A stretch of DNA of 64,000 nucleotides from Oscillospiraceae bacterium (GTDB taxonomy: Bacteria; Bacillota; Clostridia; Oscillospirales; Ruminococcaceae): positions 51,715 to 115,714 of the forward strand of contig JAFUIS010000021.1 in the NCBI GenBank assembly GCA_017468365.1. The letters are read 5' to 3'. The position numbers and the translations under genes are program-made. The notes below the pieces were generated by a model. It worked only from the letters and a program-made list of their open reading frames with translations. It had not been told where the DNA came from and did not search any database. This document shows, piece after piece, positions 1 through 64,000 of this stretch; position 1 is the stretch's first letter; every line of letters starts with the position of its first letter.

Positions 1-195
1 CGAAAAACTTCTTCCGAAGACCTCGGCAAAAAGTTCGCCCCCACGGTGCTCAACCGTAAAAAACTCTCCGGAGGAAAAACCGCTTTCCGCAAGAGAACCG
101 CAAACGAAGGAAAGCCCAAGGGCAAAAAATATAAGAATTATTACCGCCGAAAGGGAAAGAAAAAACGCCCTTCTGAAATCCGCCGTAAAAACCAC
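1..195 (-). CDS. Membrane-anchored protein of unknown function, N-terminal 65 codons (runs off left edge)
   Basis: An open frame begins at a GTG (193-195) 39 nt after the spoIIP stop and runs off the window. The in-frame codons before the GTG run back to that stop without an ATG. The product starts with a short basic stretch, then one hydrophobic helix (about residues 11-32, SLSAVIILIFFALGLSF), then a polar outward region (ESGFSSGEFF, EHRGGELF). An AGAAAGG stretch just upstream may be the ribosome site, though its spacing is tight. Being directly behind spoIIP on the same strand suggests co-transcription, so a sporulation role is possible by context only. I do not recognise the family. Confidence 0.5.
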   Translation of the reverse strand, partial: MVFTADFRRAFFLSLSAVIILIFFALGLSFVCGSLAESGFSSGEFFTVEHRGGELFAEVFGRSFS

Positions 196-234
196 CGCCT
201 TTCTTAAAAGAAGTATCGGCGGTTTTCGGGCGGT

Positions 235-1389
235 TTATTCCGTGAGCACCGAAACAAGCGCATTACCCAAAAGTTCTGCGGAATATTCCGCCTCCTCAAG
301 GGTGTTGCCGGTGGCACCGATTTCAATGAGCAAAAGTCCCGGCGAAAGATCCATGTTGTATTTGCGGTAATCGAAAAGAACGGGACGCGTTATTCCGGGA
401 TAAAGTTCCTCAAGGCGGCTTGCAAGAGCTGCCGCAAACCTAAGATTTTTCCAGTAATCGGGCATGTTCATTTTTCCGTTGTCACAGCCGGAAATTATCA
501 TTATCTGGGCGGCTTTTTTGCCGTTAACAACCGCCGTCGGCTTTATTATTTCCTTTTCCGAAGGTTCAATAGCGTCCCGGTGAAGGTCAAGAAATACCGT
601 CAGCGAAGGGTTTTCTTCCATATGTTCCTTTATTGTAACGGCGCTTCGACCGTAAGAACCGTTGTAACCCGGGTCGTCGTGCAAAGTTTCGTCGTGGATA
701 ACGCCTATGCCCTTTGCGGTGAGCACCGCCGAAAGCGCCTCTCCCACCGCAACCATGTTTTCGGTTTTGTCGGTGCTCCGCCAGGTGTTTTCGGTGTCAA
801 AAAAACCGGCGTCAAAGGCTTCGTAACCTTCGGTTGCGTGGGTGTGATAGATGAGTACCTGGGGTTTTTCGCTTTCGGTGCTCAAAGAAAGGGAATGGCT
901 TTCCGAAAGCTTTGTTTTTATCTTTTCCGCACTGTGTGAGGTGCAGTTTTTTATCAAAGCGCTGCCAAAGGCAACGTAAATTCCCCCTTCGCTTGCCGAA
1001 TATTGGGTTTCGGTAACTTGTCCCCGGCGGCTTTCGGGAATTTCCGGCGGAACTTTTTCCGCTTTCAAAGGTTCATCCGGGGCGGAAATCTCCGCTTGCG
1101 CTTCGTTTTGAGCACCGTTTTCTTCCTCTTCAAAAACGGTGCTCAAAGGCGGTTCCTCTTCCGGTTCAAAAGGCTCCGAAAGGATCGCCGCGGTGCTTCC
1201 GGGTCTTGCAAAAGCCATGGCGTAATAAAAAAAGTCGGAACCGCTTTCCGCCATTTTCAAAAAAGCCCCTATCCCCAGAAAACACCCCATAAAAAAAGCT
1301 GCCACCCTTGCGGAAAAAGCTATAAAGTCAAAAGCCTTTGTTTTTATCTTTAGGGAAAAGTTTTTTCTCCTTTGCCCGATCCTTTTCAT
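235..1389 (-). CDS. spoIIP: Stage II sporulation protein P, peptidoglycan hydrolase of engulfment
   Basis: 384 residues. SpoIIP is a mother-cell membrane protein that, with SpoIID and SpoIIM, cuts septal peptidoglycan during engulfment. Seen: a basic N-terminus and one membrane helix (about residues 24-48), a low-complexity Glu/Pro linker, then the SpoIIP amidase domain. This holds the family signature VLIYHTHATEGYE (about residue 180; the HTH and E residues fit zinc ligands), DLHRDAI, an ALASRLEELYPG helix and the terminal SPGLLLIEIGATGNTLEEA block. Length is normal for the family. The ATG is preceded by AAAGAGGT at 5 nt. In Bacillus spoIIP follows gpr and is sigma-E controlled; no gpr is seen here, and the next gene upstream is a lipoprotein behind its own terminator. 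Confidence 0.95.
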   Translation of the reverse strand: MKRIGQRRKNFSLKIKTKAFDFIAFSARVAAFFMGCFLGIGAFLKMAESGSDFFYYAMAFARPGSTAAILSEPFEPEEEPPLSTVFEEEENGAQNEAQAEISAPDEPLKAEKVPPEIPESRRGQVTETQYSASEGGIYVAFGSALIKNCTSHSAEKIKTKLSESHSLSLSTESEKPQVLIYHTHATEGYEAFDAGFFDTENTWRSTDKTENMVAVGEALSAVLTAKGIGVIHDETLHDDPGYNGSYGRSAVTIKEHMEENPSLTVFLDLHRDAIEPSEKEIIKPTAVVNGKKAAQIMIISGCDNGKMNMPDYWKNLRFAAALASRLEELYPGITRPVLFDYRKYNMDLSPGLLLIEIGATGNTLEEAEYSAELLGNALVSVLTE

Positions 1390-1440
1390 AAAATACCTCT
1401 TTGCAAAAAAGTTTTTTATAAAACCTATGCAAAAAGGCGC

Positions 1441-1471
1441 AAAAAAATACGGCGGAAAACCCGCCGTAAAT
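1441..1471 (-). terminator. Rho-independent terminator of the lipoprotein gene
   Basis: ACGGCGG and CCGCCGT arms around an AAAAC loop, followed on the minus strand by a run of T. It lies just after the stop of the lipoprotein gene at 1480 and separates it from spoIIP. Confidence 0.8.
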
Positions 1472-1479
1472 TTTCTTTT

Positions 1480-2145
1480 TTATTGTTCTTCGCCGAAAAG
1501 AACTTTTGCATATGCCGGACGGAAGAAAATTTCCATCTCGTTATATTCCAGCGGAATAAAGCCGTATTCCATTCTCCAGAGAAGATCTTTCATTTCACTG
1601 TCGTCAAGGTCATAAAAATCCATCACCGCAACGGCATAGATGCCGTCGGTCTCGACTTTCGAAAATTTTGCGTTCAGGTATCTTCCGTCATAAGGCACAT
1701 GATAAACCCCGTCCTTGCCGGGATATTCGGAAGAAAAACTTTCGATATCAAGAACGTTTTTTGCAAAATCGTCCACAAGCTCTTCCGGAACAACAAGTTC
1801 GCCGCTATCGTCGGTCATTTCGTTTCCGCCGTCGCGCAAGATCTGATAGGTTCTCATGATCGTATAGTGGCGGATGTTTTCAGCGGTAAAGCCGCCGCCT
1901 TTCGTAAAGTCAAATTCGCCCCGGTGGGAAGAAACAAAAGTACGTACTTCGTTTTTAAAATATTCTTCGGTGAAAGAAAGGTCCTCGGTCTCCATATAAT
2001 CCGAAGGTTTTTCATCGGCGGGTTCTTCCGCTTCGGGAACGGCGTTTTCGGAAACGTTGGGGGTGATAACGGGGGTTTCCGGTTTTTCTGCGCCGCAGGA
2101 AGCAAAAACAAGTACCATAACAAGAACAATAATGAGTTTTTTCAT
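1480..2145 (-). CDS. Uncharacterised lipoprotein
   Basis: 221 residues from the ATG at 2145, chosen because a perfect AAGGAGG lies 9 nt before it; an upstream in-frame extension to 2178 has no such site. The N-terminus is a lipoprotein signal (MKKLIIVLVMVLVFASCG) with lipobox FASC, so Cys is probably lipidated and the protein anchored outside the membrane. An acidic Pro/Glu-rich linker follows (residues 20-50), then a compact acidic domain rich in aromatics (YHVPYDGRYLNAKF, AVAVMDFYDL). No catalytic motif or known domain recognised. It stands alone between two terminators. Confidence 0.8.
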   Translation of the reverse strand: MKKLIIVLVMVLVFASCGAEKPETPVITPNVSENAVPEAEEPADEKPSDYMETEDLSFTEEYFKNEVRTFVSSHRGEFDFTKGGGFTAENIRHYTIMRTYQILRDGGNEMTDDSGELVVPEELVDDFAKNVLDIESFSSEYPGKDGVYHVPYDGRYLNAKFSKVETDGIYAVAVMDFYDLDDSEMKDLLWRMEYGFIPLEYNEMEIFFRPAYAKVLFGEEQ

Positions 2146-2208
2146 AAAAAACGCCTCCTTAAAAATTGCTTTCAACAATATAGTCGCTTAAAGGGGCAAA
2201 AATGTTGC

Positions 2209-2244
2209 AAAAAAGGCGAACGGAATTTTCCGTTCGCCTTTTTG
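2209..2244 (-). terminator. Terminator, probably bidirectional
   Basis: A perfect GGCGAACGGA / TCCGTTCGCC hairpin flanked by A-run and T-run, ending 3 nt after the stop of the M50 peptidase gene. Confidence 0.85.
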
Positions 2245-2246
2245 TA

Positions 2247-3371
2247 TCAGAATATTTCGCGCTTCTGGTCGATAAGTTCCATGATTTCTTTTTCGTTTTC
2301 GATTTCGGAAGAATAGGGATAGGTCTTTACGGTCTTTTCAAAAAGCTCCCGGCATTTTTCCGCAATGGTAAGGTTCTTTTTATAAAGAAGCTGATAAGCA
2401 TAGGCAAGGCGCCTGCGTGAAACGTAATTTGCGGTGGAACGGATATATTTATCCAGCGCCGGAGTGTTGAGAGAATCTATCTCCGAAGGTTCGGCACCAC
2501 GGAAAATTCGAAGGAACATCAGTTCGCAAAGAAGTTCGTTTCTGTGAACGCCAAGAAGTCCCGGTGCTTTCAGCATATATTCCGCGGTTTCTTCCGCCTT
2601 TTCAAAATCGTGAACGTCAAAATAATAGTTATATCTCATAACGCCCACGGTGCAGACAATGGGGTCCTCAAGGCCTTCGCCCTCGGGAAGAAAGAAAAAT
2701 CCTTCCGGAAGGTCGCGCATTCTTTCCCCTTCTGAAAGAAGTCCGTTGACGTAAAGCTGAAGCCAGAAAGCGCGCATAACGGTTTCGTCTTTTCCAAGGG
2801 AAAGAGCGTTTCGTCCGTCGTTCGAAATTCCGCCCACCTGAAGGGGAATTCCGTTAAGAAGAACGTTTCCGATGCCGACGGCAAAAAGCATGCCGAAAAA
2901 GGTCCTTAAAAGTCCCGGTTCGTTCATAAGAACAAAAGCGGCAAGGAAAACGACAGCAAAAACAAAGTTTGCAATGCATCCGCCGAAATTATAAAGGCGG
3001 TAAGGAATCTTTCCTTTCCAGGGCGGCGGCATCATAAGACATTGTCCGCCGGTTCCCACAACGTTATAAAGCTTTATGCGAAGTCTTCCGTCGGATTTTA
3101 TGAACATCACGTTTCCGATGCGGAACGAAACGAATTTATAACCGGTAAGAAGTCCGAAAATAAGGTGCCCCGTTTCGTGAATGACCGCCTGGATAAAATA
3201 TGCCGCCAGAAGGCAAAGAAGACAGATGGCAATCTGAACGGCAAAATCCCTCGGCCCGCCGCCAAAAAGTTTTTCCGGGTCGGAAGAAATTATCATAAAA
3301 ATTCCGCAAAAAGCGCCCACAAGCAGCATAAGTACCCTTGCGATAACATCTCCGGCATTTTTCTTTTTCAA
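2247..3371 (-). CDS. M50-family membrane zinc metalloprotease
   Basis: 374 residues. Site-2-type proteases cut substrates within the membrane. Seen: two N-terminal membrane helices (about 10-29 and 43-62), then the zinc motif HETGH (H65, E66, H69), two more hydrophobic stretches near 130-170, and an NGIP..GGISNDGRNA block (about 190-205). The Asp of SNDG is well placed as the third zinc ligand typical of M50. The last 170 residues look soluble and helical, with alternating aromatic and acidic residues. Start is a TTG with GGAAGTGG upstream. No PDZ domain or partner anti-sigma gene is adjacent, so the substrate is unknown. Confidence 0.8.
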   Translation of the reverse strand: MKKKNAGDVIARVLMLLVGAFCGIFMIISSDPEKLFGGGPRDFAVQIAICLLCLLAAYFIQAVIHETGHLIFGLLTGYKFVSFRIGNVMFIKSDGRLRIKLYNVVGTGGQCLMMPPPWKGKIPYRLYNFGGCIANFVFAVVFLAAFVLMNEPGLLRTFFGMLFAVGIGNVLLNGIPLQVGGISNDGRNALSLGKDETVMRAFWLQLYVNGLLSEGERMRDLPEGFFFLPEGEGLEDPIVCTVGVMRYNYYFDVHDFEKAEETAEYMLKAPGLLGVHRNELLCELMFLRIFRGAEPSEIDSLNTPALDKYIRSTANYVSRRRLAYAYQLLYKKNLTIAEKCRELFEKTVKTYPYSSEIENEKEIMELIDQKREIF

Positions 3372-3530
3372 AACGGACCACTTCCTTTCGCTTTTTCTAT
3401 TATAACTTAAAATCCTCTGCCAAATAAAGACATAATGTTAATTTTCCGCAAAAACCTCACCCGACACGGTAGTTTTCAAAACCGCAGGGAACGGTCTTGC
3501 TGTTCCGGTGACGGAGGCGATTTTTTCAAA

Positions 3531-3562
3531 AAAAGAGGCGCTTTAAAAAGCGCCTCTTTGCG
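3531..3562 (-). terminator. Terminator of the COG2509 flavoprotein gene
   Basis: GAGGCGCTTT / AAAGCGCCTC hairpin with A-run and T-run on its sides, directly downstream of the stop at 3573. The remaining DNA up to the M50 gene start (3563-3572 excluded) at 3372-3530 shows no gene that I can support. Confidence 0.85.
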
Positions 3563-3572
3563 GTTTGTGTGT

Positions 3573-4943
3573 TCAGTTTTTGGCAATCTCTCTTGCAACA
3601 AGAACGCCGGATGCGGATGCATGGGAAAGGGAATGGGTGATTCCGCTTCCGTCGCCGATGATATAAAGTCCGTCGTATTTTTTGCTCATAAGGTTTTCGT
3701 TGACCTCAACTTCCATGTTATAGAACTTGACCTCGACGCCGTAAAGAAGGGTGTCATCGTTGGCAGTGCCGGGGGCAACTTTGTCAAGGGCATAAATCAT
3801 CTCAACGATTCCGTCAAGAATTCTCTTCGGAAGAACAAGAGAAAGGTCGCCGGGAGTTGCGTTGAGGGTGGGGGTGATAAAAGCTCCGTCAATTCTGTCC
3901 TGGGTGGAACGGCGTCCGCGGATAAGGTCGCCGAAACGCTGAACGATAACGCCGCCGCCGAGCATGTTGGAAAGTCTTGCAATGCTTTCGCCATAGCCGT
4001 TGGAATCTTTGAAAGGTTCGGAAAAATGTTTTGCAACAAGAAGAGCAAAGTTGGTGTTTTCGGTCTGTTTTGCCGGGTCTTCATAGCTGTGGCCGTTAAC
4101 GGTGATGATTCCGTTGGTGTTTTCGTTAACAACGGCGCCCTTGGGGTTCATGCAGAAAGTGCGGACAAGGTCGCCGTATTCCTTGGTGCGGTAAACGATC
4201 TTGCTTTCATAAAGTTCGTCGGTAAGGTGAGAAAAAACCTCTGCCGGAAGTTCAACGCGAACGCCGATATCAACGCGGTTGGACTTGGTGGGGATACCCA
4301 TTTCCTTGCAAACTTTTTCCATCCATTTGCTTCCGCTTCTGCCAACGGAAACAATGCATTTTTTGCCGGTGTAAACTTCTTTTGCGGTTATAACTTTATA
4401 GCCGTTTTCGGTTGCCTCAACGGATTCAACGGGAGTGTTAAAGAAAAAGTCCACTCTGGTTTCAAGATATTTATAAATGTTTTCAAGGACGATATAGTTG
4501 ATGTCGGTTCCGAGATGACGAACGGAAGCATCGAGAAGGTGAAGGTCGTTCTGAATGCAAAGCTTTTTAAACTTGGTGCCCGCGGTGGAATAAAGCTTGG
4601 TGCCTTCGCCGCCGTAAGCCATGTTTATTTCGTCAACATAGCGCATAAGGTCAAGAGCCTGTTTTTTGCCGATATATTCATAAAGGGTGCCGCCAAAATC
4701 GTTGGTGATGTTGTATTTTCCGTCAGAAAAAGCGCCCGCACCGCCAAAACCGCTCATAATGGAACAGGTTTTGCAGCCAATGCAGCTTTTTATTTTTTCA
4801 CCGTCGATGGGGCAGCGGCGTTTTTCAAGGGAATGTCCCGCTTCAAAAACGGCAACTTTAAGTTCGGGAGAAAGCTTGGTAAGCTCGTAAGCGGAAAAAA
4901 TACCGCCGGGACCCGCACCGATTATAATAACGTCATAATTCAT
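3573..4943 (-). CDS. COG2509-type FAD-dependent dehydrogenase
   Basis: 456 residues. N-terminal Rossmann FAD motif (DVIIIGAGPGGIFSAYEL, residues 4-21). A conserved cysteine set follows near residues 43-65 (CPIDG...CIGCKTC), then GGAGAFSDGKY. Near the C-terminus LYIIGDGSGITHSLSHASASG is the second FAD-binding region. This Cys arrangement with FAD motifs is the mark of the COG2509 family of predicted oxidoreductases; substrate and physiological role are not established. ATG start with GGAGG upstream. Monocistronic: divergent from pepV and closed by its own terminator. Confidence 0.85.
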   Translation of the reverse strand: MNYDVIIIGAGPGGIFSAYELTKLSPELKVAVFEAGHSLEKRRCPIDGEKIKSCIGCKTCSIMSGFGGAGAFSDGKYNITNDFGGTLYEYIGKKQALDLMRYVDEINMAYGGEGTKLYSTAGTKFKKLCIQNDLHLLDASVRHLGTDINYIVLENIYKYLETRVDFFFNTPVESVEATENGYKVITAKEVYTGKKCIVSVGRSGSKWMEKVCKEMGIPTKSNRVDIGVRVELPAEVFSHLTDELYESKIVYRTKEYGDLVRTFCMNPKGAVVNENTNGIITVNGHSYEDPAKQTENTNFALLVAKHFSEPFKDSNGYGESIARLSNMLGGGVIVQRFGDLIRGRRSTQDRIDGAFITPTLNATPGDLSLVLPKRILDGIVEMIYALDKVAPGTANDDTLLYGVEVKFYNMEVEVNENLMSKKYDGLYIIGDGSGITHSLSHASASGVLVAREIAKN

Positions 4944-5032
4944 TTAAAAAAACCTCCGAAAGGCAAAATTTTACCGAATACAGTATATCATCAAGAATAG
5001 GATATTTCAAGTAAGCGAAAAAAATAAAAATC

Positions 5033-5060
5033 TTGAACTTTCCGCAAAAAAGGATATACT
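5033..5060 (+). promoter_or_regulatory. Sigma-A promoter of the peptidase pair
   Basis: TTGAAC (5033-5038), 16-nt spacer, TATACT (5055-5060), about 25 nt before the AAAGGAG of pepV. Confidence 0.65.
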
Positions 5061-5088
5061 TTAACTATACAACGAAAGGAGAGATATT

Positions 5089-6474
5089 ATGGGTATCAAT
5101 CTTAAAGACATAGACCTTTTTATCGAAGAAAACAAAGAAAACATCCTTCGCGATATTGCAAGGCTCGTTGCGGTTCCAAGCATAGAAGGTGAACCCGAAG
5201 AGGGCGCACCTTTTGGCAAAGAACCCAAAAAAGCCCTTGAACTGGGCCTTAAAATTGCCGAAGAACTTGGCCTTTCCGCCAGAAACTGCGAAAACTATAT
5301 CGGCTATGCTGAACTTTCCGGCGAAGAAAAAGAAAAATATATTGCCACCGTCACCCACCTCGACGTTGTTCCCGTGGGCGAAGGCTGGACAAAATCTCCT
5401 TTTGAAATGTGGGAAAAGGACGGCTATATCATCGGCCGCGGAGTAATGGATGACAAAGGCCCCAGCGTCGTCTGCCTTTATGCTCTCAAATATCTTAAAG
5501 AAAAAAACATTCCCCTGCGTTATACCGTCCGCGCGCTTCTTGGCGCAAATGAAGAAACCGGCATGGGCGACGTTCAGTATTTCCTCAAAAACTATCCCGC
5601 ACCGGCTTTTGCTTTCAGCCCGGACTCCAACTTCCCGGTCTGCAACGGCGAAAAAGGTATCTATCAGGGAATGATTTACTCCAAATGCGCGCCGGAAAAA
5701 ATAGTTTCCATCGAAGGCGGAATGGCATTCAACGTAATCCCGGATAAAGCCACTGCCGTGCTCAAACTTGAAGGCAAGGTTCCCGCAGCCGCCGAAAACA
5801 TCGAAGTTTTTGAAAAAGACGGACTTCTTACCGTCAATGCTTTTGGAAAAAGCGGTCATGCTTCCATGCCCGAAGGTACAGTCAATGCCATCGGCGTGCT
5901 CGTAAACTATATCCTCGATAACAACCTTTGCTCCGAAGCTGAAGCTGAATACCTCGCCGTGCTCAAAGCTCTCCATTCCTGCCCCTACGGAACCGGAATC
6001 GGCGTTGATGCGGACGACCACAAGTTCTCGCCCCTCACCATCATCGGCGGAATCATTGGAATTAAGGACGGAAAATTCTTCCAGTCTCTCGACAGCCGCT
6101 ATCCCACCAACACCTCCGGTGCTCAGATCACCGCCACCGTCAACGAAAAATTCGGCGAGCACTGCATCTGCGAAACCGTTGCCGAAATGGAACCTTTCTA
6201 TATCGAACCGGATTCCGCCGAGATCCAGACCTGCATCAACACCTATAACGAAATCACCGGCGAAAAGGCCGAACTTTATACCATGGGCGGCGGAACTTAT
6301 GCCCGCGACTTCCCCAACGCCGTTTCTTTCGGTCCCGAGCACCCCGAAAGACCCATGCCGGAATGGGTGGGCGCAGTTCACTGCGTTGATGAAGGCGCTT
6401 CCGTCGAATTCCTGCTCGAAGCGCTCAAAATCTATATTGCAACCCTTATCCGTCTTCAGGACGTGGAACTTTAA
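5089..6474 (+). CDS. pepV: Dipeptidase PepV-like (M20 family)
   Basis: 461 residues. Zinc dipeptidase of the PepV/Sapep group, releasing amino acids from dipeptides in the cytoplasm. Metal and catalytic motifs in order: THLDVVPVG (His near 88, Asp two residues on), MDDKGP (near 119), NEETG (catalytic Glu and ligand, near 153), SPDSNFPVC (ligand Asp), GKSGHASMPE of the lid domain, and a C-terminal GPEHPERPM...H. Length fits PepV. ATG start with AAAGGAGA upstream. An M28 peptidase follows 50 nt later on the same strand, so the two probably form a peptide-degrading unit. Confidence 0.9.
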   Translation: MGINLKDIDLFIEENKENILRDIARLVAVPSIEGEPEEGAPFGKEPKKALELGLKIAEELGLSARNCENYIGYAELSGEEKEKYIATVTHLDVVPVGEGWTKSPFEMWEKDGYIIGRGVMDDKGPSVVCLYALKYLKEKNIPLRYTVRALLGANEETGMGDVQYFLKNYPAPAFAFSPDSNFPVCNGEKGIYQGMIYSKCAPEKIVSIEGGMAFNVIPDKATAVLKLEGKVPAAAENIEVFEKDGLLTVNAFGKSGHASMPEGTVNAIGVLVNYILDNNLCSEAEAEYLAVLKALHSCPYGTGIGVDADDHKFSPLTIIGGIIGIKDGKFFQSLDSRYPTNTSGAQITATVNEKFGEHCICETVAEMEPFYIEPDSAEIQTCINTYNEITGEKAELYTMGGGTYARDFPNAVSFGPEHPERPMPEWVGAVHCVDEGASVEFLLEALKIYIATLIRLQDVEL

Positions 6475-6524
6475 AAAACAACGTGCGGAAAATTTCCGCC
6501 CGTTTCCCGAAAAGAGATGAAAAT

Positions 6525-7433
6525 ATGACAGATCTTTCAAAAGAAATCCTTGAAAAATACCAGGTTCGAAAAACAAGAAAACAAAAAACGGAATTTATCG
6601 AACTTATGCGTGCTCATTTTCCAAACCTTAAAGTGGAGGAAGATGCCCTCGGTTACAGCCGCAATATCGTAATCGGAAATCCAAACACCGCAAAAACCGT
6701 TTTTGGCGCCCACTATGACACCTGTGCTGTTATGCCTATACCCAATTTCATCATGCCGAAGAATATGCTGATATCTTTTCTCTATGCTTTTGTGCTCGTT
6801 ATTCCGATGTTCATCATCGCCGCACTTGTGAGCAAGATCATGAGCATCGTTTTGGATGCTGCGGACATGGTAAGCTTCTTCACTCTGCTTACCTATTGGC
6901 TGATTCTGGTTCTTATGATATTCGGTCCCGCCAACAAACACACCGTAAACGATAACACTTCCGGCGTCATAACACTTATCGAACTTATGAACGCCATGAC
7001 CGAAGAAGAACGTGCTCAAAACTGCTTTGTTTTCTTTGATAACGAAGAAAAAGGCCTTTTCGGTTCATCCACTTTCAATAAGGAACACAAAGAAGTGATG
7101 AAAGAAAAACTCCTCATCAACTTCGACTGCGTTTCCGACGGCGATTATCTGATGCTTATCCTCAATAAGCGTGCTCATCCGGAATATGCCGAAAAGATGA
7201 AAGCCGCTTTCGAAGGCGTCACCGAAAAGACCGTGCTCATCGAAGACGCAAAGGGAGTCTATTACCCTTCCGACCAAAAGAATTTCAAAAAGAATATCGG
7301 CGTAGCCTCCTTCAAAAAATCAAAACTCGGTCTTTATATGGACAGAATACATACTCCCCGGGATACCGTAATGGACGAACAGAACATTTCGGTGCTCGTT
7401 TCCGGAATGAAAAATTTCATCTCTGCCGAATAA
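6525..7433 (+). CDS. Membrane-associated M28-family metallopeptidase
   Basis: 302 residues from the ATG at 6525; an in-frame ATG at 6483 would begin in the pepV tail without a ribosome site. M28 enzymes are zinc aminopeptidases. The ligand set is visible in order: GAHYDT (His, near 60), VNDNTSGV (Asp), FDNEEKG (catalytic Glu and ligand), NFDCVSDG (Asp) and RIHTPRDT (His). Unusually, two hydrophobic segments (about residues 80-105 and 115-138) are inserted between the first His and the Asp, so the protein is likely membrane bound with its active site split by the anchor. It follows pepV and precedes a terminator. Confidence 0.85.
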   Translation: MTDLSKEILEKYQVRKTRKQKTEFIELMRAHFPNLKVEEDALGYSRNIVIGNPNTAKTVFGAHYDTCAVMPIPNFIMPKNMLISFLYAFVLVIPMFIIAALVSKIMSIVLDAADMVSFFTLLTYWLILVLMIFGPANKHTVNDNTSGVITLIELMNAMTEEERAQNCFVFFDNEEKGLFGSSTFNKEHKEVMKEKLLINFDCVSDGDYLMLILNKRAHPEYAEKMKAAFEGVTEKTVLIEDAKGVYYPSDQKNFKKNIGVASFKKSKLGLYMDRIHTPRDTVMDEQNISVLVSGMKNFISAE

Positions 7434-7435
7434 CA

Positions 7436-7465
7436 AAAAAGCCGCCCGAAAGGGCGGCTTTATTT
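7436..7465. terminator. Bidirectional terminator between converging genes
   Basis: AAAAAAGCCGCC / GGCGGCTTT hairpin with T-rich flanks on both sides, serving the M28 gene (plus) and the ABC exporter (minus). Confidence 0.85.
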
Positions 7466-7473
7466 TTTTTGCT

Positions 7474-9297
7474 TTAATCTTCCTCTGCAGGGATCATTCT
7501 TCCGAACTGGGTGTCGAAAAGCTGTTTATAAATTCCGCCCTGTTCAATAAGTTCCTCATGCTTTCCGCACTGTGCTATGACGCCGTCGGAAAGTGCAAGA
7601 ATTTTATCCGCTTCCATAATGGTGGAAAGGCGGTGGGCGATAACAATGCTGGTGCGGTCTTTCATCAGCATTTCAAGGGCGTCCTGAATGGCGCTTTCCG
7701 AAATGGAGTCAAGGGCGGAAGTCGCCTCGTCAAGAATAAGGATCGTCGGGTTTTTAAGAATGACCCTTGCGATGGAAAGACGCTGTTTTTCGCCGCCCGA
7801 AAGTTTAAGTCCGCGGTTTCCTACGGAAGTTTCATAACCTTCCGGCTGCTGGATTATAAAATCGTGGATAAAGGCGGCTTTGCAGGCGCTTTCGATCTCC
7901 TCCTGGGTTGCATCGGGCTTTGCGTAAAGAAGATTTTCGCGGATGGTGCCGTTGAAAAGATAGGTGTCCTGTGAAACCATGCCGATTTGTTCGCGAAGAT
8001 ACTGAAGGTCAAAATCCCGGACGTCAACGCCGCCTATGGTGACTTTTCCGCCGTCAACGTCCCAAAGCCTTGGGATAAAATTGATGACGGTGGATTTTCC
8101 GCTTCCGCTGGGGCCCACAATTGCCGCCATTTCGCCGGATTTTACGGTAAAATTGATGTCGTGAAGGATCTCAACGTCCTCGGTGTAACCGAAACGAACG
8201 TGTTCAAAAACAATGTCGGCGTTTTTAAGGTTCGGCCTTTTTGCGTTTTTGGGCGAAGTTATTTCAACTTCCCGGTCGAAATAATCGAAGATCCTTGTAA
8301 AAAGCGCAAGGCTTCGGGTAAAATCCACCTGAATGTTAAGAAGAGATTCCACCGGTCGATAAAGTCTGTTTACAAGGGCGACCATTGCGGTTATGGTACC
8401 GACCGTAAGAGCTGAATCGCCCATGGCGATAATAAAATATCCGCCTGCAAAATAGATAAGAAGCGGACCCAGCTGGGTAAAAATTCCCATCATCATGCGA
8501 AAAGCCCTGCCGCTGAGCTGTTCCTGAAGCCCAAGGTCGGTGACCTCTTTGTTCACCTTTACAAAGCGGTCATATTCGCTTTTTTCACGGGTAAAAAGCT
8601 TTGTAAGAAGCGAACCGCTGACGCTGAGCGTTTCATTGATGAGCTGGTTCAGTTCGTCGTTCTTTTCCTGACTTTTAGAAAGAAGCTGCCACCTTGTTCT
8701 TCCTGCGGAACGGGTCGGCGCAATAAGAAGCGGAATAACAAGGATTCCCACTATCGCCATTTTGACGTTCATTCCGAAAAGGGCAACAAGAGTCGTTATA
8801 ACAGTGGCAACGTTGCTGAGAATGTTGCTCAGGGTGGAAGAAATAACGGTGGAAACGCCGCTGACGTCGGTGTTCATTCGGGTGATGATGTCGCCCTGGT
8901 GCTCGCTGGTGAAAAAAGCGTGGCTCATCTTCTGAAGGTGGGCGTACATCTGGTTTTTCATATCAAAAACGATGTGCTGGCTGATCCACGCGTTGAGATA
9001 GTTGGTAAGAACCGTCACAAGCTGGGACGAAGTGAGGGTAACAAGCGCAAGAAGAAGCAGCTTTATAAGAAGCGCCATGTCTTTTCCGACCAAAGCCTCG
9101 TCCACTATCCGTCCGGTTATGATGCTTGGCAAAAGTCCCAGCACCGCCGAAACGAGTATCGTCGCAAAAACCAAAAGGAATTTTGACCAATAGGGCGTAA
9201 GATAACCGAGAATGCGCTTTAAAAGAGCGGGAGTCACTTTCGGCATGTTTTCTTTTTCTTCTTCGGTAAGAAATCCCCGGGGATTCATCGGAGGCAT
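7474..9297 (-). CDS. ABC exporter, fused permease and ATPase (half-transporter)
   Basis: 607 residues from the ATG at 9297, chosen for AAAAGGAG 8 nt upstream; an extension to 9375 lacks one. An N-terminal type-I exporter membrane domain with six helices (about residues 45-330) is followed by the ATPase: Walker A GPSGSGKS, Q-loop MVSQD, signature LSGGEKQRLSIAR, Walker B TILILDEATSALD, and switch His AHRLST. It resembles MsbA/YheI-type multidrug or lipid exporters and should work as a dimer. No second half-transporter is adjacent, so a homodimer is likely. Substrate cannot be told from sequence. Confidence 0.9.
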   Translation of the reverse strand: MPPMNPRGFLTEEEKENMPKVTPALLKRILGYLTPYWSKFLLVFATILVSAVLGLLPSIITGRIVDEALVGKDMALLIKLLLLALVTLTSSQLVTVLTNYLNAWISQHIVFDMKNQMYAHLQKMSHAFFTSEHQGDIITRMNTDVSGVSTVISSTLSNILSNVATVITTLVALFGMNVKMAIVGILVIPLLIAPTRSAGRTRWQLLSKSQEKNDELNQLINETLSVSGSLLTKLFTREKSEYDRFVKVNKEVTDLGLQEQLSGRAFRMMMGIFTQLGPLLIYFAGGYFIIAMGDSALTVGTITAMVALVNRLYRPVESLLNIQVDFTRSLALFTRIFDYFDREVEITSPKNAKRPNLKNADIVFEHVRFGYTEDVEILHDINFTVKSGEMAAIVGPSGSGKSTVINFIPRLWDVDGGKVTIGGVDVRDFDLQYLREQIGMVSQDTYLFNGTIRENLLYAKPDATQEEIESACKAAFIHDFIIQQPEGYETSVGNRGLKLSGGEKQRLSIARVILKNPTILILDEATSALDSISESAIQDALEMLMKDRTSIVIAHRLSTIMEADKILALSDGVIAQCGKHEELIEQGGIYKQLFDTQFGRMIPAEED

Positions 9298-9440
9298 TGC
9301 CTCATCTCCTTTTGAAAAATCTATGTTTAAAGTATAGCACCCGAAGGCGCGCCGTTCAATTCCCGCCGCTGCCAAAAATAAAGCGCATTTCTGTTAAAAA
9401 TGCAGTATAAAAAAAGACGGCCGGAAGGCTGTCCTTTTTT

Positions 9441-9640
9441 CTTAACGCCGTCGTCCGGTTTGGTTCAAGTCACATTTGTATAAAAAAACAAGGTACAGCA
9501 ACGCTGTACCTTGTTTTTTGGTGCGGATGATGGGACTTGATAAGCTTTTGCTTCGCAAAATCTTAATGCTTTGCCCGACACTCGCAAACCTCTCCGGCTA
9601 AAAACGATTCACAGAATCGTTTTCTTAACGCCGTCGTCCG
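9441..9640 (-). repeat. tRNA-Leu 3'-end/terminator repeat, copy A
   Basis: Contains 22 nt (9519-9540) identical to the 3' end of tRNA-Leu at 18576, including the CCA complement. A terminator hairpin sits left of it, and a right arm (9541-9640) is shared with 18358-18516. The segment at 9441-9475 matches 18498-18532 with one mismatch. In minus-strand order the unit reads: shared arm, truncated tRNA end, terminator, shared arm again. The right arm carries two hairpins (TTTTGC/GCAAAA, and AAAACGATTC/GAATCGTTTT at 9601-9623). The phoR coding region ends inside this repeat. Apart from the terminators, the rest of 9298-9608 holds no gene that I can support. Confidence 0.75.
9487..9518 (-). terminator. 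Terminator of the pst-pho gene run
   Basis: ACAAGGTACAGC / GCTGTACCTTGT hairpin followed on the minus strand by TTTTTTT. It lies about 90 nt after the phoR stop and directly after the truncated tRNA end. Confidence 0.8.
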
Positions 9641-11294
9641 GTATTGTGAAAACAACTTTAATTTCTGTACCTTTTTGAATTCCACTTTCAAGTTCGAGTT
9701 TCGCGTTGTGAACTTTTGCCGCATGCTTTACTATCGAAAGCCCGAGTCCCGTTCCGCCGACTTCTTTTGAATGGCTTTTATCGACCCGATAAAATCTTTC
9801 AAAAATTCTTTCCCGGTGCTCCGGCGGAATTCCTATTCCGGTGTCCTTAACAGAAAGAACCGCTTCCTTTGCGGTTTTTGTAACGGAAACGCTTACTTTT
9901 CCTCCTTTGCGGTTATACTTTATGGCGTTATCGCAAAGGTTGAAAACGATTGCTTCCAGAAGTTCCGGAATTCCTTCGATTTCCGTTTTTTCTCCGGAAA
10001 GAGAAAGTTCAACCTCCATGGCATGTGCCGCAACGTCAAGATTTTTTATAACGTTTTCACAAACCGCAAAAAGGTCAACCTTTTCCCGTTTCATATCGTG
10101 GGCGTTTTCATCAAGATGTGAAAGGCTGATGATATCCTCAATAAGCCTTGTCATTCGTTTCGCTTCGTCATGAATGCGCCTTGCGCATGGGATATAATCC
10201 TCCTGCTTCATAATTCCGCTTGCCATAAGTTCCGAAAAACCGGTTATGGAATGGAGCGGAGTTTTGAGCTCATGAGAAACGTTCGCGGTGAATTCCCGGC
10301 GCATCTGCTCGGAATCCTCTTTTTCCGTAACGTCAAAAAGGAAAAGCGCCGCACCGAAAACTTTTTCGCCGGAATAAACCGGGTTTGCGTCAATGCGGAA
10401 ATATCCGCCGGAAAGTTCCGCTGTTTTTTCAAAATGCCCGCCTTTGACCGCTTCCGAAAAAACTTCCTTTACGGAAATATCCCGGCAAACAGCGGAAAGG
10501 TTCTCTCCTTCCGGGTTTCCGGAATATCCGAAAATCCGCTTTGCGGCGGAGTTTATGGAAACGATTTTGCCTTCAAAAGTAAGAAGAATAATTCCCTCGT
10601 CCATATTTTCAAGAACGGTTTCCAGCTCGTTTTTCTTTTTGCTGAGCTTTTCCTCCTGCCTTCTGAGTTCCTTTTGCTGCGCGGAAATTCTTCGTAAAAG
10701 GGGCGCAACTTCGTCACAGTTTTTGTTTTCAAGGGGATTATCCAGATCAAGAGCGTTCAGGGGCTCAACGATTTTTTTCGAAAGCCGCTTTGCCGCAAAA
10801 ACCGAAAGCAAAAACGCAAAAAAGATTATCAGAATTGCGGGCAATGCCGCTTTTGAAAACACCGCAAAAACAGAATCCCTTGCTACCGAAAGGCGGATAA
10901 AACTTCCGTCCGGAAGTTTTTTTGCATAATAGATATAAACTTCGGAAAGGGTTTTTGAAAGTCGCCTGCTTTCGCCTTTTCCGGTTTTTGCCGCCTCTGT
11001 GATTTCCTCCCGTTCAAGGTGGTTTTCCATTTCGGAAAAATCCCCTTCGGAATCAAAAAGCACTTCGCCCTTTTCGGAAATATAGGTTATGCGGTAACCG
11101 CTTTCGCCGATATTCTGCAAAAAATCCGTTCCGTAAACGGAAATTCCCGCGGAAACGGATTCTGCGTAGTTTTCAAGCTGGGTCAGCCTGTCTTTTGAAA
11201 ATTGCGAATAAAAAACTCCGAAAATCAATACTACGGAAGCAATAAGAACCGCCGCGGAAACCGAAATTATTGAATGGAAAATTCTTTTTGTCAA
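9609..11294 (-). CDS. phoR: Phosphate sensor histidine kinase PhoR
   Basis: 561 residues. Membrane kinase that phosphorylates the PhoB-type regulator when phosphate is short. Seen: helix 1 (residues 10-32), a short extracytoplasmic domain, helix 2 (about 150-168), a PAS domain (about 225-330, LENMDEGIILL), HisKA with FTANVSHELKTPLH, then ATPase boxes (NLCDNAIKY, VKDTGIGIPPEHRERIF, GGTGLGLSIVKH). TTG start with GGAGG 7 nt upstream; it overlaps the phoB stop. The last codons (PDDGVKKTIL) are encoded by a repeat also present near 18.5 kb, so the C-terminus was probably altered by that repeat. Last gene of the phosphate run. Confidence 0.93.
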   Translation of the reverse strand: MTKRIFHSIISVSAAVLIASVVLIFGVFYSQFSKDRLTQLENYAESVSAGISVYGTDFLQNIGESGYRITYISEKGEVLFDSEGDFSEMENHLEREEITEAAKTGKGESRRLSKTLSEVYIYYAKKLPDGSFIRLSVARDSVFAVFSKAALPAILIIFFAFLLSVFAAKRLSKKIVEPLNALDLDNPLENKNCDEVAPLLRRISAQQKELRRQEEKLSKKKNELETVLENMDEGIILLTFEGKIVSINSAAKRIFGYSGNPEGENLSAVCRDISVKEVFSEAVKGGHFEKTAELSGGYFRIDANPVYSGEKVFGAALFLFDVTEKEDSEQMRREFTANVSHELKTPLHSITGFSELMASGIMKQEDYIPCARRIHDEAKRMTRLIEDIISLSHLDENAHDMKREKVDLFAVCENVIKNLDVAAHAMEVELSLSGEKTEIEGIPELLEAIVFNLCDNAIKYNRKGGKVSVSVTKTAKEAVLSVKDTGIGIPPEHRERIFERFYRVDKSHSKEVGGTGLGLSIVKHAAKVHNAKLELESGIQKGTEIKVVFTIPDDGVKKTIL

Positions 11295-11965
11295 TGGCGT
11301 TCCTCCATTCTGTAACCGACTCCGCGAACGGTTTCAATATCTTCTCCGCATTCGCCGAGCTTTGTTCTCAATGTCCCGATATGAACGTCAACGGTTCTTG
11401 TTTCGCCGTAAAATTCCGTTCCCCAGATTTTTTCAAGAAGAATATCCCGGCTGAAAACCCTTCCCGGATTTTCCATGAAAATCCGCAGAAGTTCAAATTC
11501 TTTGAGCGTGAGCATGACCTTTTCGCCGTTTGCAAAAACGCTGTGCTCATCAAGGTTTACCGAAAGTTTGCCGGTGCTCAAAACATTTTTTGCCGTTTTC
11601 GGGGTGGTTCTTCTGAGCACGGCTTTTATGTGCGAAACCATTTCCATCATTCCGAAGGGTTTTACAAGATAATCGTCCGCGCCGGTATCAAGTCCGATGA
11701 CTTTGTCATATTCCGTTCCCTTTGCGGTTGCCATTATTACCGGAATATCCTTTGTTGCCGCTTTTGAACGGAGTTTTTTAAGGATTTCGATTCCGTCCTC
11801 TCCCGGAAGCATAATATCAAGCATTATAAGTTCCGGAGTTTCAGTTTCGATTGCCTTCCAGAATTCCGTGCTTTCCGGAAAGCCTTTTGCGTCAAAGCCG
11901 GCGGAATTAAGGGTATAAATCATAAGTTCTCTTGAACTTGTGTCGTCTTCAACGCAAAAAATCAT
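11291..11965 (-). CDS. phoB: Phosphate response regulator (PhoB/PhoP, OmpR family)
   Basis: 224 residues. Receiver domain with acidic pocket ED (6-7) and phospho-acceptor Asp near 50 (LDIMLPGEDG), then T (MATAKG) and K (VKPF). The C-terminal winged helix carries LTLKEFELLRIFMENPG, SRDILLEKIWG and TVDVHIGTLRTKLG, as in OmpR/PhoB proteins. GAGGAAG lies before the ATG. Placed between phoU and phoR in one run. It is the obvious candidate to bind the Pho box upstream of pstS at about 16046-16062. Confidence 0.92.
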   Translation of the reverse strand: MIFCVEDDTSSRELMIYTLNSAGFDAKGFPESTEFWKAIETETPELIMLDIMLPGEDGIEILKKLRSKAATKDIPVIMATAKGTEYDKVIGLDTGADDYLVKPFGMMEMVSHIKAVLRRTTPKTAKNVLSTGKLSVNLDEHSVFANGEKVMLTLKEFELLRIFMENPGRVFSRDILLEKIWGTEFYGETRTVDVHIGTLRTKLGECGEDIETVRGVGYRMEERH

Positions 11966-11968
11966 CTT

Positions 11969-12613
11969 TTAATCTTCCTCTCTTATGCCTGTTGTGGAAT
12001 AGACCACCCAGCCCGCAAGTTTTTTTGCGTGGTCGCCTATTCTTTCAAAATATTTCGCGATCATCAGAAGGTCAACGGCACATTCGCTGTCCGTTCCGGG
12101 AACGCAGAGTTTTTCGATAATATTGTGTTTTATTTCATCAAAACGGCTGTTGATGTTCGCGTCCGCCGCAATTACTTCCTTTGCGGCTTTTACGTTCTTT
12201 TTAACAAAGGCATCAACGCTTCCGTTGACCATTTTTATAACGGCGTTTGCCATTTCGTTGATATGGAAGGTATCGTCGCTTGATGAAATATTCGCTTCGG
12301 TTATGATATCCGCGATATCGGCGGATTGGTCGCCGATTCGCTTCATATCCGAAATCATTTTAAGGGCGGAGCTTATTGTTCTCAAATCCCTTGCAACGGG
12401 CTGCTGCTGAAGAATAAGCTTCATGCAAAGGGCCTCAATCTCCCTTTCCTTGTGATTTATCTGTACGGAAATATCCTGAACTTTTTCCGCCGCGGCAATA
12501 TCGCCGCTGTCAAGCGCTTTTGCGCAGGTTGCAATGGCGCTTTCGCAAAAAGCGCCCATGTTTATCATTTCTTCATTAAGCAGGTCAAGCTGCTCGTCGA
12601 ATCTGGAACGCAT
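11969..12613 (-). CDS. phoU: Phosphate transport accessory/regulatory protein PhoU
   Basis: 214 residues, all helical, with two PhoU repeats: MNMG-type start, EALCMKLILQQQPVARDLRTISSALKMI in the first and YFERIGDHAKKLAGW in the second, containing the paired E/D motifs that bind metal clusters. PhoU links Pst transporter activity to the PhoR/PhoB pair and dampens uptake. The start overlaps the pstB stop (TAATG), which indicates translational coupling. Confidence 0.93.
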   Translation of the reverse strand: MRSRFDEQLDLLNEEMINMGAFCESAIATCAKALDSGDIAAAEKVQDISVQINHKEREIEALCMKLILQQQPVARDLRTISSALKMISDMKRIGDQSADIADIITEANISSSDDTFHINEMANAVIKMVNGSVDAFVKKNVKAAKEVIAADANINSRFDEIKHNIIEKLCVPGTDSECAVDLLMIAKYFERIGDHAKKLAGWVVYSTTGIREED

Positions 12614-13368
12614 TAACCGAACCTCCCCGTAATATAATCTTCCGTTCTTTTGTCCTGCGGCTCTGAAAACATTTTTTCCGTTTCGGAAAATTCAACAAGG
12701 TCGCCGAGAAGGAAAAACGCGGTGTAATCCGAAATTCGGACAGCCTGCTGCATATTGTGAGTTACTATGACAATGGTATATTTTTCTTTAAGCTGGGTGC
12801 AAAGTTCTTCGATTTTCGAAGTGGAAATGGGGTCAAGGGCAGAAGTGGGCTCGTCCATAAGAAGAATGTCCGGTTCAACCGCAAGGGCTCTTGCAATGCA
12901 AAGGCGCTGCTGCTGTCCGCCGGAAAGACCGAGGGCGTTCTTTTTAAGGCGGTCTTTGACTTCGTCCCAGATTGCCGCGTCCCGAAGGGAACGCTCAACA
13001 ATCTCATCAAGTTTTGCCTTGTTTGTGATTCCGTGTGTCCTCGGACCGTATGCAACGTTGTCATAGATGCTCATGGGGAAGGGGTTCGGTTTTTGAAAAA
13101 CCATTCCGATATTGCGCCGAAGTTCGTTAACGTCAACTTCCGGCGCATAGATATCGTTTTCATTATAGCACACTCTTCCGGAAATTTTAACACCCGGAAT
13201 AAGATCGTTCATTCTGTTAAGAGTTTTTAAAAAAGTGGATTTTCCGCAGCCGGAAGGTCCGATAAGGGCGGTTATGCTCTTTTCCGGAATATCCATATTT
13301 ATATTTTTAAGCGCCTTTGTGTTTCCGTACCAGAGGCAAAGGTTGTTTACCGTAATAATATCGCTCAT
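12613..13368 (-). CDS. pstB: Phosphate ABC transporter ATPase PstB
   Basis: 251 residues, the usual length. Walker [20 protein letters not shown] is the standard PstB form; Q-loop [21 protein letters not shown], signature [14 protein letters not shown], Walker [17 protein letters not shown] and His THNMQQA follow. Powers phosphate import with PstA and PstC. GGAGAGC before the ATG. The coding end overlaps phoU, and the pstA frame ends just inside its start. Confidence 0.95.
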
Positions 13369-14213
13369 AATGCTCTCCTTTTTTCAAAATATCTGCTTAC
13401 TGCTTCCGCCGCAAAGTTGATTATAAGGGTAAGAACCATAAGAATTGCCGCGATTGCAAATGCAACTTCAAATTCTCCCTGTTCCTTTGCGTAAAAATAA
13501 AGGGCAACAGTAAGGGTTGAACCGGAACTTGTGAGTCCTTCAAAAAATCCGTTGAGGGAATGGGCAAAACCGGCGGTAAAAAGCAAAGCGGCGGATTCCC
13601 CAAGGATTCTGCCGATGGAAAGAATACAGCCGGTGATAACTCCGTCAACACAGCCCGGAAGAACAACGGTAAGGATAACTCTCCATTTTCCCGCTCCAAG
13701 TCCAAAAGCACCTTCGCGGTAGCTTTGGGGAACAGTTTTAAGGCTTTCCTGGGTGGTGCGCATAACCGTAGGAAGATTCATAATAACAAGGGTAAGAGCA
13801 CCGGCGATGAGCGATCTTCCAAAACTCATAAACTGACAGAAGAAAAGAAGTCCGACCAATCCGTAAATTACGGAAGGAATTCCCGAAAGGGTTTCGGAAG
13901 CATATTCGATTGCCGCAACGATTTTTTTGTTCCGGGCATATTCTGTAAGATAAATTGCCGCACCAACTCCAAGCGGAATTACAATAATAAGGGTAGCAAT
14001 GACTATGTAAACAGTGTTCAGAATATCCGGAAGGATTCCGATTTTTTCGGTAAGATAGCTGGGTTCCGAAGAAAGGAGCTCCCATGTTATGTTGGGAATT
14101 CCTTTTGCCATTACGTAAATTATCATAAAAAGAACAAGTCCTGCGGTAAGTGCCGCGGAAAGATACATAAGAGCGCGCATTGCCGCAATATATATTTTTC
14201 TTTTTGCGGTCAT
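13365..14213 (-). CDS. pstA: Phosphate ABC transporter permease PstA
   Basis: 282 residues with six predicted membrane helices (first about 15-37) and the BPD permease EAA loop around residue 165-190 ([22 protein letters not shown]). [12 protein letters not shown] and NLPTVMRTT blocks are typical of PstA. AGGAGG before the ATG. It pairs with PstC to form the membrane channel of the phosphate importer. Confidence 0.93.
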
Positions 14214-14214
14214 A

Positions 14215-15084
14215 TTAGTCCTCCTTTTCCCGTTTAAGGAAGAAATTCAGCGCCGCGTTGATAAGCATTATGAAAAGGAAAAGCACCAGCGCAACAGAAA
14301 AAAGCGCCTGCTGATGAAGGCTTCCGTCGGTGGCATAGTTCATTTCGCTTGCAACTGCGGTTGTGAGGAAACGCACGCTTCCGAAAAGTTCCGGCATATT
14401 TGGGGCGTTGCCGGAAACCATGATTATCGCCATGGCTTCGCCGATGGCTCTGCCTACTCCGAGAACAACCGCCGCGGCAATTCCGCTTTTGGCCGCCGGA
14501 ACGGAAACTTTAAAATATGTCTCAATGGGGGTTGCACCAAGAGCAAGGGAAGCGTCCTCATATTCCTTCGGAACGGCTTCCAGAGCGGTCATGGAAACTT
14601 TTATTATGGAAGGAAGAATCATAACCGCAAGAACGATTATCGCCGCAAAAAGCGAAGAACCGTCCGGCAAATCAAAAACTTCGCGGATAGCCGGAACAAG
14701 GACTATCATTCCAACAAGTCCGTAAACAACCGAGGGAATTCCCGCCAGAAGGCTTACGGCGGTTTCCATAAAGAACTTTACCCTTGGCGAAGCGATTTTC
14801 GCGAGATAAACTGCGGTTAAAAAGCCCACCGGAACGCCGAGAATAATTGCACCGGCGGTGCCGTAAATACTGGTGAGAATAAATGGGAGAATTCCGTAAA
14901 GATTTTTGGAATAATCCCAGGTTTTTCCGAAAAGAAAATCAAAAAGCCCGATTTCCCGGATTGCCGGAATTCCGGAAATTATAAGATAAACCGTGATAAG
15001 CAAAACAAAACCGACTGTTATAAGCCCGAGGATGAGGAATATTCCCTCGATTATTTTTTCTGTTGGATTTTTCAGTTTTTTCAT
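14215..15084 (-). CDS. pstC: Phosphate ABC transporter permease PstC
   Basis: 289 residues from the ATG at 15084 (GAAAGG 8 nt before). A TTG two codons earlier (15090) is possible but too close to the ribosome site. Six membrane helices (first about 17-42), LLAGIPSVVYGLVGM, and EAA loop EYEDASLALGATPIETYFKVSVPAA. Partner of PstA. A hairpin in the pstS-pstC gap may lower its expression relative to pstS. Confidence 0.93.
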   Translation of the reverse strand: MKKLKNPTEKIIEGIFLILGLITVGFVLLITVYLIISGIPAIREIGLFDFLFGKTWDYSKNLYGILPFILTSIYGTAGAIILGVPVGFLTAVYLAKIASPRVKFFMETAVSLLAGIPSVVYGLVGMIVLVPAIREVFDLPDGSSLFAAIIVLAVMILPSIIKVSMTALEAVPKEYEDASLALGATPIETYFKVSVPAAKSGIAAAVVLGVGRAIGEAMAIIMVSGNAPNMPELFGSVRFLTTAVASEMNYATDGSLHQQALFSVALVLFLFIMLINAALNFFLKREKED

Positions 15085-15108
15085 GTTCAAAACCTTTCAG
15101 ATACACCG

Positions 15109-15142
15109 AAAAGGCGGACTTCTTTATCCAAAGCCGCCTTTT
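15109..15142 (-). terminator. Leaky terminator or processing hairpin between pstS and pstC
   Basis: AAAAGGCGG and GCCGCCTTTT can pair across a loop, followed on the minus strand by a modest T content. Such hairpins after the binding-protein gene commonly keep pstS mRNA more abundant than that of the permease genes. Confidence 0.5.
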
Positions 15143-15155
15143 GCGTTTTTATTTT

Positions 15156-15962
15156 TCAGTTTGCGGGAACAACGCCCATGGCATAAATTATTTCGTGTGC
15201 TGCTTCGGAAAGAGCATAATCAAAGAATTTCTGCGCACTTTCGGAAAGCGGAGAATCGGTTTTTGTAACAAGAACAAAGGGGCGCTGAACGGAATAGGAA
15301 CCGTCTTTAACGCTTTCCTCGGAAGGAACGATTCCTTCAACGGAAATTGCTTTTACGCTTTCTTTAACGGAAGCGAGAGAGGCATATCCGATTGCATTGG
15401 GGTTTCCTGCAACCGTTGTAATAACGTCGCCGGTGGAAGTGAGTTCGTTTCTGTATTGGCAAACACCTTCAACTCCGACAATGGATTCAAAACCGTCGCG
15501 GGTACCGCTGGAAGCTTCTCTTCCGATGAGAACGATTTCGCCGTCGTTTCCGCCAATTTCGCTCCAGTTTTTGATTTCACCGGTAAAGATTTTTGCAAGG
15601 GTTTCGATTGAAAGATCGGAAACCGGGTTTTCCGGATTTACGATGATTGCGATTCCGTCATAGGCAAGAATCGTTTCGGAAAGACCTTTTGCCTTTTCCT
15701 CATCTTTAAGGTAACGGCTGGAAAGTCCAATGTCACAGGTGCCCTCGGTAACAGCCTTTATTCCCGCACCGGAACCGGTTGGGTTATATGTAAAGGAAAT
15801 GTCACTGTTTTCGTTTTCAAAGGATTCGCCGAGGGCGCCGATGACTTTTTCCATGGAAGTGGAACCGTCCGTAACAACGGTGTTTTCGCTTTTGCCGCAG
15901 GCGGAAAAAGCGAATATCATAACAAGGGAAAGAAAAATTGAAAAAAATCTTTTTGCTTTCAT
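15156..15962 (-). CDS. pstS: Phosphate-binding lipoprotein PstS
   Basis: 268 residues from the ATG at 15962 (AAAAGGAG 11 nt upstream; an extension to 16028 lacks a site and runs through the promoter region). Lipoprotein signal with lipobox FSAC (Cys about 23). PstS motifs: VTDGSTSMEKV, YNPTGSGAGIKA (phosphate-binding S/G loop), DIGLSSR, VNPENPVSDLS, GREASSGTRDGFES and NPNAIGYASL. It captures phosphate outside the membrane and hands it to PstCA. First gene of the phosphate run. Confidence 0.95.
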   Translation of the reverse strand: MKAKRFFSIFLSLVMIFAFSACGKSENTVVTDGSTSMEKVIGALGESFENENSDISFTYNPTGSGAGIKAVTEGTCDIGLSSRYLKDEEKAKGLSETILAYDGIAIIVNPENPVSDLSIETLAKIFTGEIKNWSEIGGNDGEIVLIGREASSGTRDGFESIVGVEGVCQYRNELTSTGDVITTVAGNPNAIGYASLASVKESVKAISVEGIVPSEESVKDGSYSVQRPFVLVTKTDSPLSESAQKFFDYALSEAAHEIIYAMGVVPAN

Positions 15963-16036
15963 AATAAAAAAGCTCCTTTTGAATAGTAGTTTTTCATTGC
16001 GGTTACTACTATACAAAAGGAACATCAAACCTGTTA

Positions 16037-16073
16037 CCGGGGTTTTGTAAAATCTGTGTAAAATAAAACCCCG
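16037..16073 (-). promoter_or_regulatory. pstS: Pho box in the pstS promoter region, inside an inverted repeat
   Basis: On the minus strand two TTTACA hexamers (complements at 16046-16051 and 16057-16062) are spaced exactly 11 nt start to start, the known spacing of PhoP/PhoB-type half-sites in Firmicutes. A looser third match (GTAACA) lies 8 nt downstream. The pair is enclosed by CGGGGTTTT / AAAACCCCG arms (16038-16046 and 16064-16072). The site lies about 85-100 nt before the pstS ATG, and a TATAGT-like -10 lies between them. Confidence 0.65.
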
Positions 16074-16215
16074 TCCTGCTCCGTTCCTTTTTAAGCTGCC
16101 TCGCTCAGCTCCATTTCATAGGTCTGGCTGACACGATATTTTGTTGATTCAAAACCAATTAAATTCTGCTTCAAAGCAGTCAAAAAGATGTATAAAAGTT
16201 GTTATAAACCAATTA

Positions 16216-16256
16216 AAAAGCAGCAGGAAAGCTTTATCTTTCCTGCTGCTTTTTTG
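16216..16256 (-). terminator. Terminator behind the integrase remnant
   Basis: A strong AAGCAGCAGGAAAG / CTTTCCTGCTGCTT hairpin with T-runs, 4 nt beyond the stop of the integrase fragment. Confidence 0.8.
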
Positions 16257-16259
16257 GTT

Positions 16260-16427
16260 TTATATTGCCTTTTTGATGTTGTCGAGCGGGTTAAGTCTTT
16301 CAATATCTCTGCTTAAATCAGCCCCATAGAGATTGACATAATGCCGCGTCATATCGAGAGTTGAATGTCCCATGAGCATATGAAGCTGAACAAGACCACC
16401 GCCCGCAATCAAGGGATATGGGCCTGT
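16260..16427 (-). pseudogene. Tyrosine recombinase (integrase), C-terminal remnant
   Basis: An open stretch of 55 codons without a start ends at a TAA (16260-16262). It reads ...GGGLVQLHMLMGHSTLDMTRHYVNLYGADL..., which is the last box of XerD/phage-type integrases: the conserved His (MGHST) and the nucleophile Tyr (TRHYVNLY) are both present, but the HxxR box and all upstream parts are missing. The frame is closed by a TGA at 16428-16430, next to the end of the foreign antiporter gene. It is therefore the leftover of an integrative element that once sat here. Confidence 0.8.
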
Positions 16428-16433
16428 TCATTA

Positions 16434-17708
16434 TCACATTTTGGGTTTGTTGTGCCGACGGGCGCTGGTGCGGCCTTCGGGTTTGATTTCGCCTACAGCC
16501 AGCAGCGCGCACTTGGTCAGCGCAGGTCCGATCAGCTCATAGACCAGAACCGCAAACAGCACCACATTTCTGGCAAGGGCGCCGTCACTCAGTGTGGCAG
16601 CAGTCAATGCCATACCCAGCGCAACACCTGCCTGGGGCAGTAAGGTGATGCCCAAGTTGTCGGTGATGGGTTTGCTCTGCTTCGTCAGCTTGCAACTGAT
16701 GGCAGCACCGGAACACTTACCGGCAGACCGGGACAGAATATAAATGATGCCAACAAGGATGGTCACCGGATGAGACAGCACCTCCAGATCCAGTTCCGCG
16801 CCGGAAATCACGAAGAACAGAATATTCAGAGGCATTACCCAGTTGTCCACACGCTCCATCAGTTCCTCGGATGTGGAGCAGATGTTGCAGAAAATGGTAC
16901 CGGTCATCATGCACACCAGCAGCAAAGAAAAGCCGCAGTGGACACCGGCAATTTCGAAGCTAACACTGGACAAGCCTACCGTTAGCAGAACAAATGCCAC
17001 AGAAATGGTCATTCGCTTACTTCTGGAGTGGAAAAACTGCTCCAACCAATTTAAGAGCCAGCCCATCAGACTGCCCAGTCCCAGGGACAGGACGATCTCC
17101 AAAATGGGCTCCACTACCACTGCCAGAACGCTGACATGACCATTTGACAGTGCAGTGGCAATGCCAAAGGAAACGCTGAATAGTACCAGACCTACAGCAT
17201 CGTCAATGGCAACTACCAGCATCAGAAGCCGGGTCAGGGGGCCATCCGCCTTGTACTGGCGAACCACCATCAGTGTCGCAGCAGGTGCTGTTGCAGATGC
17301 AATGGCACCCAGAGTAATGGCGCAAGGAATGGAGATTATTGTCGGGAAGCAGCAATGCAGTCCGATCAAAATGATGTCTACCACAATTGTGGTGATGACC
17401 GCCTGCAAAATACCGATGGTGATGGCACTGCTGCCCATGGATCGCAGCTGGGACAGGCGGAACTCATTGCCAATGGTAAAGGCTATGAAGCCCAGGGCGG
17501 TTTCGGTCACAATGCCCATCAGTTCCACCTGCTCCAGGGTCTGGAAACCTAGGCCGGGAACATTCAGCCGCCCCAGGCCAAAGGGTCCCAGCAAAAGACC
17601 CGCAACCAGATAGGCGGTGACCGCAGGCAGGTTCAGAAGCTTTGTCAGTCTGGACAACATCAGTCCGCCAATCAGCGCAGATGCCAGACAGATCAAATAG
17701 ATTTCCAT
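16434..17708 (-). CDS. Cation:proton antiporter (CPA/NhaP-KefB-like), probably acquired
   Basis: 424 residues, about 12 membrane helices from residue 1 on. The opening ALIGGLMLSRLTKLLNLPAVTAYLVAGLLLGP is the standard start of Na+/H+ exchanger domains; MVVAIDDAVGLVLFS (near 165-180) contains the DD pair of the ion site. There is no RCK/TrkA-N domain at the C-terminus, which ends in a short basic tail. It probably exchanges Na+ or K+ for H+. Codon style is unlike its neighbours (many CTG and GTC, few CTT), and it lies between an integrase tail and a kinase tail, so it is likely a horizontal acquisition. AGAAGG 9 nt before the ATG. Confidence 0.85.
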   Translation of the reverse strand: MEIYLICLASALIGGLMLSRLTKLLNLPAVTAYLVAGLLLGPFGLGRLNVPGLGFQTLEQVELMGIVTETALGFIAFTIGNEFRLSQLRSMGSSAITIGILQAVITTIVVDIILIGLHCCFPTIISIPCAITLGAIASATAPAATLMVVRQYKADGPLTRLLMLVVAIDDAVGLVLFSVSFGIATALSNGHVSVLAVVVEPILEIVLSLGLGSLMGWLLNWLEQFFHSRSKRMTISVAFVLLTVGLSSVSFEIAGVHCGFSLLLVCMMTGTIFCNICSTSEELMERVDNWVMPLNILFFVISGAELDLEVLSHPVTILVGIIYILSRSAGKCSGAAISCKLTKQSKPITDNLGITLLPQAGVALGMALTAATLSDGALARNVVLFAVLVYELIGPALTKCALLAVGEIKPEGRTSARRHNKPKM

Positions 17709-17736
17709 GATAATATGCCTTCTTCAACTTTTAGAA

Positions 17737-17763
17737 TTGCTGTTGGAAACGATTCCACAGCAA
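17737..17763 (-). promoter_or_regulatory. Inverted repeat in the antiporter 5' region
   Basis: TTGCTGTTGGAA and TTCCACAGCAA form a hairpin or operator around ACGA, with one unpaired base, about 30 nt before the antiporter ATG. Could be an operator or mRNA hairpin; nothing more can be said. Confidence 0.45.
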
Positions 17764-17868
17764 ATCAAATCATACTCCTCTGAAATCAAAAGTTCAAGCC
17801 TAATACTCACCAAATAATTTCCTGAAACTGGGATTTGTTTCGTCGTTTTCTCTATTCCCTAAATGCCT

Positions 17869-18035
17869 GTTTTGTGCAATACGCTGAAAAACTCCCCTGC
17901 TGAATAAACAAGGGAGTTTTCAAAAACAATGGTTACGGTTGTTCCTTTGCCAGGTTTCTTTTCCGGACGGATTGCCGCCTTATGATGATCCGGCCCCAAT
18001 ACACTTCCGGCAATACCATGTGCCCCACAAAACCA
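17869..18035 (-). pseudogene. Histidine kinase ATPase domain, degraded C-terminal remnant
   Basis: An open frame without a start on the minus strand (stops at 18036-18038 and 17869-17871) reads GAHGIAGSVLG..HHKAAIRP..KPGKGTTVTIVFEN. It resembles the G2 box region of sensor kinases (GLGLA.VLGI.R.HHGAIR..SEPGKGTTVTI.F) with lost glycines. No intact kinase is nearby. It is most likely debris from an earlier insertion. The terminator-like inverted repeat ACTCCC / GGGAGT lies at its end (about 17889-17916). Confidence 0.4.
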
Positions 18036-18097
18036 TTATAATAAAAAAGTTGGAATAACACCCCATTTAATGTGCTACTCCAACATAAAAAAGAAAT

Positions 18098-18134
18098 ACC
18101 AGACTTGAAATTGTATCATGTCTGGTACCTTTTC
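18098..18134 (-). terminator. Terminator hairpin adjoining a tRNA fragment
   Basis: CCAGACATGATACAA-type arm pairs with TTG...GTCTGG (18102-18128) and is followed on the minus strand by a T-rich run. It directly follows the truncated tRNA end at 18135-18154. Confidence 0.55.
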
Positions 18135-18154
18135 TGGTGCGGATGATGGGACTT
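18135..18154 (-). repeat. Truncated tRNA-Leu 3' end, 20 nt
   Basis: Identical over 20 nt to the 3' end (with CCA) of the tRNA-Leu at 18576, followed by unrelated sequence. The stretch 18155-18300 contains only a strong CCAAAAAATC/GATTTTTTGG hairpin; a protein-like frame on the minus strand here is just a read-through of the tRNA ends. Confidence 0.7.
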
Positions 18155-18335
18155 TCGTCGCAGCAAATTCCGCTTATCGGCGTTTTATCTTCGATAAAAC
18201 ACCGAAGCCGCTCCATTGCCGCTCCTCTTCCCCAAAAAATCTTTCGGATTTTTTGGGGACCCCTTATTTTGGGTGGCTTCAATTCAACATCATCATAAGA
18301 AAAAAGCCGCGGTTCAAAAGAACCACGGCTTTTTC

Positions 18336-18532
18336 TGGTGCGGATGATGGGACTTGATAAGCTTTTGCTTCGCAAAATCTTAATGCTTTGCTCGACACTC
18401 GGCAGTTTTTAATTTTGTGCCACAGAAAAGAAAAAAATCTCTGCCTCGTTTACACTCGCAAACCTCTCCGGCTAAAAACGATTCACAGAATCGTTTTCTT
18501 AACGCCGTCGTCCGGTTTGGTTCAAGTCCCAT
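18336..18532 (-). repeat. tRNA-Leu 3'-end/terminator repeat, copy B
   Basis: Starts with 22 nt identical to the tRNA-Leu 3' end (18336-18357). It shares the rest with copy A (9541-9640) except for a 57-nt insertion flanked by ACACTCG direct repeats (18395-18401 and 18452-18458). A terminator hairpin (AAGCCGCGGTTC / GAACCACGGCTT, 18303-18331) precedes it. It ends in GGTTCAAGTCCCAT, a piece of the same tRNA T-arm in the opposite orientation, so the unit is bounded by 11-nt inverted repeats. Confidence 0.75.
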
Positions 18533-18536
18533 TTAC

Positions 18537-18575
18537 AAAAAAAGAAGAGCAACGGCAATGCCGTCGCTCTTCTTT
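18537..18575 (-). terminator. tRNA-Leu terminator
   Basis: AAGAAGAGCGACGGC / GCCGTTGCTCTTCTT hairpin directly after the CCA end, followed by seven T on the minus strand. Confidence 0.9.
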
Positions 18576-18662
18576 TGGTGCGGATGATGGGACTTGAACC
18601 CACAAGGTGTTGCCACCACTGGAACCTGAATCCAGCGCGTCTGCCGATTCCGCCACATCCGC
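18576..18662 (-). tRNA. tRNA-Leu (anticodon CAG)
   Basis: 87 nt. Acceptor GCGGATG pairs with CATCCGC; the anticodon arm CTGGA-TTCAGGT-TCCAG gives CAG; a long variable arm (GTGGCAACACC) fits the Leu class; T-arm GTGGG-TTCAAGT-CCCAT; CCA is encoded. Reads codon CTG, which the core genes here use little but the imported genes use often. It is the parent of the truncated copies at 18336, 18135 and 9519. Confidence 0.95.
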
Positions 18663-18781
18663 AATTAGCATTAGATATTTTAACATTATAAATATTTAGT
18701 GTCAAGCAAAAATAAAAATTGCGCTGATAATTTAAAAAAATCGGCAGATAATAATTTCAAAAACACGAAAGGACTGAAAAA

Positions 18782-20374
18782 ATGAAGATAAAACAGCTTT
18801 TTGCTCTTGTTCTTGCGGCGGCAATGATGCTTTCCCTTTCCGCCTGCAGAAACCGAAATGACGAGGAAGAAAACCTTCCCCCCGAAGTTACGGAAAACGA
18901 CGAACTTGTTATCTACCATAATTCAAAAGACCTTGCCCCCGGGCTCATTTCTCTGACCGAGGAATATTCAAGAGCCAGCGGAAAAAAAGTTTCGGCAAAG
19001 CTTTATTCCGCGGATTTTTCCGATGATATCAAAAGCGGAAAAGCCGCCCTTTACGTCGTGGATACCAAAAGCGACCTTGAGGATTGGCACAGCGGCGGAT
19101 TTTTTGCCGACCTTATGAACGACAGCGGCTTTTCAAACGTCATCACCAAAATTCCGGCGGGTCTTCAGCTCAACAACACCGGCCTCGGAAGCTACGGCAT
19201 CCCCCTGATGCTCGAAGGTTACGGCTATATTTTCGACCGGAGCATGCTCGAATCCCTTTTTGAGGGTGAAACCGCAAAAAACCTTGTGAACGACCTCAAA
19301 ACCTGTTCCTATTCCGAATTTGAAAGTTTCGTAACCGCGGTCGAAACCTATATTTCCGCACCCTCCGCGGCAAAAATCACCGTGAACGGCAACGACTATA
19401 CTTTCAGGGCGGAAAAATCCGAAAAGGCAAAGACACTCACCGGCGTTTTCTCTATGAACTATGAAAGCGCCGAAGCGGCAAAAGCCCTTTTGAGCACCGC
19501 CCTTGCCTCAAAATTTGCAGGCCGCTACGAGGTCATGAACGCAAACGAAGAAACTGTTTCTTCCCTTGAAAAAACCGTTTCCGCCTATATCGAGGTCCTT
19601 GACCTTCACACAAGAAGCATAGCCGGAGTGGAAAACGGAATTTCCAAAGGCGAGGAATTTTCCGGCGGTGACTATAACTATTCCACCGCCATCGACCTTT
19701 TCGCAAAGGGAAACGCCCTTTTCTATCCCGGAAGTACTTCCGACGCAGCGGATTTTGAAAAATCCCGGAGCGGGATAGGTGCGGCTCTTGATATCCTTCC
19801 CATGAAGCTTCCCCTTTCCGATGAGGATATTACCGCAGCAGGCATGACCAAAGAAAAACTCGACCGCTCCATCGTCATCGGAAGCCGCTATTACCTTGCG
19901 GTGAACCCCAAAGCGGAAGAAAACCTTTCTGCCGCCGCAAAGGAATTCATCAGCTGGCTTTATGAGGACGAAGCGGGAAAAACCGCATATTCAGGCGCTT
20001 TCGGTGCAATTCCCCACAGCTTTGAGTATTTTGCTGAAAGCGCACCCCAAAGTTCCTCACCCGAAACCGAAAGCGGAGCACCTGAAACCGAAAATCCCGG
20101 CAAGAGTTCCGAAGAGCCTTCCTTCGTTCCCAGCCACAGGGTCGAAAGTTCTCTCCTCACCTCCGTCGGTCAGTACTACGCCGCAGGCAACTGGATTCCG
20201 GACGTGACCACCGCCATGCCCAAAGACTGGAACGATTCCGTTCTTTTTGAAGGTCTTTCCGACTTTTTCAAAATGGAAAACTGGACCGATGAGGACCGCA
20301 AAGGCTTTTCCGAAACCCTTCTCGGCGGCTGGAAAGACCGTCTTGAAAACAAAACCGAACAAAACGTGGGATAA
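18782..20374 (+). CDS. Extracellular solute-binding lipoprotein
   Basis: 530 residues. Lipoprotein signal with lipobox LSAC (Cys about 22), then a family-1-like periplasmic-binding fold: DELVIYHNSKDLAPGLISL opening, YGIPLMLEGYGYIFDRSML, the VINPKA-like AVNPKAEENLSAAAKEFISWLYEDEAG block and GAIPHSF. These match sugar or oligosaccharide ABC binding proteins. A Ser/Glu/Pro-rich loop (about residues 420-445) interrupts the C-terminal lobe. No permease or ATPase gene is adjacent, so it is an orphan binding protein or pairs with a distant importer. AAAGG lies 9 nt before the ATG. Confidence 0.75.
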   Translation: MKIKQLFALVLAAAMMLSLSACRNRNDEEENLPPEVTENDELVIYHNSKDLAPGLISLTEEYSRASGKKVSAKLYSADFSDDIKSGKAALYVVDTKSDLEDWHSGGFFADLMNDSGFSNVITKIPAGLQLNNTGLGSYGIPLMLEGYGYIFDRSMLESLFEGETAKNLVNDLKTCSYSEFESFVTAVETYISAPSAAKITVNGNDYTFRAEKSEKAKTLTGVFSMNYESAEAAKALLSTALASKFAGRYEVMNANEETVSSLEKTVSAYIEVLDLHTRSIAGVENGISKGEEFSGGDYNYSTAIDLFAKGNALFYPGSTSDAADFEKSRSGIGAALDILPMKLPLSDEDITAAGMTKEKLDRSIVIGSRYYLAVNPKAEENLSAAAKEFISWLYEDEAGKTAYSGAFGAIPHSFEYFAESAPQSSSPETESGAPETENPGKSSEEPSFVPSHRVESSLLTSVGQYYAAGNWIPDVTTAMPKDWNDSVLFEGLSDFFKMENWTDEDRKGFSETLLGGWKDRLENKTEQNVG

Positions 20375-20392
20375 AATTTTCACTAAAATGGG

Positions 20393-20425
20393 AAGCGTCA
20401 TCGCAAAGCGATGACGGAGGGATTC
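20393..20425. repeat. REP-like palindrome
   Basis: Perfect GTCATCGC / GCGATGAC arms (20397-20404 and 20408-20415) around AAA, followed by GGAGGGATTCGCAC and no T-run, so not a standard terminator. It lies between a binding-protein gene and the lexA terminator and may be one copy of a dispersed palindrome. Confidence 0.45.
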
Positions 20426-20476
20426 GCACACCCCGCACCTCAATGGAAAATGTTTTGGCCGGACGCATTGACCCAA

Positions 20477-20511
20477 AACAACAAAGGCACCGCAAAGCGG
20501 TGCCTTTGTTT
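20477..20511. terminator. Terminator between converging genes
   Basis: AAAGGCACCGC / GCGGTGCCTTT hairpin flanked by A- and T-runs, downstream of both the binding-protein gene and lexA. Confidence 0.85.
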
Positions 20512-20527
20512 TGTTTTTGTGAACGTA

Positions 20528-21103
20528 TCAGTCGTAGCTTCTTACGACGGAGATTACTTTTCCGAGAACGTCGACGGAATCGACGATGATGGGTTCATAA
20601 TCGTCGTTTTCCGGCTGAAGACGGAAGTGGTCTTCCTCTTTATAAAAACGTTTTACGGTGGCGGAATCTTCAACAAGGGCGACGATGATTTCGCCGTTTC
20701 TTGCTTCAGGGGTGCGGCGGACGATAACGATATCGCCGTCAAGGATTCCGCATTTTATCATGGAATTTCCGTGAACGTGAAGGGCAAAAAGGTCCGCGGT
20801 GTTTCCGGGATAGGGAACGTATTCGGTGACCTCTTCTTCCGCAAGGATGGGGGAACCGGCGGCAACGTGACCGAGAACGGGAATGGTTCCGGGGGGAGTT
20901 GCGTTTTTAAGGGTGATGGCGCGGTTCTGGTTTTCGCCCATGGAGATTCTTCCCTCCGCCTCAAGTTCTTTGAGGTAACGGTGAACGGTGGAGGTGGACT
21001 TGATATCAAGTTCCGCACAAATTTCGCGCACCGTGGGAGGATAGCCGTGATCGTTAATAAAATCGGTCATATATTCAAAGATTGCTTCGGCTTTGCTGCC
21101 CAT
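20528..21103 (-). CDS. lexA: SOS repressor LexA
   Basis: 191 residues. N-terminal winged helix (YPPTVREICAELDIKSTSTVHRYLKELEAEGRI), self-cleavage site Ala-Gly in VAAGSPILAEE (about 82), and the peptidase dyad: Ser in HGNSMIKCGI (about 119) and Lys in EDSATVKRFYKEE (about 156). Represses DNA-damage genes and is cleaved on RecA filaments. Two LexA-type sites lie directly upstream, indicating autoregulation. Ends at a shared terminator. Confidence 0.95.
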   Translation of the reverse strand: MGSKAEAIFEYMTDFINDHGYPPTVREICAELDIKSTSTVHRYLKELEAEGRISMGENQNRAITLKNATPPGTIPVLGHVAAGSPILAEEEVTEYVPYPGNTADLFALHVHGNSMIKCGILDGDIVIVRRTPEARNGEIIVALVEDSATVKRFYKEEDHFRLQPENDDYEPIIVDSVDVLGKVISVVRSYD

Positions 21104-21156
21104 AAGATCTTCGTCTCATTTTTTAAGATAAGATATGATCTGCCGGGTACATTATA

Positions 21157-21190
21157 GCACATATGTTCGCGTTTGTAAACATATGTTCGC
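21157..21190. promoter_or_regulatory. lexA: Two LexA operator sites upstream of lexA
   Basis: CACATATGTTCG (21158-21169) and AACATATGTTCG (21178-21189) match the Firmicutes LexA box CGAACATATGTTCG in the right half and centre, 20 nt apart (two helical turns). They sit about 55-85 nt before the lexA ATG, next to a TATAGC/ATTATA element. A weaker GTTC-containing stretch continues to about 21255. Confidence 0.8.
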
Positions 21191-21297
21191 TAAAAATTTT
21201 TTCGTGTTCACAATAATATTTTCAAAAATCTTATGTTTTTTCACATGTTGTTCACTTTTCCTTAACAAATAAAAAAATCCGGGGTGTATAATATAGA

Positions 21298-21405
21298 TGT
21301 AGTCAGAAAGAGCCGCAAACTTTTTGATCTACACCCTCCTCAAAACTCAAACTAATTGACTTAAAGAAGAAAAACACCGGGTTTGACCACCCCGGTGTTT
21401 TTTCT
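21298..21405 (+). ncRNA. Candidate small RNA with an anti-Shine-Dalgarno motif
   Basis: A TATAAT at 21287-21292 (with TTAACA at 21262-21267, spacer 19) is followed by about 75 nt without a credible ORF, then a strong terminator (AACACCGGG 21373-21381 / CCCGGTGTT 21391-21399, T6). The middle holds an unpaired-looking CCCTCCTCAAAACTCAAACTAA, complementary to ribosome binding sites. The terminator also serves the minus-strand gene ending at 21411, so it does not by itself prove a transcript. Confidence 0.4.
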
Positions 21406-21410
21406 GTTTA

Positions 21411-22025
21411 TCAGCTTAATTTAAAGAAGATAGAAAAATTATATCCCACTTTTTCGATATAATCCTCGAGGGTCATGATGACCGGTTTTCCGATTCCGAA
21501 AAGACGCGAAAGCCTTCCGCCCACGTTATAAAAACGATAAAGGATCTTTCCGTTTTCGTCGGTTCCGCTTTGGGTAAAAGCAACGTAATGGGCAACTCTC
21601 GGCTTTTTGTAATACATGACTATGGCTTCTTTTGCGCCGTTTTTAAGGATATCGTCGGGAGAAAGAGAAACCTCGACTTTTTCGCCCCGTTTTTCCATAA
21701 AGCGCTTCATAAAAAAGGCGTTCGTTCCAAAAACCCCGCGAAGAACACAGCCTTTTTCCATTTCGGAAGCAAGGCGCGGAATTCCGATTATTCGTCCTCT
21801 CGAAAAAAGAATGTTCCAATAGGCGATACAGCCGCATCCGCAGTATGCAAAATCCCTTGCGGAATATTTTATGCAGCCAAGGCGATTCTGGTCTTCAATA
21901 AAACCGTCCGGTGAAAAGCCGTTTTCAACGGTCCTTTCAAGGGCCTTCATCACCCGGCGGTTGTGTTTAAGGTTTTCTTCCTTCGAGTAGGAAAGGTTGC
22001 CGAAATCAAAACCGAAAATTTTCAT
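21411..22025 (-). CDS. Uncharacterised protein with a papain-like Cys/His pattern
   Basis: 204 residues, no signal peptide. A Cys cluster lies near 66-73 (DFAYCGCGCIAYWN), in the setting where C39/papain-like proteins have their catalytic Cys at the start of a helix. An HYVAF motif near 150 fits the following His on a strand, and an Asn occurs in YNVGG. This suggests a cysteine-peptidase or transglutaminase-like fold, but I do not recognise a named family. The start overlaps the stop of the upstream acetyltransferase gene (TGATG), so the two are co-translated. Confidence 0.6.
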   Translation of the reverse strand: MKIFGFDFGNLSYSKEENLKHNRRVMKALERTVENGFSPDGFIEDQNRLGCIKYSARDFAYCGCGCIAYWNILFSRGRIIGIPRLASEMEKGCVLRGVFGTNAFFMKRFMEKRGEKVEVSLSPDDILKNGAKEAIVMYYKKPRVAHYVAFTQSGTDENGKILYRFYNVGGRLSRLFGIGKPVIMTLEDYIEKVGYNFSIFFKLS

Positions 22026-22537
22026 CAGAGATAAAGGTTCATAAAATCGGCGTCGACGTCTTCGCCGTTTATCTTGAAGAATTTTTTATAGGTTCCGATT
22101 TTTTCAAAACCGAATTTTTTATAAAGACCGATGGCGCGCTCGTTGTCGGAACGCACCTGAAGCTCAAGAACTTCGGTACCGGATTTTTTGCAGAAATCCA
22201 CAAGAAGGTTCATAAGTTCGGTGCCGATACCCTTGCCCCAATAATCCTTGCGCACGGTTATGGCAAGTTCTTTTCTGTGGGCAAAGCGAATTCTTCCGGA
22301 AACGGAGGAAACCGCTCCGCTGCCCACAAGTTCGCCCTCGTCAAAGACAAGTATCATCGCGCCTTCGGGGTTGCCGGCGAATTTTCTGATGTAATCCGCG
22401 GTCTGGGAAATGGTAAAGGGAAGTCCCTCTGCGCCGAAGGTAAGGTTGTCGCTTTCGGTGCCTACCCTTTTGCAGTATTCAAGAAATTTTCCCGCGTCGG
22501 AAGGTTCCGCTTCGCGGTAGATGATGTTCATGGGCAT
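22025..22537 (-). CDS. GNAT-family N-acetyltransferase
   Basis: 170 residues. GNAT motifs: strand ELVGSGAVSS, acetyl-CoA loop VRKDYWGKGIGTELMNLLVDF (R/QxxGxG/A), and LQVRSDNERAIGLYKKFGFEKIGTYKKFF as the C-terminal motif B. The ending resembles ribosomal-protein or small-molecule acetyltransferases of the RimI/YhhY type; acceptor unknown. GGAGGTGA before the ATG. First gene of a two-gene unit with the Cys/His protein. Confidence 0.85.
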   Translation of the reverse strand: MPMNIIYREAEPSDAGKFLEYCKRVGTESDNLTFGAEGLPFTISQTADYIRKFAGNPEGAMILVFDEGELVGSGAVSSVSGRIRFAHRKELAITVRKDYWGKGIGTELMNLLVDFCKKSGTEVLELQVRSDNERAIGLYKKFGFEKIGTYKKFFKINGEDVDADFMNLYL

Positions 22538-22562
22538 TTATGTCACCTCCGTGGAGTAAAAA

Positions 22563-22895
22563 TCAGTTTTGGCAGCCGCCGCAATCGCCGCAGCCGTCAC
22601 ATTCGCCGCCGCAGTCACCGCAGTTTCCGCAATCGCCGCAATCACCGCAGCCGTGGTTTTTTGAACCAAGCTCGCCGAGAAAACCTTCGCATTTTCCTCC
22701 TGCAAGGACCTCTTTGGTTTTTTCGGCATATTTGAGGCAGGAAGAAGTGTCGCCTCTTTTTTTATAAGCGCAGTGGTGACAAACAAGGTCGCGGTTCGAA
22801 ATTTCTTTTCCGCCTTCACCCGTCACCGTAATGCGGTCGGGAATAAAGTTATGTCCCTTTCCGCCGTTTTTGCATCGGCAGTTTTTCTTTTCCAA
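22563..22895 (-). CDS. Small Cys-rich, probably metal-binding protein
   Basis: 110 residues, TTG start with GGAGG upstream. N-terminal part carries CRC (6-8), HNFIPDRITVTGEGG, then LVCHHCAYKK and SCLKYAE, a pattern of paired Cys suited to a zinc site. The last 28 residues are a CGDC/CGNC/CGGC repeat with nine Cys alternating with Gly and Asp. Cytoplasmic by lack of a signal. The tail could bind several metal ions, by composition only. No family recognised. Confidence 0.7.
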   Translation of the reverse strand: MEKKNCRCKNGGKGHNFIPDRITVTGEGGKEISNRDLVCHHCAYKKRGDTSSCLKYAEKTKEVLAGGKCEGFLGELGSKNHGCGDCGDCGNCGDCGGECDGCGDCGGCQN

Positions 22896-23030
22896 AAAAG
22901 GCGCCTCCTTTCATTTTGTACTGATTAGATTATAACATCAACAAAGGCTTATGGCAACTGAAAAATGCATCTCAATTCCCTCACAGTACGCTGAAAAAGC
23001 CCGCAAAAAGCCCATAAAGTGGGGACAAAT

Positions 23031-23059
23031 TTGACAATTATCCCCTTTTTGAATATAAT
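23031..23059 (+). promoter_or_regulatory. Consensus sigma-A promoter
   Basis: TTGACA (23031-23036), 17-nt spacer, TATAAT (23054-23059), about 15 nt before the AAAGGAGGGG of the cell-wall protein gene. Confidence 0.85.
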
Positions 23060-23086
23060 AGGTTTTACTTGTAAAGGAGGGGCTTT

Positions 23087-24175
23087 ATGCTGATGAACTT
23101 AAAAAAAGCAGAAAGCCTTGTATCCAAAATAAAACCCCGCCACCTTTTGGCAATGTTCTTTTTGCTTTTGGCGGCGTTTATAATGCTTTGGTCCGCTTCA
23201 AGAATAAAGGAAGTCACCGTTGATATCGACGGCGACGTTCAAAAAATCGTCACCGCCGTTGCCGACCCTTACCGCGTTCTTGAAAAGCTCGAAATCGAAC
23301 TTTCGCCCGAAGACCGCATAACAATCGAAGGCTTCGGAAAAGGCGGCTTTTTCGGCGAACTGGGACAGAACAAAGCAAGCATAAGGATACAAAGCGCCGT
23401 AAATATCGAAATCGCGGCAGATTCCCTTCGCTATCACGTTACAGTTGCGGAAGGCGATACCGTCGGCGATGCTCTTGATATTTCCGGTCTTGAAATGCGC
23501 GAACACGACTTTCTGAATGCAGAAAAAACCGAAAAGCTCGAAGAGGGCGACAATATAAAGCTTACCCGCGTTGATTATATCATCACCACCGAGGAAGAAA
23601 CCGTCCAGCGTGAAAAAACCGTCCGCGGAACTTCTCTTTTGAAAAGCAATAAGGAAGTTCTCATCTCCTACGGAAAAAACGGCACCAAGCTTAAAACCTA
23701 TGAACAAAAGGTAGTGGACGGAGTTCCGGGCGAAAAGGTCCTCGTTTCCGAAGAGATAACGAAACACGCCACCAATGATATCTATCTTATCGGCGACGGA
23801 AGCCCCATTTCCCCTTTGGATTACGGCTTTGAAATAGTCAACGGAATTCCCACCACCTATGAAAAAGTCCACACCAACGTCCGCGCCACCGGTTATTATG
23901 CTCCTTACGGAGCGGGTACCGCCACCGGAAGACTTGCCCAGATGGGCTACGTCGCCGTTGACCCCAAAATAGTCCCCTACGGAACAAAAATGTGGATAGT
24001 TGCCCACGGCAACACCGGTTTTGTCTATGGCTATGCTCTTGCGGCAGATACCGGCGGAGCAATGCTTTCGGGCAAAAACTTCGTGGACCTTTACTACGAT
24101 ACTTATTATGAATGCGTTCTCAACGGACTTCGCTACGTTGACGTATATATCCTTGAAACCCCTAAAAAAGATTGA
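23087..24175 (+). CDS. Cell-wall protein with DUF348, G5 and 3D domains (YabE/RpfB-like)
   Basis: 362 residues. One N-terminal membrane anchor (about 20-38), then DUF348 ubiquitin-like repeats (strands TVDIDGDVQKIVTAV; HVTVAEGDTVGDALDISG), a G5 domain (about 175-250, EEETVQREKTVRGTSLLKSN...KVVDGVPGEKV), and a C-terminal 3D domain with the three conserved Asp (ATGYYAPYGAGTATG.., AVDPKIVPYGTKMWI, AADTGGA..., FVDLY). 3D domains are lytic transglycosylase-like catalytic folds, so this is a predicted peptidoglycan hydrolase acting outside the membrane. Strong promoter upstream. Confidence 0.85.
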   Translation: MLMNLKKAESLVSKIKPRHLLAMFFLLLAAFIMLWSASRIKEVTVDIDGDVQKIVTAVADPYRVLEKLEIELSPEDRITIEGFGKGGFFGELGQNKASIRIQSAVNIEIAADSLRYHVTVAEGDTVGDALDISGLEMREHDFLNAEKTEKLEEGDNIKLTRVDYIITTEEETVQREKTVRGTSLLKSNKEVLISYGKNGTKLKTYEQKVVDGVPGEKVLVSEEITKHATNDIYLIGDGSPISPLDYGFEIVNGIPTTYEKVHTNVRATGYYAPYGAGTATGRLAQMGYVAVDPKIVPYGTKMWIVAHGNTGFVYGYALAADTGGAMLSGKNFVDLYYDTYYECVLNGLRYVDVYILETPKKD

Positions 24176-24194
24176 TTGTAAGAGGTGCTTAAAA

Positions 24195-24674
24195 ATGGTA
24201 GAACTCAGACCCATTACCGAAGAAAACTTTGAAGACTGCATCAGCCTTGACGTTCGCGAAGAACAGCAGGATTTCATCGCCGAAAATATGTGCTCCCTTG
24301 CGGAAGCATACGTTGCAATGACTTCCGGCGACGTTGTTCCCATGCCCTACGGCGTTTACGATGCCGAACAGGATAACATGGTCGGCTTCCTCATGATCGG
24401 CTATGCCGAAGAGGGCGACGAAGACCTTCCCGAACCTTTTTATTGCATCTGGAGAATTATGACCGATGCAAACTGCCAGAAAATGGGCTACGGTACCGCC
24501 GCACTTCAGGAAGCTATCAAAATCGTAAAGGAATATCCCCTTGGCGAAGCAAAAAAACTTTGCGCCGCATATGCCGTTGAAAACAGCCGCGCAAACAAAC
24601 TCTTTAAAAACGCAGGCTTCGTCGTCGGCGAACCCAACGAAGACGGAAACGTTCTTGCCGTTCTCGATATCTGA
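24195..24674 (+). CDS. GNAT-family N-acetyltransferase
   Basis: 159 residues from the ATG at 24195 (AGAGGTG 8 nt upstream); an in-frame ATG at 24000 lies inside the previous gene. Sequence begins VELRPITEENFEDCISL and has the GNAT core: MVGFLMIGYAE, IWRIMTDANCQKMGYGTAALQEAIK and AVENSRANKLFKNAGFV. This form resembles spermidine/spermine acetyltransferases (SpeG/BltD/PaiA style) in the L-x-V-x-x-Q-x-x-F-I opening (EQQDFIAENMCSLAEAYV). Acceptor not certain. Its stop overlaps the start of the GIY-YIG gene. Confidence 0.85.
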   Translation: MVELRPITEENFEDCISLDVREEQQDFIAENMCSLAEAYVAMTSGDVVPMPYGVYDAEQDNMVGFLMIGYAEEGDEDLPEPFYCIWRIMTDANCQKMGYGTAALQEAIKIVKEYPLGEAKKLCAAYAVENSRANKLFKNAGFVVGEPNEDGNVLAVLDI

Positions 24675-25003
24675 TGTATTGGGTCTATACCGTCCGGTGT
24701 GAAGACGGTTCGCTCTATACCGGTTTTTCCGATGACGTAAAGCGCCGCATACACGCCCACTGTCATCAGCTAAAAGCCGCCGCGAAATATACCAAAAGCC
24801 ACAAGGTCTGCGGAATCGCGGCTATCTGGAAATGCGGTTCCGAAACCGCAGCAAGAAAGCTTGAATTTCGCATAAAGCGCCTTGAAAAGGCAAAAAAGCT
24901 TCTTCTCACCGAATCCCCCCGGCGGGTTTTGGAATTTTTTCCGGAACTTTCGGAATTTGAAATATCCCCGGAAACCGAAATAAAATTTGAAGACTGTATC
25001 TGA
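24674..25003 (+). CDS. GIY-YIG nuclease-like protein (UPF0213/YhbQ type)
   Basis: 109 residues. Single GIY-YIG domain: YWVYTVRCEDGSLYTGFSDDVKRRIHAH has the paired Tyr strands (YT, YTG), the following Arg, and His; Glu of KLEFRIKRL is the metal-binding residue. Such stand-alone proteins are common; DNA cutting or repair roles have been proposed but not settled. It overlaps the preceding acetyltransferase gene (TGATG), so is co-expressed. Confidence 0.85.
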   Translation: MYWVYTVRCEDGSLYTGFSDDVKRRIHAHCHQLKAAAKYTKSHKVCGIAAIWKCGSETAARKLEFRIKRLEKAKKLLLTESPRRVLEFFPELSEFEISPETEIKFEDCI

Positions 25004-25004
25004 A

Positions 25005-25033
25005 AAAAAGGCACCCCTTGGGGTGCCTTTTCT
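25005..25033 (+). terminator. Terminator after the GIY-YIG gene
   Basis: AAAGGCACCCC / GGGGTGCCTTT hairpin with A-run and T-run. Confidence 0.85.
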
Positions 25034-25128
25034 TTTTCTGCAGTTTTAAAATCTTCCTGACAGGGGAGGTGCCTGTGAAGCAGACGAAGGGGTTTATAAA
25101 TCAAAACAAAAAATTTTTCAAAAACCGC

Positions 25129-25209
25129 TTGACAAATGTATCGGCGGACGATATAATTATATCGTTAACCGATATAACGGTAAAAGATATATCGAAAGGA
25201 GATATATTT
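25129..25209 (+). promoter_or_regulatory. padR promoter with palindromic operators
   Basis: Perfect promoter: TTGACA (25129-25134), 17-nt spacer, TATAAT (25152-25157). A TATATCG-TTAAC-CGATATA palindrome (25158-25176) covers the expected start of transcription. A second palindrome (ATATATC / GATATAT, about 25188-25207) encloses the GAAAGGAG ribosome site, so it could act as an operator or mask the site in mRNA. PadR proteins usually bind such A/T-rich palindromes in their own promoters. Confidence 0.8.
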
Positions 25210-25527
25210 ATGGAAAATATAGCACTCACCGAGGCAGTCTTTTACATCCTTCTCTCGCTCAAAGAACCGCTTCACGGCTACGGAATAATGCAGAACGCCG
25301 AAAAACTTTCGGGCGGAAGAGTAAAACTTGCCGCCGGAACCCTTTATGGTGCAATAAACACCCTTCTTGAAAAAGGCTGGATAACTGCGGTCCCGGGTGA
25401 AAACGGCGACCGAAAAAAGGAATACGTCATTACCGAAAGCGGAAAAACCGCCGTTTTTGCGGAACTTGACCGCCTTCGCGAACTTTTGAAAAACGGCGAA
25501 GAACAGACTGGAGGCTGGAGCAAATGA
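25210..25527 (+). CDS. PadR-family transcriptional regulator
   Basis: 105 residues from the ATG at 25210 (AAAGGAG 7 nt upstream); an in-frame start at 25018 would lie ahead of the promoter. Winged-helix PadR domain: EAVFYILLSLKEPLHGYGIMQN, SGGRVKLAAGTLYGAINTLLEKGWI and KKEYVITESGKTAV, followed by a short helix for dimerisation. Expected to repress its own operon and release on a ligand. It overlaps by 4 nt with the DUF2812 gene, the usual partner. Confidence 0.9.
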   Translation: MENIALTEAVFYILLSLKEPLHGYGIMQNAEKLSGGRVKLAAGTLYGAINTLLEKGWITAVPGENGDRKKEYVITESGKTAVFAELDRLRELLKNGEEQTGGWSK

Positions 25528-26063
25528 GAAAAGTCATAAAAAAAGTTTTTTGGGCATGGGAATCCGAAAAAGAAGAAAAATGGCTCAACGAAATGAGCGC
25601 AAAGGGTCTTGCCCTTGTGGATTACACCTGGTGCCGCTATGCCTTCGAAGAATGTGAACCCGGCGAATATTGCTATAAGATCCAGCTTCTTGAGCACCGC
25701 CCCAGCCACCCCGAAAGCGAACAGTATATCCGCTTTATGGAAGAAACCGGCGCCGAGCAGGTCGCACAGTATATGAACTGGGTATATTTCAGAAAAAAGA
25801 CCGCCGAAGGCGAATTCGAAATCTTCTCCGACGTTGAATCGAAACTTAAACAGTGCATCCTCATCAAAAAACTGCTCATGCCCATCGGATATCTCAACCT
25901 TTTCATCGCAGCCATGAACTTCGTAAACTTCGCGTTCAACGCACCCAAATTTTCCTGGCTTCCTTTCATCAATCTTCTTTGCGCCGTGTTCATCTTTGCG
26001 GGCGCAAACGAGGTAAACAAAAAGATAAAAGCGTTCAAAAAAGAGATACTTATAAGGGAGTGA
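25524..26063 (+). CDS. DUF2812 membrane protein
   Basis: 179 residues. N-terminal soluble part FWAWESEKEEKWLNEMSAKGLALVDY is the DUF2812 signature, ending in MNWVYFRKK; two membrane helices follow (about 115-133 and 140-160). DUF2812 proteins sit behind PadR regulators in many Firmicutes; their job is unknown, though they are often next to stress or drug-response genes. Start overlaps padR (ATGA). Confidence 0.85.
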   Translation: MRKVIKKVFWAWESEKEEKWLNEMSAKGLALVDYTWCRYAFEECEPGEYCYKIQLLEHRPSHPESEQYIRFMEETGAEQVAQYMNWVYFRKKTAEGEFEIFSDVESKLKQCILIKKLLMPIGYLNLFIAAMNFVNFAFNAPKFSWLPFINLLCAVFIFAGANEVNKKIKAFKKEILIRE

Positions 26064-26070
26064 GCACCGA

Positions 26071-26325
26071 ATGGCCGAATTCATAAAATCAGCACTTCCC
26101 TTCGTGCTCATCGGCGCTTCCCTTGCAATTTTTCTGGCGACCTATTCAAAAAACCGCAAAGAAGAGGGCGAATGGGACTTTTCTTCCATGGGTCCCCTTT
26201 TCGGAGTTGCCGTCGGAATAGCTGTCGGCACCGCGAACGAAGATATCGGCGCGGGACTTGGCGCGGGAATCGGAATGTTTGCGGGAACGCTCATTGAACT
26301 TTTTATAAAAAATCAAAAACAATAA
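26071..26325 (+). CDS. Small membrane protein of the PadR operon
   Basis: 84 residues. Starts with a hydrophobic helix (SALPFVLIGASLAIFLATY, residues 7-25), a short polar loop with KNRKEEGEWDF, then a glycine-rich hydrophobic stretch (GPLFGVAVGIAVGTANEDIGAGLGAGIGMFAGTLIELF). The Gly-rich second half suggests closely packed helices. Seven nt behind the DUF2812 gene and before a terminator, so third gene of the padR unit. No named family. Confidence 0.7.
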   Translation: MAEFIKSALPFVLIGASLAIFLATYSKNRKEEGEWDFSSMGPLFGVAVGIAVGTANEDIGAGLGAGIGMFAGTLIELFIKNQKQ

Positions 26326-26327
26326 AA

Positions 26328-26357
26328 AAACGAGCACCGAAACGGTGCTCGTTTTTC
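26328..26357. terminator. Terminator, bidirectional
   Basis: CGAGCACCG / CGGTGCTCG hairpin with A-run before and T-run after, between the padR unit and the converging kinase-like gene. Confidence 0.85.
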
Positions 26358-26360
26358 TTT

Positions 26361-26885
26361 TTATCTGTTTTCAAGGAATTTTTCGATATCAAAAGGTTCT
26401 TCGCCGTCTATGACAACGGCGTTTTCTTCCGTCGGTCTTTCAAAACCGCGCCAGTACATTTCAATTTCCTTTTCCGAAACCGGAAGATTATCCGGACCGT
26501 TTTTGCCTGCCCTTTCCGCAAGGCGCTTTTTGAGCACCGGAAGATCGGTCTTTATCCAAAGAAGGACCGGTTCTCCGCCGCAGCTTCTTATATAATCGGC
26601 AAAATCTTCCCGCTGCGCCTTTTTGCAAAAAGGCATATCGATGCTGCAGGGGCGCTTTTCGGCACAAAAATTCGCGACCCGTGCTCGAATTCGCTTCATG
26701 GCTTCGCCATAAAGCGAATCCCTGTGCTCATCAGAAAGAATGTCCGAAAGAACGTAGTAATCCGGCCAAAGTTCTTCGTCTATCGAAATTCGCGGAACGC
26801 CTAAAAGGGCGAGCTTTTTTGCCAAAAAGCTTTTTCCGCTGCCCGAAATTCCGCATATCATATAAATTTTTGCCTTCTCTTCCAA
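26361..26885 (-). CDS. P-loop kinase-like NTPase (AAA/zeta-toxin-like fold)
   Basis: 174 residues from a TTG at 26885. An ATG farther up (26933) lies inside the terminator of the preceding gene and so cannot be the start; AGGCGG lies 9 nt before the TTG. Walker A GISGSGKS near the N-terminus, an SIDEELWPDY block, a helical lid with KKRLAERAGK, and an ISxD-type acid (IDMPFCKK). This layout is seen in small-molecule kinases such as gluconate or chloramphenicol kinase-like proteins; substrate unknown. Confidence 0.75.
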   Translation of the reverse strand: MEEKAKIYMICGISGSGKSFLAKKLALLGVPRISIDEELWPDYYVLSDILSDEHRDSLYGEAMKRIRARVANFCAEKRPCSIDMPFCKKAQREDFADYIRSCGGEPVLLWIKTDLPVLKKRLAERAGKNGPDNLPVSEKEIEMYWRGFERPTEENAVVIDGEEPFDIEKFLENR

Positions 26886-26902
26886 ATCTGAGCACCGCCT
26901 TT

Positions 26903-26930
26903 GAAAAAACGGGCGGAAATCATCCGCCCC
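26903..26930 (-). terminator. ttcA: Terminator of ttcA
   Basis: GGGCGGA / TCCGCCC hairpin with a T6 run on the minus strand, 16 nt after the ttcA stop. Confidence 0.8.
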
Positions 26931-26945
26931 CATGGTTATGCCGCG

Positions 26946-27704
26946 TTAAATTTTCGCGTATCTTTCTTTCGAATCATCGCCCTCAAGACCCCAGCCGCAA
27001 ACGTCACCGCGCTGCATTGCGCCCAAAAGCTTGTTTCGAAGGCAATCGTAACCCTCTTCCTGCTCAAGACGGTCGATAAGTTTTTTTACGTGCTCACGCT
27101 CGGTGTGTTTGTCCGCGGGACAGCGGCTTTTGACAATGGGCAGCTGTTCGTGGTTTGCAATTTTTATAATTTCGTCCTCGTGACAGTAAATCAGCGGACG
27201 GATAACGGTTATCTCTTTGCGCGAAAGCCAGGTCACCGGCGAAAAACAACCGATGCGACCCTCGTCAAAAAGGTTCATTACAAAGGTTTCAACCGCGTCC
27301 TCAAAGTTATGTCCCAGCGCCATTTTGTTGCAGCCGTTTTCTTTTGCAACGTCGTGCAAAAGTCCCCTTCTCATCCTTGCGCAAAGGGAGCAGGGGTTCT
27401 TTTCTTTTCTGTCCTCAAAAATAACGTCGCCGATGTGGGTGCGGCGAAGGTCAAGCTTTACGCCTATGCGCCGGCAAAGTTTTTCGATTTCGGAATAATC
27501 GTTTGGCTTTCCGCCGAACTGCGGGTCAAGACAAATTGCCACGATGTCAAAATCGATTCCTATGAATCGGCGAAGTCCCGCAAGTCCCGCAAGCATTGCC
27601 ACGGAATCTTTTCCGCCGGAAACACCCACGGCGATTCGGTCGCCGTTTTCTATCATGTTGTAATCTTCGATGGCTTTGCGCATCGCGCCCATCAGTTTTT
27701 GCAA
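26946..27704 (-). CDS. ttcA: tRNA 2-thiocytidine synthetase TtcA-like
   Basis: 252 residues from a TTG at 27704. PP-loop SGGKDS (near 32), the CSLCARMRRG motif (paired Cys, near 115-118) and GHNFEDAVETFVMNLF are hallmarks of TtcA, which thiolates cytidine 32 of tRNA with an Fe-S cluster. A further CPADKHTEREHVK block is present. The only good ribosome site (GAGGAGG at 27730-27736) is 25 nt before the TTG but 7 nt before an in-frame ATT (27720-27722), so AUU may be the true start, adding six residues. Followed by a terminator. Confidence 0.85.
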   Translation of the reverse strand: MQKLMGAMRKAIEDYNMIENGDRIAVGVSGGKDSVAMLAGLAGLRRFIGIDFDIVAICLDPQFGGKPNDYSEIEKLCRRIGVKLDLRRTHIGDVIFEDRKEKNPCSLCARMRRGLLHDVAKENGCNKMALGHNFEDAVETFVMNLFDEGRIGCFSPVTWLSRKEITVIRPLIYCHEDEIIKIANHEQLPIVKSRCPADKHTEREHVKKLIDRLEQEEGYDCLRNKLLGAMQRGDVCGWGLEGDDSKERYAKI

Positions 27705-27775
27705 AGTGTTGTCGCCGGAAATAATAATTCCTCCTCTTTAAAAGGGGTGATGTGGGGATTTTAAAAATCCCGTTT

Positions 27776-28294
27776 TTACATCTGTCCTTTGCCCGCGTCT
27801 GCCCAGTCAAAACTTCTGAGTTCGCCGGTTTCCTGCATATCGGGATAATCCCACTGGCGCAAAACCTCATATGCCGCAACGGCAACGCTGTTTGAAAGGT
27901 TAAGGCTGCGCAAAGTGGGGCGCATAGGGATCCTTACCGCGGTGCCCGGGTTTTCAAAAAGAAGCGATTCCGGAAGTCCCGCGTCTTCCCTTCCGAAAAC
28001 GATATAGCATCCGTCCGGATAGGAAACGTCGCTGTGGCGGTGAAGGCCCTTTGTGGTGAAATAAAAGAAATCACCGCTGTTTTTTGCGAAAAAATCCGCA
28101 AGGTCATCATAAAAAGTGATATCCAGCTTGTCCCAGTAATCGAGTCCCGCCCTTTTAAGTTTTTTGTCATCGATGACAAAACCCATGGGGCGGACTATAT
28201 GTAGCCTTGCGCCGGTTATGGCACAGGTTCGGGCAATATTGCCGGTGTTCTGGGGTATCTGGGGTTCAACAAGAACGATATTGAGAACTGCCAT
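27776..28294 (-). CDS. trmL: tRNA (cytidine/uridine-34-2'-O)-methyltransferase TrmL
   Basis: 172 residues. SPOUT methyltransferase of the TrmL/YibK type: start LNIVLVEPQIPQNTGNIARTCA, FGREDAGLP in the knot, and RSLNLSNSVAVAAYE near the end. Methylates the wobble base ribose of tRNA-Leu isoacceptors. It begins 2 nt after the secA stop with no clear ribosome site, so translation is probably coupled to secA. Confidence 0.92.
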   Translation of the reverse strand: MAVLNIVLVEPQIPQNTGNIARTCAITGARLHIVRPMGFVIDDKKLKRAGLDYWDKLDITFYDDLADFFAKNSGDFFYFTTKGLHRHSDVSYPDGCYIVFGREDAGLPESLLFENPGTAVRIPMRPTLRSLNLSNSVAVAAYEVLRQWDYPDMQETGELRSFDWADAGKGQM

Positions 28295-28296
28295 TT

Positions 28297-31014
28297 TTAT
28301 TTACCGCAGCAGTGTTTGTATTTTTTGCCGCTTCCGCAGGGGCAAGGATCGTTTCTTCCGACTTTTTTCTTCTTTACAACGGTGGCAGAAACGGAACCGT
28401 CGCCGGAAGATTCAACGGGAACGGCAACCTGTTCGCGCTGGGGCGCAGCTTTTACGCGGACGGTCATAAGCATTTTTACGGTGTCCTCGCGAATGGCTTC
28501 GATCATCTGGTCGAACATATCAAAACCTTCAATGCGGTATTCAACGACCGGGTCGTGCTGTGCATAGGAGCGAAGGTGGATTCCCTGTTTAAGGTCGCTC
28601 ATGGCGTCGATATGGTCCATCCATTTAAGGTCAACGTTGCGAAGAAGAGCCACGCGTTCAAGTTCGCGCATGATATCGCTTCCGAACATCTCTTCACGTT
28701 TTTTATAAACATCTTCCATTCTTTCGGAAAGAACGGAAACGATTTTTTCTTTGGTAAGGGCGGAATATTCCTCTTTGTTGAAGCGAAGGTCGCCGTCGGT
28801 AAGCATCCAGCCGAGGTAATAATCGCGAAGTCCGTCAAGGTTCCAATCCTCTTTGCTCTCGTCCGAAGCAAGATAGATATCGACGGTCTTTTCGATGCTT
28901 TCCTTTCTCATGTCGGCGATATAGCCGCTGATGTCGTTGCCCTCAAGAACGCTTGCGCGCTGTCCGTAGATGATTTCGCGCTGTTTGTTCATAACGTCGT
29001 CATAGCGAAGAACGCTCTTACGGATTTCAAAGTTTCTGTCCTCAACTTTTTTCTGGGCGCTTTCAATGGAGCTGCTGAGCATGCGAAGGTCAAGAGGAGT
29101 GTTTTCGTCAATGCTGAGGGTCTCCATCATGGCCTGAAGGCGCTGACCGCCGAAAAGGCGCATAAGGTCGTCTTCAAGAGAGATGAAGAAGCGGGTCTTG
29201 CCCGGGTCGCCCTGACGTCCTGCACGTCCGCGAAGCTGGTTGTCAATTCGGCGGGATTCGTGACGTTCGGTGCCGATGATATAAAGTCCGCCGGCGGCTC
29301 TTACTTCTTCCGCCTTGGGTGCGATTTCTGCTATGAATTTGTGAAGAAGGCTTGCGTAATGTTCTCTTGCCGCAAGGATATCTTCCGCACCGGTCTCAAA
29401 ATAAGCGGTGGCGGCGTTTATCATCTCTTCTTCATAACCCTGTTTTCTCATTTCGGCTTTTGCAAGGAATTCCGCGTTGCCGCCGAGCATGATGTCGGTG
29501 CCTCGGCCTGCCATGTTGGTTGCAATGGTTACCGCACCCGGAGTACCCGCCTGAGAAACGATTTCAGCCTCTTTGTCGTGGTGCTTTGCGTTGAGCACGT
29601 TGTGAGAAACGCCGCGGCGTTTGAGCATGGCGCTGAGGATCTCGGATTTTTCGATGGAAACGGTACCGACCAGAACGGGCTGGTTCTTTGCGTGGGCTTC
29701 AACGATTTCATCGATGACTGCGTGGAACTTGCCGCGCTCGTTTTTATAAACAACGTCGGGCATATCTTCACGGATGACGGGTTTGTTGGTGGGAATTTCC
29801 ACAACGTCAAGACCGTAAATCTCGCGGAACTCGTCGCTTTCGGTCATGGCGGTACCGGTCATACCGGAAAGTTTTTTATACATTCTGAAATAGTTCTGGA
29901 AGGTGATGGTCGCAAGGGTCTTGCTTTCTCTTTCGACGGTAACGCCTTCTTTTGCTTCGATAGCCTGGTGAAGACCTTCGCTGTAACGGCGGCCGATCAT
30001 AAGGCGTCCGGTGAATTCGTCAACAATGATGACTTCGCCGTCTTTTACGACGTAGTCGATATCCCTTTGCATAACGCCCCTGGCTTTGATTGCCTGGGTG
30101 ATGTGGTGGGAAAGGGTCATGTTGTCGGAATCGTTGATGTTTTCAATGTTAAAATAAGCCTCCGCTTTCTTTGCGCCGCGGGGGGTAAGGGTTGCGGTGC
30201 GGGATTTTTCGTCAACGATATAGTCCGCGTCAACTTCTTCCATGTCCTCTTTGGAATCGTGTTCCTTAACGCGGATCGCGGTAAGAGTTCTTGCAAAGCG
30301 GTCGGCCTTCTGATAAAGGTCGGTGGATTTGTCGCCGGCGCCGCTTATGATAAGCGGGGTTCTGGCTTCGTCGATGAGAATGGAGTCCACCTCGTCAACG
30401 ATGGCGTATGCAAAACCGCGCTGAACGCAGTTTTCCTTATAGGTCACCATGTTGTCGCGAAGATAATCGAAGCCGAATTCGTTGTTGGTGCCGTAGGTAA
30501 TGTCGCAGGCATAAGCATCGCGGCGTTCCTCGTTGGTAACTCCATGTATAACAAGACCGACGGAAAGTCCCATATAGCTGAAAACCTTGCCCATCCATTC
30601 GCTGTCGCGCTTTGCAAGATAATCGTTGACGGTTACGATATGAACGCCTTCGCCGGTAAGGGCGTTGAGGTACGCGGGAAGGGTCTCAACAAGGGTCTTG
30701 CCTTCACCGGTCTTCATTTCGGAAATTCTTCCCTGGTGAAGAATGATGCCGCCGATTATCTGAACGGGATAAGGTCTCATTTCAAGAACGCGGTCGCAGG
30801 CTTCGCGGCAAGCCGCAAAAGCTTCCGGAAGGATATCGTCAAGGGTCTCGCCGTTTGCAAGGCGCTCTTTGAAAACGTTGGTCTGGTTTTTAAGTTCCTC
30901 TTCGCTCATGGCGCGGTAAGTTTCTTCAAGAGAAAGCACCTTCTGAACGAGCGGGTCTATTCTTTTAAGTTCTTTCTGGGAATAGTTGCCGAAGATTTTT
31001 TCAAGAAATCCCAT
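28297..31014 (-). CDS. secA: Preprotein translocase ATPase SecA
   Basis: 905 residues from the ATG at 31014 (AAAGGAG 11 nt upstream). Motor protein that drives secretion through SecYEG. Seen: [23 protein letters not shown] start, Walker [27 protein letters not shown] (DEAD-like box), cross-linking and C-terminal domains, [24 protein letters not shown], and the SEC-C zinc motif [17 protein letters not shown] at the very end. Long open frames on the opposite strand are mirror images of this gene. Confidence 0.97.
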
Positions 31015-31063
31015 TATATAAAACTCTCCTTTGTGTGGAAATTGCATATTAACCTAAAATAAT

Positions 31064-31092
31064 ATTTTACCCCTAATATATTATAAAGTCAA
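31064..31092 (-). promoter_or_regulatory. secA: secA promoter
   Basis: On the minus strand TTGACT (31087-31092), 17-nt spacer, TAAAAT (31064-31069), 50 nt before the secA ATG. The rest of 31093-31290 is A/T-rich with one AAAACGGC-type inverted repeat and no gene that I can support. Confidence 0.7.
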
Positions 31093-31290
31093 TTAACATA
31101 GTGTAAACAAAGCCTGCGAAAAATTTTCTTTCAAAAAATCCGCCTTTTTCTCCCCTTTTGTCTTTTTTGGCGAAAGGGGAAAAACCGGTTTTTGTCTTTT
31201 TTGACAATGCCGTAAAATAAAAAACGGCAAAAATGATAAAAAACCTTAAAAAACGCGTTTTCAGACAAAAAAACGGAAATAAAATGAGTA

Positions 31291-31358
31291 TTGATTTAGG
31301 CTCTTTTTTTATATATAATTATTGTGGCGCAGTTTGGGGACGATTTTTTCGTCCGAAA
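31291..31358 (+). promoter_or_regulatory. Promoter and 5' hairpin of the Fe-S scaffold operon
   Basis: TTGATT (31291-31296), 17-nt spacer, TATAAT (31314-31319). The leader then forms a hairpin with GGGGACGA / TCGTCCG arms extended by GTTT/AAAC (31333-31358). About 50 nt remain before GAGAGGGG and the ATG. No T-run follows, so it is not a terminator; it may stabilise the message or bind a protein. Confidence 0.65.
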
Positions 31359-31411
31359 CCGCAATAAATACTGTGCAAAAGCAAAAATTTACATATGAGA
31401 GGGGCAAAAAC

Positions 31412-32104
31412 ATGAACTGCTCAAAAGATGTTGAAAGGATGTGTCCCGTTACCAAAGGACCCCACCACGGACCGGCACCCATTCCCGAAGAAGGTCGCTG
31501 GGTAAAAGCCTATGAGATAAAAGATATCTCCGGACTTTCCCACGGTATCGGCGCTTGCGCACCCCAGCAGGGCGCTTGCAAACTCACCCTTAACGTAAAA
31601 AACGGAATTATCGAAGAAGCCCTTGTTGAAACCATCGGCTGCACCGGTATGACCCATTCTGCCGCAATGGCAGGCGAGATCCTTCCCGGAAAAACCATTC
31701 TCGAAGCTCTCAACACCGACCTCGTTTGCGACGCAATCAACGTAGCAATGCGCGAAATTTTCCTCCAGCTCGTTTACGGAAGAAGCCAGACCGCATTCTC
31801 CGAAGACGGTCTTCCCATCGGCGCAGGCCTTGAAGACCTCGGCAAAGGACTCCGCAGCTCCGTTGGTACCATTTACAGCACCAACGTAAAAGGCGTCCGC
31901 TATCTCGACCTCACCGAAGGTTATATCAGCTCCATCGCACTTGATGAAAACAACGAAACCATCGGTTATAAATTCGTACGTCTCGGCAAGATGATGGAAG
32001 ACATCCGTCACGGCGTTCCCGCAGAGGAAGCTCTTGCAAAAAATACCGGCACTTACGGCCGTTATGCTGACGCACCTAAATATATCGATCCCAGAGAAGA
32101 ATAA
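31412..32104 (+). CDS. NifU-like iron-sulfur scaffold protein paired with GGGtGRT protein
   Basis: 230 residues from the ATG at 31412. Its NifU/IscU-like domain shows scaffold Cys positions: CAPQQGACKLTLNVKNG (about 48-55) and ETIGCTGMTHSAAMAGEILPGKTI (Cys near 75). The N-terminus has extra Cys (C3, C11). This gene type is known to sit directly before GGGtGRT genes in Clostridia; it likely assembles or delivers Fe-S clusters, but the exact role is not known. Own promoter upstream. Confidence 0.85.
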   Translation: MNCSKDVERMCPVTKGPHHGPAPIPEEGRWVKAYEIKDISGLSHGIGACAPQQGACKLTLNVKNGIIEEALVETIGCTGMTHSAAMAGEILPGKTILEALNTDLVCDAINVAMREIFLQLVYGRSQTAFSEDGLPIGAGLEDLGKGLRSSVGTIYSTNVKGVRYLDLTEGYISSIALDENNETIGYKFVRLGKMMEDIRHGVPAEEALAKNTGTYGRYADAPKYIDPREE

Positions 32105-32124
32105 GGAAAGGAGGAGCAAACACA

Positions 32125-33123
32125 ATGGCAGAATTTGAAGGTAAAGAAAGAAGACTTCCGAAGATCGAAGCCTGTCTTAAAGAAAACGGTTTTGCTTCCC
32201 TTGAAGAAGCAAGAGAAATTTGCCTTGAAAAAGGCGTTGACGTAGAAGCCCTTGTAAAAGGCGTTCAGCCCATCGCATTCGAAAACGCAGTCTGGGCATA
32301 CACCCTCGGTGCAGCAATCGGCATCAAACGCGGCGTAACTTCCGCAGCAGACGCAGCAAAATGCATCGGCGAAGCACTCCAGTCCTTCTGCATTCCCGGT
32401 TCTGTTGCAGAACAGAGAAAAGTAGGTCTCGGCCACGGCAACCTCGGCGCAATGCTTCTTTCCGAAGAAACCAAATGCTTCGCATTCCTTGCAGGTCACG
32501 AATCCTTCGCAGCAGCAGAAGGCGCTATCGGCATTGCAAGAAACGCAAACAAAGCAAGAAAAACTCCTATCAGAGTTATCCTCAACGGCCTTGGAAAAGA
32601 CGCCGCATACATCATTTCCAGAATCAACGGCTTCACCTACGTTGAAACCGACTTTGACTTCGAGCATGACGAGCTCAAAGTTATCCGCGAAGTAAGATTC
32701 AGCGACGGCGAACGCGGCAACATCCGCTGCTATGGTGCAAACGATACCCGCGAGGGCGTTGCAATCATGCAGAACGAAGAAGTTGATATCTCCATCACCG
32801 GCAACTCCACCAACCCCACCCGTTTCCAGCACCTTGTTGCAGGTACCTATAAAAAATGGGCACTTGAAAACGGAAGAAAATACTTCTCCGTAGCATCCGG
32901 CGGCGGCACCGGCAGAACCCTCCATCCGGATAACGTTGCAGCAGGTCCTGCTTCCTACGGTCTTACCGACTCCATGGGCAGAATGCATTCCGACGCTCAG
33001 TTCGCAGGTTCTTCTTCCGTTCCGGCTCACGTAGAAATGATGGGCCTCATCGGCATGGGCAACAACCCCATGGTCGGCGCAACCGTTGCAGTTTCCGTAG
33101 CAGTTTACGAAGCCTGCAAATAA
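32125..33123 (+). CDS. GGGtGRT family protein
   Basis: 332 residues. Contains the naming motif GGGTGRT (near 258), plus GLGHGNLGAMLLSEETKCFAFLAGHESFAAAEGAIGIA, NGLGKDAAYIISRINGFTYVET and a C-terminal GMGNNPMVGATVAV. The family has no assigned reaction; its constant pairing with a NifU-like scaffold suggests it is the enzyme or chaperone served by those clusters. AAAGGAGG 10 nt before the ATG; 20 nt behind the scaffold gene. Codon choice is biased as in highly expressed genes (GCA, GTA, CGC). Confidence 0.85.
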   Translation: MAEFEGKERRLPKIEACLKENGFASLEEAREICLEKGVDVEALVKGVQPIAFENAVWAYTLGAAIGIKRGVTSAADAAKCIGEALQSFCIPGSVAEQRKVGLGHGNLGAMLLSEETKCFAFLAGHESFAAAEGAIGIARNANKARKTPIRVILNGLGKDAAYIISRINGFTYVETDFDFEHDELKVIREVRFSDGERGNIRCYGANDTREGVAIMQNEEVDISITGNSTNPTRFQHLVAGTYKKWALENGRKYFSVASGGGTGRTLHPDNVAAGPASYGLTDSMGRMHSDAQFAGSSSVPAHVEMMGLIGMGNNPMVGATVAVSVAVYEACK

Positions 33124-33132
33124 GCCGAAAAT

Positions 33133-33168
33133 AAAAGCTCCCGACTGTCACGGTCGGGAGCTTTTTGT
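33133..33168 (+). terminator. Terminator of the scaffold-GGGtGRT operon
   Basis: AAAGCTCCCGACTG / CGGTCGGGAGCTTT hairpin and T-run. Confidence 0.85.
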
Positions 33169-33320
33169 TTTGAAACAGAAATCCGGTATGTGCTGCCCGA
33201 ATGTATACGGCCCGTTTTCTTAAGAACGGCTTTTTCCGGGGATATGAAAAACAAATATGCTTGATTTTTGACCCGCATTATTATATTATTGTTCCATAAA
33301 TATTTATAAAGGAGAACGCG

Positions 33321-35498
33321 ATGAAAAAGATAATCTCTCTTATCCTTGTGGTTTCAATGGTTTTTTCCATGGGACTTTCCGTTTTTGCGGAAGAGGAATT
33401 CCCCGAACCCAATGTTGCAATTCAGGCCAACGGCGGCGAATTCAAAATTTATGAAGGAAATCCCGATAACGTATGGACCACTTCCGGCACCGGATTTATC
33501 CTTACTTCCGGAACGCTTGAATCCAACAACATTTATGTTTATGAAGACAGCATCAAATACTGGACTGAAAGAGAATTCCTCGGCTGGCTTGTTTATTCCG
33601 GCGTTGATTCCGCCGACCCCAACGAGGTAGTTACCTGGACTCTCACTTCCGAAACCCCCATATCCACCGATGCGATGCATAAATTCGATTTCACCGATTA
33701 TGACTACATCATGTTCGAGGCAAAATGGGAAGGAAACGACGAAGATTATTTCGTCGACGTCATGTTCGAAGCCGTCCCCGGAACCGTCTATCTTGAAGGC
33801 GCCGCAGAATACGTCGAAGCCTTCGGCCAGAGAGTAAGAAAAGGTCTTCCCCTTTCCGAAGAGGGAGTTAACATCGCTGACCCCGTAAGAGAAGGCGTCA
33901 CCGAAGAAACCAAATTCGAAGGCTGGATCCTTATCGACGAAGAGGGAAACAAAATCACTTCCGACGAAAACGGTTATATCCTTTATACCTCCGCCCAGAT
34001 AAACGCAATGACTGCTCCCGACAAAAACATGAGAGTTGCCGCAAAATGGGCAGATATCCCCTTTGAAGCTTATCTTAATCACGGAAACGGCGGCGAAGAA
34101 GGTCCCACAGGCGGTTCCGAAGAAGATGCAAACGTGATTTTCGATTGCTACGGCGGCCGCTTTATAATCGATTTCGGCAACAACGAAACCATGGACAGCG
34201 ATATGTTCTTTGCAAACGTTGCCCCCGGCGACAGAATTTCCGACAGCGGCGCAGCGATCCTTCCCGGATTCCCCGAAAGAGGAACCGGCTTTACCTTCGA
34301 AGGCTGGCTCGAATTCAATATGGATACCTGTGAATTTGTTTCTAGCACACCCATAACCGGAAACATCTTTGAAAGAGAAGCTCCGGATTACAAAGTCAGC
34401 TATATAGCAAAATGGGCCGAAATCGATTTTTCCCAGTATGTTTACGGCGAAAGCCATAACTTCGGAAAAGATAACAGAAACATCGGCTTTTATGCCAACG
34501 GCGGAAGAAACATCGATATCTGGATCGACGGCAGCGGCGAAAACCACGGCGGTTCTTCCAACATAACCCAGATAACTGTCGAAGACGGAAAGAGCCTTAA
34601 CGAGGCGGTTGCGGCAGACGGCTTTGTAACTGTCGATTTCATTCCCGTAAAAGACGGAATCCAGTCCAAAAGCTGGACCCTTGTAAAAGCGGATTCCGTA
34701 ACCTGGAAAGAACATATCCTCGGAACCGATTTTGTCCAGGGCGAAAACGATATCATCGTTTATAACGAAATTCTAGGCGCATACCAGCGTTATCTCGTTG
34801 CCGAAAACGCGGAAGTCCTTCCCCAGACTTTCCACAGCAAAGAAATTTTCAGAATCGCCGACGACAAGAGCTATTTCGCTATTGCAAACTGGAAACACCG
34901 GACCAAGATTGAAATCGACGGGACCAAACTCAATATTGTCGAGGACCTTGAACTCAAAGTTCCCGAAGGCCTTGAAAACAGATTCAAAGATACCGAGGAG
35001 ATAAAAGAAGAACTTGCGAACAGTGTTGTTCCCCATATCGGTTCCTTCTCTTCCGAACTGGGAGTGGTCTATCTTGAAATTTATCTTACCCGGACCACCG
35101 ATTCCGGCGAAGAACTTCCCGCAGAAGTTCCCGAAGGCGGACTTGAACTTACCCTCAGCTATCCTTACGGAACCGGAAGCAAAGGCTTCGACTTTGTCGT
35201 TGCCCACCTTCTCAATAACGGCGACGTTGAAATTTTCAGCGAGGAAAACGAAAACCTTACCCTCACCGATGAAGGCATTGTAATTAAAGTAAACAGCCTT
35301 TCTCCCTTCGCAATCTACTTTGCCGAAAACGGCGAAGCTCCTGATGAAGAAGACAATAGCAACAATAATAACAATAACAACAACCCCGGAAACGTAAACG
35401 GCGGTTACGAAAGCGGCGACAAAGTCGTTATCGACCTTTCCAAAAACAACGGGGAAGATGAAGAAAACCCCAACACCGGCGCTCCGGTTTTCTTCTGA
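33321..35498 (+). CDS. Large secreted protein with InlB-like repeats and a short sorting-like tail
   Basis: 725 residues. Sec signal peptide (1-24, cut after SVFA). Three or four modules of Gly/Asn-Gly-Gly strands ending in F.GWL...AKW (around 95, 160, 225, 300) resemble Listeria-Bacteroides (Flg_new/InlB B) repeats; the last third is a different beta-rich domain ending in SLSPFAIYFAENGE. Then an Asn-rich linker and the tail ENPNTGAPVFF. NPNTGAPV resembles the pre-anchor motif of many clostridial surface proteins, but the usual hydrophobic helix and basic end are missing. Expected to be secreted; role unknown. Confidence 0.75.
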   Translation: MKKIISLILVVSMVFSMGLSVFAEEEFPEPNVAIQANGGEFKIYEGNPDNVWTTSGTGFILTSGTLESNNIYVYEDSIKYWTEREFLGWLVYSGVDSADPNEVVTWTLTSETPISTDAMHKFDFTDYDYIMFEAKWEGNDEDYFVDVMFEAVPGTVYLEGAAEYVEAFGQRVRKGLPLSEEGVNIADPVREGVTEETKFEGWILIDEEGNKITSDENGYILYTSAQINAMTAPDKNMRVAAKWADIPFEAYLNHGNGGEEGPTGGSEEDANVIFDCYGGRFIIDFGNNETMDSDMFFANVAPGDRISDSGAAILPGFPERGTGFTFEGWLEFNMDTCEFVSSTPITGNIFEREAPDYKVSYIAKWAEIDFSQYVYGESHNFGKDNRNIGFYANGGRNIDIWIDGSGENHGGSSNITQITVEDGKSLNEAVAADGFVTVDFIPVKDGIQSKSWTLVKADSVTWKEHILGTDFVQGENDIIVYNEILGAYQRYLVAENAEVLPQTFHSKEIFRIADDKSYFAIANWKHRTKIEIDGTKLNIVEDLELKVPEGLENRFKDTEEIKEELANSVVPHIGSFSSELGVVYLEIYLTRTTDSGEELPAEVPEGGLELTLSYPYGTGSKGFDFVVAHLLNNGDVEIFSEENENLTLTDEGIVIKVNSLSPFAIYFAENGEAPDEEDNSNNNNNNNNPGNVNGGYESGDKVVIDLSKNNGEDEENPNTGAPVFF

Positions 35499-35518
35499 AG
35501 CGGAAAAGAGGATAATAA

Positions 35519-36214
35519 ATGTATTTTAAAAAATGGATTTCTGTTTTGATTGTGGCTTTTGCCCTTGTCTTTGCCTTTGCGGGCTGCCAAAATTCCGAAT
35601 CTGCCGAGCCGGAAAACGAAATTTCAGAAGTGCAGGAAGACCCGACGGACGAAGTTTTTAAAGACGAAGTTTCAAGCGAAGAGGTAAAGGAAAAAATAAT
35701 TTCCGCCCTTGAAGAAATCGAAGTGGATGCGGAAAGCATCGGCGGTTTTGAAAAAACCGAAGACGGAAACTATATCTTCACCTATATGGGAAAAGATTTC
35801 ACCGTCACCTTGGATGAAGATTCCGAGGTTTCTTCCGTAAGGCTTGAAGAATCCGGCGAGGACCTTTATCTCAAAGGTTACGAACCCTATAAGGCAGAAG
35901 ATTTTATGATGCCCGAATTCATGAAAAACCACCTCATCGAAATCATGAAAAATCTCACCGAGCTTGAATTCAATATGCCCGAAAGCATGGAATTCGACGA
36001 ATCCGCCTTTGCTTTCAGACATGAAGGCGATTATTATTACACCACCGGCACTGTAAAAATCAACGGCGGCGAAAAAGAACACACCGTCGAAATGACCTGT
36101 TCCTTTATTGATAACACCGTTGAGGCGCAGTTTTTCGCCGTTGACGGCAAAACTTCCATAAGCTTCACCAACAAAATTGTAAGACCCGAGCGTCAGGAAA
36201 TCGAAAATCCCTGA
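35519..36214 (+). CDS. Uncharacterised lipoprotein
   Basis: 231 residues. Signal with lipobox FAGC (Cys 23), then an acidic linker (residues 25-65) and a beta-rich domain (GNYIFTYMGKDFTVTLDEDSEVSSVRL) with a final module (YYYTTGTVKINGGEKEHTVEMTCSF). No catalytic motif seen. It lies 20 nt behind the large secreted protein, so the two are probably transcribed together and may act at the same surface. AGAGG precedes the ATG. Confidence 0.7.
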   Translation: MYFKKWISVLIVAFALVFAFAGCQNSESAEPENEISEVQEDPTDEVFKDEVSSEEVKEKIISALEEIEVDAESIGGFEKTEDGNYIFTYMGKDFTVTLDEDSEVSSVRLEESGEDLYLKGYEPYKAEDFMMPEFMKNHLIEIMKNLTELEFNMPESMEFDESAFAFRHEGDYYYTTGTVKINGGEKEHTVEMTCSFIDNTVEAQFFAVDGKTSISFTNKIVRPERQEIENP

Positions 36215-36237
36215 GCATGCTCAAAAACAAAACCCCG

Positions 36238-36272
36238 GAGCGCGGCTTTTGAAAAGCCGTGCTCATTTTTTA
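36238..36272 (+). terminator. Terminator after the lipoprotein
   Basis: GAGCGCGGCTTTT and AAAAGCCGTGCTC arms with one mismatch, then a T6 run. Confidence 0.7.
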
Positions 36273-36306
36273 TAATAAAAGGTTAATAATATTTATAATA
36301 AAGGTG

Positions 36307-36335
36307 TTGACTTTCGCTCTTTAAAGCACTATAAT
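36307..36335 (+). promoter_or_regulatory. Promoter of the first binding-protein gene with a CTTTAAAG spacer element
   Basis: TTGACT (36307-36312), 17-nt spacer, TATAAT (36330-36335). A CTTTAAAG palindrome (36319-36326) lies three nt before the -10, at the same position as in the promoter at 37392. Confidence 0.75.
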
Positions 36336-36401
36336 TTTAAATGATAAAAGCGAAAACAAAAAATCCGCTTCATTACCGTAAAAAACGGAGGAAATCAAAA
36401 A

Positions 36402-37358
36402 ATGAAAAAACTCATAAGCATTCTTCTCGCCCTTGCAATGATGTTCAGCTTTGCCGCCTGCGGAAGCGAACCCGCAGCAAACGCAAAATATACCGTAGGA
36501 ATCTGCCAGCTCGTTCAGCACGAAGCCCTTGATGCCGCAACCCTCGGCTTCAAAGATGCCCTCACCGAAGCTTTCGGCGACGAAGTAGCTTTCATCGAAC
36601 ATAACGCTTCCGGCGATGCCGCAACCTGCATCACCATCTGCAACCAGCTTGTTTCCGAAGGCGTTGACCTCATCATGGGCAACGCGACCGCCGCTCTTCA
36701 GGCTGCCGCAGCCGCAACTTCCGATATCCCGATAGTCGGCACCTCTATAACCGACTATGCCACCGCCCTTGAAATCACCGATTGGACCGGCAAAACCGGA
36801 AGAAATATCACCGGAACCGCCGACCTTTCGCCTCTTGACCAGCAAACCGCAATGATCCCCGAACTTTTCCCCGATGCAAAGAAAGTCGGAATCCTCTATT
36901 GCTCTGCCGAGCCCAACTCCGTATATCAGGCTGACATCGTTGCCGAAGAACTTGCTTCTCTCGGCCTTGAAACCGAAGTATTCACCTTCGCCGATACCAA
37001 CGACGTAGCAAACGTTACCACCACCGCCTGCGCCGCTTCCGACGTTATCTATATCCCCACCGATAACACCGCCGCTTCCTGCGCAGAAACCATCGCCAAC
37101 GTAGCTATTCCCGCCGGCACCCCCATTATTTCCGGCGAAGAAAACGCCTGCAAAGGCTTTGGCGTCGCAACCCTTTCCATAAGCTACTATGACATCGGAT
37201 TCATTGCCGGTCAGATGGCTGCCGAGATTCTTGAAAACGGCGCAAACCCCGGCGAAATGGAAATTCAGTTTGCCCCGGAAACCGTTAAGAAATATAACGA
37301 AGCTATCTGCACCGAACTCGGAATCGAAGTTCCCGAAGGCTACGTAGCTATCGAATAA
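36402..37358 (+). CDS. ABC transporter substrate-binding lipoprotein (TrpX-like), copy 1
   Basis: 318 residues. Lipoprotein signal (lipobox FAAC, Cys 20), then the ABC_sub_bind (DUF534) fold: YTVGICQLVQHEALDAATLGFKDAL, NASGDAATCITICNQLVSEGVDLIMGNATAALQAA, VGTSITDY, KKVGILYCSAEPNSVYQ, YIPTDNTAASCAETIA. This family serves TrpXYZ-type importers predicted for aromatic amino acids. Very similar to the next gene, so a tandem duplicate. Own promoter, ribosome site GGAGG 10 nt before ATG. Confidence 0.88.
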   Translation: MKKLISILLALAMMFSFAACGSEPAANAKYTVGICQLVQHEALDAATLGFKDALTEAFGDEVAFIEHNASGDAATCITICNQLVSEGVDLIMGNATAALQAAAAATSDIPIVGTSITDYATALEITDWTGKTGRNITGTADLSPLDQQTAMIPELFPDAKKVGILYCSAEPNSVYQADIVAEELASLGLETEVFTFADTNDVANVTTTACAASDVIYIPTDNTAASCAETIANVAIPAGTPIISGEENACKGFGVATLSISYYDIGFIAGQMAAEILENGANPGEMEIQFAPETVKKYNEAICTELGIEVPEGYVAIE

Positions 37359-37391
37359 TTTAAAATTTTCGAAAAATTTTCCGAAAAGGTA

Positions 37392-37420
37392 TTGACTTTA
37401 ACCCTTTAAAGTGCTATATT
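37392..37420 (+). promoter_or_regulatory. Promoter of the second binding-protein gene
   Basis: TTGACT (37392-37397), 17-nt spacer, TATATT (37415-37420), with CTTTAAAG (37404-37411) three nt before the -10 as in the first promoter. Confidence 0.75.
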
Positions 37421-37430
37421 TTTAAACAAC

Positions 37431-37637
37431 GAAAGCAAATTAAAGCAGAAAGGAATTTTAAGGCAATGAAAAACATGAAAGTCTTTGCAAAAGAATATTT
37501 CATGTTCGCTCGATTTATGGGCTATTATTGCCATGAAAAAATTCCTGAGGGCTTTTGGCCTCTGCATTTGATTTTTGCTTTCATCTGAAAAAAGCAAAGC
37601 AAGGCGGTTCCCAAATCCCGGGAATCGCTTTTTTGTT
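37431..37637 (+). ncRNA. Riboswitch-like leader with switching hairpins and terminator
   Basis: GAAAGCAAA (37431-37439) pairs with TTTGCTTTC (37574-37582) to close a structure that includes GCAG/CTGC, GGCAAT (37462-37467)/ATTGCC (37527-37532) and AACATGAAA/TTTCATGTT (about 37472-37506). The closing 3' strand can instead pair with AAAGCAAA (37591-37598), excluding the first helix. A terminator follows: GCGGTTCCC (37604-37612)/GGGAATCGC (37620-37628) and T6. It fits none of the riboswitch classes I know; a T-box is not supported (no clear stem I or TGG.ACC element). See the overlapping leader ORF for another reading. Confidence 0.6.
37466..37588 (+). CDS. Possible aromatic-rich leader peptide (40 aa)
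   Basis: ATG at 37466, TGA at 37586-37588. The peptide has seven Phe, three Tyr and one Trp among 40 residues (11 aromatics) and ends 13 nt before the terminator stem. A weak AGAAAGGA site lies 11 nt upstream. Position and composition recall leader peptides of ribosome-mediated attenuation for an aromatic amino acid importer. Equally, the frame may be chance inside a structured RNA, since much of it is base-paired. Confidence 0.4.
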   Translation: MKNMKVFAKEYFMFARFMGYYCHEKIPEGFWPLHLIFAFI

Positions 37638-37671
37638 TTAACTTTTTCAAAAAATTTTGGAGGAAATGAAA

Positions 37672-38637
37672 ATGAAAAAGATCATCGCAGTCATCATGTC
37701 TCTTATGCTCGTCCTTTCGCTCGGTGCTTGCGGAACCCCCGCAGCAGACGACGGCGCTTATACCGTAGGTATCTGCCAGCTCGTACAGCACGACGCTCTT
37801 GATGCCGCAACCCTTGGCTTCAAAGAAGCCCTCACCGAAAAACTTGCTGCTGACGGCAAAACCGTAGAATTTATCGAACAGAATGCTTCCGGCGACGCAG
37901 CAACCTGCGTAACCATCTGCAACCAGCTTGTAGCAGAAGGCGTTGACCTTATGATGGGCAATGCGACTGCCGCTCTTCAGGCAGCAGCAGCAGCTTCTGC
38001 GGAGATCCCCGTAGTCGGCACCTCTATCACCGACTATGCAACCGCTCTCGAAATTGCCGATTGGACCGGCAAAACCGGCTCCAACATCACCGGAACCGCA
38101 GACCTTGCTCCTCTTGATCAGCAGGCAGCAATGATCCAGGAACTCTTCCCCGAGGCAAAGAAAGTCGGCATCCTCTATTGCTCCGCTGAAGCAAACTCCG
38201 TATATCAGAGCGACGTCATCACCGGCTATCTTAAAGACATGGGCTATGAAGTTGAAGTATTCACCTTCGCAGACTCCAACGACGTTGCAAACGTAACCAC
38301 CGCCGCCTGTGCAGCAGCAGACGTTCTTTATATCCCCACCGATAACACCGCCGCTTCCTGCACCGAAACCATCGCAAACGTTGCGATCCCCGCAGGCAAA
38401 GCAATCGTAGCCGGCGAAGCAGGTATCTGCAGCGGCTGCGGCGTTGCAACCCTTTCCATCGACTATTACGACATCGGCTACAAAGCCGGCGAAATGGCAT
38501 ATGAGATTCTCGTGAACGGAACGAACCCCGGCGAAATGGAAATCCAGTATGCTCCCGAAGTTGAGAAACTTTTCAATGAAGCAAACTGCACCGCTCTCGG
38601 AATTACTCTTCCCGAAGATTACGCACCCCTTGAATAA
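37672..38637 (+). CDS. ABC transporter substrate-binding lipoprotein (TrpX-like), copy 2
   Basis: 321 residues from the ATG at 37672 (TTGGAGG 9 nt upstream). Lipobox LGAC, then the same fold and nearly the same motifs as copy 1 (YTVGICQLVQHDALDAATLGFKEAL, NASGDAATCVTICNQLVAEG, GTSITDYATALEIADWTG). It differs mainly in the C-terminal lobe, so ligand preference may differ. Followed by the permease and ATPase genes, so it is the operon's own binding protein; copy 1 is a duplicated extra. Preceded by the structured leader and terminator, so likely controlled by attenuation. Confidence 0.9.
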   Translation: MKKIIAVIMSLMLVLSLGACGTPAADDGAYTVGICQLVQHDALDAATLGFKEALTEKLAADGKTVEFIEQNASGDAATCVTICNQLVAEGVDLMMGNATAALQAAAAASAEIPVVGTSITDYATALEIADWTGKTGSNITGTADLAPLDQQAAMIQELFPEAKKVGILYCSAEANSVYQSDVITGYLKDMGYEVEVFTFADSNDVANVTTAACAAADVLYIPTDNTAASCTETIANVAIPAGKAIVAGEAGICSGCGVATLSIDYYDIGYKAGEMAYEILVNGTNPGEMEIQYAPEVEKLFNEANCTALGITLPEDYAPLE

Positions 38638-38694
38638 TTTCTGAAATACTGTTATTATATTAAGGTATATTAATTCTTGGAGGCAAATTTAATA

Positions 38695-39645
38695 ATGCTT
38701 GACATTAGTACTCTTTTAAACGCTTTTCCGGGCTATATTGCCCAGGGCGCAATTTGGGGAATAATGGCTCTTGGCCTGTACATTTCGTACAGGCTTTTGG
38801 AGTTTTCGGACCTTACTGTTGACGGTTCCTTTGCAACCGGCGCCGCTGTCACCGTAATGCTCATAATCATGGGCTGGCCTGCATGGGCGGCAATGATCGT
38901 TGCCGTTCTTGCCGGAATGCTTGCGGGACTTGTTACCGGACTTTTGCATACCGCCCTTGGCATCGCGCCTATCCTTGCCGGTATCCTCACCCAGATCGCT
39001 CTCTATTCCGTAAACCTTCATATCCTCGGCAACAAACCGAACCAGGCTGTTTCCGTCGATAAGTATGACCTCATCCTTTCCCTTCGTACCGTAAACGAAG
39101 CGATAGTAATCGCCCTTATTTTTGCGGCGGCACTTATCTGTGCTTTCTATTGGTTCTTCGGCACCGAAGCCGGTTCCGCTATCCGTGCAACCGGATGCAA
39201 CCCCGCAATGGCTAAGGCACAGGGTATCAACATTGATTTTTGCAAAGTTTTTGCCCTTGCGGTTTCCAACGGAATAGTTGCTCTTTCCGGCGGACTTCTT
39301 GCCCAGTACCAGGGCTTTGCCGACGTTGCAATCGGACGCGGCGCAATCGTAATCGGACTTGCTTCTATCATCATCGGCGAAGTTATTGCCGAAGCTCTTT
39401 TCAGCAAGCACATGAGCTTCTGGCTTTGCCTTTCTTCCGCAGTAATCGGCGGTATCCTTTATTACATTATCATGGGCGTTGTCCTTTGGCTCAAACTCCC
39501 CACCAACGATATGAAGCTTTTCACCGCTATCATCGTTGCAATCTTCCTTGCTGTTCCTTATCTTAAAAAGAACTTCAAAACTTCGTTCCTCCGCCTCAAA
39601 CTTGCGGAAAAGAAAAAAGCAAAGGAGGCGGCAAAGAATGCTTGA
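38695..39645 (+). CDS. ABC transporter permease (TrpY-like)
   Basis: 316 residues from the ATG at 38695 (GGAGG 12 nt upstream). About eight to nine membrane helices; motifs of the ABC_sub_bind-linked permease group: ALGLYISYRLLEFSDLTVDGSFATGAAV, LGNKPNQAVS, EAGSAIRATGCNPAMAKAQGI, SGGLLAQYQGFADVAIGRG. It is the single permease type, so works as a homodimer. Basic C-terminal tail; its last codons overlap the ATPase start by 8 nt. Confidence 0.9.
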   Translation: MLDISTLLNAFPGYIAQGAIWGIMALGLYISYRLLEFSDLTVDGSFATGAAVTVMLIIMGWPAWAAMIVAVLAGMLAGLVTGLLHTALGIAPILAGILTQIALYSVNLHILGNKPNQAVSVDKYDLILSLRTVNEAIVIALIFAAALICAFYWFFGTEAGSAIRATGCNPAMAKAQGINIDFCKVFALAVSNGIVALSGGLLAQYQGFADVAIGRGAIVIGLASIIIGEVIAEALFSKHMSFWLCLSSAVIGGILYYIIMGVVLWLKLPTNDMKLFTAIIVAIFLAVPYLKKNFKTSFLRLKLAEKKKAKEAAKNA

Positions 39646-40426
39646 TATAAAAGGCGTTTTCAAAACCTTCAACCCTGGTTCCATTACCGAAAAAAAGGCC
39701 CTTCAGGGAATCGACCTTCACCTCGAAGACGGCGACTTTGTAACCATCATCGGCGGTAACGGCGCAGGAAAATCCACCATGCTCAACGCAATCGCAGGTG
39801 TTTGGCCCGTTGACGAAGGCAGCATTTTTATCGACGGAAAAGACGTCACCGCAATGCCCGAACACAAAAGAGCTTCTCTTCTCGGCCGTGTTTTCCAGGA
39901 TCCCATGACCGGCACCGCCGCAAATATGCAGATCGAAGAAAACCTTGCCCTTGCCGCAAGAAGAGGCAAAAAACGCGGTCTCGGCTGGGAAGTTACCAAA
40001 GCCGAGCGCGAAAAATATCATGATATGCTCGTTTCCCTCGACCTGGGACTCGAAGATCGCCTTTCCGCAAAAGTAGGCCTTCTTTCCGGCGGTCAGCGCC
40101 AGGCTCTTACCCTTATGATGGCAACCATGGTAAAACCCAAGCTCCTTCTTCTTGACGAACACACCGCGGCTCTTGACCCCAAGACCGCCGCAAAAGTTCT
40201 CGAAATCACCGATAAGGCCATAAGCGAAAACAAGCTTACCGCACTTATGGTAACTCATAACATGAACGACGCCATTAAACACGGCAACCGCCTTATCATG
40301 ATGAACGAAGGAAAAATCGTTTATGACGTTTCCGGCGAAGAGAAAAAGAACCTCACCGTCGAAGACCTCATGAAAAAATTCAGCGAATTGGGCGGACATT
40401 TTTCCGACCGCGCTCTCCTCGGATAA
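39638..40426 (+). CDS. ABC transporter ATPase (TrpZ-like)
   Basis: 262 residues from the ATG at 39638 (AAAGGAGG 9 nt upstream; an extension to 39536 is inside the permease gene). Walker A GGNGAGKSTMLNA, Q-loop RVFQDPMTGTA, signature LSGGQRQALTLMMA, Walker B KLLLLDEHTAALD and His MVTHNMNDA. The DEHTAALDP form is typical of this importer family. Powers the importer of the two upstream binding proteins. Last gene before a terminator. Confidence 0.92.
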   Translation: MLDIKGVFKTFNPGSITEKKALQGIDLHLEDGDFVTIIGGNGAGKSTMLNAIAGVWPVDEGSIFIDGKDVTAMPEHKRASLLGRVFQDPMTGTAANMQIEENLALAARRGKKRGLGWEVTKAEREKYHDMLVSLDLGLEDRLSAKVGLLSGGQRQALTLMMATMVKPKLLLLDEHTAALDPKTAAKVLEITDKAISENKLTALMVTHNMNDAIKHGNRLIMMNEGKIVYDVSGEEKKNLTVEDLMKKFSELGGHFSDRALLG

Positions 40427-40458
40427 TTTTCATTTCCTCATTTTATATCTTTCAAAAA

Positions 40459-40490
40459 AAGCTCCGTATGAAAAATACGGAGCTTTTTTA
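40459..40490 (+). terminator. Terminator of the importer operon
   Basis: AAAAGCTCCGTAT / ATACGGAGCTTTT hairpin and T-run. Confidence 0.85.
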
Positions 40491-40597
40491 TAAAGAAAAA
40501 TTGAATTTTCGACGGAAAGACTCTTTATTTTTGATTTGCGCGGGTGTATAATGTATCTGGATAAGTTTCCTCATCAAACAAAACGGAGGATTTTTAT

Positions 40598-41770
40598 ATG
40601 CAGGAATTCGATTTAAAAACACAGGTTTATTTCGGTGAAAACGCGCTGGATCACCTTCTCGAAAAGGACAGCAGCTGCGCCTTTATCGTCGCAGACCCCT
40701 TCACCGTAACAAGCGGTCTCATCAAGCTGATAACCGACCGCCTTGACGCCACCGACGTTCCCTATCTTATCTATGACGACGTCGTACCGGACCCGCCTAT
40801 GGATAAGGTCATCACCGGCGTACAGAAAGCCCTTGACCTTCGTCCCGACTGCATCATGGCCGTCGGCGGCGGAAGCGCCATCGACTTCACCAAAGCAATA
40901 AAAATGTTTGCCCACCGCGCAGACCCCACCTTCGATCCGCCTTTTGTAGCAATTCCCACCACCAGCGGTACCGGAAGCGAAGTCACCGAGGTCGCCGTTA
41001 TCACCGACCCGGAGAAAAAAACCAAATATCCTCTTGTTTCCGCAGAGCTTATCGCCGACGTTGCGATCCTTGACGCGGAACTTGTAAAATCCGTTCCGAA
41101 AAAAGTCACCGCCGACACCGGTATGGATATCATCACCCACGCAATCGAAGCTTTCGTCAGCACAAATAACAGCGAGTTCACCGATGCCCTTGCCGAAAGA
41201 GCAATCAAACTTTGCTGCCGCTATCTTTGCCGTTCCTATCTCAACGCAAACGATATGGAAGCAAAAGGCAAGATCCACGTAGCTTCCTGCATGGCCGGCA
41301 TGGCTTTCAACGAAGCCGGACTTGGCCTTAACCACGGCATGGCTCATCAGCTTGGCGCAAGATTCCATATTCCTCACGGAAGAGCCAACGCAATGCTCCT
41401 TCCCTGCATCATCAGCTATAACAGCGACATCACCAATATGACCATTCCCCACGAAAATCTTCCGGCATGCGTCAAAAAATACTGCGAGATCGCCGCTTCC
41501 CTCGGAATCGTCAACTTCAACGAGGTTTCCACCGTCCGTTCCTTCATGAACTATATCAAAATTCTCACCAGAGAAATGGATATGCCCTGCTGCATCAAAG
41601 ACGTCGGCGGAATTACCAAGGAAGAATATTTCGCAGCCATCGACGAAATGGCGGATGCCGCACTTCGCGACGCCACCACAAGAACCAATCCCCGCGTTCC
41701 CACCAAAGAGGACGTTATCGAAATTTACGAAGCCCTCTGGGATCTTCACCGCGACGACGAAAGATACTGA
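40598..41770 (+). CDS. Iron-containing alcohol dehydrogenase
   Basis: 390 residues. NAD-binding GGGSAIDFTKAIK (near 88-100), TTSGTGSEVTEVAVIT, and the metal region AEAFVSTNNSEFTDALAERAI, GLNHGMAHQLGARFHIPHGRANAMLLP (three His ligands). Close in layout to PduQ/1-propanol or butanol dehydrogenases, so it likely reduces an aldehyde in fermentation. TATAAT at 40547-40552, GGAGG before the ATG. Stand-alone gene closed by two terminators. Confidence 0.9.
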   Translation: MQEFDLKTQVYFGENALDHLLEKDSSCAFIVADPFTVTSGLIKLITDRLDATDVPYLIYDDVVPDPPMDKVITGVQKALDLRPDCIMAVGGGSAIDFTKAIKMFAHRADPTFDPPFVAIPTTSGTGSEVTEVAVITDPEKKTKYPLVSAELIADVAILDAELVKSVPKKVTADTGMDIITHAIEAFVSTNNSEFTDALAERAIKLCCRYLCRSYLNANDMEAKGKIHVASCMAGMAFNEAGLGLNHGMAHQLGARFHIPHGRANAMLLPCIISYNSDITNMTIPHENLPACVKKYCEIAASLGIVNFNEVSTVRSFMNYIKILTREMDMPCCIKDVGGITKEEYFAAIDEMADAALRDATTRTNPRVPTKEDVIEIYEALWDLHRDDERY

Positions 41771-41778
41771 TAAAACGA

Positions 41779-41860
41779 AAAAAGCCGCCTTTAAAAAGGC
41801 GGCTTTTCTTTTATAAAAAAAGAAATGAGCACAAGGGGAAGACCCCCGTGCTCATTTTTC
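41779..41860. terminator. Pair of terminators between converging genes
   Basis: First hairpin AAAAGCCGCCTTT / AAAGGCGGCTTTT (41782-41808); second GAGCAC..GGGG / CCCC.GTGCTC (41826-41852) with T-run. The first serves the dehydrogenase; the second can serve both strands. Confidence 0.8.
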
Positions 41861-41877
41861 GTTTTATCCGATGCTCA

Positions 41878-42645
41878 TCAGATTTTTTCGCATCTTCCAA
41901 TCTTTGCCTTCGGCGAAATTTCGGCGCTTTCGGAATACTGAACAAGACCTATCTCACAGCCTTCGCCTATCATGACGTATCTTCCGGTAACGATTTTTGC
42001 CTTGGTGTGCTCAATTATGATTTCGTCGCCCTCAATGCTTTCCGAAACGGTAAAACTGCGTTTGTTCTGACCGAAAAGCTTTGCGATAAGGCCTTTTTCG
42101 CGATTGTTTTCAACAACAATCTTGCTTCCGCCAATGCTTTCGGCTTTTGAATCCGAGGAAGAATCAAGGTCGATTCGAAGATTTTCCGCGTTGATAAGTC
42201 CTCCGCAGGAAATTCCGCCGGTGATATAAGCGTTTTCCGCTTCAAGGTCGCCGCTGACTTTAAGTCCGCCCGCAACCTCCAGTTCGGCGGATTTTATGTT
42301 TCCCTCACATTTAAAGCCTCCTGCGATTTTTGCATGATCGGAAGAAACAAAATCGCCTTCGGTTTTAAGGGCGCCGGCAACTTTTATAACGCCGGCGCAA
42401 AGTCCGCCGGTTTTTGCGCTTCCGGAAGAATGAAATTCTTTTGCAGAAACTTTTCCGCGGTTCGAAAAAGCGCCCGAAACCTTTATTTCGTTTTCACATT
42501 CAATTTCCGCATTGCCGGAAAAAGCTCCGGCACAATGGAATTCTTTGCAGCGGATAAGGCCTTCCGCCTTTGCGCTTCCGCTGATTGCTATTTTGTCATA
42601 TTCGCCGCCGCCGATAACGCCGGCCCCGGAAATTTTCATATCCAT
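41878..42645 (-). CDS. Bactofilin-like polymer-forming protein
   Basis: 255 residues from the ATG at 42645 (AAAGGAG 8 nt upstream). The N-terminal two thirds are short Gly-rich turns repeated about every 18 residues (SGAGVIGGGEYDKIAISG, CAGAFSGNAEIE, VSGAFSNRGKVS, VAGALKTEGDFV), the right-handed beta-helix of bactofilins. A C-terminal module (FGQNKRSFTVSESIEGDEIIIEHTKAKIVTG) follows. Likely polymerises into filaments for cell shape or envelope sites. Paired with the YhbD-like gene, as in Bacillus yhbDEF. Confidence 0.85.
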   Translation of the reverse strand: MDMKISGAGVIGGGEYDKIAISGSAKAEGLIRCKEFHCAGAFSGNAEIECENEIKVSGAFSNRGKVSAKEFHSSGSAKTGGLCAGVIKVAGALKTEGDFVSSDHAKIAGGFKCEGNIKSAELEVAGGLKVSGDLEAENAYITGGISCGGLINAENLRIDLDSSSDSKAESIGGSKIVVENNREKGLIAKLFGQNKRSFTVSESIEGDEIIIEHTKAKIVTGRYVMIGEGCEIGLVQYSESAEISPKAKIGRCEKI

Positions 42646-42647
42646 GG

Positions 42648-43043
42648 TCAAATCTCCTTTTTAAAATCCAGAATATCGCTTAAATCAACGGTTTTCCCGT
42701 CTTCAAAAACGCCTTTGATGCTTTTGATATCCTTTATTCTGAAAGTTTTTTCGCCAAAGACGGTCTCAATCACGATTTTAGCGTTGTTTTCTTCTTCGCC
42801 CGAAATTTTTTCCGCAAGCTCATCAAGAAGAATATTTTCTTTTTTTGAAAGGATAAGCTCGACCCTTTCAAAAATAAGGTCCTTTGGGAAAAAAGTTTCC
42901 TGACCTGTGGGAGTGGATTTTTTAATAAACCATTCTTCGGGAATAAGTCCCTTGCGTTTCCAACGGTAAAGAGCGCCGTAAGAAACGGAGTATTTTTCCA
43001 AAAGCTGTTTTTTGGATATAAGATTTTCTTCGCTGAACTGCAC
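42648..43043 (-). CDS. YhbD-like DUF4004 regulator
   Basis: 131 residues, GTG start with GGAGGCGG 6 nt upstream. A MerR-like helix-turn-helix ([33 protein letters not shown]) is followed by [23 protein letters not shown] and a small C-terminal domain. DUF4004 proteins precede bactofilin genes in Firmicutes. It lies 2 nt before the bactofilin start, so one mRNA. Two palindromes in its promoter suggest autoregulation. Confidence 0.85.
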
Positions 43044-43078
43044 AAATCCGCCTCCTTAAAAAAACTATCCGCGCGGTG

Positions 43079-43127
43079 CGTAACAATGTTACGGTTAGAT
43101 TATAGCGTAACATTGTTACGTTGTCAA
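43079..43127 (-). promoter_or_regulatory. Promoter of the yhbD-bactofilin unit with two operators
   Basis: Perfect promoter on the minus strand: TTGACA (43122-43127), 17-nt spacer, TATAAT (43099-43104). One CGTAACA-T-TGTTACG palindrome (43106-43120) fills the spacer, and another (43079-43093) lies just after the -10, 27 nt apart. A palindrome in the spacer is the layout used by MerR-type proteins. Confidence 0.85.
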
Positions 43128-43145
43128 TAGGTTTCTGCAAAAAAA

Positions 43146-43170
43146 TTGACCGCCGTTTTTCGGCGGTCAA
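43146..43170 (-). terminator. Terminator of pbp2
   Basis: TTGACCGCCG / CGGCGGTCAA hairpin around T5, 17 nt after the stop of the pbp2 gene, with a T-run on the minus strand. Confidence 0.8.
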
Positions 43171-43186
43171 ATCGTTTTATAAAATT

Positions 43187-45199
43187 TTACGGAACAAGAA
43201 TTCCGCCCTGGTTGGTGTCGCCGGCTTCGCTTCCAAAATAATATTCAAGAATATCTCTTGCAACCGGTGCGCCGGTATAACCCTGCCAGCCCTTTTCAAT
43301 GATTACCGCAATGGCGATCTGGGGGTCATCGGCGGGGGCAAAACAAATAAAGGTACTGTTAACCGTTTTAGTGGTGGTCTGGGGAGTACCGGTTTTCGAA
43401 GCGACCTTTATTTCAAAATCGTTCCATACAAAACCCGAAGAGTCCTGAGAGGACTGGAGCATACCCGCAAGAACGGTCTCATAGGTGTAATCGGTCATTC
43501 CCATGTCGGACTGAACCTCAACGGGGGTCTCATAAAGCACCTCGCTGAAATCGTGGCTGTTTATGGATTTTACAAAGTGCGCGTTTACCCTGACACCGCG
43601 GTTTGCAATGGTCGCAACGTAGTTCGCCATCTGTACCGGCGAAAAAAGGCTGTAACCCTGACCGATGGAAGCCTGAAGGACGTCGCCGTTGTTCCAGTAA
43701 ATGCCTTTGTCCGAAGCCCAGTCCGGGTTCGAAACCTGACCGATTCGCTCTTTTATCTCAACGCCGGTGGGTTCGCCAAGTCCGTAATAATAAGCGTACT
43801 GACGGATGTTGTCAATGCCCATGATTCGGCCTATCTCATAAAAGAAGATGTTGCAGGAATAGCCCAGCGCGTGGCGGACGTTTATTCTTCCGTGGTGACC
43901 AAGGCAGGTGGGCTGATAGTCGGTGAAGTAGGTATAAACGTGCTGACAGTCAACGGTGGAATTCGCTTTGATGTTTCCAAGCTGAAGAGCCGCCGTTGCA
44001 ACAACGGGTTTAAAAGTGGAACCGGGAGCATAGGTGCCCTCGGTGGCACGGTTGAAAAGGGGATTGAATTCCGTCGCCGCAAGAGCCGCATAGTCCTTGT
44101 AATAGGTCGAAAGGTCATAAGAAGGATAGCTTGCCGCTGCAAGGATCTCGCCGGTACCGACATCTATGACCACCGCAGCGCCGCCTTCGGCTTCTTTACC
44201 TTTTCCGGCTTCGGCGGTGGAACGAAGATTCAGTATCTGTTTTTCAAGCGCCGCAAGAGTGACCCTCTGGATATCCATATCAATGGTGGTGATAAGCGCC
44301 GCACCGGGAACAGCCTCTTCGATCACCTCTTCGCTGATTATTTCGCCGTTGGCGTCATATGTGACTTTAAGCTTTCCGTCCTTGCCTTTAAGTTCCGCCT
44401 CAAAAGCGGATTCAAGACCGCTTTTTCCGATGATGTCGTTCATTCCGTAAACGGTCTTGTCAAGGTTTGCATATTCCTCTTCATAGATAATGCCGGTGAT
44501 TCCGATGATATGGGGCGCAACGTCTCCGTTGGGATATTCCCTTTCGTAATTTTCGGTTATCTCGATTCCCTGAAAATAATAACTGTGTTCGCTGATGACG
44601 TTTATGGTGGTGGCAGAAACGTCCTTTGCAAAAGTATAAGCGGTGGTGTAGTTATAACCCACCCTTTCCATTTCATAGCGCACTCCGGCAACTTTTCTGA
44701 AATCCTCGTCGCTCATGCCCTCAAGGCCATAGCGCTCTTTAAGGCGAAAAACAACGTCCGCCGCCGAAGCAAAATCCGCAAGGTCAAGAGTATTGCGCAA
44801 ACGCTTTTGGGCGGTTTCGGTGCCGGTATAGAAAAAGGGCGCGGAATCCGAAAGGGGAAGGTTGTCGATCCATTCCTCACCGTTTTTTTCAAGGATAGAG
44901 ATAAGTTCAAGAATAAGCTCGTTTTCCGAATCTTTGACAACGTTGTTTTTGTCAAAGGTAACGTCATATCTTACCCGGTTGTCCGCAAGGGGCCTTCCGT
45001 AACGGTCATAAATACCGCCGCGGCTTGCCTCGATGGTCTTTGTGACGGAATATCCTTCGGTAAGATAGCTTCGGTAACTTTCGCCCTCAACTATCTGCAT
45101 GGTCATAAGGCGAACAAGGATTATAAGCGCCGCGATTATTACCAGAACGATGAAAACCGTCTGGCGGTCCTTGGTGATATTAAGGTTTTTGTCTGCCAA
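43187..45199 (-). CDS. mrdA: Penicillin-binding protein 2 (elongation transpeptidase)
   Basis: 670 residues, TTG start with AAAGGAG upstream. One N-terminal anchor (about 14-33), then the pedestal domain (ASRGGIYDRYGRPLADNRVRYDVTF), and the transpeptidase: APGSTFKPV (active Ser, SxxK), YSCNIFFYEIG (SxN) and KTGTPQT (KTG). Cross-links wall peptidoglycan along the cell side with RodA and MreCD. It follows mreD by 33 nt in the mreB-mreC-mreD-pbp2 run. Confidence 0.95.
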   Translation of the reverse strand: MADKNLNITKDRQTVFIVLVIIAALIILVRLMTMQIVEGESYRSYLTEGYSVTKTIEASRGGIYDRYGRPLADNRVRYDVTFDKNNVVKDSENELILELISILEKNGEEWIDNLPLSDSAPFFYTGTETAQKRLRNTLDLADFASAADVVFRLKERYGLEGMSDEDFRKVAGVRYEMERVGYNYTTAYTFAKDVSATTINVISEHSYYFQGIEITENYEREYPNGDVAPHIIGITGIIYEEEYANLDKTVYGMNDIIGKSGLESAFEAELKGKDGKLKVTYDANGEIISEEVIEEAVPGAALITTIDMDIQRVTLAALEKQILNLRSTAEAGKGKEAEGGAAVVIDVGTGEILAAASYPSYDLSTYYKDYAALAATEFNPLFNRATEGTYAPGSTFKPVVATAALQLGNIKANSTVDCQHVYTYFTDYQPTCLGHHGRINVRHALGYSCNIFFYEIGRIMGIDNIRQYAYYYGLGEPTGVEIKERIGQVSNPDWASDKGIYWNNGDVLQASIGQGYSLFSPVQMANYVATIANRGVRVNAHFVKSINSHDFSEVLYETPVEVQSDMGMTDYTYETVLAGMLQSSQDSSGFVWNDFEIKVASKTGTPQTTTKTVNSTFICFAPADDPQIAIAVIIEKGWQGYTGAPVARDILEYYFGSEAGDTNQGGILVP

Positions 45200-45232
45200 C
45201 GGTGTTCATCTCCTTTCGTCAAAAAGAAAAAA

Positions 45233-45757
45233 TCATTCCCTCGTTTCTTCCGGCTCAAATTTTTTGTGGAGCCAGCGGAAGAAAATGCAGTAGGGGAAGG
45301 AAAAAATCGAAGTAAAAACAATTTGCGGTGCGACCACCGTGTAAAAGAACGGAGCGAGATTTTCGTATCCATAGAGTATAAATCCGAAGAAAAATTCCAG
45401 AGAGGAGCGGATAAGCACCGCCCCAAGGCAAAGAAGCATTATGTTCATGGTGCTTCGCCTGAAAAGATAAATGGTCGAAAGTCCCGCAAGAACGCAAAGC
45501 GAAAGATAAACAAAAGCGTTGAAACCGAAAACGGTTTCCGAAGCGCTGTCGCAAAGAAGTCCTGCAAAAAAACCAAAAAGCCCACCGGCGAATTCGCCCT
45601 CAAAAACGGCGATGCAGATGCAGGCGGGCAAAACGATAAAAGGCACGACCCCAAACCAATCAAGAAGCTGCGGGGTGGTCTGGATTATGTAAGAAGCAAA
45701 AACAATGAAAAAATAGGTCAGGAATTTGATGACCTTGCGGCGAAAATATTTTGTCAT
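45233..45757 (-). CDS. mreD: Rod-shape protein MreD
   Basis: 174 residues with five to six membrane helices. Typical MreD features are the Q..TPQLLDWFGVVPFIVLPACICIAVFEGEF start and GLLCDSASETVFGFNAFVYLSL in the middle (Gly/Asp pair). It links MreC to the cytoskeletal MreB in the elongation complex. Start overlaps the mreC stop (ATGA). Confidence 0.92.
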   Translation of the reverse strand: MTKYFRRKVIKFLTYFFIVFASYIIQTTPQLLDWFGVVPFIVLPACICIAVFEGEFAGGLFGFFAGLLCDSASETVFGFNAFVYLSLCVLAGLSTIYLFRRSTMNIMLLCLGAVLIRSSLEFFFGFILYGYENLAPFFYTVVAPQIVFTSIFSFPYCIFFRWLHKKFEPEETRE

Positions 45758-46638
45758 TCGGTTTCGCCGCCTTCCTCTTCCGCAGGATTTCCGAAGCCTT
45801 CGGACTGTCCGTTAAAGGATTTGATAACAAGTACCTCGGTGACGTCAAAAATATCCGCGGTGGGCTCGATCACCGCCACAAGCGAAAGCCCGCTTTTGTC
45901 GACCTCAATGCTCTTTACGGTACCCACGGGGTAGTCCTTGGGAAAAACTCCGCCGATACCGGAAGTTACGATAAGGTTGCCGCTGGCAATGCCCGATTCC
46001 TTCGGAAGATATTTAAGCTGACAAAGTCCCTCGGAAGAAAGGCTGATGTCGCCGGTGACGATTCCGGAGTCGCGGGTAGCGATATCGTAAACGCCCACTT
46101 CGACGGCAATATCAAGAACGGTCCTTACATGGGAATAGGTAAGGCCCACTTCCCACACGATTCCAACAAGTCCGTCCGCGGTGATAACGGGGTCTGCCGC
46201 TTCGATTCCGTCAAGGCTTCCCTTATCAATGGTAAACGAAGCAAAACGGTTGGTGGAATCTCGTCCGATGACCGTTGCGGTGGCAAAGTCATAGTCCGGG
46301 TTTGTTTCTTTAAGCTGAAGGAATTCGCGGAACTGTTCGTTTTCGCGTTTGATGCGCTCATAGTCAACAAGTTTTTTGTTCGCTTCGCGAAGTTCTTCCT
46401 GAAGCTCCTGAACTTTAAGATAGTTTTCCTCTGCGTGAACAAAACGGTCAAGAAAATCGCCCACCGATTGGGTGACGGAGGTGCTCACTTTAAGGAAAGG
46501 CTGGGAGATCACGGAAAAAGTCTGGGAAAGAAAAACGTCGGCACTTCCGGAAGATGCGGCTCTTATCATAAGCGCAACGGCAAAAACCGCCAGCGCACAA
46601 AGCACCTTGAAATACCAGCTTTTAAGAAATTTCTGCAC
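45754..46638 (-). CDS. mreC: Rod-shape protein MreC
   Basis: 294 residues from a GTG at 46638 (AAAGGAGG, 10 nt upstream). A GTG at 46650 sits on top of the ribosome site and is less likely. One membrane anchor (about 10-30), a coiled coil (about 65-105, ENYLKVQELQEELREANKKLVDYERIKREN), then two beta-barrel domains (ATVIGRDSTNRFASFTIDKG; GLVGIVWEVGLTYSHVRTVLD; GNLIVTSGIGGVFPKDYPVGTV). Scaffold of the elongation machinery outside the membrane. Confidence 0.93.
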   Translation of the reverse strand: MQKFLKSWYFKVLCALAVFAVALMIRAASSGSADVFLSQTFSVISQPFLKVSTSVTQSVGDFLDRFVHAEENYLKVQELQEELREANKKLVDYERIKRENEQFREFLQLKETNPDYDFATATVIGRDSTNRFASFTIDKGSLDGIEAADPVITADGLVGIVWEVGLTYSHVRTVLDIAVEVGVYDIATRDSGIVTGDISLSSEGLCQLKYLPKESGIASGNLIVTSGIGGVFPKDYPVGTVKSIEVDKSGLSLVAVIEPTADIFDVTEVLVIKSFNGQSEGFGNPAEEEGGETE

Positions 46639-46672
46639 GGTGCGCCGCACCTCCTTTCAGAATAATAAAAAT

Positions 46673-46703
46673 CATGGAGGATCCGTTAATCGGTTCCTCC
46701 ATG
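46673..46703 (-). terminator. Strong hairpin between mreB and mreC
   Basis: CATGGAGGATCCG / CGGTTCCTCCATG, a long near-perfect stem with a TTAAT loop, followed on the minus strand by ATTTTTATTATT. Weak T-run, so probably partial termination or RNA cutting that separates mreB output from mreCD-pbp2. Confidence 0.6.
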
Positions 46704-46725
46704 TACGGATCAAAAATATGTTTTA

Positions 46726-47769
46726 TCAGCCAAGACGGCGTTCGCTGTCGGAAACAACTTCGCGGAGAAGGTCGATGTTGTCAAGAACTTCGCCTGCGCC
46801 TGCTGCTACGCAGTCAAGCGGATCTTCCGCAATATAAACGGGCATGCCGGTTTCTTTGGAGATAAGTTTGTCGATGTTGTGAAGAAGGCTGCCGCCGCCG
46901 GTAAGAGTGATGCCGTGGTCGATGATATCCGCGGAAAGTTCAGGCGGGGTACGTTCAAGGGTGGATTTGATTGCGTCAACAATAGCGGAAAGCGGATCGG
47001 AAAGTGCGTCGCGGATCTCTTCGCTGGTGACGAACATGTTTTTCGGAAGACCGTCAACAAGGTTGCGGCCTTTGATTTCCATTTCAAGTTCCTCTTCAAA
47101 GGGGAATGCGGAACCGATGGTCATTTTAATAGCCTCGGCGCTGCGTTCACCGATAAGAAGGTTATATTTTCTCTTGATGTAAGAGATGATTGCTGCATCG
47201 AATTCGTCGCCGCCAACGCGAACGGATTTGGAAGCAACGATACCGCCAAGGGAGATAACAGCAACTTCACAGGTGCCGCCGCCAATGTCGACTACCATGC
47301 TGCCGCAAGCTTCGGCAACGGGAAGTCCCGCGCCGATAGCCGCTGCCATGGGCTCTTCGATGATATGTACCTGGCGTGCGCCGGCTTTCATGGCTGCTTC
47401 GCGAACTGCTCTGCGTTCAACTTCGGTAACGCCGGAAGGAATGCAGATAACGCAGCGGGGTCTTGCAAAAATGGAGTTGTTGAAGATCTTTTTGATGAAG
47501 ATCTGAAGCATGGAAGCTGCAATATCAAAGTCTGCGATAACGCCGTCTTTAAGAGGTCTTACCGCAACAATGGAACCGGGGGTACGACCGATAACTTCTT
47601 TTGCTTCCTGACCTACGTAGCGGACGGTGTCGGTTCTTGTATCAACAGCAACAACGGAAGGTTCGCGCATGATGATGCCCTTGCCTTTGGAAAAGATAAG
47701 GGTGTTTGCGGTACCAAGGTCGATGCCTATATCCTGATTGAAAAATTTAAAAAGATTGAAAAAATCCAT
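46726..47769 (-). CDS. mreB: Rod-shape cytoskeletal protein MreB
   Basis: 347 residues. Actin-like ATPase motifs: [14 protein letters not shown] (phosphate 1), [29 protein letters not shown] (phosphate 2), [14 protein letters not shown] (adenosine). Filaments direct side-wall synthesis by PBP2/RodA. First gene of the elongation run; GAAAGGAG upstream. The C-terminus carries the usual [13 protein letters not shown] ending. Confidence 0.96.
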
Positions 47770-47881
47770 TATAAAAAGCTCTCCTTTCGAGCGGTGATGT
47801 CAAGTTTACCATAAATATTATTATATATGCCGAAAAGGTCAAAAGCAATCGGGCAATTGTGAAGAAACTGTAAAAAATGCG

Positions 47882-48295
47882 TTATTCAAGCGAAATTCCG
47901 GCCTCGCTGAGCATATCGGCAAGGGTGGTGGAATCCACAACGCTGTCAACGGCGGCTTTAATGCGGTTATAAAGTCCGATGGTTACGCAGCCGTCCGAAT
48001 GGTCGCAGCCGGTGTCACAGCATTCCACCGGGGCAATTGTGCCCTCTTCCGCGCGAAGAATTTCGCCGGCGGTGATTTCGGCTGCCGCTCTTGAAAGGAT
48101 ATATCCGCCCTGAGCTCCGCGGATGCTTTTAACAAGTCCGGCTTTTGAAAGGGGGCTGATTATCTGTTCAAGATATTTTTCGCTGATGTTCTGGCGCTTT
48201 GCAATTTCTTTTACCGGAACAGGTCTTGCGCCGCCTTCTTTTGCAAGGTCAAGCATAAGCCTGAGGCCGTAACGGCCTTTTGTGGAGATCATCAT
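47882..48295 (-). CDS. Rrf2-family regulator (IscR/CymR-like)
   Basis: 137 residues. Winged helix with MISTKGRYGLRLMLDLA, the wing GLVKSIRGAQGGYILSR and a dimer helix. Three to four Cys in ECCDTGCDHSDGC (about 92-103) match the cluster-binding loop of IscR/NsrR-type proteins, so it may sense Fe-S, nitric oxide or redox state. Two ATG codons in a row; the first has AGAGG at 9 nt. Stand-alone gene; target operator not seen. A GC-rich hairpin of ispF ends the other side. Confidence 0.85.
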   Translation of the reverse strand: MMISTKGRYGLRLMLDLAKEGGARPVPVKEIAKRQNISEKYLEQIISPLSKAGLVKSIRGAQGGYILSRAAAEITAGEILRAEEGTIAPVECCDTGCDHSDGCVTIGLYNRIKAAVDSVVDSTTLADMLSEAGISLE

Positions 48296-48457
48296 AATTA
48301 AAAACCTCTTATAATATATAATAAATATACTTTAAGCAATTTATTATAACACAACTGTCAATTCATAGCAAGACGCAGGGAAATAAAATTTATTAATTTT
48401 CCGAATATTCCGCCTCAAAACGCCAAAATGCAGACGGCGGTCGTTTTCCTTACAAAA

Positions 48458-48481
48458 AAACGGCGGCATTTCTGCCGCCGA
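48458..48481 (-). terminator. Terminator of ispD-ispF
   Basis: CGGCGGCA / TGCCGCCG hairpin with a T7 run on the minus strand, 4 nt after the ispF stop. Confidence 0.85.
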
Positions 48482-48484
48482 AAC

Positions 48485-48952
48485 TTATCTTTCCAAAAGC
48501 ACCACCGCGTGAGCACCGATTCCTTCGCCCCGAAGACCAAGTCCTTCTTCGGTGGTCGCTTTAATGTTCACGTTCGAAATATCCGTGCTCAAAGCTCTTG
48601 CCAAAACGCCCCTCATATCCTCAATAAACGGCTTGAGCATCGGCTTTTCTGCTATGATGGTACAGTCGATGTTGCAAACCGAATATCCCATGCTCAAAAC
48701 TTCGCTGCAAACGTCTTTCAAAAGTTCAATGCTGTCTGCATCTTTATATTTCGGATCCTTGTCCGGAAAACGCCTTCCGATATCCGGAAGCGCCAGCGCA
48801 CCCAAAAGCGAATCCGCCGCTGCGTGGGCAAGAACGTCCGCGTCCGAATGTCCCAAAAGTCCTTTTTCATAAGGGATCTCCACTCCGCCGAGGATAAGCT
48901 TTCTTCCCTCGACCAGCTTATGCACGTCGTAACCGTGACCAATGCGGATCAT
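48485..48952 (-). CDS. ispF: 2-C-methyl-D-erythritol 2,4-cyclodiphosphate synthase
   Basis: 155 residues, normal length. Metal site GHGYDVHKL (Asp, His), [34 protein letters not shown], and C-terminal [11 protein letters not shown]. Fifth enzyme of the MEP isoprenoid pathway. Start overlaps the ispD stop (ATGA). Confidence 0.96.
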
Positions 48953-49674
48953 TTTTCGTCCCTGCCTTTCAAAAGCGCCTCGGCAATAAGGATATCCTCC
49001 GGCGAGGTGATTTTTATGTTATATCTTTTTCCCGGAGTAAGAAAAACCTTTCTTGCGTCGTTTTCAAAAATTCTGCTGTCGTCGGTCCAGTCCGAAAGTT
49101 CTTTAAAAGCCCTTTCCATGGCGGTCTTATAAACCCCCAGATCAAAAATCTGGGGAGTCTGGGCGGCAAAAAGCTTTTCCCTTGCGGGAGTATATTCAAC
49201 AAATCCGTTTTTCTTTCCGTATTTAATGGTGTCCGTTGCCGGAACAGCAAGCACCGCACCGCCGCAGCGATAAGCGTCGTGGGCGCAGCGGGTGATATCT
49301 TCCGGAAGAACAAGAGGTCTTGCACCGTCGTGAATTGCGACAAAATCCGCCTCTTCCGAAACCGCAAGAACGCCGTTTCGAACGGATTGTGCCCTTGTGT
49401 TTCCGCCGGGAACAACGGTTTTAAGCTTCGTAATGCCGAATTCTTCCGCCGCGGCTTTTATGGCGTCAACGGAAGCTTCCCTCGTCACAACGACTATTTC
49501 CGAAACGTCCTCACAGTTTTCAAAAGCAAGCATGCTTCTTGCGATGACCGGGATACCGGATATAGGCATGAAAATTTTATCTTCCCCGCCCATTCGAACG
49601 GAACTTCCGGCGGCAACTATGACCGCACTGAGAAAAGGTTTTGAAAAAAGGCTGGCTTCAAAATATTCTTCCAT
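48949..49674 (-). CDS. ispD: 2-C-methyl-D-erythritol 4-phosphate cytidylyltransferase
   Basis: 241 residues from the ATG at 49674 (AGGAGG 8 nt upstream; an extension to 49755 overlaps the tmk promoter region). Nucleotidyl-transferase motif [32 protein letters not shown] (Asp-Gly-Ala-Arg) and AQTPQIF. Third enzyme of the MEP pathway; joined to ispF as in many Firmicutes. Confidence 0.95.
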
Positions 49675-49810
49675 CAGGAAAACCTCCTTTGCTGAGGTAT
49701 TGCCGCAAAGCAACGTTATTTCATATTTATAATACCACAAAAACCGGTTTGACAAAAGCCTTTTATCTTAATATAATTATCCATAGAAAACCTGAAAGGA
49801 GCGTTTCATC

Positions 49811-50440
49811 TTGGAAAACAAACGCGGACTTTTTATTGTAATAGAAGGCGTTGACGGAAGCGGAAAAACCACCCAGGCAAATCTTCTTACCGATTATCTT
49901 CGCAAAAACGGAAGGACCGTTCACCATACCTGCGAGCCAACCGAAACCGGTCTTGGCGGAATGGTGCGCGACGGACTTGGCGGTGAACACCCCCGCACCC
50001 GTGAAGAACTTGCGGCAATGTTCGCCGCGGACAGAGTCGCCCATAACGTAAGCCCCAAAAACGGAATAATCAAACATCTTTCCGAAGGCACCGACGTCGT
50101 CTGCGACCGCTATTATTATTCCTCCCTTGCTTATCAGGGAGTTGACGGCGCAATGGATTGGGTCGCCGGAATGAACCTTGACTGCCCTTTCATCACAAAG
50201 CCGGATATCTGCCTTTTCCTCGATATGGATCCGGAAAAATGCCACGAACATATCCGCGCAGGCAGAACTCATTTTGAGATTTATGAAGAAAACGCCGCAA
50301 TGATAGCCGAGACCCGCCGCCGTTACGGAATCGCCTTTGAACTTCTCAAAGGTCGTGACAACATCGCTATAATCGATTCCACCGGCACCGTCGAAGAGGT
50401 CTTTGAACAGATAAAAACCGAAATCGATAAGCTTCTCTGA
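49811..50440 (+). CDS. tmk: Thymidylate kinase
   Basis: 209 residues, TTG start with AAAGGAG 9 nt upstream. Walker A EGVDGSGKTTQ, CEPTETGLGG, DRYYYSSLAYQG (Asp-Arg-Tyr) and the LID. Makes dTDP from dTMP. The last 23 nt of the gene, covering the stop, are repeated at 51000-51022, so the present 3' end is one arm of an insertion that left the protein intact. The original terminator now lies beyond the insert. Confidence 0.94.
   Translation: MENKRGLFIVIEGVDGSGKTTQANLLTDYLRKNGRTVHHTCEPTETGLGGMVRDGLGGEHPRTREELAAMFAADRVAHNVSPKNGIIKHLSEGTDVVCDRYYYSSLAYQGVDGAMDWVAGMNLDCPFITKPDICLFLDMDPEKCHEHIRAGRTHFEIYEENAAMIAETRRRYGIAFELLKGRDNIAIIDSTGTVEEVFEQIKTEIDKLL
50418..50440 (+). repeat. Direct repeat, left copy (tmk 3' end)
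   Basis: 23 nt, identical to 51000-51022. Core reads ATCGATAAGCTTCTCTGA. It covers the last codons and the stop of tmk. Confidence 0.9.
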
Positions 50441-50513
50441 AATATAATTCGCGAAAAAAACAGAGTATAGGTTGAGAAACAACTTATTCTAAGAAAGCGG
50501 AGGTTAAACGATT

Positions 50514-50996
50514 GTGGGAAAAATAAAAACAGAAAAACAGTTATTAAAAAAATTAAAAATAAAAGATTTAAGCAAGTTTCCGACAGAAAAAGTATCCGAG
50601 TTCGTATCGATGTTACACGATGTTGACCCGGATGTAGCAAAAAAGATAATTGACCAGTTTCCGGATTTCACAAAATTTGCATCGCAAGCGACCCAAGAAT
50701 TTCGAAACATTTTGGTGGAAGCGAAAAAAGGGACAAAAGGTGCAGATACATATTATAGATCTTGCGAATTGATGATCAATTCTTTACAAAAGAAACTTGA
50801 TGAAGGAAATTTATCGCCGGAAGAACAAGACCACATTATTGATAGAATGATGGAAATTGCAAATAAAATTGACGAAAAAGATGAGAAAGACAAAGCTTTC
50901 ATAATAAAAATACTCAGCGGATTTTGTAGTTTCGTCGGTGTGTTGGTAGGAGTTGCTTTAGCACTTGTTGGGGTTAAAGGATTTACCAAAAAATAA
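50514..50996 (+). CDS. Small membrane-anchored protein of the tmk cassette
   Basis: 160 residues, GTG start with GGAGG 10 nt upstream. The first 110 residues are highly charged and helical (TEKQLLKKLKIKDLSKFPTE; a possible coiled coil about 85-125). One C-terminal membrane helix (about 130-155, SGFCSFVGVLVGVALALVGV) makes it a tail-anchored protein facing the cytoplasm. Codons are A/T-rich (AAA, ATA, GAA, TTA) unlike neighbours, so recently acquired. No family recognised. Confidence 0.75.
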   Translation: MGKIKTEKQLLKKLKIKDLSKFPTEKVSEFVSMLHDVDPDVAKKIIDQFPDFTKFASQATQEFRNILVEAKKGTKGADTYYRSCELMINSLQKKLDEGNLSPEEQDHIIDRMMEIANKIDEKDEKDKAFIIKILSGFCSFVGVLVGVALALVGVKGFTKK

Positions 50997-50999
50997 AAT

Positions 51000-51022
51000 C
51001 CGAAATCGATAAGCTTCTCTGA
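51000..51022 (+). repeat. Direct repeat, right copy
   Basis: Identical 23 nt to 50418-50440; followed 9 nt later by a terminator. Confidence 0.9.
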
Positions 51023-51028
51023 TAAAAA

Positions 51029-51058
51029 AAACCCGATGCAAAAAGCATCGGGCTTTTT
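51029..51058 (+). terminator. Terminator beyond the cassette, also for the minus strand
   Basis: CCCGATGC / GCATCGGG hairpin (51032-51052), A-run and T-run; probably the former tmk terminator. Confidence 0.85.
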
Positions 51059-51069
51059 TATATCTAAAA

Positions 51070-51339
51070 TCATCCGCAGTTCACAAGGTGATTTCCGCCG
51101 CCAAGAAAATTTTCAAAACTTATCGTTTCGATTTTTTCTCCGTCATAGGTAAAAGTATAAGAATAACCGACCCCGTTATAAACCGTAGTATTTTCCCGGA
51201 CCTTTGCCGAAACGCAGAAAACCGGCTTTTCGTCGCAGACAAAAACAAGGCAGTGGTCAGTCACCGCGGCGGAAAACCAAAGAAGCGCCGCCGAAAAAAC
51301 AACGCATAAAATTTTAAGCAAACTTCTTTTTCCGTTCAT
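51070..51339 (-). CDS. Small exported protein of unknown function
   Basis: 89 residues from the ATG at 51339 (AGGAGG 6 nt upstream). Hydrophobic N-terminus (LLKILCVVFSAALLWFSAAV) followed by a short beta-rich domain with three Cys (DHCLVFVCDEKPVFCV) and GVGYSYTFTYDGEKI. Probably secreted or anchored. Its start lies inside the last codons of the glycosyltransferase gene (26-nt overlap), so the two are coupled. Confidence 0.65.
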   Translation of the reverse strand: MNGKRSLLKILCVVFSAALLWFSAAVTDHCLVFVCDEKPVFCVSAKVRENTTVYNGVGYSYTFTYDGEKIETISFENFLGGGNHLVNCG

Positions 51340-52594
51340 CTTTTTCCTCCTCAAACCTGAATTTTTCCGCATCCGAAGCGGCCTTGTGCTTAATGGGCTT
51401 CCATTCCACCTTCATAAAAGCCGCCGCGGCCGAAACCGGGATATAGGTCATCATAAAAACCGGAAAAGTAAAAAGATAAAATATCTTCTCAAAAGTTTTT
51501 GCCCTTATCTTTTTCCATTCGCTCAAAAGGGTCACAAGACCGATGAAAAACATCGTTGAGTAAATTCCCAAAAGGCTTTCGCCAAAATCGAAAACCCCGG
51601 GAAGAATGCTTTCGCCCATGGCGGCCGCCACGATAACACGAAAAGTGTTCACCAGCACACTCAGTGCGGTAAGCGCCGCCGCCGGCATTATTGCCGAAGC
51701 CATGTCAAAGGCCGAAAAATCGCCCTCCGCGGCTTTTTTCAAAAGGTTTTTTCCGTGTTTTTCAAAAACCTGAAGATAACCTTTTGCCCACCGAAGCCGC
51801 TGGTTCCATGACTGCGAAAACAAAACCGGCTGTTCGTCATAAAGCACAGCGTTTTTGCAGTAACCTATCTTTTCGTTCGAAAGCACCGCCGCCGCGGTGA
51901 ATTCGATATCTTCGGTAAGAAGGTGAAAAGGCCAGCCGCCAAATTTTTCGGCAATGCGGCGGCTGAAAAAGAACCCCGTTCCCGAAACCGCACAGGAATT
52001 TCCGAGAAGGAACCTCGCCTCGTTAAGGAACCTGCTTTCCCTCAAAAACCAAAGGGAATATCCCGCGGATATCCAGTTTTCTCCATAGTTTTTTGAATTG
52101 CGATAGCCGGTTATTATCTCGAATCCGTCGGAAAAACTGCGGTTCATTTCCTCTATGTATCGGCGGTCAAGAATATTGTCCGCGTCAAAAACAAAAAATC
52201 CGTCAAAATAATTTCTCGGATAATCCTCCGAGATATGAGAAAAAAGCGCTTCCAGCGCAAAGCCTTTTCCTTTTCTTTCGCTGTCGTTTCTTATATAAAC
52301 CTTCGCGCCGGAATTTCTTGCGACTCTTGCGGTGGAATCGGTGCAGTTGTCCGCCATCACGAATATCCTTATTTTGCTCCGTTCATAGGTCTGGTTCTTG
52401 ATGCTTTCAATAAGCTGCGCAATAACGTCCTCTTCGTTTCTGGCGCAGATAAGCACCGCAAAACGGTGGCTTTTTTCTTCCCTGTGCTTCGGTTCTTTCA
52501 AAAAAAACGCCGCCGGGATATAGAAAAACTGATAGGAATAAAAGATAAAAAAAGCCGCCCCGATAATAAGGTTTATGATATCGAAAATATCCAT
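51314..52594 (-). CDS. Processive family-2 glycosyltransferase
   Basis: 426 residues from the ATG at 52594 (GAGGAACG 6 nt upstream). One helix at residues 7-30, the GT-A core with FAVLICARNEEDVIAQLI, FVFDADN (DxD-like), LTEDIEFTAAAVL (TED) and NQRLRWAKGY (Q..RW), then three to four helices near the end. This set (D, DxD, TED, QxxRW) marks polysaccharide synthases such as hyaluronan or cellulose-type. Product unknown. A basic Lys/Glu tail ends the protein. Confidence 0.85.
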   Translation of the reverse strand: MDIFDIINLIIGAAFFIFYSYQFFYIPAAFFLKEPKHREEKSHRFAVLICARNEEDVIAQLIESIKNQTYERSKIRIFVMADNCTDSTARVARNSGAKVYIRNDSERKGKGFALEALFSHISEDYPRNYFDGFFVFDADNILDRRYIEEMNRSFSDGFEIITGYRNSKNYGENWISAGYSLWFLRESRFLNEARFLLGNSCAVSGTGFFFSRRIAEKFGGWPFHLLTEDIEFTAAAVLSNEKIGYCKNAVLYDEQPVLFSQSWNQRLRWAKGYLQVFEKHGKNLLKKAAEGDFSAFDMASAIMPAAALTALSVLVNTFRVIVAAAMGESILPGVFDFGESLLGIYSTMFFIGLVTLLSEWKKIRAKTFEKIFYLFTFPVFMMTYIPVSAAAAFMKVEWKPIKHKAASDAEKFRFEEEKDERKKKFA

Positions 52595-52699
52595 TTTACG
52601 TTCCTCAAAAAATTTTTTCGTTATAAAAATCATAGAAAAAATATTTTTAAGAAACAACCGCCCGAAATCTTAAAATTGCATTAAGATTTTTTTAAGACC

Positions 52700-53536
52700 C
52701 TAGCCGAAATATTTTTTCACCCTTTCGGCGGTGGTTTTGGAAAAATAAAGAAGCCCGGTGGAAAGGTCCCGTTCGGTGTCGTTGGTGATATGCCCCGAAA
52801 GGCTTTTTCCCGAAGCGCAAAGCACTTCGACAAGCTTTGCATAGCGCTCTTTTTCAAAGGCGGAAACATCCGTTTCGGTGTAATTGAAAATCGCCGGATA
52901 AACTCTGCTTTCCGGAAGAAATCTTTTAAGCCGCCGGTTCAAAAAAGCGGCAAAAAGCCTTGAAACGGTGTCGCATCTTTCCGCTTCGGAAAACCGCGGA
53001 AAGGTCACGATATCATAAATTTTCTTTCCGTTCATGTTCTGAACGCCGGAAAGAAGGTTGATATAAGTTTTTCCGTCGGAATAATAAAGGTTTTTCGGCA
53101 AAACGTAATCAAAAGTCCCTGCGGCGGAAATTATTTCATTGCAGGCTCTTTCGTCCCATATAAAATACCCCGAAAGCTCAATATCAAGGTTCGTTTCCAC
53201 CGTTCCGCAAAAAATCCCCGGCGAAACCGAAGAAAAAAGTTCCCCCGCCGAAACGAAAACCCCGCCGTAATCAAGCGCCGCTTTTTCCGAAAAAGTAAAA
53301 ACCGGGATCCTTCCGGCTTTCGCGTCAAAATTTATAAGGGTAAACGGCCCGAAAGAACCTTCACCCTTTCGGATAAGAAGAAAAACCGCGTTTTCCTCCT
53401 CAAGAAAAACCGCCTCCTCCTTTTCGGAAGAAGGCTCTTCAAGCGGCCTTTCAAACCCCTGAACGATAAAAGCCGCCGCCGAAAAACAAAAAACAAACGC
53501 ACCCGCAAAAGCAAGAGCAAAGATACGAAGTTTCAT
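52700..53536 (-). CDS. Exported protein, possibly a diverged LytR-CpsA-Psr fold
   Basis: 278 residues. N-terminal helix (4-26), then a domain with FGPFTLINFDAKAGRIPVFTF, GVQNMNGKKIYDIVTF and RFSEAERCDTVSRLFAAFLNRRL. The order resembles LCP glycopolymer ligases (strand TLVNVNP, then LDG..AL.YVR, then RQ..L), but the catalytic Arg set is largely lost (only Arg of CDTVSRLF remains). A remote LCP relation is an inference. Near the glycosyltransferase, so a wall-polymer role is plausible. GGAGGCG before the ATG. Confidence 0.55.
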   Translation of the reverse strand: MKLRIFALAFAGAFVFCFSAAAFIVQGFERPLEEPSSEKEEAVFLEEENAVFLLIRKGEGSFGPFTLINFDAKAGRIPVFTFSEKAALDYGGVFVSAGELFSSVSPGIFCGTVETNLDIELSGYFIWDERACNEIISAAGTFDYVLPKNLYYSDGKTYINLLSGVQNMNGKKIYDIVTFPRFSEAERCDTVSRLFAAFLNRRLKRFLPESRVYPAIFNYTETDVSAFEKERYAKLVEVLCASGKSLSGHITNDTERDLSTGLLYFSKTTAERVKKYFG

Positions 53537-53583
53537 AAAAAAACGCCTCCGGAGAGATTCTTCCCCAAAAGGCGCTTTTTAAT

Positions 53584-54306
53584 TCATTCAAAAAGTTTTT
53601 TAAAACCGGAGTAAGCAAGGTGAAGCTCCTTCTCAAAAGGCTTTTCCACCACCGCCCGCTGAAGTATCATAAAAGGACTGTGCGGATTGAGAAAATTGAA
53701 AAAAAGCAGGATAGCCGCGGCAACTGTTATACCCAAAAACCAAAGAAAACCTATCTTCGGAACAAGCCCGAAAGAAATTCCGGCCACCGCCGCAAAAAAG
53801 AACAATGTTCCGCCGTAAGCGGTGCCGCATTCAGGGTCATAGGGCGAAGCTTTTTTAACTTCGGAAAATTCCTTCGGAACGCTGTTTCTTGCGTGGCTGT
53901 TGAGTATCATGTGTTCAGCCCCGTGGAATCTTTTGAACTGCAAAAAATCCTTTTCATCGGCGTATTTTTTCTGCGCCATGATTATGAACATCACCCCGGG
54001 AACAAACCCCAGCGCCGCAAAAAGAAAAGCTCCGAAAACCGGAAAAAATCCGCCGATAAAGATCCATACCGCCGCAATGACGAAAACCGCAAAAAGTACC
54101 GCGGAGAAAAATATTTTAAGAGAGCCGTGTTCGTCTTTCACCTTTCTCGGTTCGTCAATGTCGGAAAGCTTTTTCAAAAGCGATTCTTTTTCGCCGGTTT
54201 CAAAAGCCTCGGCTTCGCCGTCAAAAAAGCAAAAAACCGCGTTGTCGCCCGCCTTTTCGGTGTCGTAAAAAACAATCCCTGCCGAAGTGGATCTTCCGCC
54301 GACCAA
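53584..54306 (-). CDS. DUF1385-like membrane protein
   Basis: 240 residues, TTG start. An N-terminal soluble part with Gly-rich GGRSTSAGIVFYDTEK, two membrane helices (about 70-110), the central RFHGAEHMILNSH motif, then two more helices and an AYSGFKKLFE end. The [YF]HGAEH core and helix layout match DUF1385 (YqhQ-like), whose function is unknown. The conserved His and Glu suggest metal binding. Weak GGGGCGG upstream. Confidence 0.65.
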   Translation of the reverse strand: MVGGRSTSAGIVFYDTEKAGDNAVFCFFDGEAEAFETGEKESLLKKLSDIDEPRKVKDEHGSLKIFFSAVLFAVFVIAAVWIFIGGFFPVFGAFLFAALGFVPGVMFIIMAQKKYADEKDFLQFKRFHGAEHMILNSHARNSVPKEFSEVKKASPYDPECGTAYGGTLFFFAAVAGISFGLVPKIGFLWFLGITVAAAILLFFNFLNPHSPFMILQRAVVEKPFEKELHLAYSGFKKLFE

Positions 54307-54359
54307 AGTTCACCGCCCCTTTCCTTATGCTATAAAAAAATTATAGCACAAAGAAAAAC

Positions 54360-54611
54360 TTACCGCAATCGGGCGTATTTTTCCCTTGTGGCTTCGCCTC
54401 CGCGGATATGTCTTTCGCGTTTGTTTTCCAAAAGCACAGCCCGCGCTTCTTCATAAAGAGCGGGGTTTATTTTCAAAAGCCGTTCGGTGACGTCCTTGTG
54501 GACGGTGCTTTTGCTCACTCCGAATTTTTTTGCCGCAGCGCGCACCGTCGCTTTGTTTTCGATTATGTATTCCGCCGCAAGAACGGTTCTTTCTTCGGGC
54601 ATTCCCTTCAT
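54360..54611 (-). CDS. spoIIID: Sporulation regulator SpoIIID
   Basis: 83 residues, the expected length. Helix-turn-helix RAAAKKFGVSKSTVHKDVTERL, and a basic C-terminal helix (ENKRERHIRGGEATREKY) that adds to DNA binding. Adjusts sigma-E and sigma-K genes in the mother cell. GGGGAGG before the ATG. Divergent from the choloylglycine-hydrolase-like gene with about 95 nt between them. Confidence 0.95.
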   Translation of the reverse strand: MKGMPEERTVLAAEYIIENKATVRAAAKKFGVSKSTVHKDVTERLLKINPALYEEARAVLLENKRERHIRGGEATREKYARLR

Positions 54612-54705
54612 AAAAAATCAAACCTCCCCAAAAAAGCTGAGTATAAATCCTATTCCAAGGGGCAAAAATTTATGCAGAAGAAACCAAAAAAGGGGGAGGA
54701 TATTT

Positions 54706-55677
54706 ATCTGTACCGCAGTAAAATTCAAAAGGGAAAAGGCCTTTTTCGGAAGGAATCTTGACGTCACCTTTTCCTTTGGAGAAAAACTTGTTTTCGTACC
54801 CGAAAGTTTTCCCCTTTCGTTCAGAAACGAAAAGGAAATGAGCACCCATTTTTCAATGGCGGGAATGGCGGCGCTTTTTGACGGAAAACCGCTTTTTTAT
54901 GATGCCGTAAATGAGCACGGGCTTTTTATCGCCGCTCTTAATTTTACCGAAAGTGCCGCCTATTTCCCAAAAAAAGAAGGCTTTATAAATCTGGCTTCTT
55001 TCGAGGTGATACCCTTTGTGCTCGGTCGGTGCTCAAGCGCAAAACAGGCGGAAAATCTTCTTAAAAAAGTGAATATAACAAACGAAAGTTTCTCTTCCGA
55101 GCTTCCAAACACCCCTCTTCACTGGTTTGTGGCGGATAAAGAAAGTGCTTTTGCGTTGGAATCCCTTTCAGACGGACTTCATATCAAAAACGACCCCGCC
55201 GAGGTGCTCACCAATGAACCTCCCCTTGATTTCCACCTTAGAAACCTTTCAAATTTTTCCGCGCTTTCATCGCGCGAAAAGGCTTCTTCCTTCAGCGAAA
55301 ACCTGATGATAAAGCCGTTTTCTTTGGGTAACGGTACTTTCGGGCTTCCGGGGGATTTTTCTTCCGCATCAAGGTTCGTAAGGGCATCATTCGTCAAAGA
55401 AAATTCCCTTTGTTCCGATTGCGAAAGCGAAGGCATAACCTGCCTTTTCAAAATTCTGTCCTCTGTTTCAATGCCCGAAGGCTGCGTAAGGCTCGAAAAC
55501 GGCGAAGTTGAGCACACCCTTTGCTCCACCTGTGCCACCGAAGACGGAAAATATCTTTTCAAGACCTCGAAAAACGAAAGGCCCGCCCTTTTTGACATAA
55601 AAAAAGAGCCGCCGGATTCATCGGTGCTCAAAATTTTTCCGATGTTCCGACGGGCGGATTTCCAGATGCTCAACTGA
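54706..55677 (+). CDS. Choloylglycine-hydrolase-family amidase, apparent AUC start
   Basis: 323 residues if translation starts at ATC (54706-54708), 6 nt after GGGGGAGG (54692-54699). The family needs Cys right after the initiator as the N-terminal nucleophile, and the next codon is TGT (CTAVKF). No ATG, GTG or TTG lies in frame after the ribosome site. Other marks: FFGRNLD (Arg, Asp), NEHGLFIAALNF (Asn), and GTFGLPGDFSSASRFVRA (Arg). Bile-salt hydrolases, penicillin V acylases and acylated-lactone amidases share this fold; which one is unknown. No signal peptide. Confidence 0.8.
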   Translation: MCTAVKFKREKAFFGRNLDVTFSFGEKLVFVPESFPLSFRNEKEMSTHFSMAGMAALFDGKPLFYDAVNEHGLFIAALNFTESAAYFPKKEGFINLASFEVIPFVLGRCSSAKQAENLLKKVNITNESFSSELPNTPLHWFVADKESAFALESLSDGLHIKNDPAEVLTNEPPLDFHLRNLSNFSALSSREKASSFSENLMIKPFSLGNGTFGLPGDFSSASRFVRASFVKENSLCSDCESEGITCLFKILSSVSMPEGCVRLENGEVEHTLCSTCATEDGKYLFKTSKNERPALFDIKKEPPDSSVLKIFPMFRRADFQMLN

Positions 55678-55708
55678 AAAAAAGGCACCGCTTTGCGGTG
55701 CCTTTTCT
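55677..55708. terminator. Bidirectional terminator
   Basis: AAAAGGCACCGC / GCGGTGCCTTTT hairpin between converging genes, with A- and T-runs. Confidence 0.85.
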
Positions 55709-55710
55709 TT

Positions 55711-56508
55711 TTAAAGTTCAAAGTTTTTTTCATAAGCCGCAATAACTGCTTCCGCTACCGAAGAACGGAAACCGCCTTTTTCAAGCGCGCGCACACCCTG
55801 AATAGTCGTTCCGCCGGGAGAACAAACTTCGTCTTTAAGCTGTCCCGGGTGCTTTTGGCTTTCAAGAATAAGCTTCGCCGCGCCGCAGACCATCTGTGCC
55901 GCATATTCCATGGCTTTTGCCCTGGGAAGTCCGCATGCAACGCCGCCGTCCGCAAGAGCTTCAACAAAAAGATCCACAAATGCGGGACCGCATCCCGCAA
56001 CGGAAGCTCCCGCATCGATAAGTTTTTCCGCAAGGGGCGAAAATCTTCCGGCCTTTTCAAAAGCCTTGAGGAAGAATTCCACCTCTTCGTCGGTTACTTT
56101 TTCGTTGGGGGCATAAAGGATCATTCCTTCGCCGACGGAAACGGGAGTGTTGGGCATGATTCGGATAACGGGATAATCGCCGCCGGCATTTTCGTTGACG
56201 CGTTCACAGGTAAACGCCGCAAGCATTGAAACAAGAACAAAACGGCTTTCGCGCTCTTTAAGAACGGGCGAAATCTCTTTCATAGTGTCCGCAAGCATCT
56301 GAGGCTTTACGCCGAGAAAGATAAAATCCGCCTCTTTTGCGACGGTAACGTTGTCAACAACTTTTCCGCCGGTCTTTTCCGCAAGAGCTTCTGCCTTTTC
56401 GGAAAGGATATCCGAAAGAAGAAGTTCCTTTTCGGTTTCGCTTTTCGATGCCGCAAGAATAAGCGCACCGCCCATGTTTCCGGTGCCGATGAATCCGAGT
56501 TTTTTCAT
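55711..56508 (-). CDS. proC: Pyrroline-5-carboxylate reductase
   Basis: 265 residues. NADPH motif LGFIGTGNMGGAL, FLGVKPQML, RIMPNTPVSVGEGM and the C-terminal SPGGTTIQGVRALEKGGFRSSVAEAV. Last step of proline synthesis. GGAGGTG upstream of the ATG. No proA or proB nearby. Confidence 0.96.
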   Translation of the reverse strand: MKKLGFIGTGNMGGALILAASKSETEKELLLSDILSEKAEALAEKTGGKVVDNVTVAKEADFIFLGVKPQMLADTMKEISPVLKERESRFVLVSMLAAFTCERVNENAGGDYPVIRIMPNTPVSVGEGMILYAPNEKVTDEEVEFFLKAFEKAGRFSPLAEKLIDAGASVAGCGPAFVDLFVEALADGGVACGLPRAKAMEYAAQMVCGAAKLILESQKHPGQLKDEVCSPGGTTIQGVRALEKGGFRSSVAEAVIAAYEKNFEL

Positions 56509-56564
56509 AAAAACACACCTCCGAATCCGATTTATGAAAACATTATAAACCTTAACAACGGCTC

Positions 56565-56593
56565 TTGCAATATCCCATTTTTTAGGATATAGT
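56565..56593 (+). promoter_or_regulatory. Promoter of adenosine deaminase gene
   Basis: TTGCAA (56565-56570), 17-nt spacer, TATAGT (56588-56593), about 25 nt before AAAGGAG. Confidence 0.6.
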
Positions 56594-56630
56594 TTAACTT
56601 GTAAATAACCGAAAAAGGAGAAATGAAAAA

Positions 56631-57614
56631 ATGAAAACCCCCGGACTTATCGATCTTCACCTTCATCTTGACGGTTCCCTTTCCGTAAAATCCGTAAAGG
56701 AACTTGCCGCGCTTCAGAATATCGCTCTTCCCGAAACCGAAGAGGAACTTCTTGACCTTCTGCGCGTAAGCCCCGGCTGTAAGGATCTTACCGAATATCT
56801 CGAAAAATTCGCATTCCCGGGTGAACTTCTCCAGACCAAAGAAGCCATTGCCCTTTCCGTTTATAACCTTCAGGAAGAGCTTAAAGAGCAGGGACTTATC
56901 CATGCCGAGATCCGCTTTGCACCCCAGCTCCATACCAAAAAAGGCCTTACCCAGCGCGAAGTGATCGAAGCCGCCATCGACGGACTTAACAGAAGCGATT
57001 TTTCCGCGGAGCTCATCCTTTGCTGCATGCGCGGAAACGACAACCGCGAAGAAAACCTTGAAACCGTAAGACTTGCAAAAGACTATATCGGAAAAGGCGC
57101 CTGTGCAGTGGATATTGCCGGTGCCGAAGCGCTTTTCCCCACCGAAAACTTCGGCGAACTCTTTGAACTTGCAAAAGAACTCGGTATCCCCTATACCATC
57201 CACGCAGGCGAAGCCGCAGGTCCCGAAAGCGTTTACAAAGCCCTCGAATTCGGCACCAAACGTCTCGGTCACGGCGTCCGCAGCCTTGAAGATCCGGCTC
57301 TCATCGAAAAAATCGTTGCCGAAGGCATCACCCTTGAACTTTGCCCCACCAGCAACCTCCACACCTGCATGTTCCCCTGCATCGAGGAATATCCTATCCG
57401 CAAACTTATGGACGCCGGCGTAAAAGTCACCGTCAACACCGATAACATGACCGTTTCGAACGTAACCCTCGGAAGCGAATTCGAAAAACTCATCGCCGCT
57501 TTCGACCTCACCGATGACGAAATCAAAAACATCGCAAGAAACTCCGTAAACGCCTGCTTCGCAAGCGAAGAAACGAAGAAAGAGCTTCTTGAAAAAATCG
57601 AGAAAGCGGAATAA
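56631..57614 (+). CDS. add: Adenosine deaminase
   Basis: 327 residues. Metal and catalytic residues: LHLHLDGS (two His), HAGEAAGP (His, Glu), LGHGVR (His), ELCPTSN and VTVNTDNMTVSN (Asp). Converts adenosine to inosine. The NTDN form replaces NTDD, as in a subgroup of bacterial Add proteins. AAAGGAG before the ATG. Last core gene before the mobile element; a CCGC..GCGG inverted repeat (57626-57644) follows. Confidence 0.9.
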   Translation: MKTPGLIDLHLHLDGSLSVKSVKELAALQNIALPETEEELLDLLRVSPGCKDLTEYLEKFAFPGELLQTKEAIALSVYNLQEELKEQGLIHAEIRFAPQLHTKKGLTQREVIEAAIDGLNRSDFSAELILCCMRGNDNREENLETVRLAKDYIGKGACAVDIAGAEALFPTENFGELFELAKELGIPYTIHAGEAAGPESVYKALEFGTKRLGHGVRSLEDPALIEKIVAEGITLELCPTSNLHTCMFPCIEEYPIRKLMDAGVKVTVNTDNMTVSNVTLGSEFEKLIAAFDLTDDEIKNIARNSVNACFASEETKKELLEKIEKAE

Positions 57615-57684
57615 AATAAAAAAACCGCCCATCGGGAGCGGTCCAATAAAACAGTATATTGTTTTCGGTGAGCGGCATGAGTAA

Positions 57685-59777
<2,093 letters not shown>

Positions 59778-59864
59778 ATATGAATTGTCCTTTCTGTTTG
59801 GTGGTGGCAAGTTCCCAATTTGGGAACTTGCCGGATGGGAACGGAAACGAATCGAAGGGAATGA

Positions 59865-61451
59865 TTATCGTTCCTGTTCTTTCTTGTGTTCGATTTTTCT
59901 GCCAAGGGTCTGTTCGAGATTGTGGCGAATGGTATCAAGGCGCTGCGCTTCTTCCTTGGCGGTCTGGTACTGGTTGTACAGCTCGTTTTTCTCTTTGATG
60001 AGCTGTTCCACTTCCGTCTGCAACGCCTTGTGGCTCGGCAGCTTCTTCAAGCTCTTGGAGTCAAAATATCGTTTGGCGGCGTTCAGAATGATGAAGTCGC
60101 TGTCATGCTCGTCACGATATTTCTGACGAGCTTTGTCATTCTTGCAGGCTTTCAGTTCGTCAACCACATATTTGGTTTTGAGGTAGTTCAGCACATTATT
60201 ACGAAGTTCTTTCTTTTCTGCGATAGCAGCTTCCACGGTTTTCATTTCGGTGCGAATATCGCTCAGCTTCTCATGGGCGGCATCACAGGCGGCTGCCAGT
60301 TCTTCGGGAGAATCAAATCCCATTTCCTGATACAACAGATAGGCTCGGCTGGCGTTTTTGAGATTGTGTTTCTTTGCCCAATGCTCGTAACCTTTGCCTT
60401 TCTCTTTTGCGGCGTTTACATCCACCATGCGGCTGACGGTGTTCTGCTGATTAACACGGTCTTGAATGGTCGGTGCAGAATGGGCGGGTTCAGCTTTCGC
60501 CCTCACTCGTTTTGCGTTTCTGACAAAGATAGCGAACACAGCAGCTTTATCAAAATCATCGCCCAGCTTTCGTGCTGTGATAGGCTTTGTGCGGTCGGGC
60601 GTGAGGTAGGACAATCGCCCTCGGCTCTCCTTGACAGTAATGCCACGGCGGAGAAGTTTTTCAGCGAAATCCTCAAAGCTGACTGCATCGGAAAGTGCCC
60701 TACGGATTTCTTCACGAAGCTTGTCTTTGTCGGTTTCAAACTTGGTCTGTTTGACCGGCAAGTCCTGTTCGGCAAGAACAGCATTTTCTTCATCCAGTGC
60801 AAGCTGTCCTTTCTTCTTTGCCCAATACTCACGCTCGGTCACTCTTGTCTTGCTTCCGTTCAGCAGATCAATCTGATATAGACCCGCATCGTGGCACATC
60901 TCCATGACCTCGGAACGAAAATACTCCATAGCGGCATTGGTGCATCGGTGCTTCATGCCTGGTTGAGTATCGCATGGTCTGTCCATATATGGCATGAACG
61001 GCACTTCCATAATTCGCAGAGAATTGATAACGATGTGTACATGAACATTGCCGCTGCCGTTGTGTCCGTCGGGATGAGTACAGACGATAGCTTGGTGTCC
61101 TGGAAAATGATTTTTACAATATTCCTCGCCTAACTGCTGCGCTCGGTCAACGGTTAATCCGTGGTCGGGAACATCCTTGGGGTCAAAAGAAATGATATAG
61201 TGATGGCTTTTGACATCCTCCCGTTTTTGATTTTTGCCGTAGCGGAGGTTGGCACGGAGACAGGCAATCGCAAAATCTTCGTCACCGCAGTTCAGCGTAG
61301 AAATGCGGTAATCCTGTCTTGGGATAAGTCTGCCGTTTTCATCCAGGGTGGGCTTCATGGTAAACTCGTCATGCTCAAAAGTAAGATAGGCTTCAGCGGC
61401 AGAGTAGTCGGCATTTTTAGAGCTTATATGCTTGAACGTTGCCAACAGCAT
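59865..61451 (-). CDS. Relaxase / mobilization nuclease (MobA/VirD2 type)
   Basis: 528 residues from the ATG at 61451 (AAGG 6 nt upstream; a GTG one codon earlier is possible). Relaxase domain with Tyr-rich start (YSAAEAYLTFEHDE), the HHYIISFDPKD strand, and metal triad motif GNVHVHIVINSLR (three His). The C-terminal half is a long charged helix region (about 330-520). Nicks oriT for transfer. Overlaps mobC by 35 nt. Confidence 0.9.
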   Translation of the reverse strand: MLLATFKHISSKNADYSAAEAYLTFEHDEFTMKPTLDENGRLIPRQDYRISTLNCGDEDFAIACLRANLRYGKNQKREDVKSHHYIISFDPKDVPDHGLTVDRAQQLGEEYCKNHFPGHQAIVCTHPDGHNGSGNVHVHIVINSLRIMEVPFMPYMDRPCDTQPGMKHRCTNAAMEYFRSEVMEMCHDAGLYQIDLLNGSKTRVTEREYWAKKKGQLALDEENAVLAEQDLPVKQTKFETDKDKLREEIRRALSDAVSFEDFAEKLLRRGITVKESRGRLSYLTPDRTKPITARKLGDDFDKAAVFAIFVRNAKRVRAKAEPAHSAPTIQDRVNQQNTVSRMVDVNAAKEKGKGYEHWAKKHNLKNASRAYLLYQEMGFDSPEELAAACDAAHEKLSDIRTEMKTVEAAIAEKKELRNNVLNYLKTKYVVDELKACKNDKARQKYRDEHDSDFIILNAAKRYFDSKSLKKLPSHKALQTEVEQLIKEKNELYNQYQTAKEEAQRLDTIRHNLEQTLGRKIEHKKEQER

Positions 61452-61815
61452 CACCTACCTTTTTCATCACCTCAAATTTCAGAGTAGCGAGATCAGCGGC
61501 GGCATCCTGCAATTCCTTTGCCATGGCAGGATAGGGACTGTGCCATTCGTTGAGGTGTCGGGCAATCTGATTCAGATTGTTACCGATTCTTCCATACTCA
61601 GCGGTCAGTTTGCCAACAGCAGCGAGCAGGTCATCGCTGACCAATGTTGCAACGATGGTCGGCTTGATGGTTGCACCGGAGATGGCTTCACGGATAAACT
61701 CCGATTGATTCATGTCGTAAATCTCCAGGCGATGAAGAAAGTCGGCGTGTTCTTCATCGTCCAGACGGGTTTTTACGATGTGGGTTCGCTTCGGTGTGTT
61801 GTAGGTTTTTGTCAT
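61417..61815 (-). CDS. Mobilization protein MobC
   Basis: 132 residues from the ATG at 61815 (GGAGG 6 nt upstream; a longer frame to 61932 has no site). Ribbon-helix-helix part (KTRLDDEEHADFLHRLEIYDMNQSEFIREAI) and the MobC signature GRIGNNLNQIARHLNEW. Accessory protein that bends oriT for the relaxase. Confidence 0.9.
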   Translation of the reverse strand: MTKTYNTPKRTHIVKTRLDDEEHADFLHRLEIYDMNQSEFIREAISGATIKPTIVATLVSDDLLAAVGKLTAEYGRIGNNLNQIARHLNEWHSPYPAMAKELQDAAADLATLKFEVMKKVGDAVGNVQAYKL

Positions 61816-62062
61816 TCGGTTCCTCCTTCGTTTTTTGAAAAATGAAAATCGGCGCAGCCGTATCGCTTCCGCTTTGCGGAACAGAGCAGGGTTTGGGGAA
61901 GGCACTCCCCAACAAGATTCCATGAGGGGCAAATTGAGCGATAGGCGAAATTTGGACCCATGGTAGAATCTTGCTCTACGCTACCCAGCCTTTTCGTATT
62001 CGCCGATTTTTCAAGTTCACGCATTTGGCGCTGAACGGTGTTTTGGAAAAATGACAAAACAA

Positions 62063-62272
62063 AAAGAGCCGATTACACAAAACATCAGAAATCGGCGGGA
62101 GCATAGCTCTCGCTTCAAAGTGATGTTCTATGTAATCGGCTCTGAAAAATCAAAGTCGGGTTCTGCTTCATACAACTCCCGCCGGCAGAACCAAAGGCGT
62201 GGTGGAGCAGTTCGGTACTTCCGGTGTACCGATACCGTGCCGGACAAATCCGACTTTCATAAAATATGTTTG
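62063..62272. other. oriT-like, highly folded region of the mobilizable element
   Basis: Nested inverted repeats: GAGCCGATTACA / TGTAATCGGCTC (62068-62143) enclosing ACATC/GATGT; AAAGTCGG / CCGACTTT (about 62152-62262) enclosing GGTTCTGC / GCAGAACC; and CGGTAC / GTACCG near 62209-62226. No credible gene. Position upstream of mobC and relaxase genes fits the transfer origin. From 62273 to 62636 two more GC-rich hairpins occur (GGGGCGGC..GTCGCCCC near 62400-62425, GGCGACCAAC/GTTGATCGCC near 62537-62562) and no gene that I can support. Confidence 0.5.
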
Positions 62273-62636
62273 AACATTTCAATATTCAGTTTTCGTGTGG
62301 ATAAACTTTCCACGACATTATTATACAAACAGCGACACCGATTGTCAAGATTTGCACAGGAAATGTTTGTCGGCTCAGCTGTATCTTTTTTATGAACAGG
62401 GGCGGCAGCACTTTTCGCTGTCGCCCCTTGATTGCCTTACAGCAGAGACGGGCACCCTTGTCAACGGCGGGCGAAGCCCGTTTATCTCGACCGTTGACAT
62501 GGGCGGTCGGCTCTGCTAAGCACTAACGAAACAGGGCGACCAACTATTACGGTTGATCGCCTTTGGCTTAGTCATTATTTAATTTTTTCGATTCCAAACA
62601 GAAATTATATCGTTCGACAAATCATTATTTTATCGA

Positions 62637-63302
62637 TTACTCCCAATCAAAATTTTCTTTTCCAGCACCGATTTCAAAATGGTATTTACCGATACCGAGG
62701 TCAATCCCTGAGAAGTGGCCTTCACCTGCGGTGATGGTTACTTTGCGCCCGTCACCCTTGACCATGTAAGGCTGCTTATTCAGTGCCGTAGGAGCATACA
62801 GAAGAGCATCGACTCCATCTACAAACCATTGAGGTGCAGTTCCATTATACTGGCTTATTTCCGCTGCGGTTTTGGATTTATGCTGTACCCCCTGGGTCTG
62901 ACCATAGCCGATGGCGATTACGCCATTGATGCGGACATCCTTGGTTTCCAGATGCTTCATGGCACCCTTACCGTTGAACATACCGCCAACCCACCAAGTA
63001 TTCAAGCCGAGGGTCTGGGAGTACAGACACAAATCAGCACCACAATATCCCAGTTTTTCATCCAGATCAGAACATTCCTTGCCTGCAAGGACGATATAAC
63101 TGTGGACAGTCTTGGTCAGCAGCATCTTTGCCATTCCACCAATACCATCAGAATTGCCTATAACCAGTTTCAAGTTCAGTCCGTGAGCGGCATTGTTTTC
63201 TGCGATTCTGGCATTCAGCAGTTCCACCAGATCGGCAGGAATGGGTTTATCCGTATATTTACGAACCATGTGTCTTTGTTTGATTGCTTCTTTGATTGTC
63301 AT
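62637..63302 (-). CDS. Nitroreductase-family protein
   Basis: 221 residues. FMN-binding nitroreductase layout: TIKEAIKQRHMVRKYTDKPIP at the start, GYCGADLCLYSQTLGLNTWWVGGMF in the middle, GVIAIGYGQTQG and a C-terminal HFEIGAGKENFDWE. Typical of the NfsA/FRase class using NAD(P)H and FMN; substrate unknown. Starts with ATGA overlap at the stop of the DUF2156 gene, so co-transcribed. Codon style is that of the mobile element. Confidence 0.88.
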   Translation of the reverse strand: MTIKEAIKQRHMVRKYTDKPIPADLVELLNARIAENNAAHGLNLKLVIGNSDGIGGMAKMLLTKTVHSYIVLAGKECSDLDEKLGYCGADLCLYSQTLGLNTWWVGGMFNGKGAMKHLETKDVRINGVIAIGYGQTQGVQHKSKTAAEISQYNGTAPQWFVDGVDALLYAPTALNKQPYMVKGDGRKVTITAGEGHFSGIDLGIGKYHFEIGAGKENFDWE

Positions 63303-64000
63303 TGTAACCTCCTATTTTTCCCTCGGGTGATAAATTCCCATTTGATCTTGAACAGTTCTCCTATAAGGAAAAACTTATACTTGGCATATAGAATTAAATC
63401 CACCGAACCAAGCATGGTGTTGCTGACCGTCATAGCAAGGTCGATCTTTGAAATTCTCCTGTGATATGAAATATACCTTGGCTCCCATACACTTGGGTCA
63501 AACTTCTTTTTGAACTGGTGTAACTTTTTGAAGTGGTAGCCGGCATCCATTTTCTGAAAGATGGCATTCAACAGCCTTTCCATAATGGTCATTCCGGTTT
63601 CTCCTGTGCCAATCCCTGCCAACGGCGCAAAGTTCAGACTGATTTCCTCAATGCCTTCTTCCCGTACTGCTCTGGCAACGGAAATGATTGCGTGTTCCAT
63701 ACTTCCGGTAGGCGCATCCATCTTTCGGTGCATCAGGTCTATGCAGAGCTTCCTTCCATGATTATAGGGCAGGAAGGAAAGAAATACCAGCATCGTTCCT
63801 TCTGCATCTCTGGTGATGAAAAATCGTCTGTCGTAGGGATGTTCAAAATCAATGCTTCCCACAGCAAAATTGATTTGCCGTTCCTTGTCCTCATACCACT
63901 TCCGGGACAACTCCATGATCTCCGTTTCCAATGCGAAATCACGCTTTTTCTGCGGACAGTATTCCTGCAAAGTAACACCACTTTTATCGCCTTTATTCAC
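63299..64000 (-). CDS. DUF2156 lysyl-phosphatidylglycerol synthase-like (MprF C-terminal domain), partial
   Basis: At least 233 residues; the frame is open at the window end, so its start lies outside. The sequence shows ALETEIMELSRKWYEDKE, FITRDAEGTMLVFLSFLPYNHGRKLCIDLMHRK, PTGSMEHAIISVARAVREEGIEEISLNFAPLAG and FKKKFDPSVWEPRYISYH, which match the DUF2156 GNAT-like domain of MprF/LysX. Such enzymes add lysine to phosphatidylglycerol, giving resistance to cationic peptides. Whether the upstream membrane flippase part exists cannot be seen. Coupled to the nitroreductase gene. Confidence 0.8.
   Translation of the reverse strand: MNKGDKSGVTLQEYCPQKKRDFALETEIMELSRKWYEDKERQINFAVGSIDFEHPYDRRFFITRDAEGTMLVFLSFLPYNHGRKLCIDLMHRKMDAPTGSMEHAIISVARAVREEGIEEISLNFAPLAGIGTGETGMTIMERLLNAIFQKMDAGYHFKKLHQFKKKFDPSVWEPRYISYHRRISKIDLAMTVSNTMLGSVDLILYAKYKFFLIGELFKIKWEFITRGKNRRLQ

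Follow-up and report, generated by a model that had tools for sequence, protein, structure and literature searches.

The locus analysed here raises the question of how an ABC importer operon of an Oscillospiraceae bacterium is controlled by the leader preceding it, and which amino acid this leader senses. In the window, which denotes the whole 64,000-nt stretch of DNA that was analysed (genome G000, contig C16; genome size 1.86 Mb), a promoter and an approximately 215-nt leader are located between the genes of two substrate-binding proteins, SBP1 and SBP2, the latter of which is followed by the genes of a permease and an ATPase (Table 1). The leader acts, with a probability of about 0.78, as a ribosome-mediated transcription attenuator which reads the supply of tyrosine (possibly of tyrosine and phenylalanine) and controls a putative tyrosine importer. 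Its sequence contains a leader ORF with a Shine-Dalgarno (SD) sequence, Tyr/Phe regulatory codons, and an antiterminator and a terminator excluding each other. SBP1 has only a short 5′ UTR, in which no attenuator comparable to the SBP2 leader was seen. Two predicted proteins of the region (33321–35498, 725 aa; 35519–36214, 231 aa) have no Pfam match at E ≤ 0.001.

Table 1. Coordinates of the genes, signals and predicted RNA elements in the window
Feature	Position	Strand	Basis or remark
Weaker operator-like copy in the SBP1 promoter, ACTTTCGCTCTTTAAAGCA	36310–36328	+	Pattern search
SBP1, upstream paralogue of SBP2, ABC_sub_bind (PF04392)	36402–37358	+	73% identical to SBP2
Promoter: −35 TTGACT (37392–37397), 17-nt spacer, −10 TATATT (37415–37420)	37392–37420	+	Sequence
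HisR/TrpR-family operator-like palindrome ACTTTA-N6-TAAAGTG in the promoter	37395–37413	+	Pattern search
P1 5′ strand, long-range helix with 37574–37582, putative anti-antiterminator	37431–37439	+	Fold
SD of the leader ORF, AAGGA	37450–37454	+	Sequence
P2, SD/start region (37451–37469) with ORF end (37525–37546), closing H0 and H1	37451–37546	+	MFE fold
Leader ORF, 40 codons in the window, 11 aromatic residues	37466–37588	+	
H0, hairpin within the ORF, 37472–37480 with 37498–37506	37472–37506	+	Fold
H1, hairpin within the ORF, GCUC/GGGC, loop GAUUUAU	37508–37522	+	
Antiterminator 5′ strand, GGGCUUUUGG .. CUGC, pairing with 37604–37607 and 37610–37619	37549–37565	+	
Upper antiterminator hairpin; its 5′ arm doubles as P1 3′ strand	37567–37600	+	Fold
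Intrinsic terminator, stem 37604–37612 with 37620–37628, U-run 37629–37634	37601–37634	+	
SD of the SBP2 gene, GGAGG	37659–37663	+	Invariant in the genus alignment
SBP2, ABC_sub_bind (PF04392); carries Glu and Tyr at the Tyr-site positions	37666 or 37672 (start) to 38637	+	
Permease, BPD_transp_2	38677–39645	+	
ATPase, ABC_tran	39638–40426	+	

When the leader DNA was searched against 100 genomes (the window genome, 14 other members of its genus and 85 genomes outside the genus), full-length homologues of 73–83% identity were found in 12 of the 14 other genus members, while none of the 85 genomes outside the genus gave a full-length match. SBP2 lies directly downstream of the leader in all 12 leader-bearing relatives, followed by the permease and ATPase genes, and SBP1 or its end lies upstream in ten of them (exceptions, G002 and G004). 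In G006 (L046; G006:C161, ~3450–3661), the SBP2 promoter, operator and ribosome site are kept and the leader is gone; judging by what this locus retains, it is a natural deletion of the attenuator. The SBP2 homologue of G011 is preceded by a different leader. The leader alignments described below contain 13 sequences (the window and 12 relatives), G006 having been dropped after the first alignment and G011 never having been included. When a leader-peptide profile was run against 297 genomes of the family, E-values below 1e-10 were confined to the three genomes among them that belong to the genus and bear the leader, the next best value being 0.009; a contig scan with a single N-terminal peptide pattern gave eight loci, all in Oscillospiraceae MAGs, seven of which are titled as goat, sheep, deer or buffalo gut samples. 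No Rfam 15 family matches the leader above its gathering threshold, all matches being far below; Phe_leader (RF01859), which resembles it in attenuator type only, scores 19.3 bits (gathering 55; E 0.98) and is no match. A T-box, which the preliminary description of this DNA had not seen either, is rejected for the leader and the window operon, as RF00230 gives no match even at E ≤ 10, as against 12 matches elsewhere in the same genome.

The leader ORF is found in all 13 sequences, with a purine-rich SD before it in the aligned relatives, so that its conservation, the absence of which would have spoken against the preliminary description, extends to all 12 relatives as a shared core of ~25 codons with 6–8 Tyr/Phe and no Trp. 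The 40 codons and 11 aromatic residues reported at first hold for the window only: the relatives' ORFs have 27–31 codons (consensus of the 12 relatives, MKNMKVFxKEYFMYRxARFMSAYCRxKxS), and the TGA at 37546–37548 of the window, which equals their stop, is out of frame, so its last ~13 codons are species-specific. Of the 11 aromatic residues, four fall into this tail (F30, W31, F37 and F39); they are unshared and include the only Trp. M1, N3, E10, Y11, F12, R18 and Y23 are invariant in 13/13 leader peptides, and the conserved Tyr/Phe codons are 11, 12, 14, 19 and 23 in the relatives' numbering. F19 is present in 12/13 leaders; in G007, codon 19 has changed from Phe (TTT) to Tyr (TAC) by two base changes with the aromatic residue retained, and codon 14 is Phe instead of Tyr in two species. 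The stop of the relatives' ORFs is kept while its codon and sequence context vary, which counts for an attenuator, and the only indel among the aligned ORF cores preserves the reading frame. Other counts are less favourable. Variable columns are distributed as 13/15/16 over the codon positions, which is no proof of coding and counts against the attenuator, and the NG86 dN/dS, which is 0.45 in frame and 0.80 and 0.47 when the frame is shifted, is not decisive for coding; RNA helices constrain the same bases as the codons. Phe and Tyr codons occur at about equal frequency, and the leaders of the window genus have no run of one codon, which is likewise unfavourable. The leader has no conserved His codon, His codons being found only in the window copy. 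The CGA Arg codon at 37511–37513, which lies within the H1 region, is the same in all 13 leaders.

The window leader folds with −73.6 kcal/mol, as compared with a mean of −46.9 for its shuffles (z −5.9; 0/200 shuffles as good). The promoter with its 17-nt spacer, the long-range helix P1 and the competing strand at 37591–37598 are present exactly where the preliminary description had drawn them, and its terminator is correctly placed but not perfect, one of the nine stem pairs being G-U. Its idea of competing helices is also borne out, but the element predicted to exclude the terminator is the antiterminator strand of Table 1 and not 37591–37598. This strand starts 1–8 nt past the relatives' stop codon, and its post-stop bases AGGC-UUUUGG..CUGC pair with the GCGG and loop of the terminator (CCAAAAACC), the duplex being capped by the upper hairpin. 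The duplex is predicted in 13/13 species (−10.2 to −17.7 kcal/mol, as compared with a mean of −8.5 for shuffled partners), where its pairing and that of the intrinsic terminator are mutually exclusive, and it is the MFE fold of the isolated segment in 10/13 (exceptions, G004, G007 and G009). A classical four-strand trp layout with H1 as an antiterminator strand was rejected, as the post-stop strand fits better on the sequences alone.

Each helix was further evaluated by comparing its own partner strand with those of the other species (5000 permutations; relatedness uncorrected). The native partner is better in 13/13 species for the terminator (p < 0.0002), in 10/13 for the antiterminator base (native −15.25 vs cross-species −13.88; p = 0.0004) and in 11/13 for P2 (p = 0.016), while for P1 it beats the mean cross-species partner in 9/13 (p = 0.008). 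H1 also prefers its native partner (p < 0.0002), and in four sequences (G004, G007, G009 and G012, by their letters) both members of H1 pairs have changed; the compensating base changes for which the preliminary description had asked are thus present. The preference is weak for H0 (p = 0.06), and the upper antiterminator hairpin has no covariation support (p = 0.67). H1 is possibly a pause hairpin. Its loop sequence GAUUUAU recurs in the loop of the antiterminator hairpin in 4/13 species (G010, G005, G004 and G007; L007, L015, L016 and L013, respectively), and H1 itself is without this loop in G007.

In the proposed mechanism, a ribosome would stall at the leader Tyr codons when charged tRNA-Tyr is scarce, leaving the antiterminator strand free to pair with the 5′ arm of the terminator, so that the importer genes would be transcribed. 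With plentiful tyrosine, the ribosome would reach the stop codon, the antiterminator would be lost or weakened and transcription would end; in the window, where the ORF is longer, the translating ribosome would run across the antiterminator strand. If the leader is not translated, termination may be favoured by helix P1 too. Folding was also modelled with the RNA under a ribosome masked, the edge of the ribosome being assumed to lie 13 nt past the start of the A site. The entire antiterminator stays available with the ribosome at the Tyr codons, and with the ribosome at the stop codon the antiterminator strand of the window is lost; across the species, the antiterminator base is removed by a ribosome at the stop codon, yet the terminator GCGG is still paired in 12/13, which speaks against the attenuator. 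RNA cut before the terminator 3′ arm forms mostly the antiterminator in 7/13 species but P1 or another fold in six, and when the full-length RNA is folded at equilibrium the terminator wins in all 13 species for each ribosome position that was scored; both results are also unfavourable. When the RNA extends 8 nt into the terminator 3′ arm, a stalled ribosome holds the terminator probability at ≤0.3 in 7/13 species and not in six. In these models any switching would have to be kinetic, since at equilibrium the full-length RNA adopts the terminator in 13/13 and only a partial effect is seen at 8 nt of the 3′ arm.

The solved structure closest in sequence to SBP2 is CD0873 (6HNI), which is described as binding tyrosine, with Glu-263 and Tyr-279 setting its selectivity (PMC6816091), and Glu-249 and Tyr-265 of SBP2 align with these two residues. 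The Glu/Tyr pair is also present in SBP1, in 9/9 homologues whose Tyr leaders are unlike that of the window and in 7/7 homologues with UAC T-boxes. However, it is found in 37/38 other homologues and in several with UUC T-boxes as well, so the signature describes the group and not the leader, and this breadth weighs against the attenuator. In alignments of 33–43% identity, which may be off, the T-box homologues are mixed at this site, with Glu in three of four having UUC and in the one having UGG, while six without a settled specifier have Y, Y, A, Y, S and E. The importer is otherwise recognised only as ABC_sub_bind/TrpX-like, SBP2 scoring 231 bits against NF041285 (TrpX), below the cut-off of 390 bits.

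To survey the leaders of homologous importers, the regions upstream of 138 SBP2 homologues (31 + 107) were used, these being the higher-scoring places among the matches listed. Among these, Tyr-containing ORFs with an SD precede L049, L212, L213, L192, L182, L140, L144, L093 and L104. L049, from G011, contains a run of six Tyr (...SHRYYYYYYAF...), L212 a run of seven (MKRISVHYYYYYYYISAMERPSIN) and L213 a run of six, while L140, L182 and L192 have Tyr-rich leaders; these Tyr leaders differ from that of the window and come with terminators. ORFs with at least four Tyr in 12 codons are found in 6/138 upstream regions among the matches listed (reversed sequences, 1; shuffles, mean 0.3 and maximum 2), and those with at least five in 5/138 (reversed, 1; shuffles, mean 0.1 and maximum 1). 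The number of independent cases is lower, as L212 and L213 are alike and come from one family. By a crude shuffle test for an antiterminator, L104, L192 and L212 are supported, L213 is borderline and the other five of the nine are negative, and none of 27 class-level upstream regions (27 of 38 places) has a convincing Tyr leader, which tells against the attenuator. Trp-rich ORFs are found in 0/138 regions among the matches listed at both thresholds. Sensing of tryptophan is thus rejected, since the sole Trp codon belongs to the window-only tail and Trp-rich leaders are not above shuffles, and the amino acid sensed is most likely tyrosine, perhaps with phenylalanine.

A T-box motif precedes 16/138 homologues among the matches listed, by a regular-expression count which failed to pick up at least one further case, L051, and the earlier statement that such importers are normally under T-box control in Firmicutes is therefore too strong here. 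The specifiers of ten T-boxes before homologues were read by eye from covariance alignments: seven read UAC (L098, L171, L188, L195, L196, L210 and L211, with L195 and L210 less certain), three read UUC (L176, L216 and L222) and none reads His. The 12 T-boxes of the window genome include those of pheS (UUC), tyrS (UAC) and a trpB-like gene (UGG), the genes being recognised from translations by eye, and a paralogous importer of the same genome (contig C8; L047:7185–7425) has a T-box with the Phe specifier UUC upstream. An importer of G011 (L051) is preceded by a T-box reading UGG.

The SBP2 promoter carries a putative HisR/TrpR-family operator, ACTTTAACCCTTTAAAGTG, a candidate target of a TrpR-family protein. 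It fits cacTTTAnnnnnnTAAAgtg, given as the HisR consensus of most Firmicutes lineages in PMC9413887, and 12/12 positions are matched when our own reduced half-sites (ACTTTA/TAAAGT) are used. The promoter segment TTGACTTT..TTTAAAG is kept in 14/14 aligned genus sequences, G006 among them. Half-site scores of at least 11 are found in 11/165 upstream regions among the matches listed, as compared with a shuffle mean of 0.4, while none of the 16 T-box-preceded homologues among these matches reaches 10. An operator of this consensus and a TrpR-family protein (PF01371) are thus both found in the genome, the only such protein being of the YerC/YecD type. Control of the SBP2 importer is probably dual, by repressor and attenuator, because the promoter carries this HisR/TrpR-type operator.

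The main rival to a tyrosine attenuator is the same device sensing phenylalanine or both aromatic acids, which overlaps with the preferred reading and which we consider unlikely. The window leader has Phe and Tyr codons in equal frequency, F12 and F19 are as conserved as described above and 3/10 homologue T-boxes read UUC; moreover, the Corynebacterium glutamicum AroR peptide, with Phe-Tyr-Phe, is reported to respond to Phe only (PMC11802643). The runs in homologous leaders (L049, L212 and L213) are, however, of Tyr, SBP2 has the Tyr-selective Glu and the majority of T-boxes read UAC. Less probable still is a TnaC-like arrest, in which the nascent peptide KEYFMY..ARF...Y would stall the ribosome on free tyrosine instead of through codon starvation. 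The invariance of the peptide beyond Tyr/Phe (N3, E10 and R18 in 13/13) is what such a peptide would predict, but part of it is explained for N3 and R18, as their codons are in or beside H0 and H1, and the Tyr leaders of other genera are without this peptide.

A metabolite riboswitch with an incidental ORF, i.e. the new aptamer that the preliminary description had set beside a ribosome-read leader peptide, would account for the strong fold, for the several helices preferring native partners and for the weak substitution evidence of coding. We regard it as very improbable: start and stop of the ORF are kept, its core has only an in-frame indel and Tyr-rich ORFs recur upstream of homologues. No Rfam family matches, though a new class would be absent from Rfam. 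The aptamer is not required, because the ORF, the Tyr codons and the antiterminator explain the leader anatomy, and the leader peptide is the half of that earlier choice which stands. Slightest of all are the chances of a histidine signal acting through the HisR-type operator, with the leader merely a constitutive partial terminator. Its half-sites in the promoter match the HisR consensus perfectly, and DNA binding by HisR of Ruminococcus gnavus is described as requiring histidine (PMC9413887), but a conserved His codon is missing from the leader and the homologue T-boxes specify Tyr or Phe, with His in 0/10 read. The tyrosine-reading attenuator is thus the explanation retained in the following.

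Leader-peptide attenuation is textbook knowledge in Proteobacteria, and the trp operon of Escherichia coli is controlled by both the TrpR repressor and the ribosome-mediated trpL attenuator. To our knowledge, it has seldom been described in Firmicutes, where tRNA-sensing T-boxes are usual. Like the trp operon, whose trpL attenuation is described in PMC11802643, the window locus encodes a putative leader peptide whose codons include those of the regulated amino acid, is predicted to form either an antiterminator or a terminator, and has a putative TrpR-family-type promoter operator; unlike it, the leader contains Tyr/Phe codons, precedes an importer and not biosynthesis genes, belongs to Clostridia and has a Firmicutes HisR-type operator, and no sequence relationship between the two is apparent. 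The aroR leader of C. glutamicum resembles it in the aromatic codons serving as ribosome stalling sites (in the window leader, as proposed), but it answers to Phe and not to Tyr, precedes the DAHP synthase gene aroF and is actinobacterial, according to the account in PMC11802643. Histidine leader-peptide attenuators of Firmicutes, some of which replace T-boxes, share runs of the regulated amino acid but have His codons and are described for the hisS family and his operons (PMC2965389; PMC9413887). The trpXYZ operon of Streptococcus suis encodes an ABC importer of this kind with control at a terminator in the leader, but there by a tRNA-sensing, Trp-specific T-box (PMC9382623), to which the window leader has no match. 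The mechanism is of a known kind, since the nearest systems described are aroR and the Firmicutes His leader peptides, while what is new lies in the amino acid, in the target and in the pairing with an operator of TrpR-family type; among the papers listed in searches of the open-access literature, none on a tyrosine attenuator or leader peptide was found. We incline slightly towards the broader view that tyrosine importers of gut Oscillospirales are under a Tyr-specific ribosome-read attenuator and a HisR/TrpR-family operator, convergent with the dual control of E. coli trp, that homologues have swapped freely among Tyr T-box, Tyr leader peptide and operator alone, and that this would be the first Tyr-responding leader-peptide attenuator. 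Because one amino acid appears to be read by a T-box before some homologous importers and by a leader peptide before others, it becomes possible to test how such sensors are exchanged in evolution. Reading the leader would also assign a substrate, tyrosine, to the importer; in one clostridium of the gut, the uptake of tyrosine has been connected with the formation of p-cresol (PMC6816091).

A second conserved leader ORF (M..PS...RHRH*) was observed in the window genome (L265/L269; G000:C20:8086–8279), where a perfect HisR-type operator is followed by this ORF and then by an SBP_bac_3 importer gene. RHRH* ends the ORF in 12/12 readable genus loci of 13, L281 being the unreadable one, and this leader is possibly a His leader for a putative His importer. 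In the window genome's own copy, both Arg residues of RHRH are encoded by CGA, the codon also found in the H1 region of the SBP2 leader.
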